From Exiguobacterium sp. Leaf196 (GTDB lineage Bacteria; Bacillota; Bacilli; Exiguobacteriales; Exiguobacteriaceae): DNA of 64,000 nucleotides. Position numbers and translations under genes: made by a program. The DNA lies in assembly GCF_001423965.1 (NCBI RefSeq), contig NZ_LMPV01000007.1:124001-188000 (forward strand), read 5' to 3'. The notes under the pieces are model-generated. The model was not told the origin of the DNA. It saw nothing but the letters and a program-made list of their open reading frames with translations, and did not search any database. This document shows positions 1 through 64,000 of this stretch, in pieces. Within the stretch, counting starts at the first letter, position 1, and each line of letters starts with the position of its first letter.

Positions 1-1692
1 ATGGTGCTCGTCAGCGCTACGCCATTCGTTCCGCTTGTCGCCGTTCTTGCGACACTTCTTGCTGTGACATTCGTCGCTGTTAAAGCCAGGCGTTGGTTCT
101 TCCCTAAGCACCTAGAGCGTTCGGTCGGCATCGCGATTCTCTTGTTCGCAAGTGGTCTCTGGATCAATTTTACCTTGACCTTCTTTCCGCATCCGCCGGA
201 AGTCGACTCTGCTGCCAACTTAACCTTGACCGCCTTTCTGATTCTGACCGCCATCGCCTTTGCCCGATTGATCGACTGGTCTTCGATTCGACATGCACGG
301 TTACTTTATATTGATGGCGTGCTCTTGTTCGGGATGGTTTTTGTTTTCGGTTATACGGTCATCCTGCGACATTTACCAACATTCGCTCGCTCCGATATCG
401 AGTTTGTCGTCATGCTTGGCTATGCGATCAGTTTCATTGCGCAGTTGTTCTTCTTTTTGATTTTGTATGCGACAGGACTTCGTGGATTGGCACACAGACG
501 ACTGATTCGGGCGATGATGGTATTCATCTTGGCGAACTTCGGCTATTACACGTTCTTTATTCGTGATGAGTTGACGTTCGCTGCTTGCTTCTTCCCGCTT
601 TATGCGGTCAGTTTGCATGAACTAGCTGTCTATTTCAAAGATGTTCCACCGAAACAGCCGGCACGCGATCGACTCGGAAGACCATATTTACCGTATATCA
701 GTCTGCTCGTTCTGTTGACGGGCATCACGTTCCTCCCGATGGCGCAGGATGTCTACTTCCCGACGCTGATCATCTTGTTCTCGTTGTTTATGTTCCGGCA
801 ATTTTTCTCCGAACGTCTCAATCGCCAACTGCTGACGGAACTCGAGACGTTCGAAGTCGATTTGACACACCGGATAGACCGCCATACGGCGCAACTCGAA
901 CTCCGGAAGGAAGAGTATCGCCGCCTGTTCCTCGCCCACCCACAACCAATCGTTCGCTTCGACGGCAACGGGCATGAGAAAGCGATGAATCCGGCAGCAG
1001 AACTCTACTTCCCGCACGGGTATGTTCCTGATGCGTTAGTCGATCAATTGATTGTGGCATTCCTGAAGCTCGAAACTGGTGAAAAACAACTATTGATGCG
1101 TCCCGTCGACGGACGAACGTTTGAAGTAACGTTGATTCCGATTCCTGGTGAGTCTGATCTTTACGTCATCCTATCAGATTTGACCGAAGCCTTATCGCAA
1201 GAAAAGTGGCTTCAGGAACTCGGCTATCACGATGCATTAACGGCACTTCCGAATCGCCGTTACTTCGAGGATCACCTTGGATCGCAGCTAGCAACCTTAA
1301 CCGAAGGATCACTTTTGTTCATCGATCTCGACGGCTTTAAACAAATCAATGATTGCTATGGACATGATGCTGGGGACTATGTCCTGCAGGAGACAGCACG
1401 GCGCTTACAACTAGATTTAACGCATGACGATTTAGCGGCACGACTCGGGGGCGACGAGTTCATCGTCTTCCTCGCTAGTCATCGCGCGGGGACGATCATC
1501 TACGCCGAGAACCTCCTCCTTCGCCTGAACAATCCGTTTTTCTTTGGCGCGATCGCGATACACGTCACGCCATCAATTGGCATCGCCCGTTACCCCGAGG
1601 ATGGTCGGACGACGAGTCTGTTATTGATTTGTGCTGACGAAGCGATGTACACCGTCAAACAAGAAGAGAAAAATGCGTATCGTTTTAAATGA
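1..1692 (+). CDS. Membrane-bound GGDEF diguanylate cyclase
   Basis: Predicted to make c-di-GMP from two GTP at the membrane. The N-terminal half (about residues 8-275) holds roughly eight hydrophobic helices. A PAS-like stretch follows at about 300-390, then a GGDEF domain from about 405 to the end. The signature GGDEF is intact at residues 483-487. The upstream RxxD product-inhibition site is not conserved (T replaces R), so feedback inhibition is unlikely. The ATG is the first base of the window, so the true start may lie further left. The gene converges on the late flagellar operon. What the sensory half detects is unknown. Confidence 0.85.
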   Translation: MVLVSATPFVPLVAVLATLLAVTFVAVKARRWFFPKHLERSVGIAILLFASGLWINFTLTFFPHPPEVDSAANLTLTAFLILTAIAFARLIDWSSIRHARLLYIDGVLLFGMVFVFGYTVILRHLPTFARSDIEFVVMLGYAISFIAQLFFFLILYATGLRGLAHRRLIRAMMVFILANFGYYTFFIRDELTFAACFFPLYAVSLHELAVYFKDVPPKQPARDRLGRPYLPYISLLVLLTGITFLPMAQDVYFPTLIILFSLFMFRQFFSERLNRQLLTELETFEVDLTHRIDRHTAQLELRKEEYRRLFLAHPQPIVRFDGNGHEKAMNPAAELYFPHGYVPDALVDQLIVAFLKLETGEKQLLMRPVDGRTFEVTLIPIPGESDLYVILSDLTEALSQEKWLQELGYHDALTALPNRRYFEDHLGSQLATLTEGSLLFIDLDGFKQINDCYGHDAGDYVLQETARRLQLDLTHDDLAARLGGDEFIVFLASHRAGTIIYAENLLLRLNNPFFFGAIAIHVTPSIGIARYPEDGRTTSLLLICADEAMYTVKQEEKNAYRFK

Positions 1693-1701
1693 ACGGCAAA
1701 A

Positions 1702-1734
1702 TGCCCTATCCACGGAAATGGACAGGGCACTTTT
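1702..1734. terminator. Intrinsic terminator, GGDEF gene / flagellar operon
   Basis: A 10-bp stem (TGCCCTATCC with GGACAGGGCA, one mismatch) is followed by TTTT on the plus strand. AAAA precedes it, so it may also stop minus-strand transcription from the convergent flagellar operon. Confidence 0.7.
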
Positions 1735-1741
1735 CATGAGT

Positions 1742-1918
1742 TTACGACTCACGACGATATTTTTCTTCTTCATAGGCATCTGGTGCATCGGAGACGGGAC
1801 GTTCGAACTCTTCCCACGATTCCGATTCGACGTCTGGTTCAATAAACTGATCGTACGAGCCGTCCGATTGGAAATACGGCTGCGGTACGGAACGTTTTTT
1901 GTCTTCCCGCTTGGTCAC
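1742..1918 (-). CDS. Small hypothetical protein at the end of the fliDST operon
   Basis: A 58-residue, highly charged protein beginning MTKREDKK, acidic and Ser/Tyr-rich in the middle, with no membrane segment or signal peptide. I chose the GTG at 1918 because a GGGAGGG ribosome binding site lies just upstream of it; an in-frame ATG 18 bp further upstream has no such site. It begins 27 bp after the fliT stop and ends just before the terminator, so it is probably the last gene of the operon. No family was recognised. Confidence 0.6.
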   Translation of the reverse strand: MTKREDKKRSVPQPYFQSDGSYDQFIEPDVESESWEEFERPVSDAPDAYEEEKYRRES

Positions 1919-1945
1919 GAAAGATCCCTCCCTCACACAAGAAAG

Positions 1946-2299
1946 TTACTGACGAGAATCAAAATATGGTGAAAAACTATGATCGACTTCCTCATACGGA
2001 TCGACGTACGATTTACGACTCGTTTGCGTCTGACGCAACTGACTGATTTGTACCCCTAATTTAGCCGTTTCTGCTGATAATTTCAAGTCGATTTTTCGAC
2101 TATCAGCGACGAGTTCCTGGATGACGGCTTGGTTGGCACCGGCTAGCAGATTCGAGTGTGCCGCAATGAATGCTTCTCGTTCGTTCAGCAGACCTTGAAT
2201 CTTCTCGATCCATTCGTCATACGTCTCTTCATTCGGCGTTTGATCAAGTAGTTCGATCAATCGTTTCGTCTTCAGGCGAAGCGGATCAAGCGGACTCAT
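1946..2299 (-). CDS. fliT: FliT-like flagellar chaperone
   Basis: A 117-residue, all-helical, charged protein directly after fliS, matching FliT position and size in Bacilli, where FliT chaperones the filament cap protein FliD. The ATG at 2299 overlaps the fliS stop codon (ATGA), indicating translational coupling; an upstream in-frame ATG inside fliS is less likely. FliT sequences diverge strongly, so the call rests mainly on context and helical character. Confidence 0.7.
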   Translation of the reverse strand: MSPLDPLRLKTKRLIELLDQTPNEETYDEWIEKIQGLLNEREAFIAAHSNLLAGANQAVIQELVADSRKIDLKLSAETAKLGVQISQLRQTQTSRKSYVDPYEEVDHSFSPYFDSRQ

Positions 2300-2664
2300 C
2301 GTTGCCGTGCGAGTTTCATCGCTTCTTTCCACGTCTCGCGGAATTCTTCGGCAAAACCGATGACTTCGTCGATTGCAACCAAATCATTTTTGACGTTGGC
2401 ATCAATCAAGCGTGTTTGCATATAGTCATAAAGACTGTTCAAGTCTTTTGATAGGGCAATCGATTGATTGAGCGTTAATTGCAATTCCGTAATGATCGCT
2501 TGCGCTTTTTGGATATTCGTATTTTTTTGTTCGATCATCTTCTGCTCAATTGCTCGTTTTGCAAGCATCGAGAATTTGATCAATCCTTCGTATAACATCA
2601 ACGTTAAATCTTGAGGTAACGCCGTCGTTACCGAGTTCGTCTGATACGTCGCATAAGGGTTCAT
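2296..2664 (-). CDS. fliS: Flagellin export chaperone FliS
   Basis: A 122-residue helical protein with the typical FliS start (MNPYATYQTNSV) and the LMLYEGLIKF motif. FliS binds the C-terminal helices of unassembled flagellin in the cytosol and, in the related B. subtilis system, promotes secretion and the FliW switch. AAGGAGG lies 7 bases before the ATG. It starts 15 bp after the fliD stop and overlaps fliT by 4 bp. Confidence 0.95.
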   Translation of the reverse strand: MNPYATYQTNSVTTALPQDLTLMLYEGLIKFSMLAKRAIEQKMIEQKNTNIQKAQAIITELQLTLNQSIALSKDLNSLYDYMQTRLIDANVKNDLVAIDEVIGFAEEFRETWKEAMKLARQR

Positions 2665-2679
2665 CGCGTTTCCTCCTTT

Positions 2680-4251
2680 TTATTGTCCTTGTCCAAGATA
2701 ACCAGCAAGCGTCGCCGACTGACTGTTTGCTTGATTCATCGCCTGTTCCATTGCCGCGAATCGCCGATAGTAACTGTCTTCTTTTCGTTTTAGCTTGTCT
2801 TCCCATGACAGCATACTCTTATCGAGATCAGCGAGTGATTTTCCAAGTCGATAGGTCGTCGCAATCGCTCCGTCACGCCCGGCGACTCCAGAAATCTTAT
2901 CGCGAAGCGTCGTTGCGAAGCCTTGAATTTGTCGGACAAACCCATCTAGTCCATTGGAATTCGGAATCGTATTTCCTTGGGCATCTTTCGTCGGTTCCGG
3001 GGCGTCAGCTGTAAACAATTTATAGATGCCTTCCGGCTGTTCTTCAAGCATCTTCTTCAGTTTCGCTTCATCGATTTTCAACTTCCCGCCGTCACGAAAT
3101 TCACTCGTTGAAGTGATGCCAATTTGCGACATGTACTGGAGTTGGATCGTATCCGTACCTGACGTATATGAGTAACCCGTATCAATTTTCGACGAAATCA
3201 CACTACGGAACTGATTAAGTCCATCCTGCAAGTAGCTATCGTTCTTCAGAATCCCACTCATCGCTTTTTCTTCCCATTTTTTTACTTCGTCTTCACTCAA
3301 TTCTTTACGTTGCGCATCCGTCAACGGTTGATATTCGCGATATTTCTCTTCACGAATCTTTTTGTTCATCTTATCGATGACGTCGTTATATTTATCGACG
3401 AAATTCTTGATTGAGTCAAAGTTTTTTTGTGTATCAAGCGTCGTATTAATAGTCGTCGTTGTCGTCGTGACGTTATTTAAGGTGATTGTCAGACCGTTCT
3501 GAGTGAACGTATTCGTCGTTTGTTCGAGTTGTTGTCCACCAATCGTGTATTTCGCGTTCTGTCCTTCACGACCGAACGTTCCATCCTGCGAATTGATCTT
3601 TGCGGTATTATTCGAAGCATCGACGATGGAGATATCGACACCTGCGGGATTTAAATTACCGGTACTCGTTTTCGTTAAGACAAGTTTCCCCGTCAAATCA
3701 TTGAAGACGGCGTTCATCCCGAGACTTGTTTTACCATTGATTGCTGCTGTTAAGTCAGAAATCTTTTGTGTTGCGTCAAGCTTCAACGTCTCCGTCACCG
3801 CTTTACCTGTCGCATCGAAGGTATTGATCTGCACATTAATTTTCCCGTCCGCGTCCTTCGTGAACAATCCACTTTCTTCGAGTGTCGCAGCACTCTTTTT
3901 TCCGCTTGCTGCAACGAGTGTTACCGATGCAGCACTCGCAAGTTGCTCAATCTTATCAATCGTTACACTACCGGCCGGCGCTCCCGGACTTGCCGTTACC
4001 GTCAATGCAGTCGGATTCGAGCTCATGACTGTCTTTGATTGATAGTTCTTAGATAACAGCATATCGCTTGCTGCTGTTCGAAATTCAAGTAAAGAACGAT
4101 TTATTTCACGGTACGCATCTCGCTCCCAAGTTAGTATCTGCTTTTTTTGAGAAAGTCGATCAACGGGTAAACGCTCAGCTTGCATTAGTTTTTTTATCAT
4201 CGCCTCTGTGTCAATACCACTTGCTAGACCACTCAAACGAATTGCGGTCAT
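2680..4251 (-). CDS. fliD: Flagellar filament cap protein FliD
   Basis: A 523-residue filament cap (hook-associated protein 2). The N-terminal FliD motif MTAIRLSGLASGIDTE is clear, and the C-terminal half has long coiled-coil stretches as expected. Thr/Asn-rich variable segments lie in the middle. The ATG at 4251 is preferred over the in-frame GTG at 4260 because GAGGTGG sits 5 bases upstream of it. FliD is exported and forms the distal cap under which flagellin subunits insert. Base composition returns to that of the neighbours here, in contrast to flaG and fliB just upstream. Confidence 0.95.
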   Translation of the reverse strand: MTAIRLSGLASGIDTEAMIKKLMQAERLPVDRLSQKKQILTWERDAYREINRSLLEFRTAASDMLLSKNYQSKTVMSSNPTALTVTASPGAPAGSVTIDKIEQLASAASVTLVAASGKKSAATLEESGLFTKDADGKINVQINTFDATGKAVTETLKLDATQKISDLTAAINGKTSLGMNAVFNDLTGKLVLTKTSTGNLNPAGVDISIVDASNNTAKINSQDGTFGREGQNAKYTIGGQQLEQTTNTFTQNGLTITLNNVTTTTTTINTTLDTQKNFDSIKNFVDKYNDVIDKMNKKIREEKYREYQPLTDAQRKELSEDEVKKWEEKAMSGILKNDSYLQDGLNQFRSVISSKIDTGYSYTSGTDTIQLQYMSQIGITSTSEFRDGGKLKIDEAKLKKMLEEQPEGIYKLFTADAPEPTKDAQGNTIPNSNGLDGFVRQIQGFATTLRDKISGVAGRDGAIATTYRLGKSLADLDKSMLSWEDKLKRKEDSYYRRFAAMEQAMNQANSQSATLAGYLGQGQ

Positions 4252-4268
4252 TATAGCCACCTCTTTAT

Positions 4269-4613
4269 CTATATTTTTTTATTTATTAATTGATTAAATT
4301 CCATAAATTCGGCAAAGAAGTCCAATTCTTTTTTACTTGGAATTTCTTGAATTACATTATTATCAAAATCAACTAATTGAATATAGTATTCATTTAATTT
4401 TTCGTGCTTTACAAATCTCAAATCTGTATGTTGTTTTTCTAACTTTATATTAGCTACTTTTATAAAATCCTCTAATTCATTATCCCCTGATGAATTTAAT
4501 TTCACTTGGTTCTTTGGCTCATTTTCTTTTTCTATACTATTAACGTTTGTATTAGAAAAATTATTATTTAAACTGATAACGCTCGATAAATTTTTATTAA
4601 TCTCAAGAGACAT
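4269..4613 (-). CDS. flaG: FlaG family protein
   Basis: A 114-residue protein with a Ser/Asn/Lys-rich N-terminus and a C-terminal FlaG core (about residues 55-110; LRFVKHEKLNEYYIQLVDF and VIQEIPSKKELDFF). FlaG proteins affect filament length and flagellin modification or assembly. GGAGG is 4 bases before the ATG. The coding sequence is very AT-rich with Asn/Lys/Ile codons, like fliB and unlike fliD, suggesting the two arrived together. It lies between fliB (25 bp upstream) and fliD. Confidence 0.9.
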   Translation of the reverse strand: MSLEINKNLSSVISLNNNFSNTNVNSIEKENEPKNQVKLNSSGDNELEDFIKVANIKLEKQHTDLRFVKHEKLNEYYIQLVDFDNNVIQEIPSKKELDFFAEFMEFNQLINKKI

Positions 4614-4638
4614 TTTTCCTCCACCTCAATTGATATAG

Positions 4639-5850
4639 TTAATTTTTTATTAAAAGCGTTACATATTGAAATTTAATCATGTCTGAATCTCTCATTTTCT
4701 TTAGTACATCAATAAAATAAAAAGTGTTATGTTCAAATGTTTTTGAAAGTGATTGAATTAATTTAATAGTCATATCTTCATCAATTTTATTATGAAATGC
4801 CCCCATGCCTATCAAATGATTTTTTATCAAAAGAAAATGTGTGGTCAATTTAACAAAACTTTCATATGGTTTTTCAGCATCAATTGGAAAACAATTTTTA
4901 AAAACATAGTTAACTAAATAGTTTTCTAATATGTGTGAGTTTTTATTTATAAAAGGTTTATATATCTCATTAAATTTATTTTTATAATTTTTTATAACAA
5001 CTTCTTCAGATACACCATTTTCTAGTAATAATCCCTTTTGCGTTTCGCTAGAGCATTCAAGATATCTTTTGGAAGATATATCAGCAGATAATCTCAACAC
5101 TAATAATTCTCTGAATAATTTCAATTGCAAGTCTTCTCTTTTATCAATGTTATTTAAATCATTTTTTATCTCTAAACTATCAACCATATTCAAAAATACA
5201 CCAATAAAACTTGGTATTTTATGAATATTTTGATTATCTATATTTTCTTCAATCTCTTGCATTAGCATTCCAACTAAAATCAATCTTTCTTCAATTGTAT
5301 ATTCTCTTTTTTGTAATATATATACTGTAGAATATCTATATTCTTCGAATAAGTCTTGCCAACTATAAATTGATTTTATGTTTGTTTTTATATTAGATGA
5401 AATTAACTTATTATCAGTTCTATCACCTTTTATCTTTTCAAATTTTATCCCTTCTGGATTGAGTAGTATTTTTCTTGCAGCTTCAGGACAAGAAACAGTC
5501 ATTGATTTTTCAACAGTATTATTTATAGAATTAAATCGACGTGGGTACATTGAACAAGTGTTACTTAAATATTGTTCACCTAAATCAAGTTGTACACCAC
5601 ACAATTTATCTTCAGTTAAAAAGGTACAACTATTTCCTTTCATTTTGACATAACCGAAATCCGCTTCTGTGTTACTAGATAAATTTTTTTCAACACCACT
5701 ATTAATTTTATTTTTTTTAGGAAGTTTTTTGTATTTTTTGAACGTTTTTTTATCAATTGGTACATTCCATCCTGCACAACAAGTGTCTTCACATAAAGAT
5801 CCTATACAAGAGAACTCTTTATAGTAATCTGGAGCTAGTGTATTATCCAT
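4639..5850 (-). CDS. fliB: Flagellin lysine-N-methylase FliB
   Basis: A 403-residue homologue of FliB, which N-methylates lysines on flagellin. The Cys-rich N-terminal signature is clear (CIGSLCEDTCCAGWNV near residues 15-32, then CTFL, CGVQL and NTCSMYPRRF), probably binding a metal centre. I start at the ATG at 5850, 9 bases after AAAGGAG, rather than a TTG two codons upstream. The gene is far more AT-rich than anything else here. It follows hag and precedes flaG, the place expected for an enzyme that modifies this flagellin. A strong terminator separates it from hag, so expression may rely on read-through or an unseen promoter. Confidence 0.88.
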   Translation of the reverse strand: MDNTLAPDYYKEFSCIGSLCEDTCCAGWNVPIDKKTFKKYKKLPKKNKINSGVEKNLSSNTEADFGYVKMKGNSCTFLTEDKLCGVQLDLGEQYLSNTCSMYPRRFNSINNTVEKSMTVSCPEAARKILLNPEGIKFEKIKGDRTDNKLISSNIKTNIKSIYSWQDLFEEYRYSTVYILQKREYTIEERLILVGMLMQEIEENIDNQNIHKIPSFIGVFLNMVDSLEIKNDLNNIDKREDLQLKLFRELLVLRLSADISSKRYLECSSETQKGLLLENGVSEEVVIKNYKNKFNEIYKPFINKNSHILENYLVNYVFKNCFPIDAEKPYESFVKLTTHFLLIKNHLIGMGAFHNKIDEDMTIKLIQSLSKTFEHNTFYFIDVLKKMRDSDMIKFQYVTLLIKN

Positions 5851-5890
5851 GATCAAAATCTCCTTTTTTTGTAAAATGAATATATTTATT

Positions 5891-5930
5891 TAAATACAAA
5901 TAGGGAGGTTCGCCTCCCTATTTGTATTTA
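5891..5930 (-). terminator. Strong terminator after hag
   Basis: A perfect 18-bp inverted repeat (TAAATACAAATAGGGAGG) around a 4-base loop lies 21 bp past the hag stop. It is AT-rich at the base and GC-rich at the top. It should end most hag transcripts and limit expression of fliB-flaG-fliD downstream. Confidence 0.85.
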
Positions 5931-5951
5931 TCTAATATATTCATTTTGTGT

Positions 5952-6785
5952 TTAACGAAGTAATTGTAAAACACCTTGTGGCTGTTGGTTTGCTTGAGCT
6001 AGCATAGCTTGTGCAGCTTGAGCAAGTATTGAGTTTTTCGTTTGGTTCATCATCTCTTTAGCCATATCAACGTCACGAACACGAGATTCTGCAGCTGATA
6101 AATTTTCAGAAGAAGTTTGTAGATTTTTAATTGTATGCTCTAAACGATTTTGTGCCGCACCCAAGTAACTACGACCTGAAGATACTGATGCAATTTGAGT
6201 ATCTAATGTAGCAATTGCAGTTTCCGATTTTGTTTGATCACTAATATCTGCAGCTGCCAAAGCTGTATTAACTGCTGATAAATCAATGCCAGCCGTATCT
6301 AATTTCAAATCAAATACCTGGTCTTTATTTGCGCCAATGTGTAGTTTAACAACACCAGCTGTTCCAGCTGATTTATCCAAAAGATTTTGAGTATTGAACT
6401 GTGTAGTAGAAGAAATTCTTTTTACTTCTGTAGTTAATTGATCAAACTCGTCTTTCAATGCAGTTCTATCCGCAGCAACGTTTGTGTCGGAAGACGACTG
6501 TACAGCAAGCTCGCGCTGACGTTGTAAAATATCATGCACTTCATTTAAAGCTCCTTCAGCAGTTTGAATCATAGAGATACCATCTTGTGAGTTTTTAGAA
6601 GCCATATCTAATCCACGAATTTGTCCACGCATTTTTTCAGAAATTGCAAGACCCGCAGCGTCGTCGCCTGCACGGTTAATACGTAAACCAGAGGCGAGCT
6701 TTTCCATCGATTTTGATTGAGCATTTGTTGCCGCTCCTAGTTGACGATGAGTGTTGAGAGCAGTAATGTTGTGATTGATAATCAT
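5952..6785 (-). CDS. hag: Flagellin
   Basis: A 277-residue flagellin with the conserved D0/D1 N-terminus (MIINHNITALNTHRQL, then MEKLASGLRINRAGDDAAGLAISEKMRGQ) and C-terminus (SRVRDVDMAKEMM to QQPQGVLQLLR). The variable middle is short, so the filament has little or no D2/D3 domain. GGAGGG lies 8 bases before the ATG. Codon composition is intermediate between the AT-rich fliB/flaG island and the rest of the window. It is probably a substrate of FliB and FliS, and its leader carries signs of CsrA control. Confidence 0.97.
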   Translation of the reverse strand: MIINHNITALNTHRQLGAATNAQSKSMEKLASGLRINRAGDDAAGLAISEKMRGQIRGLDMASKNSQDGISMIQTAEGALNEVHDILQRQRELAVQSSSDTNVAADRTALKDEFDQLTTEVKRISSTTQFNTQNLLDKSAGTAGVVKLHIGANKDQVFDLKLDTAGIDLSAVNTALAAADISDQTKSETAIATLDTQIASVSSGRSYLGAAQNRLEHTIKNLQTSSENLSAAESRVRDVDMAKEMMNQTKNSILAQAAQAMLAQANQQPQGVLQLLR

Positions 6786-6793
6786 TGTAATTT

Positions 6794-6874
6794 CCCTCCA
6801 TAGGATAAGTTTTTTGTCTCTTCAAAGATCCGTCTTCTCCGAGATGTGCCCCCTGGCCGGCCCAAGGGTGACAC
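6794..6874 (-). promoter_or_regulatory. hag leader with candidate CsrA sites and hairpin
   Basis: On the minus strand the leader holds an imperfect hairpin (6846-6874, loop GCCGG) and a short hairpin AAGA-CGGA-TCTT (6825-6836) presenting GGA in its loop, the usual form of a CsrA site. The ribosome binding site itself is TATGGAGGG (6794-6799 core), a second GGA. In B. subtilis, CsrA binds two such sites to block hag translation and FliW relieves it. Both csrA and fliW are in this window. CsrA binding here is inferred, not shown. Confidence 0.55.
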
Positions 6875-6907
6875 GGTAGAATTAGTCGATGACTGCTTCC
6901 ACCTTAT

Positions 6908-6933
6908 ATATCGTCGTCTGCTCGAAATGTTTA
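6908..6933 (-). promoter_or_regulatory. Sigma-D type promoter of hag
   Basis: On the minus strand TAAA (6933-6930), a 14-base spacer, then GACGATAT (6915-6908). This is close to the sigma-D consensus TAAA / GCCGATAT. It would give a leader of about 115 nt before the hag start codon. Confidence 0.75.
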
Positions 6934-6953
6934 ACAACTTTCTTCAAAAAAAT

Positions 6954-6990
6954 GCAAAAAAATCGCACATCCTGTTTAGATGTACGATTT
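6954..6990 (-). terminator. Terminator after the chemoreceptor gene
   Basis: A 12-bp stem with one mismatch (AAATCGCACATC / GATGTACGATTT), followed on the minus strand by a run of seven T. It lies 10 bp past the chemoreceptor stop. Confidence 0.85.
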
Positions 6991-6999
6991 TCTCATAGC

Positions 7000-8283
7000 T
7001 TACAGACGCGTCGCACCCGTCTCTGCTTGTAATTGTTCTGCTACTGCAACCAATTCTTCCATTGCGCCGTTCACTTCACCGAGTGATGCTGCTTGATGGC
7101 TTGATGCCTGCAAGACTTGTTCCGCGTGTTTCGATGCTTCCTCGACCATTGCGAGGATATTCGCAGTTGTTAAACCGACCTGATCAATCTCTTGATCCGA
7201 TTTGACGACGAGTTGGTCAACTGATTTCACGCGTGAATAGACGTTCTCTGTTGAATGATGAATCTCTTCGAACGACGATCCTGCTTGTTCGACGAGTCCA
7301 ACTCCTGTTGCTACTTCACTTTGAACATCCGTCATCGCGTTCGCCGTGTCATTAACAAGACGTTTGACGCCAGAAATCAAATCAGTAATTTCTTTTGCAG
7401 ATGTTGCTGTCTGTTCCGCGAGTTTTTTGACTTCTGCTGCGACGACGGCAAAGCCACGTCCTGCTTCGCCTGCGCGTGCCGCTTCAATCGATGCATTCAA
7501 ACTGAGTAAGTTCGTCTGTGCTGAGATATCACTAATGACATCCGTGATCCGCGAAATCTCACCTGTCATGTCCGTCAAACGACCATTGAGTGTCGCTGAC
7601 TGTTCCATCTTCTTCGAAATCATATGCATCGCTTGGACGGAATCTGTTGCGAGTGTCTTCCCGTTCTGGGCTTCCGTCTGCATGACAGTCGCTGATTTCA
7701 ACGCTTCGTTCATCTCTTTTGCGACTTCATCCATCGTCCGTTTGACCGCACCGAGGGCGTCCATCGACAAGTAGGCTTGATCGACGTTTTCGTTCATCTT
7801 CGCGGACAACTCTGCCATCGCTGAACGGATGCTTTCACCCGACGCATTGCCTTCTTGGACTGCTGCTGCGATTTCTTGCGCGGACGCTGTCAGTTTATCG
7901 CTTGAGCTGCCCATCTGTGTCGCTTGTTTGCGAATATGTAGAACCATGACTTCGAGTTCATGCATCAATTGGTCGACTTCATCCCCGCGTTTTGCTTCTT
8001 CGAAATCGACATCGAAGTTGCCGTTTGCGACTTCGCGTGCCGTTTCGGTCGCCTTTTCAATCGCTTTGATTGGTTGACGCAAAATCAACTGAATCAACGA
8101 CGTCCCAATCAACGATAACAGTAAGCCAATCCCTGCTCCAATCCAAATCGCGTTCGTATCCGCGACATCGAGTCCCCGGTGGAGATAAAGCACAAGCTGG
8201 GCTGAGATGCCGCTCGTGATGACCGAGATGGCTAAGACCCAAAAGAATAACCGTACCTTCAAGTTGCTTCGTAATTTACGCAT
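7000..8283 (-). CDS. Methyl-accepting chemotaxis protein without a ligand domain
   Basis: A chemoreceptor of 427 residues that signals to CheA/CheW. Two membrane helices (about 12-34 and 45-68) are joined by only about ten residues, so there is no extracellular sensor domain. A HAMP domain follows (about 69-120), then the signalling coiled coil with the conserved tip ([20 protein letters not shown] and [14 protein letters not shown]). I chose the ATG at 8283 because AGGAAAGGAAG lies 8 bases upstream; an upstream in-frame ATG at 8385 would add 34 charged residues and has only a weak site. Lacking a periplasmic domain, it may sense a membrane or internal signal. Confidence 0.9.
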
Positions 8284-8411
8284 AACCGAAACTTCCTTTC
8301 CTGTATCTTCTTTCACCGTCCTCTCTATCGGTTTCTTTTGGAACCGTTTTAAGTCAGTTGACCCGAATTTCAAAAATGATTTCATTTCCAGTGTTATGAC
8401 AAAAGTCCATC

Positions 8412-8445
8412 AAAAAGAGTGATGGATCAAATCATCCATCACTCT
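8412..8445 (-). terminator. Terminator after the OppA-type gene
   Basis: A 12-bp perfect stem (AGAGTGATGGAT / ATCCATCACTCT), followed by TTTTT on the minus strand, 9 bp past the stop. Confidence 0.9.
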
Positions 8446-8453
8446 CTCTTATC

Positions 8454-9962
8454 TTATTTCCGCTCAATCTCAACATACTTATACGAAATATCCGTTCCGA
8501 CATTGTGTCGGGCAAGATTCTTCACTTCCGTGTTTTGCAAGAAGGCATTCTTCCGTTGGTAGACCGGCGAGATTGCTTGATCGTCGAGCAACACGCTTTC
8601 CGCTTTACTGAGTAAGGCAAGACGCTTGTCTTGATCGAGTTCACTTTCAGCCTGTTTCAAGAGACGGTCATACTGTTTGTTCGAATAATCCATCATGTTG
8701 AACGGGTTACCCGTCGTGAACAAGTTCAGGTATGTCGTTGCATCCTGATAATCTGGTGCCCAGCTAGCGAGTGACAGATCGTAGTCCCCTCGTCCTTCAC
8801 GGGCGAGGCGTTCTTTCTTCGGAAGTGACAACAATTTGACGTCGACGTTCTGCTTCTTCAACGCGCCTTGGATGTACTCACCGATTTTTTTTGAGACATC
8901 GTCGTCTTCAATCAACATCGTCAACTCAAGATTTTGCTTTGCCAGCACTTTGTTTGCCGCTGTAACATCGTACGACGATTCGATTTGACGCGCACTATCG
9001 TATTTCGGATCAAGTTCTTGCGGTACGATGTAGTCAGCAGGGAGTGATCCGTTTCCGAGCAACGTTTCCGTCATCGCTTTTTTATCATATGCCGCATCAA
9101 TCGCTTGGCGTGTCTGTTTATCTTTTAAGGCATCTGTCTTTTCGTTCATCCGGATAAAGAACATCCGCGAATCGCTGAACGTGTTGTACTCTTTTTGATC
9201 CTTGTACGTCACGACGTTCTCCGAGTTGAGTGGCGCGACATCCAGTTCACCGGACTCGAACAAGTTGATCGCAAGCATCGGATCCTTGATGATCTTGACG
9301 TCGACTTCATCGATCTTGACGTTTTTCCGGTCTGCGTACTCAGCATTCTTCGCGAGCGTGTAGCCTTGCTCGGCTTGATATTTCTTGAACGTGAACGGTC
9401 CGTTGTAGACGTTCGTCTTTGGATCCGTTCCGAACTGATCGCCTTCAGCTTTGACGATATCTTCCCGGACCGGCATATAGGTGCCGAACGTCGTCATGCT
9501 GAGGAAGTACGGTGTCGGACGTTTTAATTCAATTCGGAGTGTCTCGTCATCGACCGCTGTCGTTTTTTCGACCGGCTCAAGCAAGTAAGCGAACGGTGAG
9601 TTCGTTTTGACGACACGCTCGAACGCATAACGGAAGTTCTCCGCTGTGACGGGCTTTCCGTCTGACCACTTTGCATTCGGATCAAGCTTGAACGTGTAGA
9701 CTTTTCCGTCCTCTGATACGCTATGCGATTTTGCTGCTGCCGGAACAAGTTCGTTCTTCTCATCAAAACGATAGAGTCCTTCGTAGATTTGATTGAAGAT
9801 GTTTGACGTGATGGCATCTGACGGGTCAACCGACAAGAGATCATAACTTTCCATCGTATGCAGGACCTTCTTGTCCGCTTGTTTATCTTCTGCTGGTTCT
9901 GTCGTTGCACATCCTGCGAGTAAAACTGCCGTACTCGCCGCTGCGATCAATGTCTTTTTCAT
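8454..9962 (-). CDS. Peptide-binding lipoprotein (OppA family)
   Basis: A solute-binding lipoprotein of 502 residues for an ABC importer. The signal peptide ends in a lipobox LLAGC (Cys18). The SBP_bac_5 family signature is clear (ITSNIFNQIYEGLYRFDEKN; YTFKLDPNAKWSDGKPVTAENFRYA). AGGAGG lies 8 bases before the ATG. No permease or ATPase gene lies beside it, so it must work with a transporter encoded elsewhere. It is preceded by a T-box riboswitch, so expression should rise when one particular tRNA is uncharged. It may therefore scavenge peptides or an amino acid under starvation. Confidence 0.88.
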   Translation of the reverse strand: MKKTLIAAASTAVLLAGCATTEPAEDKQADKKVLHTMESYDLLSVDPSDAITSNIFNQIYEGLYRFDEKNELVPAAAKSHSVSEDGKVYTFKLDPNAKWSDGKPVTAENFRYAFERVVKTNSPFAYLLEPVEKTTAVDDETLRIELKRPTPYFLSMTTFGTYMPVREDIVKAEGDQFGTDPKTNVYNGPFTFKKYQAEQGYTLAKNAEYADRKNVKIDEVDVKIIKDPMLAINLFESGELDVAPLNSENVVTYKDQKEYNTFSDSRMFFIRMNEKTDALKDKQTRQAIDAAYDKKAMTETLLGNGSLPADYIVPQELDPKYDSARQIESSYDVTAANKVLAKQNLELTMLIEDDDVSKKIGEYIQGALKKQNVDVKLLSLPKKERLAREGRGDYDLSLASWAPDYQDATTYLNLFTTGNPFNMMDYSNKQYDRLLKQAESELDQDKRLALLSKAESVLLDDQAISPVYQRKNAFLQNTEVKNLARHNVGTDISYKYVEIERK

Positions 9963-10021
9963 GTGTAGTGCCTCCTGAGAAATGTGATGAGCGTTGGATG
10001 ATTCGGCATTTGACGTACAAC

Positions 10022-10297
10022 AAAAGGCGTCCTCTACGCATAGCTAACAGCTAATGCATAGAGGACGCCTGTATCCGCGCGGTGCCACCTCTGATTGAGA
10101 CGAAAATCGTCTCCACTTGTCGCTGGTCCAACAACCAGCTAGCCCGGTAACGGGGGCAACCGTCCTGTCTACTCGAAGGTTCAACAGGCTCTCAGCGGTC
10201 CATTCTCGTTCAGCTTACCGTGTCAGGCTCTCACCATTCCTGACTCGCTTGGTCGGCAGTGTTGACGATACTTACTCCGCGTCGTCGATGTAATTGA
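10022..10297 (-). ncRNA. T-box riboswitch upstream of the OppA-type gene
   Basis: On the minus strand the leader has a Stem I, the canonical T-box GAGGTGGCACCGCG (about 10091-10078), and a terminator (10070-10022) whose stem pairs GGCGTCCTCTATGCAT with ATGCGTAGAGGACGCC before TTTT. In Stem I, TCGT/ACGA and GCGG/CCGC pairs enclose a specifier loop with AGTA on the 5' side and GAA (10205-10203) on the 3' side. The next codon is UGG (10202-10200), then A, so tryptophan is the best reading. GAC (Asp) is the alternative. The antiterminator bulge UGGC calls for a tRNA with discriminator G, which suits either. Confidence 0.92.
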
Positions 10298-10317
10298 TAT
10301 GGCTTAACTTGTTGTTT

Positions 10318-10346
10318 ACTTTACACGGCTTGTTTTTCGCTGTCAA
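10318..10346 (-). promoter_or_regulatory. Sigma-A promoter of the T-box leader
   Basis: On the minus strand TTGACA (10346-10341), a 17-base spacer, then TAAAGT (10323-10318). It lies just after the stop of the upstream membrane protein gene and directs transcription into the T-box. Confidence 0.8.
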
Positions 10347-10355
10347 CGAAAAAAG

Positions 10356-10748
10356 TCAGAACGGATGGTCTTCTTGTTTTTCTTGTTCCCGACGGACCGG
10401 ACGTGGTCGAATCGGTTCGACGTGCTTGACATGTGTCTGTGTGACGATGCGGTTACCGAGTGCAGTATCGACCAAAATCGTGATCGCTGCTGCCATGTGT
10501 AAGAACATCCCGACGACCGGAATGACACCGACCGTTGATGCGACGATCCCGACGATATTCCCTTTTGAAACATTTCCAGCACGTGCCGTCAATACGACGA
10601 CGACGATGTGAAACGCGAGCATCAACCACAGGGCATTATAACCTGAGAAAAAGACGATTGAACCACCTAAGAGCGGAATCCCAAGTACCGCTTCCATTCC
10701 ACCTGATACCCACTTCAACGTCCGCAATGAATCCTGTCGACTCTCCAT
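10356..10748 (-). CDS. Small integral membrane protein, unknown function
   Basis: A 130-residue protein with about three or four hydrophobic helices (roughly 18-36, 38-56, 63-95) and a charged, Arg/Glu/His-rich cytoplasmic tail. GAGGAGG is 6 bases before the ATG. It shares direction with the T-box and OppA-type gene but is separated from them by their own promoter. I recognise no family. Confidence 0.7.
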   Translation of the reverse strand: MESRQDSLRTLKWVSGGMEAVLGIPLLGGSIVFFSGYNALWLMLAFHIVVVVLTARAGNVSKGNIVGIVASTVGVIPVVGMFLHMAAAITILVDTALGNRIVTQTHVKHVEPIRPRPVRREQEKQEDHPF

Positions 10749-10842
10749 GACGTCGCCTCCTCTTTTTTTCCATATGTCTAGTATACGACGGATTGCAGAA
10801 AAGGTTCCAACGTTTTTGTTTAGTTTCTGTATTAATCATCAC

Positions 10843-10871
10843 AAAAAAAGAACGATCCGGAGACCGTTCTT
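10843..10871 (-). terminator. Terminator downstream of the GNAT gene and its 3' element
   Basis: A 7-bp stem AAGAACG / CGTTCTT with a 10-base loop, followed by TTTTTTT on the minus strand. It lies immediately after the structured element at 10874-11022, so that element is probably part of the GNAT gene's transcript. Confidence 0.7.
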
Positions 10872-10873
10872 CG

Positions 10874-11022
10874 ATGAGGCATCACACGTCCACTCGACTC
10901 CTACAGGAAAAAGCGCAGTCGCGCTGTCAGAGAAAAACAAGACCCGGCTCTGCGTCGAAGACGACAGTGCCGCGGCTTGTGTCTCGCCTGAGGAAAGCGA
11001 GTGGAAAAATCGTGATGCTCAT
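10874..11022 (-). repeat. Structured 3'-UTR element, copy A
   Basis: A 149-nt non-coding element, read on the minus strand, lying between the GNAT stop codon and its terminator. It has outer arms GCATCA/TGATGC and TCCA/TGGA, a hairpin CTCGC-TTTCCTCAG-GCGAG (11001-10983), a long hairpin (10980-10937), a small hairpin AGCGC-GACT-GCGCT, and the tail TTTTCCTGTAGGAGTCGA (10911-10894). The same order of parts, with an identical tail but different arm sequences, occurs after pepF (62289-62438). I recall similar CTTTCC...GGAGTC elements between genes in other Bacilli, but cannot verify this here. Confidence 0.7.
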
Positions 11023-11026
11023 TCAA

Positions 11027-11857
11027 TTAAACCGCCAACACGTGGAACTGATAGCCACGATGCACGACGAATCCTGCCTCTTTGTAAAGATCGAGTGCCC
11101 GGTCGTTGTCCGTCTCGACGTCGAGTTCGAGTTGTGTCCGACCTGTCCGGAACAACGCTTGAACCATCAACTTCAGCATCTTTTTGCCGTAACCATTGCC
11201 CTGCGCTTCCGGACGAACCGCAAACGCATGAATGCTCGCTTGTGTGTCGGAAGCGAGGTAGGCACGGATGACACCGACCGGTTTGCCGCTTGCGACACCG
11301 ATGAAAGTGATCCGGTCATCGGATTCGATTGCTTGATAGATCGACTCTGCTTCTTCGTCCGTGTTCCCGAACGATTTACCGAGGGTCTCGACGATGAACG
11401 GACGATCGTCTGCTGTCGCTTCGCGTAATTCGAAATCCGGATCGGCTTTTAAGAACAACTGCGCCTTTTTCAAGATCATGTTGTACTCGGTCATCCGGTA
11501 CTCAGCACCTAATCCTTCGAGGACAGCTTGACCTGACTCACTTGCGTCGTCAATGACGAACGTAAATGCTTCGACGCCTGCTTCCGTAGCACGTGCGTGC
11601 GCCGCTTCGACAAGTGCCGTGAAGACACCTTGTTTCCGGTAATCCGGATCGACAAAGACATTCAATTCCCATTCCGTCGGTAAGTACGCGAATGCTTGTA
11701 AATATCCAATCAATTGCTCGCCATCATAGATTGCGAAATCGTTCTCGCCAACCCAATCGGCTGCGACTTTTAATTCAATGCCATCGTGATCATTGACACA
11801 TTTTTCGAGTTGTAATACATCTGTTGTTTGTTTGACGTCTGCGACGTTCCATTCCAT
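11027..11857 (-). CDS. Tandem GNAT acetyltransferase
   Basis: A 276-residue protein with two GNAT folds. The N-terminal half (about 45-130) has ELNVFVDPDYRKQGVFTAL; the C-terminal half (about 140-270) has IHAFAVRPEAQGNGYGKKML, the acetyl-CoA pyrophosphate-binding motif (Q/R-x-x-G-x-G/A). The C-terminal motif looks intact and the N-terminal one partly degenerate, so only one domain may be catalytic. The substrate is unknown. A good GAGGTGAG site precedes the ATG. Its 3' UTR carries copy A of the structured repeat. Confidence 0.85.
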   Translation of the reverse strand: MEWNVADVKQTTDVLQLEKCVNDHDGIELKVAADWVGENDFAIYDGEQLIGYLQAFAYLPTEWELNVFVDPDYRKQGVFTALVEAAHARATEAGVEAFTFVIDDASESGQAVLEGLGAEYRMTEYNMILKKAQLFLKADPDFELREATADDRPFIVETLGKSFGNTDEEAESIYQAIESDDRITFIGVASGKPVGVIRAYLASDTQASIHAFAVRPEAQGNGYGKKMLKLMVQALFRTGRTQLELDVETDNDRALDLYKEAGFVVHRGYQFHVLAV

Positions 11858-11892
11858 AATTCACTCACCTCATTTTCAACTATACCGAACGA

Positions 11893-11922
11893 ACAAAAGA
11901 AGCACTAGCAAAAGCTAGTGCT
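11893..11922 (-). terminator. Terminator of the secreted hypothetical gene
   Basis: A perfect 9-bp stem AGCACTAGC / GCTAGTGCT with an AAAA loop, followed by TTCTTTTG on the minus strand. It abuts the stop codon. Confidence 0.8.
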
Positions 11923-12404
11923 CATTGCAGTTTGAATGTCTTCATCATCTGCGGGACGTCCTTGACGATCAAATTCTCGATCGCTTTTTTGCCGACAGCG
12001 CCTTTGACAGCTTCCGTCGGTAAGACGTAGTAGTACGTTTTGCTACCTTTCGTCCCGAGATATGTACCATATCCGATTTCACGGTCGAACTGTTTTTTCG
12101 AGAGCTTCTTCGGCTCGTAGTTCAAGTTGACGAGCAGTTGATCCGCTCCTTTGACTTTATAGTACAACGCGAACGTGCCGCTTCGCGTGACGACACCGTA
12201 TTTCGATTTAACCGTCTTGTTCTTGACGAGCTCGACTTTGTCTTGCTGGATCACTTTTTTCAACGCGTCCGTCGTTTTGACGGTATAGCCGAACGTCTTG
12301 TTCGCGACGACCCCTTTACTGTATGTCACGTTACTTGCGGCAAAACCCGTCACCGGAGTCAGACATGCTCCGAGTAAGACTCCTGTCATTGCGATTCGTT
12401 TCAT
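11922..12404 (-). CDS. Secreted protein, unknown function
   Basis: A 160-residue protein with a signal peptide (MKRIAMTGVLLGACLTPVTG, likely cut after GFA). The mature part is Lys-rich and basic, with Tyr/Thr-rich beta-like segments. GGGGGAG lies 5 bases before the ATG. No domain is recognised. It is a stand-alone gene divergent from the next one. Confidence 0.7.
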   Translation of the reverse strand: MKRIAMTGVLLGACLTPVTGFAASNVTYSKGVVANKTFGYTVKTTDALKKVIQQDKVELVKNKTVKSKYGVVTRSGTFALYYKVKGADQLLVNLNYEPKKLSKKQFDREIGYGTYLGTKGSKTYYYVLPTEAVKGAVGKKAIENLIVKDVPQMMKTFKLQ

Positions 12405-12481
12405 GCTGACTCCCCCTTAAAATGATCGATAGTAATGGATTCCCTTTTGTGAAATAGGTAAACTCTATTCTCGAAAAAGAT

Positions 12482-12510
12482 TTGACGGAATTGTCTAAAT
12501 TTCTTACGAT
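12482..12510 (+). promoter_or_regulatory. Sigma-A promoter of the 12.5-kb hypothetical gene
   Basis: TTGACG (12482-12487), a 17-base spacer and TACGAT (12505-12510), 31 bases before the chosen ATG. The TTG of the -35 box is also a possible start codon in frame, but it would place translation upstream of the transcription start. Confidence 0.6.
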
Positions 12511-12541
12511 AGGGATAACGAAACGAAATGGGGTTAAAGCG

Positions 12542-13045
12542 ATGACTGAACAAGAACAATTAACGCAAGAACAGCTCGATAACTTGCTCAAGAATGCGTT
12601 TGCAATGCAGGTTCCGATCCTCGAGAAGTTCATGAAGGATACACACGATCGTTATGCACTCGCAACGACGTCGTTCAAGCGTGACATGGAAGCGATGAAA
12701 GAGACGGAATGGCATCAGTTCTTCGCGAGTAAACTGTTACCGCACTTCTTCCTCGAGCACCTCGGATTCGGGGCATCGTTCCGCTTCAACGGACACGATA
12801 AGGAAGTCGATCTTCCAGAGAACGTCGTGCCGGTCCGTAATGATGCCGATGAGCAAATCGACAAGGTCGTCCTTGGGGTCAAAAAGGCGATGCAAGATGA
12901 GCACATCAAGAATCACGATCTTGTCGCGAACTTCTATAAGGAAACACTCGAACTCGCTTGCCAGATGGGCAGCCGTGTCGGGATGAGCGATGAGTTCTAT
13001 ACTCTCGTCAAACCAAGTCTCGTTCATGCGAACGACGGTCAATAA
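12542..13045 (+). CDS. Hypothetical cytosolic protein
   Basis: A 167-residue soluble, mostly helical and acidic protein with no signal peptide or membrane segment. I chose the ATG at 12542; upstream in-frame starts overlap the promoter. The ribosome binding site is weak (TGGGG). It stands alone between its own promoter and a strong terminator. I recognise no family. Confidence 0.65.
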   Translation: MTEQEQLTQEQLDNLLKNAFAMQVPILEKFMKDTHDRYALATTSFKRDMEAMKETEWHQFFASKLLPHFFLEHLGFGASFRFNGHDKEVDLPENVVPVRNDADEQIDKVVLGVKKAMQDEHIKNHDLVANFYKETLELACQMGSRVGMSDEFYTLVKPSLVHANDGQ

Positions 13046-13060
13046 TCGTTACATTAATTC

Positions 13061-13109
13061 AAGAGAGGTCAGTTCCGGAATGGTTTCCGAAAACTGACCT
13101 CTCTTTTTG
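13061..13109 (+). terminator. Terminator after the 12.5-kb hypothetical gene
   Basis: A 14-bp stem (AAGAGAGGTCAGTT paired with AACTGACCTCTCTT) with a 17-base loop, then TTTTT on the plus strand. The convergent histidine kinase gene ends 20 bp further on. Confidence 0.85.
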
Positions 13110-13128
13110 TATGTTTGATAGAATCCGC

Positions 13129-14394
13129 TTAAAACCGAACGTAGAACACCGCTCCCCCACCATTCCGGTCTCGAACACCATACGCAAACTGATGACTATC
13201 GAGAATCATCCGACTGATCGCAAGACCGAGTCCATGCCCGGCACTGCCTTCTTGTTTGACGTAGACGTCCCAGATCGTCGCCCGGTCTTCTGCCTGAACT
13301 CCCGCTCCTTCATCCTCGACCGTCAACTCGTCATGCGTTAAGAGAACGGTGACCGTCCCGCCGACGGGTGAAGCAAAACGGGCGTTCATCAAGAAGTTGA
13401 TCAAGACGCGCTCGAACATGCGTGGATCAAGTGACTGCCTAACCGGTTGTAGCTCCGTCGCCAGTGTCAGTCCTGCCTGTGTGAACGTCCCGCGCAGGCG
13501 TTCAACTGTCGCAAGCACGAGTTCATCGAGTGACACATCCGTTTTTTCAAGCGGCATCCGTCCACCGGCAAGCTTCGAATAAAGCAACGTCTCATCGATC
13601 AGATGACCGAGTCGATCCGTCTCCTCGATGATACTCGTCGTCACGTCGGGCAATTCAGCAACGGGAATGACACCTGCCGCGAGTGCCTCGGTCTCGTTTC
13701 GAATGATCGCGAGCGGTGTCCGCAAGTCATGGGTGATGCCGGCAATGAACGTCTTCTGTAGATGATCCTTCTGCTTGAGTTGCGTCTGCATCTCGTCGAC
13801 TGCGTCAATCAATTCTCCGACTTCATCCTTCGGTCGTGCTGGCAAGACGACGTCCGTTTCACCGGCACCAATCTTTTGGGCAACGGACCGAAGCGTGACG
13901 ATAGGTCGCGTCAGGTGCCGTCCCATATAGTAAGCGAGTAAGGATGCGAGTAATAGGGTCACGAGTAACGCGAGTCCAATCGCGAGATAAACACCACTCA
14001 GGGCACTACTCGCAAGTGGTGCTTGTCGGACCGTCGTGATGCGCGTTCCATCAACCGTCAACTGATACGTCAGCAATCGTTCGTCTTGTACTTCGATGAC
14101 GTCTTCTTTCTTCAGCCCATCTAAAAGTGGCAATCGTCCCGCCGGTCCGCGCGCCCCAATCCGTTGCGTCAACCCGTCGGTCGTCAAAAATCCTTGGATG
14201 TCACGCGGAATCGGCGTGTCGGCTTCAATCGCTTGTTTGATGATGTTCGCTTCCCGCGCGAGTTGATCGTACCGTTCGCCTTCTGCGAATCGATTGACGA
14301 GGAACGCCGTCAAGACGAAACTGAGGATCCCCATCACGAGCAGCGGACCGACGACAGCGTATAAAAACTTACGCATCAAAGAACGTCGTTTCAT
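13129..14394 (-). CDS. Sensor histidine kinase
   Basis: A 421-residue membrane kinase. Membrane helix about 12-33, extracellular sensor region about 34-132, second helix about 133-156, HAMP about 157-210, H-box FIAGITHDLRTPL, then a HATPase_c domain (N-box FLMNARFASPVGG; GLGLAISR). Its ATG overlaps the stop of the response regulator gene by 4 bp. This pair is divergent from the repeat-containing secreted protein at 15.2 kb, a likely target. The signal is unknown. Confidence 0.9.
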   Translation of the reverse strand: MKRRSLMRKFLYAVVGPLLVMGILSFVLTAFLVNRFAEGERYDQLAREANIIKQAIEADTPIPRDIQGFLTTDGLTQRIGARGPAGRLPLLDGLKKEDVIEVQDERLLTYQLTVDGTRITTVRQAPLASSALSGVYLAIGLALLVTLLLASLLAYYMGRHLTRPIVTLRSVAQKIGAGETDVVLPARPKDEVGELIDAVDEMQTQLKQKDHLQKTFIAGITHDLRTPLAIIRNETEALAAGVIPVAELPDVTTSIIEETDRLGHLIDETLLYSKLAGGRMPLEKTDVSLDELVLATVERLRGTFTQAGLTLATELQPVRQSLDPRMFERVLINFLMNARFASPVGGTVTVLLTHDELTVEDEGAGVQAEDRATIWDVYVKQEGSAGHGLGLAISRMILDSHQFAYGVRDRNGGGAVFYVRF

Positions 14395-15047
14395 TCAATC
14401 GCCTCCAATCGATAGCCGACCCGATGAACCGTCTTCAGTTGTCGTTTAATGATAGGCAGCTTATCCCGCAATTGTTTGACGTGCGTGTCGACGGTCCGGG
14501 TATCACCTCCGAACGCATAGCCCCAGACGTCATCAAGAATCTGATCCCGACTGAGTGCCTCCCCGAGATGTTCGATGAAATAAAGCAACAGTTCGAACTC
14601 CATCTTTGCGAGACTGACCGCCTGTTCCCCCGCTTTGACTTGGCGTCCCTTCTCATCGATTGTCAAGTCACCAAACGCATGGCGAGCGACCGGACGGACT
14701 TTAAGTGCCCGTTCAAGCCGGATCGTCAACTCCTTCAAGACGACTGGTTTGACGAGATAGTCATCAGCACCGAGTTCAAGTCCGAAGACGCGATCATCGG
14801 CCTCTCCACGCGACGTCATCATGAAGACAACCGGTGGCTGAACTTGTGATTTGATGCCTGGCACGAGCGACCAACCGTCACCGTCCGGTAAGCGGACGTC
14901 GATCAAAACGGCATCAAACGCTGTCGTCAAGCACTGTTTCGCCTCCGCCAATGAACCAGCAATCGTTACGTCATACGCATGGTGACGGAGGAAACGTGCC
15001 GTCACCTGCGCTAATTTTTGTTCATCTTCAATCAATAGTACGTTCAT
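14391..15047 (-). CDS. OmpR-family response regulator
   Basis: A 218-residue regulator: receiver domain (about 1-115; phospho-acceptor D50 in VLIDVRLPDGDG; K in YLVKP), then a winged-helix DNA-binding domain (about 125-218; GGDTRTVDTHVKQLRDK). The ATG at 15047 has GGAGGG 6 bases upstream; a further upstream start would add a Cys/Arg-rich tail not typical of the family. It is co-transcribed with the kinase. Three direct repeats at 11-bp spacing lie between it and the divergent gene and are its probable operator. Confidence 0.92.
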   Translation of the reverse strand: MNVLLIEDEQKLAQVTARFLRHHAYDVTIAGSLAEAKQCLTTAFDAVLIDVRLPDGDGWSLVPGIKSQVQPPVVFMMTSRGEADDRVFGLELGADDYLVKPVVLKELTIRLERALKVRPVARHAFGDLTIDEKGRQVKAGEQAVSLAKMEFELLLYFIEHLGEALSRDQILDDVWGYAFGGDTRTVDTHVKQLRDKLPIIKRQLKTVHRVGYRLEAIE

Positions 15048-15091
15048 GGTCATCCCTCCACTCCTAGTGTAGCGCCTTTTTGTCCAGATTT

Positions 15092-15152
15092 GCCTTTCTT
15101 CGCAGTTTCTTTGCAACTTCCTCACAACTTCTCTTTCGTGACCCTCTACCAT
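15092..15152 (+). promoter_or_regulatory. 11-bp-spaced operator repeats and promoter for the repeat protein
   Basis: Three direct repeats CAGTTTC (15103-15109), CAACTTC (15114-15120) and CAACTTC (15125-15131) are spaced exactly 11 bp, with a weaker fourth, GCCTTTC, at 15092. OmpR/PhoP-family regulators typically bind such tandem half-sites on one helix face. The last repeat overlaps the expected -35 of a promoter whose -10 would be TACCAT (15147-15152), so activation of the rightward gene is likely. Confidence 0.65.
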
Positions 15153-15177
15153 AAAAGGTGAAAGGAGTGATCATCCC

Positions 15178-16335
15178 ATGACATTCAAAAAACAATGGAT
15201 CACTGCATTGACAATTAGCGCATTAACAGTCGGAGGCGCGTCAGCCTACGCTGCGACGAACGACGACTCGAGCACGACGACAAAACAAGCGAAACACGGG
15301 CACCACTTCGAAGGTATGAAAAAGCACGACATGACGTTACTTTTGAAAAAATTGAACCTGACACAAGCCGAGGCAGATGCTGCCCGGGAGAAAGGACAAT
15401 CGATCGCTGATCTCGCAAAAGCAAAAGGCATCTCGTTCGCTGATTATAAAAAAGCGGAACTCGCAGCAGCGAAGGAACAACTGGCAAGTCTCGTCAAATC
15501 AGGTGATTTAACACAATCGCAAGCCGACGACATGTTGAAGCGCCAAACGGACCGGTTCAGTGGCGTCAAGAGCTACGCTGAACTCAAAGACAAGCTGCCG
15601 ATGGGTCGCCACGGCGGACCAGGTTTCTTCAATGAATCATTGATCGCCGACGTCTTGAAGGCACTTGGACTGAGCCAGTCGAAATTCGATGCTGCCAATC
15701 AATCGCTTGCTGCGTATGCGAAGGCACAGTCAATCAAGGTCGCCGACTACAAAAAAGCATTGCTTGCGGCGCAGACAAGTGAACTCAACCAACTCGTCAA
15801 AGATGGAAAGATGACGAAAAAACAAGCAACGGAAATCAAGTCTCGTCTGACCGAGGAATACAAGGACGCGAAGAGCTACGACGATCTTCCGGATCGCGGT
15901 GATCACAGTAAGCGTGGTGACCATGGACCAGGTGGTGTCTTCGGTGACTCGACATCCGCAATCTTAAAAGCACTTGGACTCGATGAAGCGAAATTCGAAG
16001 CTGCAGAGCAATCCTTGCCTGAATTCGCGGAAGCGAACAAGATCGCTTACGCCGATTTCGAGAAAGCCGTCCTGACAGCACAAACTGCTGCGATTGATCA
16101 ACAAGTCAAAGATGGCAAGCTGACAGACAAACAAGCGAAGCAGATCAAGGAACATATCCAGTCTCGAGCTGACGAAGCCTCAAGCTACGATGATCTCAAA
16201 AAAGGTCCAGAGCGCGATGGTCATGGTCGAGGACACGGACATGGTCCGGACGGTGACATGGGACCAGGTGCACCGGATCAAGGAACGGATGCGGACCCAA
16301 ATGCCAGTGACACGTCCGTCGATTTAGCGATTTAA
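15178..16335 (+). CDS. Secreted protein with three helical repeats and His/Gly linkers
   Basis: A 385-residue exported protein (signal peptide to about residue 26, ending ASAYA). Three repeats of about 85 residues (roughly 52-140, 156-240, 262-345) each contain a helix of the type LKALGL, a DYKKA/DFEKA helix and an LVKDGKLTxxQA hairpin. The last resembles the DUF2680/YckD type of secreted Bacillus proteins, but the match is by eye. The linkers and tail are rich in His, Gly and Asp (GRHGGPG; GRGHGHGPDGDMG), suggesting metal binding or flexibility. AAGGAG precedes the ATG by 10 bases. Probably controlled by the divergent two-component system. Confidence 0.8.
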   Translation: MTFKKQWITALTISALTVGGASAYAATNDDSSTTTKQAKHGHHFEGMKKHDMTLLLKKLNLTQAEADAAREKGQSIADLAKAKGISFADYKKAELAAAKEQLASLVKSGDLTQSQADDMLKRQTDRFSGVKSYAELKDKLPMGRHGGPGFFNESLIADVLKALGLSQSKFDAANQSLAAYAKAQSIKVADYKKALLAAQTSELNQLVKDGKMTKKQATEIKSRLTEEYKDAKSYDDLPDRGDHSKRGDHGPGGVFGDSTSAILKALGLDEAKFEAAEQSLPEFAEANKIAYADFEKAVLTAQTAAIDQQVKDGKLTDKQAKQIKEHIQSRADEASSYDDLKKGPERDGHGRGHGHGPDGDMGPGAPDQGTDADPNASDTSVDLAI

Positions 16336-16343
16336 GATTTCGA

Positions 16344-16377
16344 CCGAAGCTCCTTCATGAGAGCTTCGGCTTTTTTC
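16344..16377 (+). terminator. Terminator after the repeat protein gene
   Basis: A perfect 9-bp stem CCGAAGCTC / GAGCTTCGG with an 8-base loop, then CTTTTTT. Confidence 0.9.
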
Positions 16378-16465
16378 TGTTCCATTTAGGACAGATGTCT
16401 TTTGATCGTGATTTTCATATACTGGTTCACTTTTTTGAAAAATAAGTCTATTTCTTGAACGAAGG

Positions 16466-16495
16466 TTGCAATTTCCATTTCCTACACCCGATACT
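16466..16495 (+). promoter_or_regulatory. Possible sigma-A promoter of the PAS-GGDEF-EAL gene
   Basis: TTGCAA (16466-16471), an 18-base spacer and GATACT (16490-16495). The start of the transcript would overlap an inverted repeat ATACTAG...CTAGTAT (16491-16515) that ends just before the AAGGAGG site. No better candidate is visible in this stretch. Confidence 0.4.
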
Positions 16496-16533
16496 AGTAA
16501 AGAGAACGCTAGTATTGTAAGGAGGTGACGTGG

Positions 16534-19359
16534 ATGGCTTTTCATGAAGCGATGAATCGGATTCGTCAATCCGACAAAGCCCCACTCTATATCGGTGGAC
16601 TTGAAGTGTCCCGTCCGGAAACGGCGGAAGCCTTCTTTCAGCAACAGACAGATGCAATCTTTTTATTCGATGCCTCTGGAACGATCATCTATTTCAATGA
16701 ACAGTTACCAGACATGCTCGGTTATTCCGCTGAGACGCTCTATGAGCATTTCGCAGTGTTCAATCCGCCAGATCAAATCGAAGCGGTGACTGCCTTTTTC
16801 ACACGTGCCTTAAGTGGCGAGACCGTTCATTATACGGCACAAGGACTCCACGCTGATCAACACCGGGTCACATTGAAGATCACGAACATGCCAGTCGAAC
16901 AAGATGGACAAGTCATCGGTGTCTATGGTGTCGCGCGTGATATCACACGTGAGACACAACTCGAAGAAGATGTCACGTCGATTCGCTCTCAACTCGAACT
17001 GACGGAACAGATTCCGGAACTCATCGTCTTCCATTTTGATGTTCAAAAGCAGACGATCGAATTCTCCCCTGCCTTACTGCATTTTTTAGGCCTTTCAGAA
17101 GTCGATGCGACGACACTCGATCAAGCACAACTGTTCAGTCGGATTCATCCACGTGACTTCGATCCGCTTCAGTTCGAGATGGAACGTTTGATTGCGAATG
17201 AAAAGGAACGCTTTGAAATGGAAGTCTCCCTGCTGACGGCTGACGATACCTATCAGCTGTTACGCTTGAAAGCCTTTCACCGTCCGCACCATCCGAATCA
17301 TCTGTCGGTCGTCCTGTATGATTTATCGGAAGTCGACGAGGCACGACGTCAACTCGTCACGGAACGGGCGCAGGCGCGTGAAATCTACGAAGCCGTCAAT
17401 GCCGCGATCTCGCAAATTGACTTAATTTCGGGGCGAATTCTCTTTCACTCACAAGGGTTCCTGCACATCTTCGAAGAGTTACCGCAGGACTTAATCCTTA
17501 GTCACGAATGGTTATTCGAACGATTAGACGTTCGCGATCATGCGGCGATGAAACAGTTCATCGGACGGTTAGTCGACGGTCAGGCGGGAACGATTCAGTA
17601 CCGTCTTCACTTTCCAGATGGTCGTATCAAATGGATCGAGGACCAACAGATCCCGGTCTTCCAACTGGACGGCACGATTGCCTATACGAATAGCATCATG
17701 CATGACATCACGCTTCAAAAAGTGTACGAGGAACAATTACGACAGCTCGCTTTGCGTGACGCCGTGACGCGCCTGCCAAACCGGCAAGCGCTCATCGAGA
17801 CAATCGACGCGTGGCAAGAAAAGAATCAATCGTTCTTCGTTCTCACCGTCTCCTTCAACCGAATCGCTGAGATCAACAACGCCTTTGGACACGGTTCCGG
17901 TGACCAATGGTTACAAGGAACGGCAGCTTTATTACAACAAACGAAACCGGACGAGACGTTTCTCGGGCACCTTGGCGGCGATGAGTACGCCTTGCTCGTA
18001 CCGACGAGCTATAAACAAGACGTGACGACATGTGCGCAGTCATTGCTCGACTTATCGGAAACACCGATCTCAATTGAACCGTATGCCTTGTTTGCGCGGA
18101 TCTCGGTCGGGGTCAGCCGGTATCCGGAAGACAGTACGGACGCCGTCGAATTGTTAAAGCATTCCTATACCGCCTTACGACGATCGCGTCGTGAAAATCA
18201 TAGTACGATACACCACTACGCATCGAATCTCGATATCGATTATTACCGGCGCTACCGGCTCGAGCAGGACTTACATTACGCGATCGAACGTAATCAACTG
18301 TTCCTCGAATATCAGCCAAAAGTCGACAGCTGGACAGGAAAGATTGTCGGTTTAGAAGCGTTGATTCGCTGGCAACACCCGGAATGGGGACGCATTCCAC
18401 CAAACGATTTCATTCCGCTTGCCGAAGAGAGTGCCTTACATGTCGCAATCGGCGACTGGGTCGTCGAGACGGCGTGCCGTTCGATGCAAGACTGGAAGGC
18501 GACTGGAGCAGAGCTTGTTCCAATTTCCGTCAACGTCTCACCGAAACGATTCTTGATCCCCGGCTTCGAACACCATATCGAGCGGATGCTGTCGACGTAC
18601 GATCTTGCGCCTGAGTTACTTGAACTTGAAATCACGGAAGCGGCTTTAATCATGGATGATCCGATGACGAGCCGGACGCTCGAATACGTCAGCCGGATCG
18701 GTGTTCGGATCGCACTCGACGACTTCGGGAAAGGCTATTCTTCAATGGTTTACCTGCAACGGTATCCAATCGACGTCATTAAGATTGATCGGCAGTTCGC
18801 GACCCACATTACGGATGACGCCAAAGCCCAAGCGATCGTCAAAAGCATTCTCTATATGGCAGGTGAGTTCAATCTGACCGTCGTCGCGGAAGGCATCGAG
18901 ACGCTCCGTCAGCTCGATACGTTTCGGACGCTCAATTGTCCGAGTATCCAAGGCTATCTATTCAGTCGCCCGGTTCCAGCGGATGTCATGGAATCGTTCC
19001 TCCTGCGGGAGATTTTGTATCCAATTGAAGCCTGTTCCTTATCGAGCGATACCATCCCCCGTTTTTCCGTCTCTGGGAAAGTTCGCATGCTGACACATCA
19101 TACCCAGTCGTTCGAACTGCCCTTCTCAGACATTGAAGCGCATCAAACGAGTACGCGGGCACTCTATTTTTCGTCAAAGACGTTGTTACCGTTGTCGGAC
19201 GCAACGTTTGAGATTCGCTTGAGTGAAGGCGTTCAACTCGTCTCCTGTACGGTGACGATCACCGGACAACAAGATAATCAATACATCGGTGAATATACGA
19301 ATCCGATCGAAGCAGAACAGATCATGCGCTTCTTCCAGTCGTTACGATATCGCCCTTGA
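16534..19359 (+). CDS. PAS-GGDEF-EAL c-di-GMP phosphodiesterase
   Basis: A 941-residue multi-domain protein. N-terminal PAS domains (about 30-145, 155-270, 280-395) come first. A GGDEF domain (about 405-560) reads GGDEY at 481-485, so cyclase activity is doubtful. An EAL domain (about 575-815) has its key motifs intact: EAL at 608-610, ELEITE, DDFGKGYSS, KIDRQF, VVAEGIET, QGYLFSRP. A C-terminal tail of about 100 residues may be a PilZ-like domain. It is expected to hydrolyse c-di-GMP, with the GGDEY domain perhaps sensing GTP. The ATG at 16534 lies 8 bases after AAGGAGG. No membrane segment, so cytosolic. Confidence 0.88.
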   Translation: MAFHEAMNRIRQSDKAPLYIGGLEVSRPETAEAFFQQQTDAIFLFDASGTIIYFNEQLPDMLGYSAETLYEHFAVFNPPDQIEAVTAFFTRALSGETVHYTAQGLHADQHRVTLKITNMPVEQDGQVIGVYGVARDITRETQLEEDVTSIRSQLELTEQIPELIVFHFDVQKQTIEFSPALLHFLGLSEVDATTLDQAQLFSRIHPRDFDPLQFEMERLIANEKERFEMEVSLLTADDTYQLLRLKAFHRPHHPNHLSVVLYDLSEVDEARRQLVTERAQAREIYEAVNAAISQIDLISGRILFHSQGFLHIFEELPQDLILSHEWLFERLDVRDHAAMKQFIGRLVDGQAGTIQYRLHFPDGRIKWIEDQQIPVFQLDGTIAYTNSIMHDITLQKVYEEQLRQLALRDAVTRLPNRQALIETIDAWQEKNQSFFVLTVSFNRIAEINNAFGHGSGDQWLQGTAALLQQTKPDETFLGHLGGDEYALLVPTSYKQDVTTCAQSLLDLSETPISIEPYALFARISVGVSRYPEDSTDAVELLKHSYTALRRSRRENHSTIHHYASNLDIDYYRRYRLEQDLHYAIERNQLFLEYQPKVDSWTGKIVGLEALIRWQHPEWGRIPPNDFIPLAEESALHVAIGDWVVETACRSMQDWKATGAELVPISVNVSPKRFLIPGFEHHIERMLSTYDLAPELLELEITEAALIMDDPMTSRTLEYVSRIGVRIALDDFGKGYSSMVYLQRYPIDVIKIDRQFATHITDDAKAQAIVKSILYMAGEFNLTVVAEGIETLRQLDTFRTLNCPSIQGYLFSRPVPADVMESFLLREILYPIEACSLSSDTIPRFSVSGKVRMLTHHTQSFELPFSDIEAHQTSTRALYFSSKTLLPLSDATFEIRLSEGVQLVSCTVTITGQQDNQYIGEYTNPIEAEQIMRFFQSLRYRP

Positions 19360-19365
19360 CCTCTC

Positions 19366-19400
19366 CACGAAGACGTTCACACACGTCTTCGTGCTTTTTT
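19366..19400 (+). terminator. Terminator after the PAS-GGDEF-EAL gene
   Basis: A 10-bp perfect stem CACGAAGACG / CGTCTTCGTG, then CTTTTTT. Confidence 0.9.
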
Positions 19401-19445
19401 GTTATAGTAATCGTAAAGCGTTTTACTTCAGAAGGGAGGAATGGC

Positions 19446-20326
19446 ATGCAGTCACCACTACCTACGAAACATCATCGCCGTTCTACGAAAGGTCAGCTTT
19501 TTCGACGATTCCTGATGCTGACGATCGGTGCCATCATCTTCGCGCTTGGACTGAAAGGATTCCTTGTTCCAAATAACATCATCGATGGCGGGATTGTCGG
19601 AATCTCGATCATCGGCTCAAAAGTGACCGATACGACGCTCGCCTTATGGCTGTTCTTCTTGAACATTCCATTCATCTTTTTTGGCTACAAACAAATCGGA
19701 AAGACGTTCGCCCTATCGACGTTATACGCAATCTTCGTCATGGCGATCGCAACGAAACTCCTCGAACACATCGGTCCGCTGACGAGCGTGGATTTGCTCG
19801 CGACCGTCTTCGGTGGCTTGATTCTTGGAATCGGCGTTGGAATCGTCATCCGTTCGAGCGGTTCACTCGACGGAACCGAGATTCTCGCTGTCTCCTTCAG
19901 CCGCTCGACACCGTTTTCAGTCGGTGAGATCGTCATGTTCTTCAACGTCTTCATCCTCGGCGCCGCTGGATTCGTCTTCGGTTGGGACCGGGCGATGTAC
20001 TCGTTGATCACCTATTTCGTTGCTTTCAAGACGATTGATGTCGTCATCGATGGACTCGATCAGTCGAAGAGTGTCTGGATCATTCGGAGAATTATGAAGA
20101 GATTGGTCTTGCAATCATGGACCGACTTGGTCGAAGCATGACGTACTTAAACGGAGAAGGTGCCTTCACCGGCGACGGCAAAAAAGTCATCTTTTGCGTC
20201 ATCAGTCGCCTCGAGGAATCGAAACTCAAAGACATCGTCCGCGACTTCGATGAGCAAGCCTTCATTGCGATCGGCAACATCCATGATGTCCACGGCGGTC
20301 GCTTCAAGAAAAAAGATATCCATTAA
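19446..20326 (+). pseudogene. YitT family membrane protein, frameshifted
   Basis: A DUF161-DUF2179 (YitT family) gene split by one missing base. The first part, from the ATG at 19446 with AGGGAGGA upstream, gives the multi-helix membrane domain (NNIIDGGIVGISII; SSGSLDGTEILA) and ends WII before leaving frame. From about 20083-20087 the next frame carries the expected continuation ENYEEIGLAIMDRLGRSMTY and GEGAFTG to the C-terminus GNIHDVHGG. Restoring one T in ATCATTCGG gives a normal protein of about 293 residues. It may be a real pseudogene or a sequencing error. In the shifted frame the upper part runs on to a stop near 20141. Confidence 0.8.
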
Positions 20327-20349
20327 CCGAACGAAAGGAAGGAACACGG

Positions 20350-21246
20350 GTGTGGAAAAAACATCGTAAGAAAATCATCGGCGGGGTGATTGTCATCGTG
20401 ACGCTTGCCGTCATCGTCGTCATCGGGATTTCCGCTTATGTCGGCTCATCGTTGACGCAACCGGAGCGCGAAGCCTTGACGACGACACCGAAAAAAGCGG
20501 AAGGACTCGACTATGAGGACGTCACCTTCCGCTCCTATAAAGACCGGACACGTTTGTCTGGCTGGTGGATGCCTAGCGAGGACGCAAAACTGACGGTCGT
20601 CTTCGCCCATGGTTACGGCAAGAACCGGGAGCAAGAAGATGTTCCAGTCTTCCCGTTATTCAAGAAGTTCCACGACGCCGGCTATAATGTCTTGACGTTT
20701 GATTTCCGGGGATCCGGTGAATCGGACGGAAAACGCGTCACGGTCGGTGCAAAGGAACAAGATGATTTGCTGACGGCCGTTCGCTACGCGAAGTCGCGGT
20801 CTTCAAAACCAGTCGTCCTCTACGGTATCTCGATGGGCGCTGCGACATCACTCGTGACCGCTCCAAAGGCGGACGTCGTCGGTGTCATCGCCGACAGTCC
20901 GTTTAGCGATCTCGAGAACTATCTCGCAACGAATCTGCCTGTCTGGAGCGGATTACCGAACTTCCCGTTCACCCCGATCATCCTGGAGATCACGCCACCT
21001 CTGACTGGCCTCAATCCAGAACGGGTTAAACCGATTGAAGCGGTTCGACGGATCGAGTACCCGATCCTGTTGATTCACGGGAAGGATGATGATGCGATTC
21101 CCGTCACGGAAAGCATGAAGATCCAAAAAGCTGCTCCGCGCTCGGAACTCTACGTGACGGAAAACGGCGGACACGTCCAGTCATACGCGCATGACCGGAA
21201 GGCGTATGAAGATAAAGTGTTGACCTATCTGTCTGACTTGCATTGA
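20350..21246 (+). CDS. Membrane-anchored alpha/beta hydrolase
   Basis: A 298-residue serine hydrolase with one N-terminal membrane helix (about 9-31) and the catalytic fold outside it. The nucleophile elbow is GISMGA, the oxyanion region HGYGKNREQ, the Asp motif is in LIHGKDDDAIP and the His in NGGHVQSY. It resembles the YqkD type of Bacillus exported hydrolases. The start is GTG at 20350 after AAGGAAGGA. It sits 23 bp after the YitT-like gene and 15 bp before a small membrane protein gene. The substrate is unknown. Confidence 0.85.
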   Translation: MWKKHRKKIIGGVIVIVTLAVIVVIGISAYVGSSLTQPEREALTTTPKKAEGLDYEDVTFRSYKDRTRLSGWWMPSEDAKLTVVFAHGYGKNREQEDVPVFPLFKKFHDAGYNVLTFDFRGSGESDGKRVTVGAKEQDDLLTAVRYAKSRSSKPVVLYGISMGAATSLVTAPKADVVGVIADSPFSDLENYLATNLPVWSGLPNFPFTPIILEITPPLTGLNPERVKPIEAVRRIEYPILLIHGKDDDAIPVTESMKIQKAAPRSELYVTENGGHVQSYAHDRKAYEDKVLTYLSDLH

Positions 21247-21261
21247 TGGAAGGAGAGACAC

Positions 21262-21429
21262 ATGCAACAGCTATCTGTGTTCTTGACCTGGTTTGTCGCG
21301 TTGACGGTGATGACGATCGGACTACTCGTCTCCCGTTGCGTCGGTTATCGTTTGCCCTATGGACGGACGATCGCTTTGATTTGGACGGGTTCTGCCTTGA
21401 TTGGACTCGCTTTTTATCTATTACGTTAA
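21262..21429 (+). CDS. Small two-helix membrane protein
   Basis: A 55-residue ORF beginning MQQLSVFLTWFVALT. It has two hydrophobic helices (about 5-27 and 35-54) joined by a basic turn (CVGYRLPYGR). AAGGAGAGACAC directly precedes the ATG, a good ribosome binding site, and the ORF lies 15 bp after the hydrolase stop and before a strong terminator. No homologue is recognised. Confidence 0.65.
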   Translation: MQQLSVFLTWFVALTVMTIGLLVSRCVGYRLPYGRTIALIWTGSALIGLAFYLLR

Positions 21430-21430
21430 A

Positions 21431-21469
21431 AACAGCCGCCCACTTCCTTGACGGAAACGGGCGGCTGTT
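21431..21469. terminator. Shared terminator between small membrane protein and isoprenoid gene
   Basis: An 11-bp perfect stem AACAGCCGCCC / GGGCGGCTGTT. The T-run is best on the minus strand (TTTTT), serving the isoprenoid synthase gene, but the hairpin should also affect the convergent plus-strand operon. Confidence 0.85.
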
Positions 21470-21478
21470 CGTTTGTGC

Positions 21479-22303
21479 TTATCGTTTTAGTACGGCGGCG
21501 CCGACGATCTTCAAGACTTCCGGACGACTCAGTTTTTCTTTCCCTTTTGCAAGGGCATCCAGCGTTCCATGTGCGAGTGCAAGTGGAATGTGACAGAATT
21601 CATAAATCGTCGTCTCCTTCGGAATGGACGCAAGGTACGCATCGGCTTCTGCAAGGTTCTCACGCGCATAGGCGAACATCGTATCCGTCGTCCAACCAGG
21701 TGGGAAGTAGCCGACACCACGCTCCGCATCTTCCTGTTGGTTACGAAGGATGTTGACGGCTTGCAAACCACGACCGAATCCGATCGCTTGCTGTTTATCG
21801 GTGACGATACCAGCCTTCCAGTACCAGATGTCGGATAACATGACACCGACAAGTCCCGCGACATAGTATGTGTACTCATCAAGATCCGCTTCCGTCTCGA
21901 CCGTCCAGTCACGCTCAGCCCAGACCGCCATGCCTTCTGCCATCTCAGCCGTCGAATCGAGCACTTTCGGACGAATCGCAGCCGGACAATAGGCGATCCA
22001 CTCCGGTAGACGAAGGGTCACTTCTGGTAGGTGTGCCGTATACGGCGCAATTAACTCAAGATAGGCGGTAGCGGAAAATGTGCCCCGCATCAACAATGCC
22101 GTCTCCCGGAGCAACATCGTCTTGACGTCCGTCGCCAAGTCTTCATGATCTTCAATCTCATCGATGGCGCGCATGCATAGATAAGCAGCACCGACCGCTT
22201 CCTGTAAGTCTTGCGATAGTCGACTAATCGGGATATAGAAGGTGCGACTCGTCGCTTTCAATACTCGGTTCGCGTCTTTTTTCAGCTGCTTCGTCTCATT
22301 CAT
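21479..22303 (-). CDS. Squalene/phytoene synthase family protein
   Basis: A 274-residue homologue of the enzymes that join two prenyl diphosphates head to head (CrtM/SqhC type) for C30 carotenoids or squalene. The first Asp motif is clear (YLCMRAIDEIED). The second region reads NILRNQQED where the classical motif is LRDxxED, so one metal-binding Asp is Asn. This may be typical of a subfamily, or may indicate altered activity such as the diphosphate phosphatase activity reported for B. subtilis YisP. The ATG at 22303 follows AGGGAG by 9 bases; a TTG three codons earlier directly abuts that site. It stands alone, with no other carotenoid genes nearby. Confidence 0.82.
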   Translation of the reverse strand: MNETKQLKKDANRVLKATSRTFYIPISRLSQDLQEAVGAAYLCMRAIDEIEDHEDLATDVKTMLLRETALLMRGTFSATAYLELIAPYTAHLPEVTLRLPEWIAYCPAAIRPKVLDSTAEMAEGMAVWAERDWTVETEADLDEYTYYVAGLVGVMLSDIWYWKAGIVTDKQQAIGFGRGLQAVNILRNQQEDAERGVGYFPPGWTTDTMFAYARENLAEADAYLASIPKETTIYEFCHIPLALAHGTLDALAKGKEKLSRPEVLKIVGAAVLKR

Positions 22304-22394
22304 TCCTGACAACTCCCTCTTTGGCTCAAAAGGTTTCTTTTCTCTCCATTACTATACACGATTCAACGCGTTTCAGCATTCGTTTCATGATAAG

Positions 22395-22436
22395 AAAGAC
22401 TCCCTTTGCGCTAGATTCAGGCAAAGGGAGTCTTTT
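22395..22436 (-). terminator. Terminator of the flgM-csrA operon
   Basis: A perfect 15-bp stem AAAGACTCCCTTTGC / GCAAAGGGAGTCTTT about 60 bp past the csrA stop, followed by TTTCTTAT on the minus strand. Confidence 0.8.
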
Positions 22437-22497
22437 CATCCTCGTTTGAAGCATATCGTTCACAAGAAAAATACGTTCCAATGACATTCAAATGGAA

Positions 22498-22722
22498 TCA
22501 TTTTTCCTGTTGTTTCAAGAGTTGTCCGATCAACCCTGTGCTACGGGAGGCTTCCGTGTTCTCTTCTTGGATCGACAAGTAGACTTCCTTCCGGTGGATG
22601 TCGACCTGTCGCGGTGCCTTGATACCGAGCTTGATTTGATCGCCTTCAATCGCAAGAATTGTCAGTTCAATGTCATCACCAATTTGAATCGCTTCTCCCG
22701 TCTTTCGTTTGAGTACCAGCAT
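22498..22722 (-). CDS. csrA: Translational regulator CsrA
   Basis: A 74-residue CsrA/RsmA RNA-binding dimer with the canonical start ([20 protein letters not shown]) and the [13 protein letters not shown] strand. It binds GGA motifs in mRNA leaders. In B. subtilis it represses hag translation. Its start codon overlaps the fliW stop (TGATG), coupling the antagonist and its partner. The target hag leader in this window carries fitting sites. Confidence 0.97.
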
Positions 22723-23162
22723 CAGCGACCACCTACTTCCGTCAGGCTGCCGATCAGATGACGATTCGTATATGTATCGTCTAAGATGATTTGTTTCGCG
22801 AGTCGTTGTTTCGTCTCCATGACGAAGGGTGCCCGTAAGTTCGTCGTCGACGTCGTGAACGGATCTCGTAACGTGACCGTCGTATAGACAGCGACTTGCG
22901 CCGTATCCTCAATCCCGAGCTGTTCTTTTGCTGCGTCCGGTAACTCGAAGACGTATTCCGGATCAATCCAGAAGGGGTTCGTCACGACGAACGCACACTC
23001 CGGCTGATCAATCGATTGAAACGACCAAAACGGTACGCCCTCTCCGAACGGGAGCAGGATGAAGCGCTTTGCGTCCGGAAAACCTGGTAATTCGGACGCG
23101 AAAGTAATGATTTCCGTCTCGTCAATCGTGATAGTTCCAAAAAAATCGGTTTCGATTTGCAT
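22722..23162 (-). CDS. fliW: Flagellar assembly factor FliW
   Basis: A 146-residue FliW ([50 protein letters not shown]). It binds flagellin or CsrA, freeing CsrA to repress hag when flagellin accumulates. GGGGAAGG precedes the ATG at 23162; an upstream in-frame start lies within yviE. It overlaps csrA by one base. Confidence 0.95.
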
Positions 23163-23166
23163 GTCG

Positions 23167-23745
23167 TTATCCTTCCCCGTCGAATATGCCACCAACCGGC
23201 CACATATTCAATTGATTTTGTTCTTGTAAGAAAATCTCGACCTGTCCGTCTTTTACGGTCAGCTCCGGTTGATGCGTTTCGACATCGATCTTCGGACGAT
23301 TCGCGGTGTAGCTCAATCGGACTTCCGCCGGTGTAAAGGTCGTCTTGACCCGATCAAGACTCCGCGGGATGAATCCGAGTGTCGTCACTTCGGCAGGCGG
23401 TGCGTCGTTAGCTTTTGCAATCCGCGCGACCGTTCCCCCACCCTGCTCGATCCGCATCAGTTGATCCCCTTCCGAAGCTCTCTGCGCGACCGCTTCCTGT
23501 CCCTTTTGTCGACCGTAGGCAGCGTACTGCCGAACGGACTCGAGCGCAGGAATACGCCCCATCTCGATCCAGGCTTGTGTCGAATCGATCTCAAGACGTG
23601 CCGCGACGGTTTCAATCGACAGTTCCCCGCGAGGCTGTTCGATCGAAAGGGAGGCAGGTGTCTGCTTCTGCTCGATTTGCGGACGCGTGATGTTCATCCC
23701 GATTCGTGCTGCCGTCTGACGCATTTCAAGATGTGGAAGATTCAT
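23167..23745 (-). CDS. yviE: YviE-like flagellar operon protein (DUF6470)
   Basis: A 192-residue protein made of beta-rich repeats, with MNLPHLEMRQTAARIGMN at the start and a C-terminal part resembling B. subtilis YviE. The position between flgL and fliW is that of yviE. Its function is not known. It ends 4 bp before the fliW start. Confidence 0.85.
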   Translation of the reverse strand: MNLPHLEMRQTAARIGMNITRPQIEQKQTPASLSIEQPRGELSIETVAARLEIDSTQAWIEMGRIPALESVRQYAAYGRQKGQEAVAQRASEGDQLMRIEQGGGTVARIAKANDAPPAEVTTLGFIPRSLDRVKTTFTPAEVRLSYTANRPKIDVETHQPELTVKDGQVEIFLQEQNQLNMWPVGGIFDGEG

Positions 23746-23758
23746 CTGCCTTCACCCC

Positions 23759-24697
23759 TTATCGTAGGAAATCGAGTAACGTCGGTTGAATGATTCGTGC
23801 TCCGGCGCTGAGAGCCGCTCGGTGTAACGTTTCGTACGACTTCAGTTCCATAATGACTTTTTCCGCCTCGATGTCTTCGTTATCCGACATGACCGTCTTT
23901 GCGATGATTTCCTGATCCTCGAGCCGTGACGTGTTCAAATCCATCCGGTTAACCCGTGCCCCGAGATCCGCACGCGTCTCGACCGTGCCGTTCACCATCT
24001 CATCGATATCCTTCAACATACCGGATAAAGCAGCTCCATTATTGTCAGCATTCGTCCCTAGGGCATCGTAGACTTTTTTCAACGTTTGGAACGTTCCCGG
24101 TCCAAAGACGCTAAGTGGCGAAATGTTGACTTGGACCTCGATACCGGAAGAGACTTCATATTGAATCGATTCCGTCTCCTTACCTGTCGGATCTCCATCC
24201 GTGAAGACATCGTCAACAGGACCTGAAGCACTTGCTAAGTAATCACGCAATCCGTCCATCGAGACGAATTCCGTATCCGTCTTCGTCCCGTTGAAGATCC
24301 CTTTTTCATTGTATTTCGTATTCGCGAGCGTCCCGATGTGTTCGATCAATTGACCGACCTCGCTTTGGATCGCTTTACGCTGTGTCGCATCATACGTATC
24401 CGTCGCCGCCTGTGTCGTCAACTCACGAATCCGGCTCATCGCCGACGTGACTTCGTTAAGGGCCGAATCCGTCAAGTCCATCCAGCCCGTTGCTTCACTG
24501 GCATTTTTCTTGAACTGTTCGACTTCTCTTACTTCCGTCCGGTAACGCACGCCCTGCATCGCGACGACCGGATCATCGGATGGACGCTGAATTTTCTTCC
24601 CGCTGATCAATTGCTCTTGAAGCGTGCTCAAGCGCTGATAGCTAGAGGATAAGTGCCCGATATTTGTTTTCGTCAACATCGTTTGTGTTACTCTCAT
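23759..24697 (-). CDS. flgL: Hook-filament junction protein FlgL
   Basis: A 312-residue HAP3 protein with the flagellin-like N-terminus (MRVTQTMLTKTNIGHL; LISGKKIQRPSDDPV) and C-terminal helix region (NRMDLNTSRLEDQEI to ARIIQPTLLDFLR). It is exported and joins hook and filament together with FlgK. Seven bases separate it from flgK. Confidence 0.96.
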   Translation of the reverse strand: MRVTQTMLTKTNIGHLSSSYQRLSTLQEQLISGKKIQRPSDDPVVAMQGVRYRTEVREVEQFKKNASEATGWMDLTDSALNEVTSAMSRIRELTTQAATDTYDATQRKAIQSEVGQLIEHIGTLANTKYNEKGIFNGTKTDTEFVSMDGLRDYLASASGPVDDVFTDGDPTGKETESIQYEVSSGIEVQVNISPLSVFGPGTFQTLKKVYDALGTNADNNGAALSGMLKDIDEMVNGTVETRADLGARVNRMDLNTSRLEDQEIIAKTVMSDNEDIEAEKVIMELKSYETLHRAALSAGARIIQPTLLDFLR

Positions 24698-24704
24698 CTA
24701 TTCA

Positions 24705-26231
24705 TCACCGTCCTACGAGTCCCATACCGTTGATGATTTTATCGAGCATCTCATCGACGGTCGTAATATTTCGTGCTGCTGCATTATAAGCGTGTTGATA
24801 CTGAATCATCATCGTCATCTCTTCATCGATCGAGACGGCAGACATCGACATACGGCGTTGATCCGCACTCTCCATCAAGACAGCGGCACTCTTCCCGAGG
24901 CGCGCGACTTGTTCGGTCGAGACTGCCATGTTGCCGATGACGTTTTGATAGAACGAGCCGATCGTTGTCGTCGTGTTCGACTTCGTAAACGTAATGCTTG
25001 CCGTCTTCATCTTCGCTAGTTTCAGCGCACCTTGGCTGTCACCGATGTTTCCGTCCGTCGACGTCGCAATGTTATCGAGACTCGCTTTGATGTCCGTACC
25101 GACAGAAATCGTTGCTGCCGTGATGTCGCCACTTGTCGAAGCAAAGAACGCGTTCGATCCCGCCGTCCCGTCTTTTTTCAAGTTCGTCGCGTGCGCGGTG
25201 TTGAATGCATCGGCGAAGGTCTTCGCCATCTCATCAAGTTGACTCTCCATCTTGACGTATTCACCGACAGCTTGACCGTTTCGTTCTTGCCCGTACATCT
25301 CGATCAATCCTGTCAAACGACCTGTTGCGAAACCGCCTAGCTGATCGAACGTGTAGGTTTGTGTCTCCGATTTGAAGCCTGTGTATAGTCCTTGATCGTT
25401 CGTCGTGAAGGTTAGTGTTCCTGCTTTCGGTAAGTCGGAGTCGACCGCAAGCAGCTTGTCCCCATTCGGAAACTTGATGTTGACGTCAATACGTCCTTCT
25501 GCATTGCGTAACGCGTTCCCCATCTTCCCTGTTTCAATCGCCTGAGCATCTACCGTCACTTTTTCGAAATCGACATATTGAGCAAGTTCATCAAAGTAGC
25601 GATCACGTTCATCATAGAGCGCGTTCGGCAAGGTACCGAGCGGTTCGACGACATGGATTTCCGTATTGATGTTATGGATTTTTTGCAAGAGATCATTGAC
25701 TTTTTTCGTCGAGACATCGATTTCACTTTTTAAGTCTGATTTGACCTGATTGATTGCCTTCGACATGTAATTGAAGGTCTGTGCGAGCGTCTCTGCTTTT
25801 TGCCGGACGACACTGCGCGCACCCGAGTCCTGCGGATTCGTCGACAAAGTCTGAAGTGATTCCCAGAATCCGTCGAATGCCTTCGCAAGACCCGTATCCG
25901 ACGGTTCATTGATGATATCTTCCATCCGTCCGAAAGCCGCTTCCTTTGTACCGTAATAGGAAACTTTCGTCACTTCATCCCGGTATTGCTTATCGAGCAT
26001 GATGTCACGAATCCGCTCGATCATTTCTCCGCGGACACCCGTTCCGACTTGACCATTTCGGCCAGATCCAAGCGATATCGAAAGCTGTTCTGTTGTTCCC
26101 ATGACGAGACGCTGACGAGAGAATCCTTCCGTACCGGCGTTCGCAATGTTATTTCCAGTCGATTGCAGGGCCCACTGGTTCGTCGTTAATGCCCGACGTC
26201 CTGTCTCAAGCCCCATGAAAGTCGATCCCAT
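24705..26231 (-). CDS. flgK: Hook-filament junction protein FlgK
   Basis: A 508-residue HAP1 protein with an N-terminal rod/hook motif (NNIANAGTEGFSRQR) and the C-terminal MMIQYQHAYNAAARNIT motif. AAGGAGGAATACGG precedes the ATG. It follows flgN, its chaperone, by 12 bp. Confidence 0.96.
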   Translation of the reverse strand: MGSTFMGLETGRRALTTNQWALQSTGNNIANAGTEGFSRQRLVMGTTEQLSISLGSGRNGQVGTGVRGEMIERIRDIMLDKQYRDEVTKVSYYGTKEAAFGRMEDIINEPSDTGLAKAFDGFWESLQTLSTNPQDSGARSVVRQKAETLAQTFNYMSKAINQVKSDLKSEIDVSTKKVNDLLQKIHNINTEIHVVEPLGTLPNALYDERDRYFDELAQYVDFEKVTVDAQAIETGKMGNALRNAEGRIDVNIKFPNGDKLLAVDSDLPKAGTLTFTTNDQGLYTGFKSETQTYTFDQLGGFATGRLTGLIEMYGQERNGQAVGEYVKMESQLDEMAKTFADAFNTAHATNLKKDGTAGSNAFFASTSGDITAATISVGTDIKASLDNIATSTDGNIGDSQGALKLAKMKTASITFTKSNTTTTIGSFYQNVIGNMAVSTEQVARLGKSAAVLMESADQRRMSMSAVSIDEEMTMMIQYQHAYNAAARNITTVDEMLDKIINGMGLVGR

Positions 26232-26243
26232 CCGTATTCCTCC

Positions 26244-26651
26244 TTACGCGTTTCGGTTAAAGTGTGTCTGGTTCAGTGCGGACTGACCATATGTGAAGTC
26301 GTCTGCTTCTGGAATCAAGAGTTGGAGATGCCAATCCAAATAGTGCAACGATTGCTCGAGCAACTCTGCGTTCAGTGCATTCAGCTGCCGCAACTGACCG
26401 ATCGTCTGCAACAATGTCCGGAGTGAGTCGATATCTTCCGGGTGCGTCTCGATCCATTCGGTCATCGTCACGCTACCCATGAGTGCAAGTCGCTCTTGCT
26501 CTAATGCTTCAATCCGCTTGATATGTACCGGTTCTTCCTTGACGATTTCAGACAAGCGACGCATGTCGTTTGCAATCAAGACGTGCTTCTTTTCTTCTGC
26601 GAGCGCGAGCAATTGAGCGTGCGCCTCGTTGAGTTGATTGATGAGTTGCAT
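26244..26651 (-). CDS. flgN: FlgN family chaperone
   Basis: A 135-residue helical protein of the FlgN type, which carries FlgK and FlgL to the export apparatus. GGAAGGAG precedes the ATG. Context (flgM before, flgK after) supports the call; the sequence itself is diverged, as usual for the family. Confidence 0.88.
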   Translation of the reverse strand: MQLINQLNEAHAQLLALAEEKKHVLIANDMRRLSEIVKEEPVHIKRIEALEQERLALMGSVTMTEWIETHPEDIDSLRTLLQTIGQLRQLNALNAELLEQSLHYLDWHLQLLIPEADDFTYGQSALNQTHFNRNA

Positions 26652-26690
26652 TCGGTTTCTCCTTCCGAATTAAAAAGGTTCCATTCATAT

Positions 26691-26723
26691 AAAAAACGAC
26701 CCGCGCATCCGTGCCCCGAGTCG
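26691..26723 (-). terminator. Candidate terminator between flgM and flgN
   Basis: On the minus strand CGACTCG pairs with CGGGTCG (one G-T), a 13-base loop between, followed by TTTTTT. It would reduce read-through from flgM to flgN-K-L. No promoter for flgN is obvious, so it may act as partial attenuation. Confidence 0.6.
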
Positions 26724-26747
26724 CCTCCATTTTCTACGATGTCCCGC

Positions 26748-26996
26748 TTACAGGTTCAAGAAACGTTCCGCGATTTTTTTCGCGTCCGGTTTATAGGTTC
26801 CATCCTGGATCGCCTGCTTGAGGGATTCAATCTTTTCAGTCCGTGACGTCTGTGTCTCATTGAAACGCGCGCGCGCTTCTGTTGAGATACTGACTTCGTC
26901 CGGACGGTTCGTGCGTTGGTTTTTTGTTCCTTCTACTGATTGAGTTCTTTCGTACGTTTTGGGCATGTTCACCCATTTCGTAGAATCAATTCGCAT
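26748..26996 (-). CDS. flgM: Anti-sigma factor FlgM
   Basis: An 82-residue FlgM with the C-terminal sigma-binding region (RTEKIESLKQAIQDGTY to AERFLNL) and an unstructured polar N-terminus. FlgM holds sigma-D inactive until the hook is complete and FlgM is secreted. It lies after yvyF as in B. subtilis. Confidence 0.93.
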   Translation of the reverse strand: MRIDSTKWVNMPKTYERTQSVEGTKNQRTNRPDEVSISTEARARFNETQTSRTEKIESLKQAIQDGTYKPDAKKIAERFLNL

Positions 26997-27032
26997 GTGA
27001 ACACCTGCTTTCTAGACTACAAGATTCTTAGT

Positions 27033-27413
27033 TCAAGTCCGATACGTCCTTGGTTTCGAAGAGTCAGAAGAGTCAAGCATCGCCTGGGCGAGGTCACGTC
27101 GTAAACGATCACGACATGCGGCACAAATCGTGCCTTCACGGGAGGGCTTCCCGCAACTCTCACACATGATTTCCATTTGGGAAATCTCGGAGATCAATAA
27201 GCGCCCTTCCTTGATGTAACGGAAGACGGTATCTTGACTGACACCCGTTCCGATCTCGACATCTTTAGGTGAAGTCCGGATTTTTCGTCGTTCTCGCAGA
27301 AATTCGCGCACCTTCTCAAAATCCGTATGATCCTTTCGTATGCAATCAATACACAGTTCTGAAGATTGACGCACGACTAACTTTCCGCAAGATTTACAAT
27401 TGATGACATCCAT
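27033..27413 (-). CDS. yvyF: YvyF-type flagellar operon zinc-ribbon protein
   Basis: A 126-residue protein with two Cys4 clusters (CKSCGK...CIDC and CESCGK...CAAC) around a helix-turn-helix-like core (DVEIGTGVSQDTVFRYIKEGRL). It matches B. subtilis YvyF by position and architecture. The ATG at 27413 follows GAGGTG by 6 bases. Its exact function is unclear. Confidence 0.88.
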   Translation of the reverse strand: MDVINCKSCGKLVVRQSSELCIDCIRKDHTDFEKVREFLRERRKIRTSPKDVEIGTGVSQDTVFRYIKEGRLLISEISQMEIMCESCGKPSREGTICAACRDRLRRDLAQAMLDSSDSSKPRTYRT

Positions 27414-27455
27414 TTCTTTCACCTCATACAGAGTATCGGCAGGATTGTCGCTTTC

Positions 27456-28097
27456 TTAAACACTTCGAAATAAAGTTACAGCAGAAATTTCTTTTGCGCC
27501 TGCTTCCTTCAGTCGAAACATCGCTTGCCGAAGAGTCACACCTGTCGTGTAGACGTCATCGACGAGCACAATGTTCTTCCCTTTGACATCATTTGTCACG
27601 CAATACGGATTACTTCGCGCAAGCCGAGCCTGTCGTCCTGCCCTACTTTGGGCAGGACCCTCCAAACGACTCAAATACGGCGCGATTTTCCCACGCATCT
27701 GGCGTGCGATCAACTCCGCTTGATTGAAACGACGGTCTGCGAGACGCTCGGTGCTTAACGGTATCGGAACAAGAACAGCTTGTTTGATTTTTACCTTCTT
27801 CAAGTCATCGGTAAACATCTCAAGCAACGCAGTATCTCCGAGAAACTTGAACCGACGCATGAATTCCTTGGCTGCATCATTGTACAGATAAAGAGGTGTC
27901 GTCTGGAGCGTCAGCCCTTGTTGCCGCCACGCCGTACAATCTGAACAGCATGGCGAACCCGGCTTTCCACAATCGACGCATTCCCCTCTTTTTACAAACT
28001 TTATTTTACAGGTCAGACAGGTCACTTGCCTAGTCCAGAGATTTCCGAGTTCCCAACTAGGTAGATAGACCTCTTGACAGAATAAACATCGATTCAT
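27456..28097 (-). CDS. comFC: Competence protein ComFC
   Basis: A 213-residue ComF-family protein with an N-terminal Cys4 zinc finger region (CLFC...CLTC; CVDCGKPGSPCCSDC) and a C-terminal phosphoribosyltransferase domain with the PRPP loop VLVDDVYTTGVTL. It works with ComFA in importing transforming DNA. It overlaps comFA by 4 bp. A comFB gene, present in B. subtilis, is missing here. Confidence 0.93.
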   Translation of the reverse strand: MNRCLFCQEVYLPSWELGNLWTRQVTCLTCKIKFVKRGECVDCGKPGSPCCSDCTAWRQQGLTLQTTPLYLYNDAAKEFMRRFKFLGDTALLEMFTDDLKKVKIKQAVLVPIPLSTERLADRRFNQAELIARQMRGKIAPYLSRLEGPAQSRAGRQARLARSNPYCVTNDVKGKNIVLVDDVYTTGVTLRQAMFRLKEAGAKEISAVTLFRSV

Positions 28098-29308
28098 GGT
28101 TGCACGGCATTCGCTTTTTTAATGTGATGGATCGCTTCATACATCGCATCACTTCGGTCATTGGCGCAAAATAAAATGTCACCATCCGGATGTGCCGACG
28201 ATCGTCCGACACGTCCGCTGATTTGAATCAAGGCTGCCGTACTGAATCCTTGATCGGCATCAAGAATCGCAACCTGGACGTTTTCGATCGTCACACCCCG
28301 CTCTAGAATCGTCGTTGTCAGTAAGATTCCTGTCGATTGTCGAAAGCGTTGGACCTTCTCGACTCGTTCTGAATCCGCGGCATGGACCGTCTCGACGGTA
28401 TAGCCTGCATCTGCGAATCGGTTCTGCCATCGCTCAAGCTCCGCAATACGCGAGACGAACACGAGCCGTGGTACAGCAGCATGACGCGCCAACCAATCGA
28501 ATACGATCTGTTCGGTATAAGGTACGACGAGCTTTGGTACCGGTAACGGATACCCGTGATAGCGCCGCATCAGTCGGACTATCGGAAAGCGTCGATGCCA
28601 AAACGAAGGGGTGGCGCTTAATAAAATCAAGGCAGCGTCTTTCGTCATCGCTCGTTTGACGTACCGGTGCAACGTCCGGTCCATCCGGTAAGGGAAGGCA
28701 TCGACCTCATCCAAGAAGACGACATCGAAACAATGCCGGTAATGAATCAATTGGTGTGTCGTACTGACCGTGATGTCACCTAACTCGAGACGCTCCGACG
28801 AACCCCCGTATAAAGAGACAATGGACGTATTTGCGAATGCTCGCTTCAAATGCCCTGTCAATTCCCGGACGACATCTGCCCGAGGTGCTGCGACAAGAAC
28901 ACGTCGTCCGTTTGTAAGCGCGTCGGCGATTCCTGGAAAGAGCATCGGCGTTTTTCCGGCACCACACACGGCATGGACAAGAAGTCGTTTCGGACGCAAG
29001 ACGGTCTGCTGGATTGCTTGTGCGATGCGCAGTTGCGCCGGCGTCAACAACAATGGTCCGTGTTGCGACGGGATCACTGGATCAAGCGCCCCCAAATCCG
29101 TCACGAGCCTCCCGCAGCTTCGCAATTTGCCATAAGCGAGACATTTTCGGCAATAATAACAGGCTTTTCCACATGTACAGGCACCTCGTACTGGTAGTGC
29201 GCCACACCGTTGACAACGCCATGTCACGGCTGGCATGTATCGATATGTTTCGTTTGGTGTATCTATCCATTCAGCAGGTACAAGTCGTCCTCGAAGATCC
29301 ATCATCAT
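28094..29308 (-). CDS. comFA: Competence DNA translocase ComFA
   Basis: A 404-residue DEAD-box-like ATPase that drives single-stranded DNA uptake. A Cys4 zinc module lies at about residues 26-64 (CQRCGALPVRGACTCGK; CYYCRKC). Walker A is GAGKTPML, motif II DEVD, motif III SATP, and motif VI region QISGRVGRS. The start lies at a run of three ATGs after AAAGGAGAGG, so it could be one or two codons shorter. First gene of the comF-flg operon. Confidence 0.93.
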   Translation of the reverse strand: MMMDLRGRLVPAEWIDTPNETYRYMPAVTWRCQRCGALPVRGACTCGKACYYCRKCLAYGKLRSCGRLVTDLGALDPVIPSQHGPLLLTPAQLRIAQAIQQTVLRPKRLLVHAVCGAGKTPMLFPGIADALTNGRRVLVAAPRADVVRELTGHLKRAFANTSIVSLYGGSSERLELGDITVSTTHQLIHYRHCFDVVFLDEVDAFPYRMDRTLHRYVKRAMTKDAALILLSATPSFWHRRFPIVRLMRRYHGYPLPVPKLVVPYTEQIVFDWLARHAAVPRLVFVSRIAELERWQNRFADAGYTVETVHAADSERVEKVQRFRQSTGILLTTTILERGVTIENVQVAILDADQGFSTAALIQISGRVGRSSAHPDGDILFCANDRSDAMYEAIHHIKKANAVQP

Positions 29309-29480
29309 GACCTCTCCTTTCTGTGACGTTCCTTTCTCGCATATGCCTGGTATCTCCTTGTCCGCATTCGTTCCTGCTCCATCGCTTTTTTCCTCAGTCA
29401 ATTTAAGAAAATAGTGTACGTTATGTCTCTAAAAGTTGTCGTAAGTTGAGTCATTCATGAAAATCGAGGATTTTGACAAA

Positions 29481-29524
29481 ACAAAAGCAACAGGTATTCT
29501 CAATGTAAGAGAATTCCTGTTGCT
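29481..29524 (-). terminator. Terminator after the DegV gene
   Basis: A 9-bp outer stem AGCAACAGG / CCTGTTGCT continuing to an inner ATTCTC / GAGAAT pairing, followed by TTTTGTTTTG on the minus strand. Confidence 0.85.
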
Positions 29525-29548
29525 CATCTGTTTTATCGGTTATGTTGT

Positions 29549-30397
29549 TCATTCCGCTGCATGATACCATGTGATCCCAATTGCACCAGGTCCGAGGTGG
29601 GTCCCGATGACGGGTCCGAAGAAGCTCATCTCGATGCGCGCCTGCGGGAAAAGTGCCGTTAGTTCGGCAATTTCTGCTTCTGCTTTCATAGAATCCTCAG
29701 CATGGATGACACCGATGACATATCCTGCTCCGTCCCCTTTGATGTCTTCCTTCATCATTTCCTCGATTCGATTGACCGCTCGCTTGAACGTCCGGATTTT
29801 TTCGAACGGAACGATTTTCCCGTCGATGAAGTGAAGGACCGGTTTTATCTTCAGAAATGAGCCGACGAATGCCTGTGCGACACTCAAACGTCCACCACGC
29901 TGAAGGTGGGCTAGATCGTCGACGACGAAGTAGGCTCGAATCTGTTTTTTTAATGTCTCCAGACGATTAACGATCGTCTCTGCCGTCGCTCCTGCATCTC
30001 GCAAACGAACGGCTTCTTGGACGAGAAACGCTTGCGGCATACAGGAAATACGTGAATCGATTGGATGAACGTTAACATGCTCCACCATCATGTTGATCGT
30101 ATGTAACGCTTGATACGTTCCACTGATCCCACTCGATAGTGTGATACCGATGATATCCGTTCCTTCCGGCAATTGCTCGAACGACGCAACGAGATCACCG
30201 ATGTTCGGTTGTGATGTCGTCGGGAGGCTGCCTGTCTGGATGCGTTTATAAAATTCAGCTACTGAGATGTCAAACCCTTCTCGATAGGCGTCACCGTCGA
30301 AGATGACACTAAGTGGTGCGACGTGCACTTGATGTTCTTCACAATAGGTAGTTGGCAGATAGGCTGTGCTATCCGTTAAGATCACAATCTGGCTCAT
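29549..30397 (-). CDS. DegV family fatty-acid-binding protein
   Basis: A 282-residue DegV protein (VILTDSTAYLP at the start; ITLSSGISGTYQ; RGGRLS in the middle). DegV (FakB-type) proteins bind a fatty acid for presentation to a fatty-acid kinase. It lies between degU and comFA, as yviA does in B. subtilis, and has its own terminator. Confidence 0.9.
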   Translation of the reverse strand: MSQIVILTDSTAYLPTTYCEEHQVHVAPLSVIFDGDAYREGFDISVAEFYKRIQTGSLPTTSQPNIGDLVASFEQLPEGTDIIGITLSSGISGTYQALHTINMMVEHVNVHPIDSRISCMPQAFLVQEAVRLRDAGATAETIVNRLETLKKQIRAYFVVDDLAHLQRGGRLSVAQAFVGSFLKIKPVLHFIDGKIVPFEKIRTFKRAVNRIEEMMKEDIKGDGAGYVIGVIHAEDSMKAEAEIAELTALFPQARIEMSFFGPVIGTHLGPGAIGITWYHAAE

Positions 30398-30489
30398 CCG
30401 TGAATTTCCTCGCTTTTATAGTTCCGTCGTGACGCTGCCGAATGTGACACGCCACAATCGTTTTTAAGTGTAGCATTTTTCCTTGGATA

Positions 30490-30525
30490 AAAAAAGAAAG
30501 ACGGGAGCCCCGGCTCCTGTCTTTC
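30490..30525 (-). terminator. Terminator after degSU
   Basis: A 14-bp stem GAAAGACGGGAGCC / GGCTCCTGTCTTTC with a 2-base centre (so 4 or more bases in practice) followed by TTTTTTT on the minus strand. Confidence 0.88.
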
Positions 30526-30531
30526 GAGATA

Positions 30532-31224
30532 TTAGACGACGACCCATCCACGGCGGATTGATTCGACGACGGCACCAGTACGGTCCGGTACATTCATCTT
30601 CCGAAGGATCGATGAGACGTGGTTCTTAACCGTCTTTTCACTGATGTATAATGTATCGCTGATCGCGCGGTTTGAGAAGCCGTCCGCCAGTAACTGTAAG
30701 ACTTCGCATTCGCGACGTGTTAGAACGTGGAGCGGTGCTTCCGCGACTCGTTTTTCAACAGGCTGTGATGCCATCGTTTGTTTCATCTTCATCAAACGAC
30801 GATATTCCTGTAACAAGTTCGGTGTGACCTTCGGATGGACGTAGCCACCTTCGCGGTATACGGAACGAATCGCATTGACGAGCTCATCGGTTGCCATTTC
30901 TTTTAAGAGATAACCGACCGCGCCTGCACCAAGTGCATGCATGACATATGTCTCATCATCATGAATCGATAAGATGATGACACGGACGTCCGGATAGACT
31001 TCCATCAGACGTTTTGTTGCTTCGACACCATTGACTTGCGGCATGTTGATATCCATTAAGACGATATCCGGTTGGTGGGTTTCGACGAGCGAGATGACTT
31101 CCGCTCCACTTTCCCCCTCCGCTACGACGACGAACTCTTCTTCGAAATCAAGAATTCGTTTAACGCCTTCGCGGAATAACTGATGATCGTCGACGATGAC
31201 TACTTTCACTTGCTCGTTGTTCAC
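30532..31224 (-). CDS. degU: Response regulator DegU
   Basis: A 230-residue NarL-type regulator: receiver (phospho-acceptor D58 in [10 protein letters not shown]), then a LuxR-type HTH ([33 protein letters not shown]). DegU controls exoenzymes, competence, motility and biofilm in B. subtilis. It starts with GTG, 7 bases after GAGGGG, overlapping the degS stop by 4 bp. Confidence 0.95.
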
Positions 31225-32393
31225 AGTGTTTCCCCTCTCGCTTCGGATTCCTCGATTGGAATCTTTACCTTGATGACCGTACCTTTTCCGGGTTGCGTCT
31301 CGATTTCGAATTCACCATCGATCAATTCGATCCGTTCACGCATACCGACGAGTCCGAATGACTCGTCACACGACGCGACGATGGAATCAAAATCAAATCC
31401 AACGCCATTATCCTTTACATGGATTCGTACGGAATGTTGATATTGTTCTATGATAATACGAATGTCACTCGCTTTGGAATGCTTAACTGCATTTTGAACG
31501 GCTTCTTGCACGATTCGGAAAACGGCGACTTCATACGTCGAATCGATTCGTTCACCGCCTCCGAGATAGTTAAAGTGAACCGGAATATTCGAAATTTCTT
31601 GAATATGACGAAGATAACGTTCGAGCGTCGGAACGAATCCGAGATCGTCAAGCGTCATCGGACGTAAATCATAAATGATACGACGGATATCAGCAAGCCC
31701 ATCCCGAATCAACGTCCGTAAACGGTGAATCTCTTCAAAAGCTGCCTCTGCCCCATTGTGCTGGTGAATCTTTTCAATCAAATCTGCCCGGATCAAGACA
31801 TGGGCAAGCGTCTGTGCCGGACCATCATGCATATCGCGCGACAGCCGGCGGCGTTCATTTTCGGCGGACTGGAAGACTTTTAGACCCATCTCCTGCTTTT
31901 GCATCGCCTTTTCATATTTTTCATTCATCATCTGCATATCGTCCGTCAAGAAGTTCAAGACGACCGAGACACGTCCAATCAATTGATCTGCTCGTTCTAT
32001 CGTCTCATCGAGCTGAATCAGTCGGCGCTCGAGCTCATCACGTCGTTTTCGGCAATTCATCTCGTCTCGTTGATTGATGAACGATTCGAGCTGCAACGCG
32101 TTTGCAGTCTCATAGGCCGACCGGACATCCTGTTCCGAGTAGCTGTCGAAGTTCTTACTGACGACGACGAGTCGCGCCTTCGCATCCTTGATGTGCCGTT
32201 CAAGTCGTTCTGCTTCTTTTATATAGTCGTGCACCCGAATCTTCAGGTCGCGTAGTTCTTGCTGAATTTCGGCATACTGCTCGCGAGAACTTTCCGTAAT
32301 CCGGACGATTTCTTCCCGACTCTCTTCTACGACGCCGATGATGTTCTGTACGATATCATTCAAGGATAGCCGCTCCCTCATCTCATTCGTCAT
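31221..32393 (-). CDS. degS: Sensor kinase DegS
   Basis: A 390-residue cytosolic kinase with an N-terminal coiled-coil sensor domain (about 1-180), the HisKA_3 phospho-acceptor motif [14 protein letters not shown], and HATPase_c ([29 protein letters not shown]). It has no membrane helices, as expected for DegS. It forms the degSU operon with degU. Confidence 0.95.
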
Positions 32394-32427
32394 GGTACTC
32401 CCTCCATTCCTTGCCAGTCGTCTACGG

Positions 32428-32456
32428 TTGTCTCTCTCTTGGAACGTCGTTATGCT
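32428..32456 (+). promoter_or_regulatory. Sigma-A promoter of the yvyE gene
   Basis: TTGTCT (32428-32433), a 17-base spacer and TATGCT (32451-32456), about 31 bases before the start codon and divergent from degS. Confidence 0.5.
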
Positions 32457-32486
32457 AGAAAGAACTAGTTAACGAGGAGGACATTT

Positions 32487-33134
32487 TTGATTATGACATT
32501 ATCTAATTATTATACAGTAAAAGAAAACGGTTTCCACGAAATCATTATCCAAAAGTCACGATTCATCACCTATTTAGCGCGTGCAACGACGGAAGAACAA
32601 GCCCAGGCGTTCATTTCCGAGCTGAAAAAAAAACACCACGATGCGAACCATAATTGTTCCGCCTACGTCATCGGTGAACGCAATGAGATCCAAAAAGCGA
32701 ACGATGACGGTGAACCGAGCGGAACGGCCGGTGTTCCAATGCTTGAAGTATTGAAAAAGCGAGACTTACGCGATACGGTCGTTGTCGTGACACGATATTT
32801 CGGCGGCATCAAACTGGGTGGCGGTGGATTGATCCGCGCTTATGGTTCGAGCGTTTCTGAAGCACTGAACGCAGTCGGCGTCGTCGAACGGATCGAACAT
32901 ACTGTCGTTTCCGTCACCGTCGATTATACATGGCTTGGAAAACTCGAGAACGAACTGAGGGCAAGCGTCCATCAAATTGATCAGATCCATTACCTCGATC
33001 AAGTCCAGATCGACGTCCTCGTCAAAACAGCCGATGTTCCGGATTTTCTCGACTGGATGACGAATATGACGAATGGTCAAGCCAATTTGTCAAGCGGCTC
33101 TAAACGCTACCTCGAACGTGACATTATTTCCTAA
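32487..33134 (+). CDS. yvyE: YigZ/IMPACT family protein (YvyE)
   Basis: A 215-residue protein with the UPF0029/IMPACT domain (about 10-130; NHNCSAYVIGERNEIQKAND, DDGEPSGTAG, RYFGGIKLGGGGLIRAYG) and a C-terminal ferredoxin-like DUF1949 domain. Members act in translation stress responses, but the molecular role is not settled. The TTG at 32487 sits 6 bases after GAGGAGG; the next in-frame ATG (32493) would be 12 bases away, so the start is uncertain by two codons. Position next to degS matches B. subtilis. Confidence 0.9.
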   Translation: MIMTLSNYYTVKENGFHEIIIQKSRFITYLARATTEEQAQAFISELKKKHHDANHNCSAYVIGERNEIQKANDDGEPSGTAGVPMLEVLKKRDLRDTVVVVTRYFGGIKLGGGGLIRAYGSSVSEALNAVGVVERIEHTVVSVTVDYTWLGKLENELRASVHQIDQIHYLDQVQIDVLVKTADVPDFLDWMTNMTNGQANLSSGSKRYLERDIIS

Positions 33135-33145
33135 ACTGCTATACT
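33118..33145 (+). promoter_or_regulatory. Promoter of the LCP gene
   Basis: GTGACA (33118-33123), a 16-base spacer and TATACT (33140-33145), overlapping the end of yvyE. Confidence 0.5.
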
Positions 33146-33197
33146 GATTGTAAAGAATTTTAAAGTTTTTTAAAAATTCAGATAAAGTTAGGAGTTA

Positions 33198-34235
33198 ATG
33201 AACGTGGAAGAGCGAACCCGAAGCAATAAAAAAAAGATAAAGAAAAAACGTTCTTGGTTCAAAGTGTTCGTGATCAGTTTTCTTATCGTGCTTATTGGCG
33301 GAGGGGCGACCTTCGCGTATGTCGCGTACAAGACATTTCAGACCGCAAACGACTCAAAAGTCGATTTAGCTCGTGGGGACAAGTCTGAGAAACGAAAAGC
33401 TGCGATTGATTTGACGAAAGACCACTTTTCTGTCTTGCTTGTCGGAACGGATGAACGACCTGGCGATACCTCCTCACGTGCTGACACGATGATCGTCGCG
33501 ACATTCAACAAGAATGATCAGACGGTCGATATGGTCAGTATTCCTCGTGATTCACTTGTCCAGATTCCTTCGGTTGGTTATGAAGATAAGATCAACCATT
33601 CCTATGCCTTCGGTGGCATCGATTCAACGATTGAAACCGTCGAGACATTACTTGATATCCCAATCGACTATTATGCCTCGATCAACTTCAACGGTGTCGT
33701 CGCGATCGTTGACGCCTTAGGTGGCATCGATGTCGACGTCAAATTACCGATCGATACGCTCGACTCATCCGATAAGCGCAATGGCGTCAAATTGGAGCCG
33801 GGGAAACAAACGTTGAACGGAGAGGAAGCACTCGCTTATGCCCGAATGCGTTATCAAGATCCTGAAGGTGATATCGGTCGAACAAAACGCCAACAACAAA
33901 TCGTCGAAGCGATCGTCGATCAATCCACCTCATTCGGTTCCATCACGAAATTGAACAGTCTGATGGATGCGACCGGTGATAACTTCAAAACGAACATGTC
34001 GTTGACGGAAGCATTCCAATTGCAACCATTCATCAAAAAAATCGGTTCGATCAACCGGATTGATTTAAAAGGAACGGATACGAAAATCAACGGCGTCTAC
34101 TACTACCAACTTGATCCGACTTCACTTGCGGATACAAAAACGACGTTGAAGGAACAGCTCAATCTACCGACTGACGAGACGACGGACGGCACGACGACGG
34201 AGGCTGCAGATGATTCGGTCACTTCAACCAACTGA
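33198..34235 (+). CDS. LytR-CpsA-Psr family cell-wall polymer ligase
   Basis: A 345-residue membrane-anchored LCP ligase with a Lys/Arg-rich cytoplasmic start, one membrane helix (about 24-46) and an extracellular LCP domain (about 80-235; LLVGTDERPGD, SRADTMIV, SIPRDS, YASINFNGV, YARMRYQDPEGDIGRTKRQQ). These enzymes transfer teichoic acids or other polymers from the lipid carrier to peptidoglycan. The C-terminal tail is Thr/Glu-rich. Its place near yvyE and tagO mirrors B. subtilis yvhJ (tagV). A GTG two codons later is an equally good start. Confidence 0.9.
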   Translation: MNVEERTRSNKKKIKKKRSWFKVFVISFLIVLIGGGATFAYVAYKTFQTANDSKVDLARGDKSEKRKAAIDLTKDHFSVLLVGTDERPGDTSSRADTMIVATFNKNDQTVDMVSIPRDSLVQIPSVGYEDKINHSYAFGGIDSTIETVETLLDIPIDYYASINFNGVVAIVDALGGIDVDVKLPIDTLDSSDKRNGVKLEPGKQTLNGEEALAYARMRYQDPEGDIGRTKRQQQIVEAIVDQSTSFGSITKLNSLMDATGDNFKTNMSLTEAFQLQPFIKKIGSINRIDLKGTDTKINGVYYYQLDPTSLADTKTTLKEQLNLPTDETTDGTTTEAADDSVTSTN

Positions 34236-34626
34236 TCATACGTCACTATTAGACGTTCAGCGCCGCGCTTACAAGATTGAAGCACGATTACTCGAAACTG
34301 CTGATTTCCCGCCATTACGCGAAACGATTGATGACATCAACATAGAGGCACCGACTGGTTTTGTTTATGTTATCGACGATAACATCACTGGTGCCGTCAC
34401 GGTTGACGCTCTGACAATCACCCGTCTCGTCGTTGATCCGGCATACTTCCGGCAAGGGATTGCACAATCTTTGTTGCAACATCTATTCGAACACAGTCAC
34501 GCAAAACATGTCATGACCGGCGCGCGTAATCTTCCCGCGCTCGCTCTTTATGCTCGCTTCGGCTTCACGGAAGTTCGACGCGTATTCCGCGATGAGATTG
34601 AACTCGTCTTCTTGACGCGCATGTGA
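34210..34626 (+). CDS. GNAT family acetyltransferase
   Basis: A 138-residue GNAT protein with the acetyl-CoA motif TRLVVDPAYFRQGIAQSLLQ and the C-terminal ALYARFGFTEV. GGAGG lies 6 bases before the ATG, inside the end of the LCP gene (26-bp overlap), so the two are probably coupled. Substrate unknown. Confidence 0.85.
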   Translation: MIRSLQPTDHTSLLDVQRRAYKIEARLLETADFPPLRETIDDINIEAPTGFVYVIDDNITGAVTVDALTITRLVVDPAYFRQGIAQSLLQHLFEHSHAKHVMTGARNLPALALYARFGFTEVRRVFRDEIELVFLTRM

Positions 34627-34631
34627 CGTCT

Positions 34632-34677
34632 AATAACAAAGCAGCAGTGGACAAATGTCCGCTGCTGCTTTGTTATT
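34632..34677. terminator. Bidirectional terminator, GNAT / chrA
   Basis: A long inverted repeat (AATAACAAAGCAGCAG ... CTGCTGCTTTGTTATT, with GGAC/GTCC inside) lies between the convergent genes and overlaps the chrA stop codon. Confidence 0.85.
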
Positions 34678-35827
34678 GGAAGAAAAGAAACCCAAGCACT
34701 GCACCGATCAGAACGATGCGAAGCGGTGACTGCTTGTAAAAACGTAACAGACAAAATAATCCGAAAGCCATCAAGAAGTCGAGTCCACTTTTAATACTCG
34801 ATGTAAAAATCGGATCGTACAATGCCGCGAGTAAGATACCGACGACGGCAGCGTTGACCCCGATCAACATCCGACCAACCGACTGATTTTTTCGGATGCG
34901 ATCCCAGTACGGCAAAACACCGATGACGAGTAAGAAACCGGGTAAGAAAATCGCAAGCGTCGCAAGGATGCCTCCAGAAATACCAGAGATGATCGTACCG
35001 AGATACGTCGCGAATGTGAAGAGAGGTCCTGGTACCGCTTGTGCCGCTGCATATCCGGCAAGGAACGTATCCGTATTCATGAGTCCAGGTACGAGCGATT
35101 GCTCAAGAAACGGCAAGACGACGTGCCCGCCACCAAAGACGAGAGCTCCGGCACTGTACATGATACTCGTCAGCTGGATGGTTCCAGTTGTCGCTTGAGC
35201 GAGAAACGGTGTGACGGCGAGTAAGACGAAAAACAAGACGAGTGCGGTGACGCTAAGCCTTCGTGGTACGCGAATTGACAACGAACCATCTGTCTTCGTT
35301 TCTTCTTTGAACCAGAAGAAGGCAATAAGACCAGCCAGCAACAAGACTCCGACTTGCGCCAATGGATGGGCGATCAAGAGCACGGCTGCGAGCGCCAGTA
35401 ACATCAAGGTCAGGCGTTTGGCACCTGTCGCAAGCTTCATTCCCATACCCAGAACGGCGTCAGCGACAATCGCGACCGCAACCAGTTTTAATCCGTGAAT
35501 GAAGCCAGCTTCCGCGACGTCGAACCGGGTCGCAAGAAGTGCGAACAGAATCAAGGCGATACTCGACGGTAACGTGAAACCGATGAAGGAAATGATCGCC
35601 CCCGCTACCCCACCACGGATCAATCCGATGCCCATCCCAACCTGACTCGAGGCCGGTCCGGGTAAGAATTGACAAAGGGCGACTAAGTCAGCATAGGCTT
35701 TCTCGTCAATCCATTTCTTTCGTTTGACATATTCTTCATAAAAATACCCGAGATGGGCGACCGGACCACCGAATGACGTTAACCCGAGCTTGAACGATAC
35801 AAGGAAAATTTCAATTAAGCGATGCAT
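34673..35827 (-). CDS. chrA: Chromate transporter ChrA
   Basis: A 384-residue long-chain ChrA with two homologous CHR halves (SFGGPVAHLGYF with QFLPGPASSQVGMGIG; then FGGGHVVLPFLE with AAQAVPGPLFTFATYLG) and about ten membrane helices. ChrA exports chromate; the physiological substrate may be another oxyanion such as sulfate-like ions. GGAGGTG precedes the ATG. It lies between the conserved LCP/yvyE block and tagO and breaks the usual synteny, together with the DUF418 gene. Confidence 0.92.
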   Translation of the reverse strand: MHRLIEIFLVSFKLGLTSFGGPVAHLGYFYEEYVKRKKWIDEKAYADLVALCQFLPGPASSQVGMGIGLIRGGVAGAIISFIGFTLPSSIALILFALLATRFDVAEAGFIHGLKLVAVAIVADAVLGMGMKLATGAKRLTLMLLALAAVLLIAHPLAQVGVLLLAGLIAFFWFKEETKTDGSLSIRVPRRLSVTALVLFFVLLAVTPFLAQATTGTIQLTSIMYSAGALVFGGGHVVLPFLEQSLVPGLMNTDTFLAGYAAAQAVPGPLFTFATYLGTIISGISGGILATLAIFLPGFLLVIGVLPYWDRIRKNQSVGRMLIGVNAAVVGILLAALYDPIFTSSIKSGLDFLMAFGLFCLLRFYKQSPLRIVLIGAVLGFLFFQ

Positions 35828-35879
35828 GATTCACCTCCATCTCTCATTTTACACAAAAGATGTTAAGTTCTTGTGAACT

Positions 35880-36983
35880 TCAATGATTTTTCTTCCCGTA
35901 TGTTCCTTTTCGCCACAATTTCTCCATGGGACCTTGCGCATGATGCTTTAGATATCTGTTTGATGCGATACCTTGCGTAATCAAAAGCAGGAATACAAGT
36001 AACAGACCTTGCCATAAAGGCGTTGTTTCATACTGACCGCTTAGGAAAATGAAGCATGTGAAGACGAGTGTGTGCATCAAGTAGTTCGTCAACGCCATCC
36101 GTCCAAGTCCAGCAAACCATCGCATTCGTCCAGCACGAACGAGTAGCGCGACAGCACAAGCATAGGTGATGGCAAGCGTCCGGCCTGATAACCAGACATA
36201 AAATAGATTGAACGAACCGTCCGGTACGTCCATGTGTGCCCGAATGATTCCTACGAACGATGGCACCGTCAGCAACAAGCTGATTCCGAGCGTCCACCAG
36301 AGAAAACGATTCGTCGGTGGTCGTGCGCTGAAACGTTCCATTAAAAATGCCCCGATTAAAAATAATGACAGGATTTCAGGCCAAATGACACCGGTGTTCA
36401 TGAACGCTTGCGGTATTTGAACGGTTACTTCATCGTGAATGAAGCCGACAATATCCCGGGAAGCGACCATCGATTGTACGAGGTCATTTCCCTCTACAGT
36501 CGATTCATCCCCGAATTCGGTCGCATACCAGTAAATCGCTATGTAAATCAGGAATGCATAGACCTGACACACAGCGGCGAATAGCAATTTCGTAATCAGC
36601 TTTGCTTTCGAGAACAACAACAAGATAAACCCAGTCAGCGCATACGTATGTAAAATATCGCCCTGCCACAAGCATAAATGTACTAGTCCAATGAGAAAAA
36701 GAATCCCCAGACGACGCGCAAAAATCATCTTCGATAATCCTTTTTGTCGCAAACGCTGGATGAACAAATAGAATCCTGCTCCGAACAAGACACTAAACAG
36801 CGTATAGAATTTCGTCTGGATGAAGAGGTCAAAAAACAGACGAATCCATTGGTCCACTTCCCCCATCATCGCATGTGATCGATCGCCAAGAAAACTTGGC
36901 ATATTGACGAATAGGATTCCGCATAATGCAAAACCCCGTAACACATCTAAATAAACGATGCGTTGATTCAACTGTTGTTCCAA
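35880..36983 (-). CDS. DUF418 family membrane protein
   Basis: A 367-residue multi-spanning membrane protein. It starts with the acyltransferase-like segment RIVYLDVLRGFALCGILFVN (N-terminal DUF1624/acyltransferase-3-type) and ends with the DUF418 region (GRMALTNYLMHTLVF). About ten hydrophobic helices. It begins at a TTG 7 bases after AAGGAAG; no nearby ATG serves better. Function unknown, possibly surface or envelope modification. Confidence 0.8.
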   Translation of the reverse strand: MEQQLNQRIVYLDVLRGFALCGILFVNMPSFLGDRSHAMMGEVDQWIRLFFDLFIQTKFYTLFSVLFGAGFYLFIQRLRQKGLSKMIFARRLGILFLIGLVHLCLWQGDILHTYALTGFILLLFSKAKLITKLLFAAVCQVYAFLIYIAIYWYATEFGDESTVEGNDLVQSMVASRDIVGFIHDEVTVQIPQAFMNTGVIWPEILSLFLIGAFLMERFSARPPTNRFLWWTLGISLLLTVPSFVGIIRAHMDVPDGSFNLFYVWLSGRTLAITYACAVALLVRAGRMRWFAGLGRMALTNYLMHTLVFTCFIFLSGQYETTPLWQGLLLVFLLLITQGIASNRYLKHHAQGPMEKLWRKGTYGKKNH

Positions 36984-37000
36984 CCTAACACTTCCTTCCT

Positions 37001-37033
37001 AAAAAAAGACCGCTCATTTTCTGAGCGGTCTTT
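37001..37033 (-). terminator. Terminator after tagO
   Basis: A perfect 12-bp stem AAAGACCGCTCA / TGAGCGGTCTTT followed by TTTTT on the minus strand. Confidence 0.9.
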
Positions 37034-37041
37034 ATCATACG

Positions 37042-38085
37042 CTATCTCGATGTAAAACGTTCCAACAAATTCAATAATGGACGATAGCGTTCACCGAGCA
37101 AACCAAGCGACTCGACTAAAATATCGAGGACCAGCAGTAACATGACGAGGGAGACAAGTGCCCCAAGTGAGTTCGTCTGAGAAAAGAGAACTGCCGTCAT
37201 CCCAAAAATTGCACAGAGTCCATAGATGACAAGGACCGCTTGTCGCATTGTAAAGCCAAGATCAAGTAACCGGTGATGCAAATGAGCTTTGTCCGGTGCG
37301 AATGGCGGTTTTCCTTGCAACACCCGGCGGACGATCGCAAATAACGTATCGGAAATCGGGATACCAAGCAAAATGACCGGGACGGCAAGTGAGAACAGCG
37401 TCACGTTCTTGAATCCAAGTAACGACAACACACCGAGCATATACCCGAGGAACAAAGCACCCGTATCGCCCATGAAAATCTTCGCTGGGTAAAAGTTATG
37501 GAACAAGAAGCCGAACGTACTCATCAATAAGAGAATCGCGACGATCGTCACGTAGACGTTTCCTTGGATGACGGCAAGACTGATCAATGTCAACAAGACG
37601 ATACTTGAGACACCGGCTGCTAAACCATCTAATCCATCAATCAAGTTGACGGCGTTCGTGATCCCGATGACCCAAAGGAACGTCAACGGAACACTCCACC
37701 ACCCGAGATATAATTGTTGGTCGAACGGTAGATTGATGAACTCGATCCGAATCCCACCGTTGAGGACAATGACGGCGGCAACGATTTGCCCCATCAGCTT
37801 TAAACGGGCATTGAGCTGGAATCGATCATCAAAGGCACCTGTCAAAATAATAACGAATCCGCCGACTAGAATATGCGTCGCATACGGACTCGAAGGTTGT
37901 AAGATAAAATAACCGATCATGAACGCGATATAGATCGCAAGTCCGCCAAGTCGCGGCATGATTCGGACATGTACTTTTCGCGCGTCTGGACTGTCAACGG
38001 CACCGACTGCAATCGCAAAGCGTTTCACGACGGGTGTGATCAGTAAGGCGGCGATAAAACAGACGATGGACGCAGTCCATAACAT
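37042..38085 (-). CDS. tagO: Undecaprenyl-phosphate GlcNAc-1-phosphate transferase
   Basis: A 347-residue MraY/WecA family enzyme with about ten membrane helices. It has the PDARKVHVRIMPRLGG motif, NLIDGLDGLAAGVS (catalytic Asp pair), FMGDTGALFLGY, and the GKPPFAPDKAHLHHRLLDLG carbohydrate-recognition loop. TagO starts wall teichoic acid synthesis on undecaprenyl phosphate. The ribosome binding site AGGAG is 13 bases upstream, rather far. Its product could be the substrate handled by the LCP ligase. Confidence 0.93.
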   Translation of the reverse strand: MLWTASIVCFIAALLITPVVKRFAIAVGAVDSPDARKVHVRIMPRLGGLAIYIAFMIGYFILQPSSPYATHILVGGFVIILTGAFDDRFQLNARLKLMGQIVAAVIVLNGGIRIEFINLPFDQQLYLGWWSVPLTFLWVIGITNAVNLIDGLDGLAAGVSSIVLLTLISLAVIQGNVYVTIVAILLLMSTFGFLFHNFYPAKIFMGDTGALFLGYMLGVLSLLGFKNVTLFSLAVPVILLGIPISDTLFAIVRRVLQGKPPFAPDKAHLHHRLLDLGFTMRQAVLVIYGLCAIFGMTAVLFSQTNSLGALVSLVMLLLVLDILVESLGLLGERYRPLLNLLERFTSR

Positions 38086-38118
38086 AGTAACATCACGCTC
38101 CTGCGCGAATTATATCAT

Positions 38119-38146
38119 AAAAAAAAAGAGCCGACGAGCGGCTCTT
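38119..38146 (-). terminator. Terminator overlapping the next gene's stop
   Basis: An 8-bp stem AAGAGCCG / CGGCTCTT, followed by TTTTTTTTT on the minus strand. Confidence 0.85.
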
Positions 38147-38546
38147 ACATGAAGATCGGTACTTCAGCAGCTGGATCATATGTATAGATACCGCGTCCGA
38201 CTTTCTTAATGGCAGGGTTTGCCTGTTCGACTTTCGCCATCAATTGATAGATATTGCTGATTTGGTGACGATAACGTAACTCGAGTTCCATTTGGATATC
38301 ACGAGCTGTCATCGATTCACGCTCGCGCATTAAATCACTGATTTGGTGCACGTAGACTTCTAGTGGATACCGTTGATTGACGCGACGTTGCTTTAACGGA
38401 CGCTCATGCGTGACGGCGATTTCTTGCGAATGTTCTCCCGTTCCACGGCTTAATTCCGAGATCAAATACTCGGCGCGTCGTTGCAGACGACGGTATTCCT
38501 CTTCGATTTCCATTAGTTCGCGGTAGATGTGTTCACTGTTCCCCAT
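38145..38546 (-). CDS. Coiled-coil and winged-helix-like small protein
   Basis: A 133-residue protein: an N-terminal coiled coil (about 1-40; ELMEIEEEYRRLQRRAEYL), a basic linker (about 40-60), and a C-terminal helical segment with a possible winged helix (about 65-125; ESMTARDIQMELELRYRHQ then KKVGRGIYTY). The layout recalls small DNA-binding regulators such as Rok, but similarity is by architecture only. GAGGGG precedes the ATG. It sits upstream of tagO in the same direction, with its own terminator. Confidence 0.6.
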   Translation of the reverse strand: MGNSEHIYRELMEIEEEYRRLQRRAEYLISELSRGTGEHSQEIAVTHERPLKQRRVNQRYPLEVYVHQISDLMRERESMTARDIQMELELRYRHQISNIYQLMAKVEQANPAIKKVGRGIYTYDPAAEVPIFM

Positions 38547-38839
38547 TCCTTGCCCCTCTTTCCTATTTTATACATTAATATTTCAGTTGTGTTTCAATTG
38601 TATGTATTTTGAAATATATTAAACTATAATTTGCCTCGATAATATATAATTTCTTTAATTATTTAATTATCCTGTAATATTTTCATATCCTTACCGATAA
38701 ATTGGCTACACTTCATATTAACAGAAAGGAATGAAAACGGAACATATAATTTCGAGATTTAACTATTTTAATAATACTTAAGTTCTATTAATACAAGATA
38801 TATCTTTCTTATTTTAACGAAAAGGAGACTGGAAATTTA
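38547..38839 (+). other. AT-rich intergenic region upstream of the amidase
   Basis: About 290 bp, very AT-rich, with no open reading frame of note. It contains the sigma-D-like promoter described next and the AAAGGAG ribosome binding site of the amidase gene. Confidence 0.7.
38675..38700 (+). promoter_or_regulatory. Sigma-D-like promoter of the amidase
   Basis: TAAT (38675-38678), a 14-base spacer and ACCGATAA (38693-38700), seven of eight bases of the sigma-D -10 consensus, with the same spacing as the hag promoter. Autolysin genes are sigma-D dependent in B. subtilis. Confidence 0.5.
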
Positions 38840-40324
38840 ATGGGCAAATTACCTAAAACATTTCAGACCGCTTTAGTACTTTCGTTGGTATCCGGTTGCT
38901 TCGCTTCTACTTCTACTGTATCGGCTGCGACCGGCACAACCTTTACGAAAACTTCGTATCAGACGACGGATGCTTTGAATTTACGTAGTTCGAATTCGAC
39001 CTCTTCGAAGAAACTACTGACGATCCCGAAGACGACGAACGTCACGTCAAACTACCGTAAAGGCTCTTGGTATAAGTTGTCATATAAAGGAAAGACGGGT
39101 TATGTGACGGGATCTTACCTGAAAAAGATTGAGAGTGGTACGTCCTTTACGAAGACGTCCTATAAGACGACCGATGCGTTGTCCTTACGTAGTGCGGCAA
39201 CGACGTCTTCTAATCGCTTGTTGACGATTCCTAAAGGGACAGGCGTACAATCGAGTTTTAAAAGCGGAAATTGGTATAAAGTGACCTATGCGAACAAGAT
39301 TGGTTATGTTTCGGGTTCTTATTTGAAGAAAGTAGCTGCACCAACTAAAACCACGGTCTATACGACGACCGATCGCTTGAACTTCCGTTCGTCCCCTTCG
39401 ACGTCCGGGAAAGTACTTACAACGATTCCGAGTGGAACAGCAGTCAGCTCCCTCGCCGTTAAATCGAACTGGCATACGGTGCAGTACCAAGGGAAGACAG
39501 GTTATGTCATGGGGACATACTTGAAGAGAGGGGCTTCCGTCCCTGCCTCGACGACCGGAAACGTTGACTACAGTGGTTCGAAGATGTATGTCTTGATCTC
39601 GTCCGGTAACAGTGTCGCTCTTCGTGCGAATACTTCAACGCTCAGTGGTCAAATCGCCCGTCTCGGTCGGGGGACCCCTGTCGTCGTCACGAATCCGCGG
39701 CATCAAACGAAAGGCTTCGTCGCCGTCCGGACAGCGAGTGGTCAAAGCGGTTATGTCGATGCGACGTATCTGACATTGTTCCAACCGGCACCATCAAACC
39801 GTCCATTGCTTGTCCTTGACCCAGGTCATGGTGGACATGACGCAGGCGCGGTTCGTTACGGCGTTACGGAACGTGACATCGTCCTTGCAGTCACGAAACA
39901 AGTCGCTGAACGTCTTGCCGGAAAAGTCGATGTGACGATGTCACGTTATACAAACGATTACTACCCGTCACTTGGAGAACGGAGCGCCCTTGCGAACAGT
40001 CATGCGACGACTGCTTTCGTCAGTGTTCATATCAATGCTTCAACGAGTGAACAGGCATATGGAGCAGAGACCTTCTACTATAAGGGTGCTTCTTCGATCA
40101 ACCTCGCTCAGAACGTTCAGCAACGTCTCGTCTCGTATGCTGGCATGCGTAACCGAAGCGTTCACTATGCGAACTATGCTGTCATTCGCGGCACACAAGC
40201 GCCATCGATTCTAGCAGAACTCGGTTTCCTCTCGAACAGTTCGGATCGTGCGAAACTTACGAATCCGACATATCAATCCCGCTACGCGCAAGCAATCGCG
40301 GACGGAATCCTCGCTTCGCTTTAA
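38840..40324 (+). CDS. N-acetylmuramoyl-L-alanine amidase with SH3 repeats
   Basis: A 494-residue exported autolysin. A signal peptide (to about residue 30, ending VSA) is followed by four bacterial SH3 domains (about 37-97, 108-168, 172-230, 246-315; each with LRS and GYV motifs) and a C-terminal Amidase_3 zinc domain (about 322-494; LDPGHGGHDAGAV, FVSVHINAS, ILAELGFLSN). SH3 domains should bind cell wall. The amidase cleaves the bond between MurNAc and the stem peptide. Stand-alone gene with an AT-rich promoter region. Confidence 0.92.
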   Translation: MGKLPKTFQTALVLSLVSGCFASTSTVSAATGTTFTKTSYQTTDALNLRSSNSTSSKKLLTIPKTTNVTSNYRKGSWYKLSYKGKTGYVTGSYLKKIESGTSFTKTSYKTTDALSLRSAATTSSNRLLTIPKGTGVQSSFKSGNWYKVTYANKIGYVSGSYLKKVAAPTKTTVYTTTDRLNFRSSPSTSGKVLTTIPSGTAVSSLAVKSNWHTVQYQGKTGYVMGTYLKRGASVPASTTGNVDYSGSKMYVLISSGNSVALRANTSTLSGQIARLGRGTPVVVTNPRHQTKGFVAVRTASGQSGYVDATYLTLFQPAPSNRPLLVLDPGHGGHDAGAVRYGVTERDIVLAVTKQVAERLAGKVDVTMSRYTNDYYPSLGERSALANSHATTAFVSVHINASTSEQAYGAETFYYKGASSINLAQNVQQRLVSYAGMRNRSVHYANYAVIRGTQAPSILAELGFLSNSSDRAKLTNPTYQSRYAQAIADGILASL

Positions 40325-40338
40325 ATCAACCGCATATT

Positions 40339-40370
40339 AAAAAGGATCGCTCAGGGAAGCGATCCTTTTT
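40339..40370 (+). terminator. Terminator after the amidase
   Basis: A 13-bp stem AAAAAGGATCGCT / AGCGATCCTTTTT. Confidence 0.9.
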
Positions 40371-40415
40371 AAATACATAACTTTCAAGGAATGTCCTTCA
40401 CCATCAGGGAATGGT

Positions 40416-41087
40416 TCAGACAAGGGAGCGACTAGCGAGGATTTGCTCAAGGGAAAGCAAATCTGTCGAATCGACACGATAGTCTGCCTCATGGAGTGCC
40501 GACTCCGGTCCGACTCCGACGGCATACATGCCGGCAGCGTGGATGGCAGTAATGCCAGCCGTCGCATCTTCTACACCGATGCAACGACTCGGTTCGACGT
40601 CGAGTGCTTCTGCAGCACGGAGAAACACTTCAGGGTGTGGTTTCGATTGTGCAACAGTCGCAGCGTCTACGATGTCATCGAAATAATGTCGAACCTTTAA
40701 TGCCTCAACGACCATCAGCGCATTTTTAGAGGCGGACGCCATTCCGATCTTCAGCCCAGCGTTTCGGATTTCATCGAGGAATGCAGTGATTCCAGGAAGA
40801 AGATCCTGTTCAGAGATGTGCTGGATCAATGTGACATAGTGTTCATTTTTCTTAGCGGCGAGTGCTAGCTTCTCGTCCTCTGAAAAAGCGTTTTGTTTTC
40901 CGCCAAGCGCAAGGATACGCTCGAGTGAATCCATCCGGCTGACACCCTTTAATGTCTCATTAAATTCCCGGTCGAACGGGATATCCAAATCCTCTCCTAA
41001 TTGTTTCCACGCTAAGTAGTGATACTCCGCTGTATCGGTAATTACGCCGTCTAAATCAAAAATGACCGCTTCGATCGTTGGTGCCAT
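40416..41087 (-). CDS. pgmB: Beta-phosphoglucomutase
   Basis: A 223-residue HAD-family enzyme that interconverts beta-glucose 1-phosphate and glucose 6-phosphate. The HAD motifs are DLDGVITDTAEYHYLAWKQL (D11 nucleophile, D13 acid/base), GMASASKNA, KPHPEVFL and GVEDATAGI. The ATG at 41087 is chosen; upstream in-frame sequence is Cys-rich and not family-like. The gene lies alone, without maltose phosphorylase, but has two LacI/CcpA-type operator sites upstream, one over the promoter. Confidence 0.9.
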   Translation of the reverse strand: MAPTIEAVIFDLDGVITDTAEYHYLAWKQLGEDLDIPFDREFNETLKGVSRMDSLERILALGGKQNAFSEDEKLALAAKKNEHYVTLIQHISEQDLLPGITAFLDEIRNAGLKIGMASASKNALMVVEALKVRHYFDDIVDAATVAQSKPHPEVFLRAAEALDVEPSRCIGVEDATAGITAIHAAGMYAVGVGPESALHEADYRVDSTDLLSLEQILASRSLV

Positions 41088-41172
41088 CCGACATCCATCC
41101 TTTCTTCCATCGTCCATGCAAGGCAAGAAATCGAATGACTTTGCGCAAACGATTGCACTTGCCTCATGAATA

Positions 41173-41201
41173 ATTCTACTGGTTCTCTCGACTCTTTGCA
41201 A
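41173..41201 (-). promoter_or_regulatory. Promoter of pgmB
   Basis: On the minus strand TTGCAA (41201-41196), a 17-base spacer and TAGAAT (41178-41173). The -35 lies within the first operator-like site. Confidence 0.6.
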
Positions 41202-41210
41202 GCGTTATCA
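41197..41210. promoter_or_regulatory. Operator-like site 1 (cre/LacI type)
   Basis: TGCAAGCGTTATCA fits the catabolite-responsive consensus TGWNANCGNTNWCA except at one position. It covers the -35 of the pgmB promoter, so binding would repress. Its complement differs by a single base from site 2. Confidence 0.55.
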
Positions 41211-41254
41211 AATATTTCTGATTCTTTGTTTTTAAAGCTGAGATACCTTCTTTT

Positions 41255-41268
41255 TGATAACGCTTTCA
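41255..41268. promoter_or_regulatory. Operator-like site 2 (cre/LacI type)
   Basis: TGATAACGCTTTCA is a full match to TGWNANCGNTNWCA. It lies 58 bp from site 1, centre to centre, between pgmB and secA2. It may bind CcpA or a maltose-type LacI regulator. Confidence 0.6.
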
Positions 41269-41365
41269 ATTTTAAGGGAATGTTTTACTTATTTCGTTTT
41301 TTACTATTCGTTTTACAATTTTTAACTGCTATAATGACTTCATAGCATATGAGGGAGTGACGAAG

Positions 41366-43729
41366 ATGTTTCAACGTGTTAAACAGTTGTTGAATGATCA
41401 AAGTCGAAGAGTTCATCGTTATGAAAAAATCGTAACGACGATCAATAGCTTAGAACGAGAAATGGAGCAAACATCTGATGAAGCGTTACGGGAGTTGACG
41501 ATTTCGTTGCGGGAACGGCTACGAAACGGAGAACGGATTGATGCAATCTCACCAATGGCGTTTGCGCTTGTTCGAGAAGCGAGTAAACGGACGCTCGGCT
41601 TACGACACTACGATGTGCAGCTCATGGGCGGACTCGCACTACTGGAAGGACAAATCGCCGAAATGGCGACAGGTGAAGGAAAGACGCTCGTCGCTTCACT
41701 CGCGAGCTTCACCCAAGCGTTATATGGAAAAGGCGTTCACGTCATTACCGTCAATGAGTATCTAGCACGACGCGATGCTGAACAAATCGGTCAGATCCAC
41801 CGTTTTTTAGGATTGCAGGTCGGAATCAATTCCGCTGAAGCAACGTTTGAGGAAAAACGGATTGCCTACGCAGCAGATATTACATACGGTGTCGGGACTG
41901 AATTCGGATTCGATTACCTGCGGGATCATCTGATCATGGAGCCGACGGAACGTCTGCAACGGCCCCTGCACTTCGCCTTAATCGACGAAGTCGATAGCAT
42001 TTTAATCGATGAAGCGAAAACGCCACTCATCATGGCGGAACGAGACAGTGTCCACGAAGGATTACAACAACTCGTCCGTCATGTCGTCCAGACGTTTGAA
42101 GACGAGCGGGATTATACGTTTGATGAAGAAATCAAAGCCGTCGCCTTGACCGATCATGGCATCGAAACAATCGAAGAGGCGTTTGCGATTGATCATCTGT
42201 TTGCCGCCGAGCATTCCGTCCTCTTCCATTACGTCATTCAAGCCTTACGTGCCCATGTCGTTCTCAAACGAGATGTCGATTATATCATCAAGGATCAAAA
42301 AATCGCGCTCGTCGACCTCTTCACAGGTCGTCTGATGGAAGGACGCAGTCTATCCGATGGTTTACACCAAGCCCTTGAAGCAAAAGAAGGGGTTCCGGTC
42401 ACGGAAGAGAACCGGACGACCGCCCAAATCACGATCCAACATTACTTCCGTCTCTATCATCAGGTAGCTGGAATGACCGGTACGGCGGCGACGTCACGGG
42501 AAGAATTTCAAAAGACATACGGCATGGACGTCGTGACGATTCCATCGAACCGCCCGAAAATTCGGATCGATGCAGAGGACGTCGTCTTTGCAACACGCGA
42601 CGAAAAGCTAGAAGCCATTGCGCTGGCAACAAAATCGGCACACGTCACGGAACGACCGGTTTTGATCGGGACTTCATCGATTGAACAGTCTTTGCGCGTC
42701 GCGAAGACACTTGATGCGCACGGACTCACCTACGAGATCCTGAACGCTAAAACCGTCGATCAGGAAGTCCGGATCATTGCGGCTGCCGGACAAGCTGGTC
42801 GAATCACGATCGCGACCAATATGGCAGGTCGCGGAACGGATATTTTACTCGATGAAGCGGCACGACAACAAGGCGGCTTGTTCGTCATCGGTACCGAACG
42901 CCATGAATCGATCCGGATCGACAACCAGTTGCGTGGTCGGGCAGGTCGCCAGGGTGATCCTGGATTGACGCAGTTTTATCTTTCGCTCGAAGATGAACTG
43001 CCACGCCGTTTCGCGCGCGATCGCCTCGAGCGTGTGCAACAAAAAGTACGAAATACTGCCGGTCCGCTCACTTCGCGTGACGTCCGGGATCTATTGCAGT
43101 TCGCTCAGTCGACATGTGAATCTGTCAACCGAAGTGTTCGGGATGAACTCGTTCAGCTCGAAGAAGTCATCAGTGAACAACGGCAAGCGATCTATCATCT
43201 CCGGAACAGAATCGTTGATGCGACGTCACTCGAGGATATCGTTCAGCCATTTGCAGGACGTGTCTTGCCGTCGATCCTCGACCAAACACTCTCTGACGAT
43301 CTCGTTCCAGAAGAATGGCCACTGGCTCTCGTCATGACAGAACTCGAGCAACTGTTACATCAACCAATCACGTTAGAACGACTGGAGACGATCGACGAGA
43401 TGAAACGACAACTCGAGCCGCTGATTGCTGAAACCGAAGCCCTACTCGTTGCCCATGTCACAGCTGAAAAAGAGACCGCCAAACGTTTCATCCTGCTTGC
43501 ACTGGACGAGCAATGGACGCGCCACCTGACGGCGATGAACACTTTAAAAGAAGGGATTCATCTCCGCAGTTACGGACAAGAACAACCGGTCCGCATCTTC
43601 GAACGGGAAGGCATGGATTATTTTGAATATGCCATTGCAAGTTTCGAGAAACAGGTCCTTTCAGGCATTTGCCGCGCCGAACAGACACACGATAGCGAAG
43701 GAGAACTGCACCATGCACACGTCGAATGA
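41366..43729 (+). CDS. secA2: Accessory Sec ATPase SecA2
   Basis: A 787-residue SecA homologue, shorter than housekeeping SecA and lacking the C-terminal Cys-rich zinc tail, which fits SecA2. Motifs: MATGEGKTLVASLA (Walker A), VNEYLARRDAE, GTEFGFDYLRD, LIDEVDSILIDEAKTPL, MTGTAATSREEF, NMAGRGTDI, GRAGRQGDPG. It should drive export of a subset of proteins; the neighbour is an S-layer assembly protein. The ATG at 41366 lies 8 bases after GAGGGAG. An extended -10 promoter (TGC TATAAT, about 41326-41334) precedes it. Confidence 0.9.
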   Translation: MFQRVKQLLNDQSRRVHRYEKIVTTINSLEREMEQTSDEALRELTISLRERLRNGERIDAISPMAFALVREASKRTLGLRHYDVQLMGGLALLEGQIAEMATGEGKTLVASLASFTQALYGKGVHVITVNEYLARRDAEQIGQIHRFLGLQVGINSAEATFEEKRIAYAADITYGVGTEFGFDYLRDHLIMEPTERLQRPLHFALIDEVDSILIDEAKTPLIMAERDSVHEGLQQLVRHVVQTFEDERDYTFDEEIKAVALTDHGIETIEEAFAIDHLFAAEHSVLFHYVIQALRAHVVLKRDVDYIIKDQKIALVDLFTGRLMEGRSLSDGLHQALEAKEGVPVTEENRTTAQITIQHYFRLYHQVAGMTGTAATSREEFQKTYGMDVVTIPSNRPKIRIDAEDVVFATRDEKLEAIALATKSAHVTERPVLIGTSSIEQSLRVAKTLDAHGLTYEILNAKTVDQEVRIIAAAGQAGRITIATNMAGRGTDILLDEAARQQGGLFVIGTERHESIRIDNQLRGRAGRQGDPGLTQFYLSLEDELPRRFARDRLERVQQKVRNTAGPLTSRDVRDLLQFAQSTCESVNRSVRDELVQLEEVISEQRQAIYHLRNRIVDATSLEDIVQPFAGRVLPSILDQTLSDDLVPEEWPLALVMTELEQLLHQPITLERLETIDEMKRQLEPLIAETEALLVAHVTAEKETAKRFILLALDEQWTRHLTAMNTLKEGIHLRSYGQEQPVRIFEREGMDYFEYAIASFEKQVLSGICRAEQTHDSEGELHHAHVE

Positions 43730-44474
43730 AGTGTTCCGTCCCCCGCTCTACTTCACGGAGGACATGCCGATCGTCAAGGAAGATGAATACGTCTTTCGTC
43801 ACGTCGTGAAACAACTGCCTGATCTAGAAGCCAATCAGATGGCAATCCATCTGTTTCAAGTCTTATCACACCGTCCACTTCATGTCATCGCCTTGTTCCA
43901 AAACACGTTGTCTCGGTCGTTCCATCTGAATGACCTCGTCGTCCTTGCTTTATCCGGTGATGAACTTGTTGCTCGTAAAGTTCTCAGTATCGAGGAGGTC
44001 CCGGTCATCCTTCCGATGGCGACGTTACCGCTCTGGTTGACGTTTGAAGAAGACGAATGTTTCGTCGACCTCGAACAGTTGACGGAGCCGCTACAACTCG
44101 TCTTCTCAAGCGAGACTCTGACGGAGCTCTTCATCGAAGACGACTCCACGGAACTCGAGCAACGGATGATCCGCCAAGTCGCTTATTCGCATCCGACACC
44201 ACCCGCAGACGGTTGGTCCCTCTTACCAGTTTCAATCATGCGCGAGCTAGATACTGTGACAGCAATCGTTCTCGTCCGTAATGCGAGCGATCAGACGCTG
44301 ACACTCGAGGCGCTAACGCTTGAACTAATGGATGACGAAACGCCAATCGCAGATGTCACCCATCCCGGACTCTCCTTACCTGCTTATAGCCAACAAGCAA
44401 TTCGTCTCCGTTTTTCCTGCACCGCCCCGCACGTCGATGCTCTCGGACTCCGCTATCTCCCACCTTCTTCATAA
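43713..44474 (+). CDS. Accessory Sec S-layer assembly protein (SLAP-type)
   Basis: A 253-residue protein with two copies of the SLAP-type beta domain (about 18-110: EANQMAIHLFQVL, ALFQNTLSRSFHL; about 160-245: PVSIMRELDTVTAIVLVRN). It fits the accessory Sec system S-layer assembly proteins found beside secA2 in Bacillus (SlaP). The ATG at 43713 has AGGAG 9 bases upstream and overlaps the secA2 end by 17 bp, so the two are coupled. No S-layer gene lies in the window. It has no signal peptide. Confidence 0.82.
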   Translation: MHTSNEVFRPPLYFTEDMPIVKEDEYVFRHVVKQLPDLEANQMAIHLFQVLSHRPLHVIALFQNTLSRSFHLNDLVVLALSGDELVARKVLSIEEVPVILPMATLPLWLTFEEDECFVDLEQLTEPLQLVFSSETLTELFIEDDSTELEQRMIRQVAYSHPTPPADGWSLLPVSIMRELDTVTAIVLVRNASDQTLTLEALTLELMDDETPIADVTHPGLSLPAYSQQAIRLRFSCTAPHVDALGLRYLPPSS

Positions 44475-44475
44475 A

Positions 44476-44510
44476 AAAACGTCTCGGCACACAAGATGCC
44501 GAGACGTTTT
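44476..44510. terminator. Bidirectional terminator, SLAP / Asp23
   Basis: A perfect 14-bp stem AAAACGTCTCGGCA / TGCCGAGACGTTTT between convergent genes. Confidence 0.88.
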
Positions 44511-44512
44511 CC

Positions 44513-44845
44513 TTATCCTTTTAAGAGTCCGATGACACGGACGTTGATTGCTTTGGGTTGGAACGCGAGCATGTTTTCCATGTCTTGCGCGATTCGTTCT
44601 TGGACTTTTCCAGCTGTCTTGATGATCGACATGCCGTATTTGATATGCACAGATAAACTGACCGTGATGTAGCCGCCGACATCTTCGACTTTTACAAGTT
44701 TGACCATCTGTTTTTCCTGTAATTTCGAATCGTCTGCTGTAAAGGCAATGCCTTCTGTTTCTTGAACGGCTACACCTGCGATGACCTCGATGACTTGTTG
44801 CGAGACGTTCACGACACCATCCGCATTATTTAAATTATATGACAT
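44513..44845 (-). CDS. Asp23/Gls24 family envelope stress protein
   Basis: A 110-residue Asp23/DUF322 protein (VVNVSQQVIEVIAGVAVQE; VEDVGGYITVSLSVHIKYG; VQERIAQDMENML). Members polymerise or anchor near the cell envelope and respond to alkaline or cell-wall stress. GGAAGG directly precedes the ATG; a GTG three codons earlier is the alternative. Stand-alone gene. Confidence 0.9.
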   Translation of the reverse strand: MSYNLNNADGVVNVSQQVIEVIAGVAVQETEGIAFTADDSKLQEKQMVKLVKVEDVGGYITVSLSVHIKYGMSIIKTAGKVQERIAQDMENMLAFQPKAINVRVIGLLKG

Positions 44846-44901
44846 ACCTTCCACGCCCTTCGTCTAGTAATCCATCTATCTAAAGTGTAATGCATTCCGC
44901 T

Positions 44902-45963
44902 TTATTTTGAAAGGTCTTCCCGCTTCTCGACGATCGGACGAATGTCGATCTCAATCAAAGGACGGAGGACACGGACGACGAGCGGGTGTATGATGATGCC
45001 AACGATTAGTAAGGCGACGCCAATCATGATCAGTAAGGCAAGCCATGCTTGCGGAACGAACGCATCCGTTACGTATTGGCGCCACGCCATGACGAAGAAG
45101 ACGTGAAGCAAGTAGACATAGAGACTGAGTTCCCCTGCTCGCGTGATGAGCGGCAAACGACGCATTGGAATTAACATCATGAAACCGAGCGAAGCCGCAA
45201 TCGATAAGAGGTAGATGACGCTATGCTTGAGTACACCAACCCACGCGTCACTATCATATTGTTCGACATATGGGAAACGATGCTTGAACGCATTTGCAAA
45301 GTCGACGATCTCTTTCGGCGTATCACGCCACGCTTCGAATAACAGGAAGCCCATGACGGCTGCGAACGTGATACCACCAATCAAACGGACGTTCATCCGT
45401 CGCTTGAAATTCTTCGGCATCTCGAAAATCCGGATGAACTCGTGCTCCGATAGATAGTTCCCGAGTAAGAAATACGGATAGAACATGATCAACTTGCGAA
45501 GTGCTAAGAAACCCGTGTTCTCAAGCTCGAACCCATATAACAAAGCGAACGCGAGACCAAACCAGACATATCCTCGCAAGCGGACGACATACGGCGTTAC
45601 GATATACCAGACGACCATAACGAACAAATACCAAAGTGCCCAGTACGGACGTAGTAGATGTGTCCCGATATTTTCTCCGGACAACAGTGGTAGTCCTTCT
45701 CCAAGTGTCGCCCAAGAACCAATTAAAATTTGCCAGACACAGTAGACGGCAAATAATTGGATGACACGTAAGTATTTATTTTCGCGGAAGAAATAACCGC
45801 TTAAGATAATGAATAATGGCATATGAAACGAGTAAATTAATAGATAGACCGTCTCGAGCAACTTTCCGTCATAATCAAACCGTAAATCCGTCAGCATGTG
45901 ACCGATGACGACGAAAATGACAAGAAAACCTTTGATATTATCAAACCAAGGATTCCGATTCAT
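44902..45963 (-). CDS. Acyltransferase family 3 membrane protein
   Basis: A 353-residue membrane protein with about ten helices. It starts with the family motif WFDNIKGFLVIFVVIGHM (catalytic His) and has SFHMPLFIILSGYFF. Such enzymes transfer acyl, usually acetyl, groups to surface polysaccharide or peptidoglycan (OatA-like). The gene is divergent from an SGNH hydrolase gene, and the 36 bp between their starts must hold both promoters. Confidence 0.88.
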   Translation of the reverse strand: MNRNPWFDNIKGFLVIFVVIGHMLTDLRFDYDGKLLETVYLLIYSFHMPLFIILSGYFFRENKYLRVIQLFAVYCVWQILIGSWATLGEGLPLLSGENIGTHLLRPYWALWYLFVMVVWYIVTPYVVRLRGYVWFGLAFALLYGFELENTGFLALRKLIMFYPYFLLGNYLSEHEFIRIFEMPKNFKRRMNVRLIGGITFAAVMGFLLFEAWRDTPKEIVDFANAFKHRFPYVEQYDSDAWVGVLKHSVIYLLSIAASLGFMMLIPMRRLPLITRAGELSLYVYLLHVFFVMAWRQYVTDAFVPQAWLALLIMIGVALLIVGIIIHPLVVRVLRPLIEIDIRPIVEKREDLSK

Positions 45964-45999
45964 GTTACACTACCCCTTATACTCCCTCGAAAGGAACGA

Positions 46000-46746
46000 A
46001 TGTTTATGAAAAAGACACTCCTGATTCTATCCATCGTCTTGAACGTCGTTCTCCTTGCATTGTTACTGGGACGTAAACCGCTCGAAACCTTCGGAAGCGT
46101 CTTACCTGCAACGAGTACGACTCCAGTCACGACATTCCAATACGATAAGAACCCGAACTATGTCCGTTTGAATAGTCTATTCCATACTTATCAATACCCA
46201 AAATCAGCGAACGCTGTCATGTTAGGTGACTCGATGACGAATTTTGCCGATTGGCGCATCTTGATGGAGGATCCGACAATCATTAATTTCGGGATTCCTG
46301 GCGATACGACAGAAGGCTTTTTGACTCGCCTCGACTTGATTCTCGAGATGAAACCAAAACGCGTCTTCTTGATGGGTGGCATCAATGACATCCGTCACTA
46401 TACGCCGATTCCACAAATTACCGAGAACATGACGACGATCGTGACGACACTTCGAAAAAATAACATCGACGTCGTCCTCCAGTCAACCGTTCCTGTGGCT
46501 CCAAAATATTCGGACTCTGTCCGAATCAATCGTGATGTCGAAGCGTTGAACCGGAACTTACAAAATCTCGCTCAATCGCTTAAAATCCCATTCGTCGACT
46601 TGAGACCTGTCTTGACGAACAAACAAGGTTATCTTCAGAATCGCTTGACGTATGATGGATTACACCTTGTCGGTGGGGGTTACCTGCGCTGGAGTGATGC
46701 CTTAAAACCTTATGCGTTGCAAGCAAACATAACAGCAAACAAATAA
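46000..46746 (+). CDS. Membrane-anchored SGNH/GDSL hydrolase
   Basis: A 248-residue esterase-type protein with an N-terminal hydrophobic anchor (about 4-22) and SGNH blocks: block I MLGDSMTNFADW (Ser), block II GIPGDTTEGFL (Gly), block III GGINDIRHY (Asn), block V DGLHLVGGGY (Asp and His). Related proteins remove or transfer O-acetyl groups on cell-surface sugars. AAAGGA precedes the ATG; an ATG two codons on is equally possible. Divergent from the acyltransferase, with which it may work. Confidence 0.87.
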   Translation: MFMKKTLLILSIVLNVVLLALLLGRKPLETFGSVLPATSTTPVTTFQYDKNPNYVRLNSLFHTYQYPKSANAVMLGDSMTNFADWRILMEDPTIINFGIPGDTTEGFLTRLDLILEMKPKRVFLMGGINDIRHYTPIPQITENMTTIVTTLRKNNIDVVLQSTVPVAPKYSDSVRINRDVEALNRNLQNLAQSLKIPFVDLRPVLTNKQGYLQNRLTYDGLHLVGGGYLRWSDALKPYALQANITANK

Positions 46747-46761
46747 GCGATGGCGCATTAA

Positions 46762-46800
46762 AAAAACGGCGCATCCCGACAATCGGGATGCGCCGTTTTT
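46762..46800. terminator. Strong terminator after the SGNH gene
   Basis: A perfect 18-bp stem with a 3-base centre (AAAAACGGCGCATCCCGA / TCGGGATGCGCCGTTTTT). It lies between convergent genes. Confidence 0.92.
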
Positions 46801-46806
46801 CGATTC

Positions 46807-46911
46807 TTAGTCTTCTTGGTTTTTAACACCCATATAAGCTGCAACGCTTGATGCTGAGAAAACAGCAACAGCAACGATTCCGACAGCGATCCAGATAACC
46901 TGATCCATCAT
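46807..46911 (-). CDS. Very small membrane protein
   Basis: A 34-residue ORF beginning MMDQVIWIAVGIVAVAVFSA, with one membrane helix and a charged tail ending KNQED. AAGGGGG lies 10 bases upstream of the first of two adjacent ATGs. It is followed closely by the strong terminator at 46762, as expected for a real gene. Longer in-frame upstream starts lack a ribosome binding site. No family is recognised. Confidence 0.55.
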   Translation of the reverse strand: MMDQVIWIAVGIVAVAVFSASSVAAYMGVKNQED

Positions 46912-47090
46912 TTCTTCATATCCCCCTTTATGTAACCGCTCACTTCTACATTTAGCGTACACGAATTTCGTCAAGAAAGAAACACATTTTCCATGTCTAA
47001 TGACTAGACGATTCGGGAAAAAGTAACTATAGTAGAAGGACAACTATAAATTGTCAGAAAATTCGATTATTTAACAAGGAGGTGTTTCTG

Positions 47091-47558
47091 ATGGCCACTT
47101 CATTGCTTACGCCGAAAGTGACGTTACGACATCGAAGTACTCTCAACTTTGGATATTGGCTTGTCATCGGATGCATAGGATGGGTGATGCTTGCCCTCGT
47201 CACGAATGTTGGTACCGTTCTTGGTCGTCTTCCCTTATATGAAAGCATTCCCCTCGCGATCCTTGTACTTGGGCTCACAGGTATCGTACTAAAAATGGCG
47301 CGTGACGAGTGGTGGATTCATTATCTTGAACGTCAGACCCAGTATTATATCGGACATGAGACCGTGACCAGTTGGTGCACGACGATCGATAGCATGTGGC
47401 TGATCCGTAAGACGATGCGTCGTGAACTTCGCCTACTTTACCGGCAGCTCGCTCAGACGAAGGCATCGGAAGAAGTGAAACAGATCCTTGCCCTTCAGCT
47501 TGTCGAGCGTGGCGTGCTCATCGTCTACTCCCGTCCAAAAAGTGATCATCCCGCTTGA
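47091..47558 (+). CDS. Membrane protein of unknown function
   Basis: A 155-residue protein with two membrane helices (about 22-45 and 52-70) followed by a basic, amphipathic cytoplasmic domain (about 80-155; RRELRLLYRQLAQTK). AAGGAGGT lies 7 bases before the ATG at 47091; an earlier GTG has no proper site. No family is recognised. Confidence 0.7.
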   Translation: MATSLLTPKVTLRHRSTLNFGYWLVIGCIGWVMLALVTNVGTVLGRLPLYESIPLAILVLGLTGIVLKMARDEWWIHYLERQTQYYIGHETVTSWCTTIDSMWLIRKTMRRELRLLYRQLAQTKASEEVKQILALQLVERGVLIVYSRPKSDHPA

Positions 47559-47567
47559 AGCGAAAAG

Positions 47568-47618
47568 AGGACTGTCCCATTACCTTCTAGAAGAGAAGCA
47601 GATGGGACAGTCCTTTTT
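47568..47618. terminator. Bidirectional terminator between convergent genes
   Basis: A 13-bp stem AGGACTGTCCCAT / ATGGGACAGTCCT with a 21-base loop, followed by TTTT on the plus strand. Confidence 0.85.
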
Positions 47619-48214
47619 TAGTGTTTTAACCAATCGGTTGCTGCTTCGATCGTCGGCATGACAAGTTGGTGTCCGTAGTTCGACCATGTGACATCGACTG
47701 ATGCACCAGCCTCCTTCAAGAGTGCTGACAACTCTTCCGTTTCCTGAGCGGGACAGATTGGATCATTACTACCGGCGCCGATGAACACACGAACGTTTGA
47801 TAAGTCCGGTAACGTCACACCGCGACGTGGTACCATCGGATGCAGTAAGATGGCTTGTTTAAATAGCGCTTCTTCAAACAACATGTTCGCTGCGATGTTG
47901 GCTCCGTTCGAATAACCGACCGGAATCAGGCGATCGAGTGCGAAGTCACGTTCCGCTGCTTGTTCCTGTAAAAATTGAATCAATCGTGCTGTCCGTAAAG
48001 CGAGATCTTCTTCATCGAAGACGCCTTCTGCGAGCCGTTTGAAGAAACGTGGCATCCCGCTTTCCGAGACTTCTCCACGGACGGACAAGTAACCGGCTTC
48101 CGGATCAAGCAGCGAAACGAGTCCAATGAGGTCTTGTTCCGTTCCGCCTGTGCCGTGTAAGAGTAAAAAGATCGGTGCATCCATTGTTTTTGGCGCTTGA
48201 TATAAATGAATCAT
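47618..48214 (-). CDS. Carboxylesterase-type hydrolase (MhqD-like)
   Basis: A 198-residue alpha/beta hydrolase with oxyanion motif LLHGTGGTEQDL, nucleophile GYSNGAN, Asp in IGAGSNDPI and His in NYGHQL. It overlaps the dioxygenase gene by 4 bp. In Bacillus such pairs (mhqO/mhqD and similar) are induced by quinones and hydroquinones under the MarR-type repressor MhqR. Quinone detoxification is therefore likely but inferred. Confidence 0.85.
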   Translation of the reverse strand: MIHLYQAPKTMDAPIFLLLHGTGGTEQDLIGLVSLLDPEAGYLSVRGEVSESGMPRFFKRLAEGVFDEEDLALRTARLIQFLQEQAAERDFALDRLIPVGYSNGANIAANMLFEEALFKQAILLHPMVPRRGVTLPDLSNVRVFIGAGSNDPICPAQETEELSALLKEAGASVDVTWSNYGHQLVMPTIEAATDWLKH

Positions 48215-49149
48215 ATGAGTCTCCCCTTCGGTACTGTAATAGGTGTTACGTGATTCGTGATCGCGGTGCGGTGCGCTTCAAATTGTTCCGGCAACTTCAA
48301 GTCTTCTCCAAGCATCTCGAAGTCTTCATCGATCGCGAACCCTGGATTGTCAGTTGCGATTTCATGGAGGATGCGTCCACGGTCATGGAAATAGATCGAC
48401 GTAAAGTAATTGCGATCTTTTACTTCAGTCGTCAGCAAACCGAACGCGTTGATCGCCTTCATCCAGTCGAGTTGTTCCTCTTGATCGGTTGCGCGCCAGG
48501 CGATGTGGTGAACGGTTCCCGTACCCGGACGACCAACCGGCATCTGACCATGGACGACATCAATGACATTTCCAAACTCCCCTTCCGCAATGTACCGGTC
48601 AACGGTCTCCGTCCGTTTACTGAGGGTGAGCCCCAATGTATCGGTCAGTAATTTGGCTGTGTCTGATGGATCTCGCGACAGTAATGTCGCTCCCGCAAAT
48701 CCTTTGATGGCGACGTCACGCGTGATACCGTCGATTTCATAGCGACTGTCTCGTCCCGCCTTGCGTTCGACGAGCTCGATTTGAAGACCATGTGGATCTT
48801 CGAACGCGATCTGTTGCTCTCCGAAACGAACTGTTTCTTCAAACGAGACGTTCTTTTGCGTCAGCCGTGCTTTCCAGAAATCCGATGCACCGACCGGAAT
48901 CGCGTAAGCTGTCGTTCCGACCTGTCCGGCACCGACCTGTCCTCTCGCCATGCCTTTAAATGGGAAGAACGTGATGATCGTTCCGGGTGCACCAGACTCG
49001 TTTCCAAAGTAAAAATGGTACGTCCCTGGATCATCGAAGTTGACCGTTTTTTTGACGAACCGTAGTCCGAGAATCGTCCCGTAAAAATCAAGATTTTCTT
49101 GAGGATCGCCGACCATTGCTGAGATGTGATGGATACCTTGCGTTTTCAT
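48211..49149 (-). CDS. Ring-cleaving dioxygenase (MhqO-like, VOC family)
   Basis: A 312-residue tandem-VOC enzyme. It starts KTQGIHHISAMVGDPQENLDFY; metal ligands are probably in IHHIS, VHHIAWRA and RGRILHEIA. AAGGAGGG is 9 bases before the ATG at 49149; a further upstream start lies in the promoter region. It is the first gene of an operon with the hydrolase and is expected to open hydroquinone or catechol rings. Confidence 0.88.
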   Translation of the reverse strand: MKTQGIHHISAMVGDPQENLDFYGTILGLRFVKKTVNFDDPGTYHFYFGNESGAPGTIITFFPFKGMARGQVGAGQVGTTAYAIPVGASDFWKARLTQKNVSFEETVRFGEQQIAFEDPHGLQIELVERKAGRDSRYEIDGITRDVAIKGFAGATLLSRDPSDTAKLLTDTLGLTLSKRTETVDRYIAEGEFGNVIDVVHGQMPVGRPGTGTVHHIAWRATDQEEQLDWMKAINAFGLLTTEVKDRNYFTSIYFHDRGRILHEIATDNPGFAIDEDFEMLGEDLKLPEQFEAHRTAITNHVTPITVPKGRLI

Positions 49150-49186
49150 AGAATAGGTCCCTCCTTCAATCGTCACTGTTAACACA

Positions 49187-49219
49187 ATAATAGTAACTAA
49201 TGAACAAAAAGTAAACTAA
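49187..49219 (-). promoter_or_regulatory. Promoter and direct repeats upstream of the dioxygenase gene
   Basis: On the minus strand TTTACT (49215-49210), a 17-base spacer and TATTAT (49192-49187). Two related repeats, TTAGTTTAC (49219-49211) and TTAGTTAC (49200-49193), overlap the -35 and spacer and could be the operator of a MarR-type repressor. Confidence 0.45.
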
Positions 49220-49328
49220 TTAGACTTGTTTCCATTTTCCCTGGAACCTTTACCCAATTTTGACCGTAGGACACTATGTAACAATGGTACACTTGTCGTG
49301 CAACAGACATCTTTATGAGGAGGTTCTT

Positions 49329-50222
49329 ATGTTAGAAATCAAACACATCACGAAGCGTTTCGGCGATTTCACTGCCGTTGATGCGTTGACGATCGAAGTG
49401 CCACGCGGACAAATCTTTGGTTTGCTTGGTGCGAACGGTGCCGGTAAGACAACGACGTTCCGGATGCTACTCGGTCTACTCCAACCGACCGAAGGTTCGA
49501 TCACATGGAATGGAGAGCGCATTCCGACTTCAAAGATTGGATATCTTCCGGAAGAACGCGGATTGTATCCGAAAGTCCGAGTCGACGAACAACTCTTATT
49601 TCTTGCTGAACTCCGCGATATGAAACGGAAGGATGCAAAACGAGCACTGACCGAATGGCTCGAGTATTTCCAAATTCCTCAATATGAAAAAATGCGTGTC
49701 GAACAACTCTCAAAAGGAAACCAACAAAAAATCCAGTTGATCTCCGCCGTCCTACATAAACCTGAACTGCTGATTTTAGATGAACCATTTAGCGGACTCG
49801 ATCCGGTCAATGCGGAACAATTAAAACGTGCCGTTAAAAAATTGACCGTCGATGGAACGACGATCGTCTTCTCAAGTCACCGAATGGATCATGTTGAAGA
49901 ACTCTGCGAGCATGTTGCGATTCTCGATCATGGTAAGCCCGTCGTCGCTGGTTATCTTCCTGATATCAAGGCGAGCTATGGGAAGACCCGTGTCCTTTTG
50001 ACGACGGATGCCCCACCACTCTTATGGGATAGCTTACCGGGTGTCCTTCAAGTTGAGTCGGACAATAATGGGCATGTCGTCCAAGTTTCTTCAAAAGAAA
50101 CCGCTGACCAACTTCTCCAACATATTGTCAGTGAAGGACATCATGTTGATCGTTTCGTCTGGGATCAATTATCCTTGCAGGATATCTTCATCGAGGAGGT
50201 CGGAAAACGTTATGAACCGTAA
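49329..50222 (+). CDS. ABC exporter ATPase (NatA-like)
   Basis: A 297-residue ABC ATPase with Walker A GANGAGKTTT, signature LSKGNQQKI, Walker B LLILDEPFSGLD and His-switch SSHRMDH. A C-terminal extension of about 70 residues follows (about 225-297). GAGGAGG is 5 bases before the ATG at 49329. It forms an operon with an ABC-2 permease and resembles NatAB or YhaQP, which export sodium or drugs; the substrate is not predictable. Confidence 0.9.
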   Translation: MLEIKHITKRFGDFTAVDALTIEVPRGQIFGLLGANGAGKTTTFRMLLGLLQPTEGSITWNGERIPTSKIGYLPEERGLYPKVRVDEQLLFLAELRDMKRKDAKRALTEWLEYFQIPQYEKMRVEQLSKGNQQKIQLISAVLHKPELLILDEPFSGLDPVNAEQLKRAVKKLTVDGTTIVFSSHRMDHVEELCEHVAILDHGKPVVAGYLPDIKASYGKTRVLLTTDAPPLLWDSLPGVLQVESDNNGHVVQVSSKETADQLLQHIVSEGHHVDRFVWDQLSLQDIFIEEVGKRYEP

Positions 50223-51411
50223 ATTCCTGACTTTATATCGCTTCAATTTATTACAGAAACTACGTGCCAAAAGCTTTTTAATCTCAACTGTTCTGATGGT
50301 CCTGTTTCTCGTAGGCTTTGGCAATATCGAACGGATTCTCGACTGGTTCTCGGGTGACGATCCGAAAGTCGCCCTCGTCAGTGAATTATCGACAGACCTT
50401 CGCCCTGCCTTGAAAAAGGCTGGTGTCACCTCAGACATCACACCGAAGGAGTATACGGTCGCAGAAGCACGTAAAGCGGTCGATCGAGGCACGTTTGACG
50501 TCGTAGCGATTGTCCAAGATTCTTATGACGTGACGCTCGTTAGTGCTAGTCCTGAATCCGAGTTACAGACACAAGTCGCGACGGTCGTCAAACAAGTCCG
50601 TGATCAAGCGGTCATCACGGATGCGAAGATTGACCCGAACGTTCTTGCGTCACTCGCTAAACCCGTTCCCGTCAAACAAGAGTTGACGTCGACAGGTGGA
50701 AAAAGTGAAGACGAACTCTTTGCCGCATCCGCGCTCGTCTATGTATTGCTGTTTTTGATGTACTTCACGATCGCGATCTACGGTGGAATGATCGTCACGG
50801 AAATCGCGAATGAAAAATCATCACGGGTCATGGAGTTGCTGATCTCTGCGGCGAGTCCGATCCAGCACATGCTCGCGAAGATTCTTTCAATCGCTACCGT
50901 CAGTCTCGTACAATTGTCGATTCTCGTCGGTGTCGGCTACTACAGTGCTCAAAGTAGCAGTTTATTTGATCAGTTATCACTCGATTCCTTAAGTGCCCGA
51001 ACAATCATTTATCTGTTCGTCTTCTTCTTGCTTGGATACTTCCTATATGCCACGTTACTTGCAGCACTCGGTTCGCTCGTCAGTCGGGTCGAGGATGCGC
51101 AGCAAGTGACGTTACCGGTCATCTTGTTAATCGTTGCTGCCTTCATGATTTCAATGTTCAGTCTGAACGCACCAACGAATCAAGCCGTCGTCGTCTTGTC
51201 ATTCGTTCCGTTCTTTACACCGATGGTCATGTTCTTGCGTGTCATGTTGACCGATGTACCGCTATGGCAAGTTTCGATTTCCCTCATTTTAATGCTGATC
51301 AGCATTTCGCTCGCCTTATTTGTCGGAACGAAATTCTACCGTGGTGGTGTTCTGTTCTACGGATCGAATCCGCTTAAACAATTACGCCGGATCTTAAGCG
51401 GACGCCGGTAA
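50212..51411 (+). CDS. ABC-2 type permease (NatB-like)
   Basis: A 399-residue permease of the NatB type. The N-terminal helix (about 19-38) is followed by an extracellular domain of about 130 residues and five further helices (from about 180), with the EIANEKSSRVMELLISAASP motif. It overlaps the ATPase stop by 11 bp. Confidence 0.88.
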   Translation: MNRKFLTLYRFNLLQKLRAKSFLISTVLMVLFLVGFGNIERILDWFSGDDPKVALVSELSTDLRPALKKAGVTSDITPKEYTVAEARKAVDRGTFDVVAIVQDSYDVTLVSASPESELQTQVATVVKQVRDQAVITDAKIDPNVLASLAKPVPVKQELTSTGGKSEDELFAASALVYVLLFLMYFTIAIYGGMIVTEIANEKSSRVMELLISAASPIQHMLAKILSIATVSLVQLSILVGVGYYSAQSSSLFDQLSLDSLSARTIIYLFVFFLLGYFLYATLLAALGSLVSRVEDAQQVTLPVILLIVAAFMISMFSLNAPTNQAVVVLSFVPFFTPMVMFLRVMLTDVPLWQVSISLILMLISISLALFVGTKFYRGGVLFYGSNPLKQLRRILSGRR

Positions 51412-51477
51412 CAGTTTACAAGACGAATCGTTTCCGCTATCGTTAGGTGAGAAAAAGCCTTTAGGAGGAACTATGTT

Positions 51478-51909
51478 ATGCGGTCTCGTTTTTGGGCAGC
51501 GATCCTTTTCACAGCTGCTGCCATGGTCTCGTCACTTGTCATGTTCACGAAATTCCCGCAAGCGAGTGCGACATGGGAACTCGTCATTGCCTACGGAGGC
51601 ATGGCGTTCGTCTCTAGCCTCTTTTGCTGGTCCTTCGTCGCGGTGCGCCGCCAGTCTTCCCGTTTATACGGTAGCTGGGTTGGTGTCTTCATCGCCGGAT
51701 TGACTGTCTTACTTGTCTGTCTCGCGCGATTCGTCTTGCGTGGTGATGTGATGATGATTTTCAAGTGGCAAGCGATGCTCGGTAGCTTAACTCTCAATTT
51801 CGGCTATGTCGGTTGGGTACTCGTCATTGCGAATGCGATCATCGGTTTCATCATCGGCCGGACACGTCAAAAGACGCGTCGTCCACGTCCGATGCCACAA
51901 CGTCAATAA
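51478..51909 (+). CDS. Four-helix membrane protein, unknown
   Basis: A 143-residue protein with four hydrophobic helices (about 5-25, 36-56, 65-85, 100-122) and a Arg/Pro-rich tail. AGGAGG is 9 bases before the ATG at 51478; an ATG five bases earlier opens a different, less likely frame. It follows the ABC exporter by 66 bp in the same direction. No family is recognised. Confidence 0.65.
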   Translation: MRSRFWAAILFTAAAMVSSLVMFTKFPQASATWELVIAYGGMAFVSSLFCWSFVAVRRQSSRLYGSWVGVFIAGLTVLLVCLARFVLRGDVMMIFKWQAMLGSLTLNFGYVGWVLVIANAIIGFIIGRTRQKTRRPRPMPQRQ

Positions 51910-51957
51910 AAAAGTCGCTGTCTTCTGAACGTCAATCAGAAGATAGCGACTTTTTTT
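51908..51957. terminator. Bidirectional terminator
   Basis: A 19-bp stem with one mismatch (AAGTCGCTGTCTTCTGA / TCAGAAGATAGCGACTT), flanked by A and T runs, between convergent genes. Confidence 0.88.
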
Positions 51958-52586
51958 CATTTTCGGTGATAACGAGAGCGGCTTTTCCGGTCGCTATAAT
52001 CCGCATAATAAGTCGAACTGGACAAAGAAATCCCGTCCGTCATACGATCGAGGTATTCATCCAGTTGCATCATCGATGGTAATTTATCCTCAAATAACTC
52101 ATACGTCTCTTCAGCTTGATCGCGTTGCAACTCTCCTGCTTCCATGACGGCTTCGACGAGCTCATGAAAGATCCGTTGCTCAGTGGCACTCATCGTCTGC
52201 TCGATCCGTTTGACATCCTCATCATACATTAAATCAAACAGACGCATTCGCTCCTCGAGCTGTTCCTCGACCCACGTTCCGTCTTGTCCGAGCGTCTGTT
52301 CATAAGCAAGCTTCATCTCTTCGAGCGGTGTGTTCTGTTGCATGATGAACTTTAACGACTCTCCCGTCCAGATATGCCGTGCCAAATAACTGGCATCGAT
52401 GTTCAAGACGTCCGCTAATGCTTCGATGTAGGGTTTAGTTGGATAGACTTCGCTGAGTTCCGTCCGACGGATGAAATACGGTGCGACACCGAGGCGGTCA
52501 GCCAATTGTTCGATCGTAATCCCGGCACGCTCTCGTAAGATACGGATCCGGTCACCGTAACCCCGATATGGTGAATGGTCTAGCAT
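51957..52586 (-). CDS. XRE-type helix-turn-helix protein
   Basis: A 209-residue regulator: HTH_XRE domain (about 10-70; IRILRERAGITIEQLADRLGV then YFIRRTELSEVYP), followed by a long acidic, helical C-terminal part (about 75-190). AAGGGAGGG precedes the ATG. It lies 30 bp after the second Bce-type permease gene in the same direction, so it may be the last gene of that operon. Its target is unknown. Confidence 0.82.
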   Translation of the reverse strand: MLDHSPYRGYGDRIRILRERAGITIEQLADRLGVAPYFIRRTELSEVYPTKPYIEALADVLNIDASYLARHIWTGESLKFIMQQNTPLEEMKLAYEQTLGQDGTWVEEQLEERMRLFDLMYDEDVKRIEQTMSATEQRIFHELVEAVMEAGELQRDQAEETYELFEDKLPSMMQLDEYLDRMTDGISLSSSTYYADYSDRKSRSRYHRK

Positions 52587-52616
52587 ACGATTCCCTCCCT
52601 TGTTCCTATGGTATCA

Positions 52617-54548
52617 TCATACCCTTGAATCCGGTGTCGGATACATCGAACTTTTGGATGAATTCCGGAACAGATGGCGTGGATAGCGTAACCAAATCGG
52701 TAGGACACTTAAAAAGTATCCGATCGTGACGATACTGATCCAAAATGCGGCTAAGTTGAGGAATGATCCGACCTGTAGTCCGGCTCGGGTCACGACGACT
52801 TGGAACAATAAGAAAGCATGAAAAACCGAGATCAGGTACGGAATGAGTAAGACCGCACCATACTTCATGAGCAAGTAACGGCGGATATTCCCGGAACCGA
52901 ACCCTAACGCAAACAATGTCTTCATTCGTTTTTGTTCTTGTTCCGCTGTCATCTGCATCCACACATGCAGGAAACTTGCATTGATGACGAACAACCAGAT
53001 TGTCAGGAGGATGACGACGAACGTGACGAGGCGCACGATCCGGATGCCGTCGATCTCATCCTCCGTCTCATTGATCAACTGATAAGGAACCGACTGTTTT
53101 TCATCTAGCTTTGCTGCAGACTGGATGTTGCGGACAATCTTCATCCACTGTTCCCAGTCCTTTGTTCCGTAATCATGATAGGCTGGCGTATCAAAGACGA
53201 CGATTTGACGGACAGGTTGCTTCAGTGTTTGAAAGACGGCATCACTGACGACGAACATCGTCTCGATCCGGTAGTTGTAACCGAAGACTAAATCATGGGA
53301 AGCAGCGGGAAGCAATTCAAAGTCGGCTTTTTCCATCGCCTGTTTCGCTTTTTTCATCGTCGGCGTGTTCTCTTCCAGTTGTACTGGACGTGCCGGTACG
53401 AAGAAACTCTGTCGACCGGTCGCTGTCCGCTCCTGAAAATGCAGTTGACGCATCATCTTGTTGTACGCTGAAATCGGCAAGAGCACCCGTGTTCCATCTG
53501 CCTTCACTTGAATATCTTGCTGGTAGCGATCCGGGAACGCCTTGGTCATCGTCTGCTTGATATCCTTCAATCGTTTCGTCGGTTGAGCGGACTCTTCATA
53601 ATAGACAAGACCGAATTGGTTTTGTGACGATAAATCGAGTCCGACCAATTGAAATAAGAAAACAAGACCGACTGCTGTCAGCGCACAAGACGTCAAAATC
53701 GTCCCGAGAGCAATCAACGTACTATTCGTCCGGAGTTGATTGGCGATTTCCGAGACGATCAGCTTCCGAAGCGACAGACGACGAGGACGGTATAATTGGG
53801 TCAACCACGGTAAGACATACCGGCAAATGAAGAACGATCCGATGAATATGACGAGGGGAAATACGATGTAAAATTCGTACATCCGAATGAATGCGAGCGT
53901 ATACCCGTAGATCAGAGTCAACAAAGCAATGACTTGTATCAGAATCCAGATCCGTCGTCGAAACGGAGACCGTAATCGAACCGGTCGGTCGGGACGAAAG
54001 CGATAGATCGCGAGAACGGTTGCCGTCAGTAAGACGATGAGGGCACCACCAATCAAGGCGAGGATTGCATAAAATGATAACTCGAATTCAATCGGTGGCA
54101 AGAACATGACCTTAACGACAGAGAGTAATAACATCTTCGTCAAGACGTTTCCAAGCACTAGTCCTGCCGTAATCGCAAATCCACCGACGATCAAGACCTC
54201 AATCAAAAAATATTTTAAGAAATGCGACAGTCCACTGCCGAGTGTTCGCATCGTCCGCAAATCATTCTTACGGTGCTCAAGCATCGTGTACGTCGTCGAA
54301 TAAATGAACAGGACACTAAAGAGTAAGATGATCAGCTCCGCGGTGAAGACGAAGAAAATCGTCAGCTCGATGACCTGGTTCAATTGACTCAATACCTTGG
54401 CAACATTTTGGAACGATCTATTCGTCAACAAGTTCCAATAACTCGTCACGATTGTCATCGCGATAATAATTGTCAAGGCGTAACCGTAGTACAACCGCTG
54501 ATAGCGGCGGATGTTACGTAGGGCGTATTGCAGATAATTGATGCTCAT
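52617..54548 (-). CDS. BceB-type ABC permease 1
   Basis: A 643-residue FtsX/BceB-type permease with about ten helices and a large extracellular loop between helices VII and VIII (about residues 300-510), the region that recognises peptide antibiotics in the family. It starts MSINYLQYALRNIRRYQRLYYGYAL. It overlaps its ATPase gene by 35 bp; AGGAGGGG lies immediately before the ATG. Part of the bceR-bceS-bceA-bceB set. Confidence 0.9.
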   Translation of the reverse strand: MSINYLQYALRNIRRYQRLYYGYALTIIIAMTIVTSYWNLLTNRSFQNVAKVLSQLNQVIELTIFFVFTAELIILLFSVLFIYSTTYTMLEHRKNDLRTMRTLGSGLSHFLKYFLIEVLIVGGFAITAGLVLGNVLTKMLLLSVVKVMFLPPIEFELSFYAILALIGGALIVLLTATVLAIYRFRPDRPVRLRSPFRRRIWILIQVIALLTLIYGYTLAFIRMYEFYIVFPLVIFIGSFFICRYVLPWLTQLYRPRRLSLRKLIVSEIANQLRTNSTLIALGTILTSCALTAVGLVFLFQLVGLDLSSQNQFGLVYYEESAQPTKRLKDIKQTMTKAFPDRYQQDIQVKADGTRVLLPISAYNKMMRQLHFQERTATGRQSFFVPARPVQLEENTPTMKKAKQAMEKADFELLPAASHDLVFGYNYRIETMFVVSDAVFQTLKQPVRQIVVFDTPAYHDYGTKDWEQWMKIVRNIQSAAKLDEKQSVPYQLINETEDEIDGIRIVRLVTFVVILLTIWLFVINASFLHVWMQMTAEQEQKRMKTLFALGFGSGNIRRYLLMKYGAVLLIPYLISVFHAFLLFQVVVTRAGLQVGSFLNLAAFWISIVTIGYFLSVLPIWLRYPRHLFRNSSKSSMYPTPDSRV

Positions 54549-55278
54549 CCCCTCCTAATAGCGATAATGATTCGATGACCCGTTGGAAAAAGATACGTCG
54601 TGGCTCATCACGGAATAATTCCGTCTGAATGCTGCCGTCTTTGAGAAACAAGACATGATTACAGTACGATGCGACTTGCGGATCATGCGTCACGATGACC
54701 ATCGTCATCCCGGTCGCATTCAACTCGGCTAGGACGTCCATGACATGTTTCGTCGATTGGAAATCGAGTGCTCCGGTTGGTTCGTCCGCGAGTATCAGAC
54801 GCGGGGTATGGATCAAGGCACGGCCGATTGCCGTTCGTTGTCGTTGTCCGCCACTCACCTCATCGACCTGTTTATCGAGCAGATCGTCAATCTGTAGACG
54901 ACGTGCCAACTCTTCCATCTCTTCCCGCGCGAGCTTCGCCTTTTTCCCCGACAGCATCAACGGAACGAGCATGTTTTCACCGAGTGTCAACGAGTCGAGT
55001 AGATTGAATTCCTGAAAGATGATCCCGAGCGTCTCGCGCCGGAAACGTGTCATCTCTTTTCGCTTGAACGTCGCTGTATCGACGCCATCAATCAGAATCG
55101 ATCCCCAGCTCGGTTCGTCAAGTGTCGCAAGCAAGTTGATCAGTGTTGATTTGCCGCTACCGGACGGTCCCATGACGGCAACCATCTCACCTTCCTCCAC
55201 CCGAAAGTTCAAATCGGTCAACGGTTGCTCCGTCACCTTTCCGGGATAGACCTTCCCCAATTGTTTGACTTCAATCAT
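54514..55278 (-). CDS. BceA-type ABC ATPase 1
   Basis: A 254-residue ATPase of the MacB/BceA class with Walker A GPSGSGKST, signature VSGGQRQRT, Walker B LILADEPTGALD and H-loop VTHDPQ. It overlaps the kinase gene by 8 bp and the permease gene by 35 bp. Confidence 0.92.
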   Translation of the reverse strand: MIEVKQLGKVYPGKVTEQPLTDLNFRVEEGEMVAVMGPSGSGKSTLINLLATLDEPSWGSILIDGVDTATFKRKEMTRFRRETLGIIFQEFNLLDSLTLGENMLVPLMLSGKKAKLAREEMEELARRLQIDDLLDKQVDEVSGGQRQRTAIGRALIHTPRLILADEPTGALDFQSTKHVMDVLAELNATGMTMVIVTHDPQVASYCNHVLFLKDGSIQTELFRDEPRRIFFQRVIESLSLLGGDEHQLSAIRPT

Positions 55279-56263
55279 GTGCGCGACCTCCTACTAATCG
55301 AATCCGGCATGTCGTGCCGACACCTTCTTCACTCTCGAGTTCGATCTCGTGCCCGAGCTTCAAGCAAACTTGTTGGACGAAATACAAGCCCATCCCGGTC
55401 GATTCCCCGTAGCGGCGCCCATTCTCACCCGTGAAGAACGCATTAAAGACACGCGGAACATCTCGTTTCGGAATTCCGACACCATCGTCTTGAATCGACA
55501 AGACGACCTGCCCCTTTGTCACCTCTGCCGTCAGAACGACTTCTCGACCATGCCCCGTTGTATACTTGATCGCGTTCGTCACGAGCTGTAAGACGAGGAA
55601 ACGAAACCACTTTGCATCCGTATAGACATACACGTCCTCGGCGATGTCGAGTTTCGGGTAGACCTGGTTTTTGACGAACAATCGTTTTTCTTGATTGATG
55701 ATGCTCGTCACGAGCGGCTTCAATACCAGTCGTTCCGCCTTCAAGTCTGTCTCGATTGCTTCTAAGCGTGACGAATAGAGCATCTGATCAAGTCCACTGC
55801 GTAACCGATCAACCTCTTGACGTAAATCCGCTTGATAGTGTTCCCCTGGATGTTCGAGAATCAGTTCGATGACAGATAATGGTGTCTTCATCTGATGAAT
55901 CCATTGATCGACATACCGATGTCGTTCTTTTTCTTTTCGTCGCTCAGCAAACAGGCTATTGCGAAACAATGTCTGTTGCCGCTCTAAAAATTGTTCGACG
56001 GCAACGGAAATCGGTTCTTCGCTATCGCTACGAATCGGTTCTGCGACTGACTGGACCGGTTGTTGCATCCGTCGTAACAGCGGAAGCATGCTGAAGAAAC
56101 GATAGCTGAGATAAATCAAGAGACCGATGCTGTTCAAGAGGACGATGTAAAAAAATGCTGCCGGACGATAGAGGTCGTAGAGCCATAAAATAGCGTATAA
56201 AATGAGCATCTGTCCGGTAAAGAAGATGGTACCCGGTATCACGTGCCGTAAAAAAAGCTTCAT
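55271..56263 (-). CDS. BceS-type intramembrane-sensing histidine kinase
   Basis: A 330-residue kinase with two N-terminal helices (about 10-29 and 35-55) joined by a very short loop, typical of BceS kinases that sense through their ABC transporter. H-box YVDQWIHQMKTPLSV, N-box LVTNAIKYTTG, G-box GIPKRDVPR and STGMGLYFVQQ. It overlaps its response regulator by 4 bp. Confidence 0.92.
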   Translation of the reverse strand: MKLFLRHVIPGTIFFTGQMLILYAILWLYDLYRPAAFFYIVLLNSIGLLIYLSYRFFSMLPLLRRMQQPVQSVAEPIRSDSEEPISVAVEQFLERQQTLFRNSLFAERRKEKERHRYVDQWIHQMKTPLSVIELILEHPGEHYQADLRQEVDRLRSGLDQMLYSSRLEAIETDLKAERLVLKPLVTSIINQEKRLFVKNQVYPKLDIAEDVYVYTDAKWFRFLVLQLVTNAIKYTTGHGREVVLTAEVTKGQVVLSIQDDGVGIPKRDVPRVFNAFFTGENGRRYGESTGMGLYFVQQVCLKLGHEIELESEEGVGTTCRIRLVGGRAHD

Positions 56264-56946
56264 GGCTCAAGAACCAGTTTATAGCCGACACCTCGAACCG
56301 TCTCTAGACCAGCAACTCCGATTTCTGCAAGTCGTTTACGGACACGGGTGATATTTACGTTCAATGTATTCTCATCGACAAATGCTTCGTCATCCCAAAT
56401 CCGTTCAAGTAAGTCACCCCGACTAACGATTCGTGGACTTGCCGTCAGCAACATCTCAAGGATCAGCCCTTCTTTTTTCGACAGCTCGATCGACTGTTCC
56501 CCGTACTCGACGATATAACGGTCTAAGTACAGTGTGACACCCTCTTTCGTCACCGTCCGCTCATCCGCCTCGTTCGACAACGTGCCATACGCCCGGCGAA
56601 TCTGACTTTTAATCTTTGCGATGACGACCGCTCCTTGGAACGGTTTGACGATATAGTCATCAGCACCATATTCGAGTGCCATGACTTGATCCATCTCGCC
56701 GACACGTGCCGAGATAAAGAGAATCGGTGCCCGTGTCTTCATCCGTAATTGCCGACACCAATAGAAACCGTCGAACTTCGGTAAATTAACGTCTAATAAA
56801 ATGACATCCGGATTCGTTTCCTCGTAGGTCGCGATGACATCCCCTCGGCCATCCTCGACGACGACCTTAAAATCATAACGTTCGAGTAGTTCCTTTAATA
56901 ATGTCGCGATCTTCACATCATCTTCGACTAATAAAATCGTATGCAT
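56260..56946 (-). CDS. BceR-type response regulator
   Basis: A 228-residue OmpR-family regulator (phospho-acceptor D52 in ILLDVNLPKFDG; winged helix ENTLNVNITRVRKRL at the end). It is the first gene of the bceR-S-A-B operon. A good inverted repeat upstream of the second transporter operon (59791-59808) is its likely operator. Confidence 0.92.
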   Translation of the reverse strand: MHTILLVEDDVKIATLLKELLERYDFKVVVEDGRGDVIATYEETNPDVILLDVNLPKFDGFYWCRQLRMKTRAPILFISARVGEMDQVMALEYGADDYIVKPFQGAVVIAKIKSQIRRAYGTLSNEADERTVTKEGVTLYLDRYIVEYGEQSIELSKKEGLILEMLLTASPRIVSRGDLLERIWDDEAFVDENTLNVNITRVRKRLAEIGVAGLETVRGVGYKLVLEP

Positions 56947-56986
56947 CGTTCACGTCAACTCCTTCTGTTTCTATCATAACGAACTC

Positions 56987-57020
56987 AAAAAGGACTGGAA
57001 ACGATTATTCTGTTTCCAGT
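56987..57020 (-). terminator. Terminator after Bce permease 2
   Basis: A 9-bp stem ACTGGAAAC / GTTTCCAGT followed by CCTTTTT on the minus strand. It separates the second transporter from bceR, whose own promoter probably starts just beyond (TATGAT region). Confidence 0.75.
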
Positions 57021-57040
57021 TCTGTGTATCCGTATTTAGT

Positions 57041-58960
57041 TCATCCCGTCACGATGCGGCGATAAGCCCGAACCGTGACGATATAGTAGATCAGATAGAC
57101 GATCGTATAGCAAACAATCGCAAGTAATGTCGGACGGACGATATTGTAGTTCAACAGTTTCTGCAGGACTTGCATCGCAACTAGACTATGAACGAGTCCG
57201 AGGACATACGGTAAAGAGAAGACGAATCCGACGAGGCGACGGATGATACCCGTTTGTTCCTTTTCATCGACACCAATCTTTTGAATGATCGCAAACCGTT
57301 GTTTCGATTCTTCTGCTTCCGCGAGCATCTTAAAGTAGATGATTGAACCTGTCGCAAGCAAGAAGACGAGACCGAGGAAGCCGGCAGCAAACGCAAGCAA
57401 ACCGGTCGTTGCCGTCGTCATCGTATAGACCGGATAGTACGCTGCCATCTCTGTATCCGCTTGTTTTCCATACAGTTGCGTTAATTGCTTTATCAGCCCA
57501 TCGTCATGACGTTCATCCGAAAATTGATAATTCGTCAGCGTAAAACCTTTTTCCGGCATCTTTGCAAACGCATCGTCGTTTACGACGAGGGCAAGCCGCT
57601 GTTTCTCATAAAGTTGAGCGATCGGTAAATTCGTCGCAGCGGTGATGCGAAAGGACTCATGGACATCCTTGATTTTGACACCGACCGGCGATTTGACTTT
57701 CATCTTCAACAAATCGTTTCCTTTAAATGTTTCAAGGACGATTGCTTCGCCTCGTTTTGGTTCTTTAATGACCGTTTGACCGTTTGCTTTCGCAAGCTTC
57801 ACGTAATCCGAGTAATTGACGTAACTAAATTGCCCTGGCTGATCTTCGTAAGCATAGGTTTGATAATAGCGTGTGAACGTCAGCGGGTTCGGAAGCTCAG
57901 TCATCTTGTGATCGACGTTCTTGACGTTGACCATCGTCCGGCTGTCGATCTTCTGGTCGGACTTTGCAATCAGCTGTTCCGCTTCCGCTTGTTTACTCGC
58001 AATCGACAGACTGTACGGGACTTGCTCCTCGACAGTCTGATCGATGAAGTAATAGATCGATGTCGCTGTACCGACTGTCGTCAATGTCACGGCAGTAATG
58101 ACCGTGATCGTCGACAGCATGACAGCGTTCGATTTGATTCGTGACAGCAATTGTCCGTGCAGAATCAAATTCGTTCCTTTGAAATGTCGCGCTTGATTAC
58201 TTAAGAGGCGTAATAAGAAGATCGTGAAGTAACTCATCGTTCCAAATGTCCCGAGGATCACACACAGCATCAAGAGCGGTGCGACAATCGTAAAGTGATC
58301 CATCAACGGTTGTCCCGTCAAATAGTAACCGATACCAATCAAAACGACCGAAAGCACGGCTAGGATCGGATGGACTTTCGGAAGGGATTCCGCTTGTTGC
58401 TCTGCCTTGAACAATTCAATCAATGTAAAACGATAGATCGTCCGGGCTGAACGTAAGGCAATGATCAGGAAGATCAAAAGGAAGACGCCGATCGTCTGCA
58501 CGACGGAAGCTCCGCTGATCGTAAAGGTCGCATCGACTTGCATCGCCATGACGGAAGCCAGCAACTGTACGAAATATTTCGATGCGACTGTTCCGATCGC
58601 AATCCCGAGGATTAGACCAATCACTCCATACCCCATCGTCTCAAGGAAGATCAGTCGGGCGATCTGTCCCCGCTCTAAACCGAGCAACGCGTAGAGACCG
58701 ATTTCCTGCTTACGGCGGCGTAAGAAGAAGTCACTTGAATACCAGATGAAGATAGCAGAGAAAAGCGCTAGAATAACACTCGCTCCAGTAAAGACCGTTC
58801 CTAATTTTCCGTACAATTCATTCGCCTGAAGCATCGCTTCGTTTGATCGAATCGCGAGGAACGTGTAGTAAATGAGAATCGCGAACGTGACCGCACCGAG
58901 GTACATCACGTTTTGACGGATGTTTTTTAGATTTTGAAACGCCAGTTTAGACAAACTCAC
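57041..58960 (-). CDS. BceB-type ABC permease 2
   Basis: A 639-residue permease of the same class as permease 1, but only distantly similar, with ten helices and a large extracellular loop (about 310-520). It starts at GTG (58960), 6 bases after GGAGGTG; longer in-frame starts run into the ATPase gene. The start overlaps the ATPase stop by 14 bp. Confidence 0.9.
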   Translation of the reverse strand: MSLSKLAFQNLKNIRQNVMYLGAVTFAILIYYTFLAIRSNEAMLQANELYGKLGTVFTGASVILALFSAIFIWYSSDFFLRRRKQEIGLYALLGLERGQIARLIFLETMGYGVIGLILGIAIGTVASKYFVQLLASVMAMQVDATFTISGASVVQTIGVFLLIFLIIALRSARTIYRFTLIELFKAEQQAESLPKVHPILAVLSVVLIGIGYYLTGQPLMDHFTIVAPLLMLCVILGTFGTMSYFTIFLLRLLSNQARHFKGTNLILHGQLLSRIKSNAVMLSTITVITAVTLTTVGTATSIYYFIDQTVEEQVPYSLSIASKQAEAEQLIAKSDQKIDSRTMVNVKNVDHKMTELPNPLTFTRYYQTYAYEDQPGQFSYVNYSDYVKLAKANGQTVIKEPKRGEAIVLETFKGNDLLKMKVKSPVGVKIKDVHESFRITAATNLPIAQLYEKQRLALVVNDDAFAKMPEKGFTLTNYQFSDERHDDGLIKQLTQLYGKQADTEMAAYYPVYTMTTATTGLLAFAAGFLGLVFLLATGSIIYFKMLAEAEESKQRFAIIQKIGVDEKEQTGIIRRLVGFVFSLPYVLGLVHSLVAMQVLQKLLNYNIVRPTLLAIVCYTIVYLIYYIVTVRAYRRIVTG

Positions 58961-59708
58961 GGACGGCACCTCCGAGTTCGCGTTGGACTTCCATAATCTG
59001 CTCGAAAAAATCCTTCTGTGAACCGAAGCGATGGACTTCCTTGAACAGCTCTCCATCCTTGACGAACAGAATTCGTTCTGCATAAGACGCCGTCATCGGG
59101 TCGTGTGTCACCATTAAAATCGTCGCGCCTTCGTCGTTTAGTGACTGCATCGCTTCAAGCAATCCTGTCGCTGACTTTGAATCAAGCGCACCGGTCGGTT
59201 CATCCGCTAAGATGAGTGACGGATCATGAATGATCGCACGGGCGGCAGCCGTCCGTTGTTTTTGTCCTCCCGATAGTTCGACCGGACGTTTATCGAGTAG
59301 GTCCTGGATACCGAGTTGATGTGCCACACGATCGACACGCTCTAAGATCATCTTTTTATCGACGTTCGCGAGTGAGAGCGGTAAGGCAATGTTTTCCCGG
59401 ACCGTCATTGTATCGAGGAGATTGAAATCCTGGAAGATGAAGCCGAGTTGTTCCCGGCGGAAACGTGCCAATTGTTTTTCCTTCATCGCCGTCACGTCTG
59501 CTCCATTGATTAAAATCGATCCGTCCGTCGGCTGATCGATTGTCGACAGCAGATTAAGCAACGTCGATTTCCCGGCACCGGACGGTCCCATGATACTGAC
59601 GAATTCCCCTTCATGGACACTGAGCGTCGTCGGACGTAGTGCTTCGTGGCGTGCCGTTTTCGTGTGATAGGTTTTTGTGATCTGTTCTGCTCGTAAGATT
59701 GCTTTCAT
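58947..59708 (-). CDS. BceA-type ABC ATPase 2
   Basis: A 253-residue ATPase with Walker A GPSGAGKST, signature LSGGQKQRT, Walker B LILADEPTGALD. ACAGGAGG precedes the ATG. First gene of the second transporter operon, with a BceR-type inverted repeat upstream. Confidence 0.92.
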   Translation of the reverse strand: MKAILRAEQITKTYHTKTARHEALRPTTLSVHEGEFVSIMGPSGAGKSTLLNLLSTIDQPTDGSILINGADVTAMKEKQLARFRREQLGFIFQDFNLLDTMTVRENIALPLSLANVDKKMILERVDRVAHQLGIQDLLDKRPVELSGGQKQRTAAARAIIHDPSLILADEPTGALDSKSATGLLEAMQSLNDEGATILMVTHDPMTASYAERILFVKDGELFKEVHRFGSQKDFFEQIMEVQRELGGAVREFV

Positions 59709-59790
59709 CTGTAATGCCTCCTGTGTTTGATTCGTTACACTCAGTCTAGTCCTTCCATGCTTTTCTCAAAATGGACTTTACTTTCACTTC

Positions 59791-59808
59791 TCTTACAAAA
59801 CGGTAAGA
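59791..59808. promoter_or_regulatory. Candidate BceR operator upstream of transporter 2
   Basis: A perfect inverted repeat TCTTAC-N6-GTAAGA about 80 bp before the ATPase 2 start and upstream of a weak -35/-10 pair (TTTGAG, 16 bases, TAGACT). Position and form fit a Bce-type response-regulator site. No equally good site is seen before bceR. Confidence 0.6.
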
Positions 59809-59824
59809 CAAGGGAGGAGACATC

Positions 59825-59854
59825 AAAAAAGCCCCCATCCGTAAGGGATGGAGG
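59825..59854 (-). terminator. Terminator after crr
   Basis: A 10-bp stem with one mismatch (GCCTCCATCC / GGATGGGGGC on the minus strand) followed by TTTTTT, 12 bp past the crr stop. Confidence 0.85.
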
Positions 59855-59865
59855 CGTGTCGTATC

Positions 59866-60369
59866 TTATTTATGTGTTGCTTTGAAGAGCTCTGTGTCAC
59901 CTGCGACAACAGAAGTTCCTTCAGCTGGTACAGCTGAAAGCGTGAATTGATCGTGATTTGTCACGATGATCGGTGTGATCGTCGATGGTGCGTTTGCACG
60001 GATGTACTCGAGATCGAACTCGACGAGGACGTCTCCTGCTTTGACTTTGTCACCTGACTGGACGTGAGCCGTGAAGCCTTCGCCTTTGAGGTTAACTGTA
60101 TCAAGACCAACGTGGATCAAGAGTTCAAGACCATCTTCACCTTTTAGACCGATTGCGTGTTTTGTTGGGAAAATCGTTTCAACCGTTGCGTTGATCGGTG
60201 AAACAACTTTACCTTCTGTTGGCTCGATCGCGACACCGTCGCCCATCATTTTTTGAGAGAAAACTTGATCGGGTACGTTCTCGATGTTGACGATTTTACC
60301 TGTAAGTGCAGAAGCGATTTTCGTGTTTCCTGCGTCGTTACCACCAAACAATTTTTTTAAGAATCCCAT
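59866..60369 (-). CDS. crr: PTS glucose-type EIIA component
   Basis: A 167-residue EIIA-Glc protein that receives phosphate from HPr and passes it to an EIIB domain. The EIIA_1 motif is LLIHVGLDTVNLKGEGF with active His86, and His71 (PTKHAIG) is its partner. Stand-alone gene; in Bacilli such proteins can serve several sugar permeases. AGAGGG lies before the ATG. A 15-bp palindrome lies in its promoter region. Confidence 0.93.
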   Translation of the reverse strand: MGFLKKLFGGNDAGNTKIASALTGKIVNIENVPDQVFSQKMMGDGVAIEPTEGKVVSPINATVETIFPTKHAIGLKGEDGLELLIHVGLDTVNLKGEGFTAHVQSGDKVKAGDVLVEFDLEYIRANAPSTITPIIVTNHDQFTLSAVPAEGTSVVAGDTELFKATHK

Positions 60370-60436
60370 GATACTATCCCTCTACTTTCTCGATCGTTTT
60401 TCTTCCGAATGGAAGTTTCGATTTTTTATAGGAGTA

Positions 60437-60451
60437 AGCTGTTAGACAGCT
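60437..60451. promoter_or_regulatory. Palindrome upstream of crr
   Basis: AGCTGTTAGACAGCT is a perfect 6-3-6 inverted repeat about 70 bp before the crr start, beside a TATAAA (60430-60425) that could be its -10. It may be a regulator site. Confidence 0.4.
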
Positions 60452-60544
60452 CGCTCACGTTCTCACAAAAAGCATACGTTTGTCCCTCTGGTTTTGCAAG
60501 TATTTTTGTGTGATAATAGTTAGAAATCAAAAGGAGGCGCTTAC

Positions 60545-62251
60545 ATGTTGCCATTTTCAGAAATTACATACGTCCGTCCTGATCTTGCTTTGCTTGAAAC
60601 ATCGATGAATCAAGCAATCGCTCGACTAACGGAAGCCACACAGGTAGATGAAGCAAACGCAGCCATCACTGAGATTAATACCCTCAGAAATCAATTTGAA
60701 ACGGCAAGCCAGCTCGTCGAAATTCGTCATACGATTGATACACGTGATACGTTCTATGAGACGGAACAAGGGTTCTTTGATGAAGCAAGCGCGATCTATC
60801 AGGGATATGTCTCAAGCTATTATCAAGCGTTGACGACGCATCCGCTTCGCAATGAACTCGAACGGACGCAAGGCAAACAGTTATTCCTAATCGCGGAAGC
60901 GAGCCTAAAGACGTTTTCGGAAGAGATCATTCCAAAGCTTCAAGAAGAGAACCGTCTCTCAAGCGAATATACGAAACTGATGTCTTCTGCTCAAATCGAG
61001 TTTGACGGGAAGACGCTTAACTTATCGCAGTTCGGTCCTTACCTCCAATCACCAGACCGGGCTGTTCGTAAAGCAGCTTCAGAAGCCCGCTATGGCTACT
61101 TAAAAGAGCAAGGGGAAACGATCGATACAATTTACGATAAACTCGTCCGTATCCGGACAGACATCGCAAAGACACTCGGTTTCCCATCGTTCGTCGAACT
61201 CGGATACGCACGGATGCTTCGCGTCGATTACAATCAATCGATGGTTGAACAATATCGCGAACAGATCCTTGAAACGATCGTCCCGCTCGCGACACAACTT
61301 AAAGAACGCCAGCAACGACGCATCGGTGTCGATCACTTGTACTACTACGATGAAGGATTCGCCTTCAAGTCTGGGAACGCGACACCTAAAGGCGAAGAGT
61401 CATTCATCATCGAAGGCGGCAAAAAGATGTATGCGGAGATGTCACCGGAGACGAACGAGTTCTTCAACTACATGCTCGACCGGGAAGCACTCGATTTAAC
61501 GGCGAAGCCTGGAAAAGCGGGCGGTGGGTATTGTACCTACATCGCAGACGAAAAACTCCCGTTCATCTTCTCAAACTTCAATGGAACGGCGGGCGACATC
61601 GATGTTCTGACACACGAAGTCGGACATGCGTTCCAAGTCTATGAGAGCCGTCACCTGACTGCTCCAGAAAGTGCCTTCCCGACGTATGAAGCGTGCGAGA
61701 TACATTCGATGTCGATGGAGTTCTTCGCTTATCCGTGGATGGAAGAATTTTTCGGTGAAGAGACGGCGAAATACAAATTCAATCACCTCGCAGGAAGCGT
61801 CACGTTCCTTCCATACGGCGTTGCGATTGATGAGTTCCAGCACGTCATCTACAATCAACCGGAATTGACACCAGCTGAGCGTCGCGAAGCATGGCGGACG
61901 ATCGAGAAGAAATATTTGCCGCATCGTGATTATGAAGCGAATGATTATCTCGATTCAGGTGCCTGGTGGCATCAGCAAGGGCACGTCTTCGGAAGTCCCT
62001 TCTACTACATCGATTACACGCTCGCTCAAGTCTGTGCCTTCCAGTTCTATGCTTGGATGGAACAGGACCGGGAAGCAGCTTGGACATCATATCTCGATCT
62101 CTGTCGTGCCGGTGGATCAGAAAGCTTCCTCACGCTCGTCGAGCGCGCTGGATTGAAGTCTCCGTTTGCACCAGGTACGGTCGAAGCAGCGGTCGCACCG
62201 GTCAAAGCGTATCTCGAACAAGCAGACGACCTCGTACTCGATCGCGTTTAA
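60545..62251 (+). CDS. pepF: M3 family oligoendopeptidase
   Basis: A 568-residue metallopeptidase of the oligoendopeptidase F group. The zinc motif HEVGH is at 357-361, with the third ligand in the following helix (YEACEIHSMSMEF). It degrades peptides of about 7-17 residues in the cytosol. AAAGGAGGCGCTTAC precedes the ATG, and an extended -10 (TGTGATAAT) lies upstream. Its 3' UTR holds copy B of the structured element and ends at the terminator at 62454. Confidence 0.93.
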   Translation: MLPFSEITYVRPDLALLETSMNQAIARLTEATQVDEANAAITEINTLRNQFETASQLVEIRHTIDTRDTFYETEQGFFDEASAIYQGYVSSYYQALTTHPLRNELERTQGKQLFLIAEASLKTFSEEIIPKLQEENRLSSEYTKLMSSAQIEFDGKTLNLSQFGPYLQSPDRAVRKAASEARYGYLKEQGETIDTIYDKLVRIRTDIAKTLGFPSFVELGYARMLRVDYNQSMVEQYREQILETIVPLATQLKERQQRRIGVDHLYYYDEGFAFKSGNATPKGEESFIIEGGKKMYAEMSPETNEFFNYMLDREALDLTAKPGKAGGGYCTYIADEKLPFIFSNFNGTAGDIDVLTHEVGHAFQVYESRHLTAPESAFPTYEACEIHSMSMEFFAYPWMEEFFGEETAKYKFNHLAGSVTFLPYGVAIDEFQHVIYNQPELTPAERREAWRTIEKKYLPHRDYEANDYLDSGAWWHQQGHVFGSPFYYIDYTLAQVCAFQFYAWMEQDREAAWTSYLDLCRAGGSESFLTLVERAGLKSPFAPGTVEAAVAPVKAYLEQADDLVLDRV

Positions 62252-62288
62252 TAATTATTTTCATCAATCTAAAGTTCACGCTTACAAT

Positions 62289-62438
62289 GAACGTTTCTGT
62301 CATCCCCGCTTTCCACAGGCGGGTGATAAGACCCGGCACCTCGCATTTCATGTGGTCTGCCGGGTCTTATCTAGCCCTGAAGAAAACGAAAATCGTGCTT
62401 TCTTTTCCTGTAGGAGTCGAAGATGAACATTCACGTTC
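62289..62438 (+). repeat. Structured 3'-UTR element, copy B
   Basis: A 150-nt non-coding element between the pepF stop and terminator. Outer arms GAACG/CGTTC and TCATC/GATGA enclose the hairpin CCCGC-TTTCCACAG-GCGGG (62305-62323), the 13-bp perfect stem ATAAGACCCGGCA / TGCCGGGTCTTAT (62326-62370), the small hairpin ACGA/TCGT, and the tail TTTTCCTGTAGGAGTCGA (62403-62420). The same arrangement occurs on the minus strand at 10874-11022. Conserved pairing with changed sequence suggests an RNA or DNA structure under selection. No open reading frame is evident. Confidence 0.75.
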
Positions 62439-62453
62439 TCTATTTATCGAATG

Positions 62454-62492
62454 AAAAAAGGTGAGTTTCCAGTCCGGAAACTCACCTTTTTT
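62454..62492. terminator. Bidirectional terminator, pepF / GGDEF-EAL
   Basis: A perfect 17-bp stem AAAAAAGGTGAGTTTCC / GGAAACTCACCTTTTTT with a 5-base loop. Confidence 0.92.
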
Positions 62493-62541
62493 CATTTTAA
62501 GACACATACATATTAAAATCATGAATCATAATAGACTAATT

Positions 62542-64000
62542 TCATTCAGATAGAAGCTTTTGATGGTACTTCACGTACCAGACTCGAAACTCGTCGGCTG
62601 GAATCGGTCTTGAATAATAGAATCCTTGCGCATACTCACAGTCAAGCACTCGCAAATGATCAGCTTGTTCAAGTTCTTCGATCCCTTCAGCGACGACGTC
62701 ATACTTCAGCGTATGTGCGAGCTTGATGATCGTCTCGATGAGCGGTGCGTTCGAGCATGCATCCGGACCACTGATGAACGAACGGTCAATTTTCAGTCGC
62801 TGAATTGGCAAGCGACTCAAGTACGACAAGGAAGAATACCCCGTACCAAAGTCATCAATCGCAAGACGATACCCCATCTGATGCAACTTCTGTAACGCAT
62901 CAAACACGCGTGTGTCTGAAAAGACACCGAATGATTCCGTAATTTCCAGTTCCATCCGTTGTTCGATTCCCGGATGAACTTCTCGGACATCAGTCAGATA
63001 ATCGACGATCCGACCGGAGACGAGTTCTTTGACGGATAAGTTCGCTGAGACGCGTAGTACTCCGAGTTCCGTATCCTTCCACTCTTCGACTTGTCGGACC
63101 GTTTCGGCAACGACCCACATCCCGATCTCTTCAATCAACATGGATCGTTCGGCAATCGGAATGAAGATCGCCGGACTGATCATCCCCCGTTCAGGGTGGA
63201 ACCAGCGCAGGAGCGCTTCACAACCATCGACCTGACCGGTCGCGAGATTGATTTGTGGTTGATAGAACAATTGTAGCTCGTTCTTTTCGATCGCGTCCCG
63301 CAGTTCTCCTTCGAGGACGACGGATTCGAGATACTCGGCACTCATCCAGGATTCGAACCAGACCGGTCCGCCTTCTGTCTGTTGCTTCGCATGCTGCATC
63401 GCGATATCAACCGAAGATAACAAGGACGTGACGGCTACTGCATCATCGGGGTACCGCACCATACTCATACTGATGCTGACATTGACATACTCTCCATCGA
63501 TCTCATAGACGTGTTCGATGACTTGCTTCAATTTCTCGTAATCAACGATATCCTGTTGTGCAACCAACACGGCGAATTCGTCTCCCCCGATTCGTGCGGC
63601 TTGTCCCGTTCCGATGAAATGATGTTTGAGTCGATTGGCGAGATCTTTCAAAATCTGATCGCCTGCACCATGTCCGTAAATATCGTTGATCCGCCGGAAT
63701 TGTCGAACGCTGATGGTGACGAGTTCTCCCGGCTGAGGTGCTTTCAACGCATCTGTCATCTTTTGTTCAAAGCCATTTCGGTTCAACAGTCCCGTCAACA
63801 TGTCAAAGAGTGCGAGTTGTGTGATCCGTTCTTCGCGCCGGAACTGATCCGTTTCATCATGACAGGATAAGTAAAGTGCAACGCCTGTATCGTCTTCTTT
63901 GTTTGCGACATGGACGATGTTGACGAACATGTTTAAGATTTTTTCATCGAACAGCATCTTGCAACGAATCGTTTGACTATGGCCTTCCAATGATTGCTTC
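62542..64000 (-). CDS. GGDEF-EAL c-di-GMP protein, partial
   Basis: The C-terminal part (about 485 residues) of a protein that continues past the right edge; the reading frame is open to the last base. It begins in the end of a PAS domain, then a GGDEF domain with GGDEF intact but no RxxD inhibition site, then an EAL domain with EALLRW, ELEITE, DDFGTGYSS, KIDRSF and VVAEGIEE. Both synthesis and hydrolysis motifs are present; phosphodiesterase activity is the safer guess. It converges on pepF. Confidence 0.88.
   Translation of the reverse strand, partial: KQSLEGHSQTIRCKMLFDEKILNMFVNIVHVANKEDDTGVALYLSCHDETDQFRREERITQLALFDMLTGLLNRNGFEQKMTDALKAPQPGELVTISVRQFRRINDIYGHGAGDQILKDLANRLKHHFIGTGQAARIGGDEFAVLVAQQDIVDYEKLKQVIEHVYEIDGEYVNVSISMSMVRYPDDAVAVTSLLSSVDIAMQHAKQQTEGGPVWFESWMSAEYLESVVLEGELRDAIEKNELQLFYQPQINLATGQVDGCEALLRWFHPERGMISPAIFIPIAERSMLIEEIGMWVVAETVRQVEEWKDTELGVLRVSANLSVKELVSGRIVDYLTDVREVHPGIEQRMELEITESFGVFSDTRVFDALQKLHQMGYRLAIDDFGTGYSSLSYLSRLPIQRLKIDRSFISGPDACSNAPLIETIIKLAHTLKYDVVAEGIEELEQADHLRVLDCEYAQGFYYSRPIPADEFRVWYVKYHQKLLSE

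What the first reader, a model, noticed from the sequence alone, without database searches (positions are those of the whole stretch)
62289..62438. Structured 150-nt 3'-UTR element, copy B
Between the pepF stop and its terminator lies a non-coding element with an outer two-part stem, a short hairpin with loop TTTCCACAG, a perfect 13-bp stem, a small hairpin and the tail TTTTCCTGTAGGAGTCGA. A second copy on the other strand (10874-11022) has the same order of parts and almost the same length. Arms that differ in sequence but still pair (for example CCCGC/GCGGG versus CTCGC/GCGAG, and GAACG/CGTTC versus GCATCA/TGATGC) look like covariation. I know similar CTTTCC...GGAGTC intergenic elements in other Bacilli only from memory. 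It could be an mRNA-stability element, a small RNA or a mobile repeat.
Basis: partly seen in the sequence, partly recalled or inferred. Interest (0 to 1): 0.8.

Follow-up and report, generated by a model that had tools for sequence, protein, structure and literature searches.

The report
Mobile-element leader hairpin at terminators
The folded 150-base element downstream of pepF is not private to that gene: it is a leftover copy of a repeat found across Bacilli that also forms the folded leader of IS1182-type jumping genes, which insert at transcription stop signals, and this probably explains where it sits, why it folds and why its arms differ between copies.

Summary
Copy B (62289-62438, +) and copy A (10874-11022, -) fold far better than shuffles, and the genome holds about 20 related copies. 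24 of 38 consensus pairs covary.

A model built without window-type copies finds exactly A and B in the window. It hits 84 of 301 Bacilli genomes and nothing in about 190 other Bacillota. It is not in Rfam.

The 3'-UTR-regulator reading is not supported. Copies vary between close relatives in presence, orientation and intactness, and never lie between divergent genes in Exiguobacterium. Recent insertions duplicate or replace intrinsic terminators.

The same element lies just upstream of, and in sense with, IS1182-family transposase genes in Exiguobacterium, its sister genus, Peribacillus, Kurthia and other Bacilli. IS1182 transposons are published to target terminator hairpins in both orientations.

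Best reading: A and B are solo, end-less copies of an IS1182-associated structured module. The window copies have no recognisable transposon ends, so direct descent is inferred. The module's function is unknown; a cis-acting DNA or RNA hairpin for the transposon seems likeliest.

The parts
62289..62308 (+). P1, 5' arm of the outer stem (GAACGTTTCTGTCATCCCCG)
   Evidence: fold; 8 of the 9 P1 pairs change on both sides somewhere among 17 copies
62311..62319 (+). P2, 5' arm UUCCACAGG (conserved core CTTTCC..AGG); pairs with the 3' tail
   Evidence: terminal U.G wobble invariant in 17/17, 59/59 and 41/41 copies of the second alignment
62321..62377 (+). P3 hairpin (GGGTGATAAGACCCGGCA..TGCCGGGTCTTATCTAGCCC)
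   Evidence: fold, covariation
62381..62403 (+). P4 small hairpin, present in Exiguobacterium-type copies, absent from most Bacillales copies
   Evidence: 7 of 7 pairs covary; absent in A4
62407..62416 (+).
62418..62438 (+). P1, 3' arm of the outer stem
62454..62492 (+). intrinsic-terminator-like hairpin with flanking A and T runs, between the convergent genes pepF and a GGDEF/EAL-like gene
   Evidence: sequence; gene context
10874..11022 (-). copy A, same family, downstream of a GNAT-type acetyltransferase gene; P2 arms at 10995-10987 and 10907-10898, P3 10985-10930, P4 10925-10912
   Evidence: found by the independent model R2
10849..10870 (-). intrinsic-terminator-like hairpin after copy A
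   Evidence: sequence

Best explanation
The element is a solo copy of a Bacilli-specific structured non-coding module that belongs to IS1182-family insertion sequences. In autonomous copies the module lies between the left transposon end and the transposase gene, in sense with it. Short derivatives keep the ends and the module but lack the transposase. These transposons insert at transcription-terminator hairpins, either replacing the hairpin or duplicating it, in either orientation. This leaves modules mainly between convergent genes. Ends and interiors then decay, leaving solo modules such as A and B. Shown: family, structure, distribution, mobility of relatives, hairpin-targeted insertion, position and orientation within IS1182 transposons. 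Inferred: that A and B descend from such insertions, since they have no recognisable ends. Inferred and weaker: that the module works in cis for the transposon, as a DNA or RNA hairpin that the transposase or host factors recognise, or as an insulator of the transposase gene.
For: Family and structure. An independent model finds exactly A and B in the window; 84/301 Bacilli genomes and about 0/190 other Bacillota. Mobility: presence, absence, orientation and truncation differ at orthologous loci among relatives 97-99% identical in protein. Clean insertion: G001 locus with four empty orthologues; the terminator hairpin AACGGATTCGATGTACATCGAATCCGTT is on both sides of the insert; more such duplications. 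Hairpin replaced at G001:2413395. Location: 27 of 40 loci convergent, 0 divergent, against background 20 and 34 of 134. IS1182 link: transposases NF033551, E down to 5.8e-141; element in the G007 transposon at 84 bits, E = 7.9e-22, in Peribacillus at 103 bits upstream of annotated IS1182 transposases, Kurthia at 34 bits. In a draw of 30 IS1182 loci from 30 Bacilli genomes, 6 carry it just upstream, all in sense. Mostly palindromic, hairpin-sized direct repeats flank 9 of the 30. Published precedent: IS1272 and TnSha1 of the IS1182 family replace stem-loops, many of them terminators, in both orientations (PMC5678879; PMC4923244).
Against: None of the seven copies on the window's contig, A and B included, has recognisable IS1182 ends, and most Bacillales copies lack them too (83 of 116 with neither end). 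Most IS1182 transposons tested lack the element (24 of 30). Some genomes with many copies have no transposase hit (G001: 48 copies, 0 hits). The element occurs in transposons with two different kinds of ends, so modules may have been exchanged. No transposition was observed.
Confidence: 0.7

Rival explanations
1. The element is an independent mobile palindromic repeat with its own ends (for example GTTGATT..AATCAAC in Bacillales) that moves by another route, and IS1182 transposons picked it up several times.
For: 57% of Bacillales copies have GTTGATT and AATCAAC on both sides versus 0.7% at random places; most copies lack IS1182 ends; two kinds of IS1182 ends carry it.
Against: Inside IS1182 it is always just upstream of the transposase and in sense, which repeated capture would not give; GTTGATT..AATCAAC is also the outer stem inside the Peribacillus transposon. 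No transposase of its own is known; no Y1 transposase in this genome.
Confidence: 0.2
2. It is a 3'-UTR regulatory RNA (mRNA stabiliser, processed sRNA or attenuator) of pepF and of the other genes it follows.
For: Strong RNA fold and covariation, position between stop codon and terminator, invariant U.G wobble.
Against: Opposite orientation at the same locus in close relatives, absence in others; no orientation preference in tandem contexts, 8 against 5; variable pairs show G.U 57 against A.C 43, so no clear preference for folding of the sense RNA strand.
Confidence: 0.07
3. It is a REP-like element mobilised by a Y1 (RAYT) transposase.
For: Imperfect hairpin with a bulged base, many intergenic copies.
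Against: No PF01797 match in this genome, while 5 of 14 control genomes match.
Confidence: 0.01

Closest known systems
IS1272 / TnSha1 (IS1182 family), stem-loop-replacing transposition (PMC5678879, PMC4923244)
   Same: Transposase family (NF033551 here), terminator hairpins as targets, either orientation at one terminator, replacement of the target hairpin.
   Different: The passages read describe no conserved structured module; the CAGACTGTAGAC-type transposons here duplicate the whole hairpin instead of deleting it (a pathway that PMC5678879 only drew as a model).
MITEs (short non-autonomous derivatives of insertion sequences)
   Same: No coding capacity, many copies; the GAGGCTGACTC and CAGATTGTAGAC units have matched ends and, for the latter, target duplications.
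   Different: Solo copies such as A and B lack recognisable ends; the conserved part is an internal folded module rather than the ends.
Bhal-1 repeat family of Bacillus halodurans (PMC2267715)
   Same: Intergenic stem-loop repeat, 74 nt, 36 copies, in a Bacillales genome.
   Different: Its sequence is not given in the text that I could read, so identity is untested.
IS110/IS1111 bridge RNA or seekRNA
   Same: A structured non-coding segment carried by an insertion sequence.
   Different: Different transposase chemistry (IS1182 is DDE); no evidence that the element is transcribed or guides anything.

Membership tests
IS1182-family MITE (strict sense) | terminal inverted repeats matching an autonomous IS1182 | tested here: not met
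   0 of 7 copies on the window's contig, including A and B; met by the GAGGCTGACTC and CAGATTGTAGAC units elsewhere in the genus
IS1182-family MITE (strict sense) | target duplication or clean replacement at the insertion site | tested here: inconclusive
   Clear for relatives; for A and B the flanks differ too much between species
IS1182-associated structured module (this work) | match to a model built without window-type copies | tested here: met
   26.8 and 26.4 bits, E about 1e-6, the only two hits in the window
IS1182-associated structured module (this work) | same module inside autonomous IS1182 transposons, upstream and sense | tested here: met
REP/RAYT | Y1 transposase in the genome | tested here: not met
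Any Rfam 15 family | score at or above the gathering threshold | tested here: not met
   below-threshold hits are chance-level or concern the terminator
Bhal-1 | sequence identity with the B. halodurans repeat | not testable with these tools
   sequence not in the readable text
3'-UTR regulatory RNA or sRNA | transcribed and stable RNA | not testable with these tools
   no RNA-seq available

The most novel reading that the evidence does not exclude
The module is a functional nucleic-acid part of IS1182 transposition: a folded DNA or RNA hairpin that the DDE transposase uses to recognise hairpin targets, that is, a structure-guided rather than sequence-guided target choice.
Probability: 0.08. 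Interest if true: 0.85.

Novelty: new variant of a known kind. Interest (0 to 1): 0.5.

Why it matters
An abundant, unnamed family of folded intergenic repeats across Bacilli, sometimes annotated as small 'hypothetical proteins', now has a likely source. It links many palindromes in Bacilli intergenic regions to a transposon family that lives in terminators, gives a way to date and orient these insertions, and makes the role of a conserved folded leader in a DDE transposon directly testable. It also warns that covarying, RNA-like structure at gene 3' ends need not mean a regulatory RNA.

Tried and rejected
Rfam membership: rejected. REP/RAYT: rejected, no Y1 transposase. Exact gapped pattern on the genome found nothing because the pattern was too strict. 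Phages: no match in 50,697 records with a Bacillales copy as query. Plasmids with the Exiguobacterium unit as query: none. Literature search by sequence string gave no relevant paper; searches for IS1182 with MITE or noncoding RNA found no description of the element. G.U versus A.C as a test of which strand folds was inconclusive (57 against 43 in variable pairs; P1 leans to G.U, P3 and P4 do not). Unpaired half elements with a coding region between them were sought and not resolved that way; the link came instead from the transposase search.

Full report
Observation. Copy B (62289-62438, +) lies between the pepF stop (62251) and an intrinsic-terminator-like hairpin (about 62460-62492). Copy A (10874-11022, -) follows a GNAT-type acetyltransferase gene. 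Both fold with energies no shuffle reached, z = -7.6 and -5.8. Neither matches an Rfam family at its threshold.

Family in this genome. A tail pattern and then a covariance model found about 18 full copies plus shortened ones in the 2.98 Mb genome. On 17 copies the consensus is an outer stem P1, a small internal loop, a sequence-conserved stem P2 (UUCC.CAGG with CCUG.AGGAG), and a junction with two hairpins, P3 and P4. 92% of cells pair, 24 of 38 pairs change on both sides, and the covariation score of 0.464 compares with 0.201 in shuffles and at most 0.169 in slid controls.

Family across Bacilli. All 17 congeners searched carry 13 to 79 or more copies (79 was the scoring cap), and copies occur in the sister genus and beyond. 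A pattern scan of named genomes gave at least 119 loci in Peribacillus, Lysinibacillus, Oceanobacillus, Rossellomorea, Sporosarcina and others. A second model, R2, built only from other Bacilli, the sister genus and one divergent Exiguobacterium copy, hits 84 of 301 Bacilli genomes and no genome outside the class among about 190. In the window R2 finds exactly copies A and B. The U.G wobble at the outer end of P2 is invariant in 41 of 41 and 59 of 59 sequences.

It moves, or has moved. In about 300 kb compared among five close genomes, the loci differ in presence, orientation and intactness. At the pepF locus the element is in sense in two species, reversed in two and absent in others; at the GNAT locus it is in sense in some and reversed in others. 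In Exiguobacterium 27 of 40 loci are in convergent and none in divergent intergenic regions, against 20 and 34 of 134 in the background; in tandem contexts there is no orientation preference, 8 against 5 (an earlier, partly non-independent sample agrees). The gene calls are simple ORF calls. In other Bacillales the copies show no such bias.

Insertion at terminators. In G001 a composite unit of about 365 nt sits between two copies of a terminator hairpin that is single in G000, G002, G004 and G005. Further units are flanked by duplicated hairpins of 22 to 32 nt, for example AAGCGGACCGCTAAGTCCGCTT. At G001:2413395 another unit, with ends GAGGCTGACTC, replaced a simple hairpin that is present in three relatives. 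In Priestia plasmids a unit of about 340 nt with ends GAGGCTGGGACA fills whole convergent gaps.

The source. A search for DUF772 transposases returned proteins that NCBIfam calls IS1182 family, E = 5.8e-141, 1.2e-116 and 3.4e-123, above the curated cut-off. Copies in G008 carry an element just before the transposase gene and lie between duplicated terminator hairpins. The G007 transposon (about 2.05 kb) has the order: end GAGGGTGACTC, full window-type element with P4 (84 bits, E = 7.9e-22), transposase, hairpin, inverted end. The short units in this genome have the same order without the transposase.

Generality. In Peribacillus plasmids the element (103 and 101.6 bits) lies upstream of annotated IS1182 transposases; in plasmid pB the transposon is flanked by the hairpin AACAGACATAGGTATATGTCTGTT on both sides. 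A Kurthia IS1182 has it at 34 bits. Several other IS1182 transposons lack it. Among 30 IS1182 loci from 30 Bacilli genomes, 6 have it just upstream of the transposase, always in sense. Nine of the 30 have 18-31 nt, mostly palindromic, direct repeats directly next to CAG..TGTAGAC-like ends.

Precedent. IS1272 and TnSha1, of the IS1182 family, replace stem-loops, many of them terminators, and hit one terminator in both orientations (PMC5678879; PMC4923244). PMC5678879 also draws a pathway that would duplicate the whole stem-loop, as seen here for the CAGACTGTAGAC type.

Limits. A and B have no recognisable ends, so their origin as remnants is inferred. Most Bacillales copies have no IS1182 ends either, and many share the outer stem GTTGATT..AATCAAC, so an independent repeat captured by IS1182 remains possible. 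Some genomes rich in copies lack the transposase. The function of the module is open: G.U and A.C departures are about equally common in variable pairs (57 and 43), which gives no clear sign that the sense RNA is what is selected, while the invariant wobble and bulge point to some recognised structure. I lean to a cis-acting hairpin of the transposon, with modest confidence.

Noticed in passing
window 10058-10294 (-): T-box leader (RF00230, 103.6 bits) upstream of a peptide-binding lipoprotein gene (8454-9962, -), suggesting amino-acid control of a peptide transporter.
   Followed up: no
L450, L452, L454, L456, L459, L460, L461, L464, L471: IS1182 transposons with CAG..TGTAGAC ends in many Bacilli are flanked by direct repeats that are mostly whole terminator-like palindromes of 18-31 nt: hairpin-duplicating insertion as a general mode.
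   Followed up: partly
L073 (G000:C10:46185-46296) and L241 1835-1948: An element of this genome is 91% identical, outer stem included, to one in Bacillus sp. MCCB 382, suggesting horizontal transfer.
   Followed up: partly
L346 2431-2619, L347 2482-2619: Public annotation places small 'hypothetical proteins' over the element; these ORFs look spurious.
   Followed up: no
L239 4671-5117: Three copies in tandem at 185-nt spacing in Peribacillus frigoritolerans.
   Followed up: no
L218 532-599 and 7758-7904; L207 6961-7028: Bacillaceae-1 RNA (RF01690) copies near elements of this family, once about 140 nt downstream on the same strand.
   Followed up: no
L024 and L398: Remnants in which only the outer stem is left as a simple hairpin: old insertions may become plain terminators.
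   Followed up: partly
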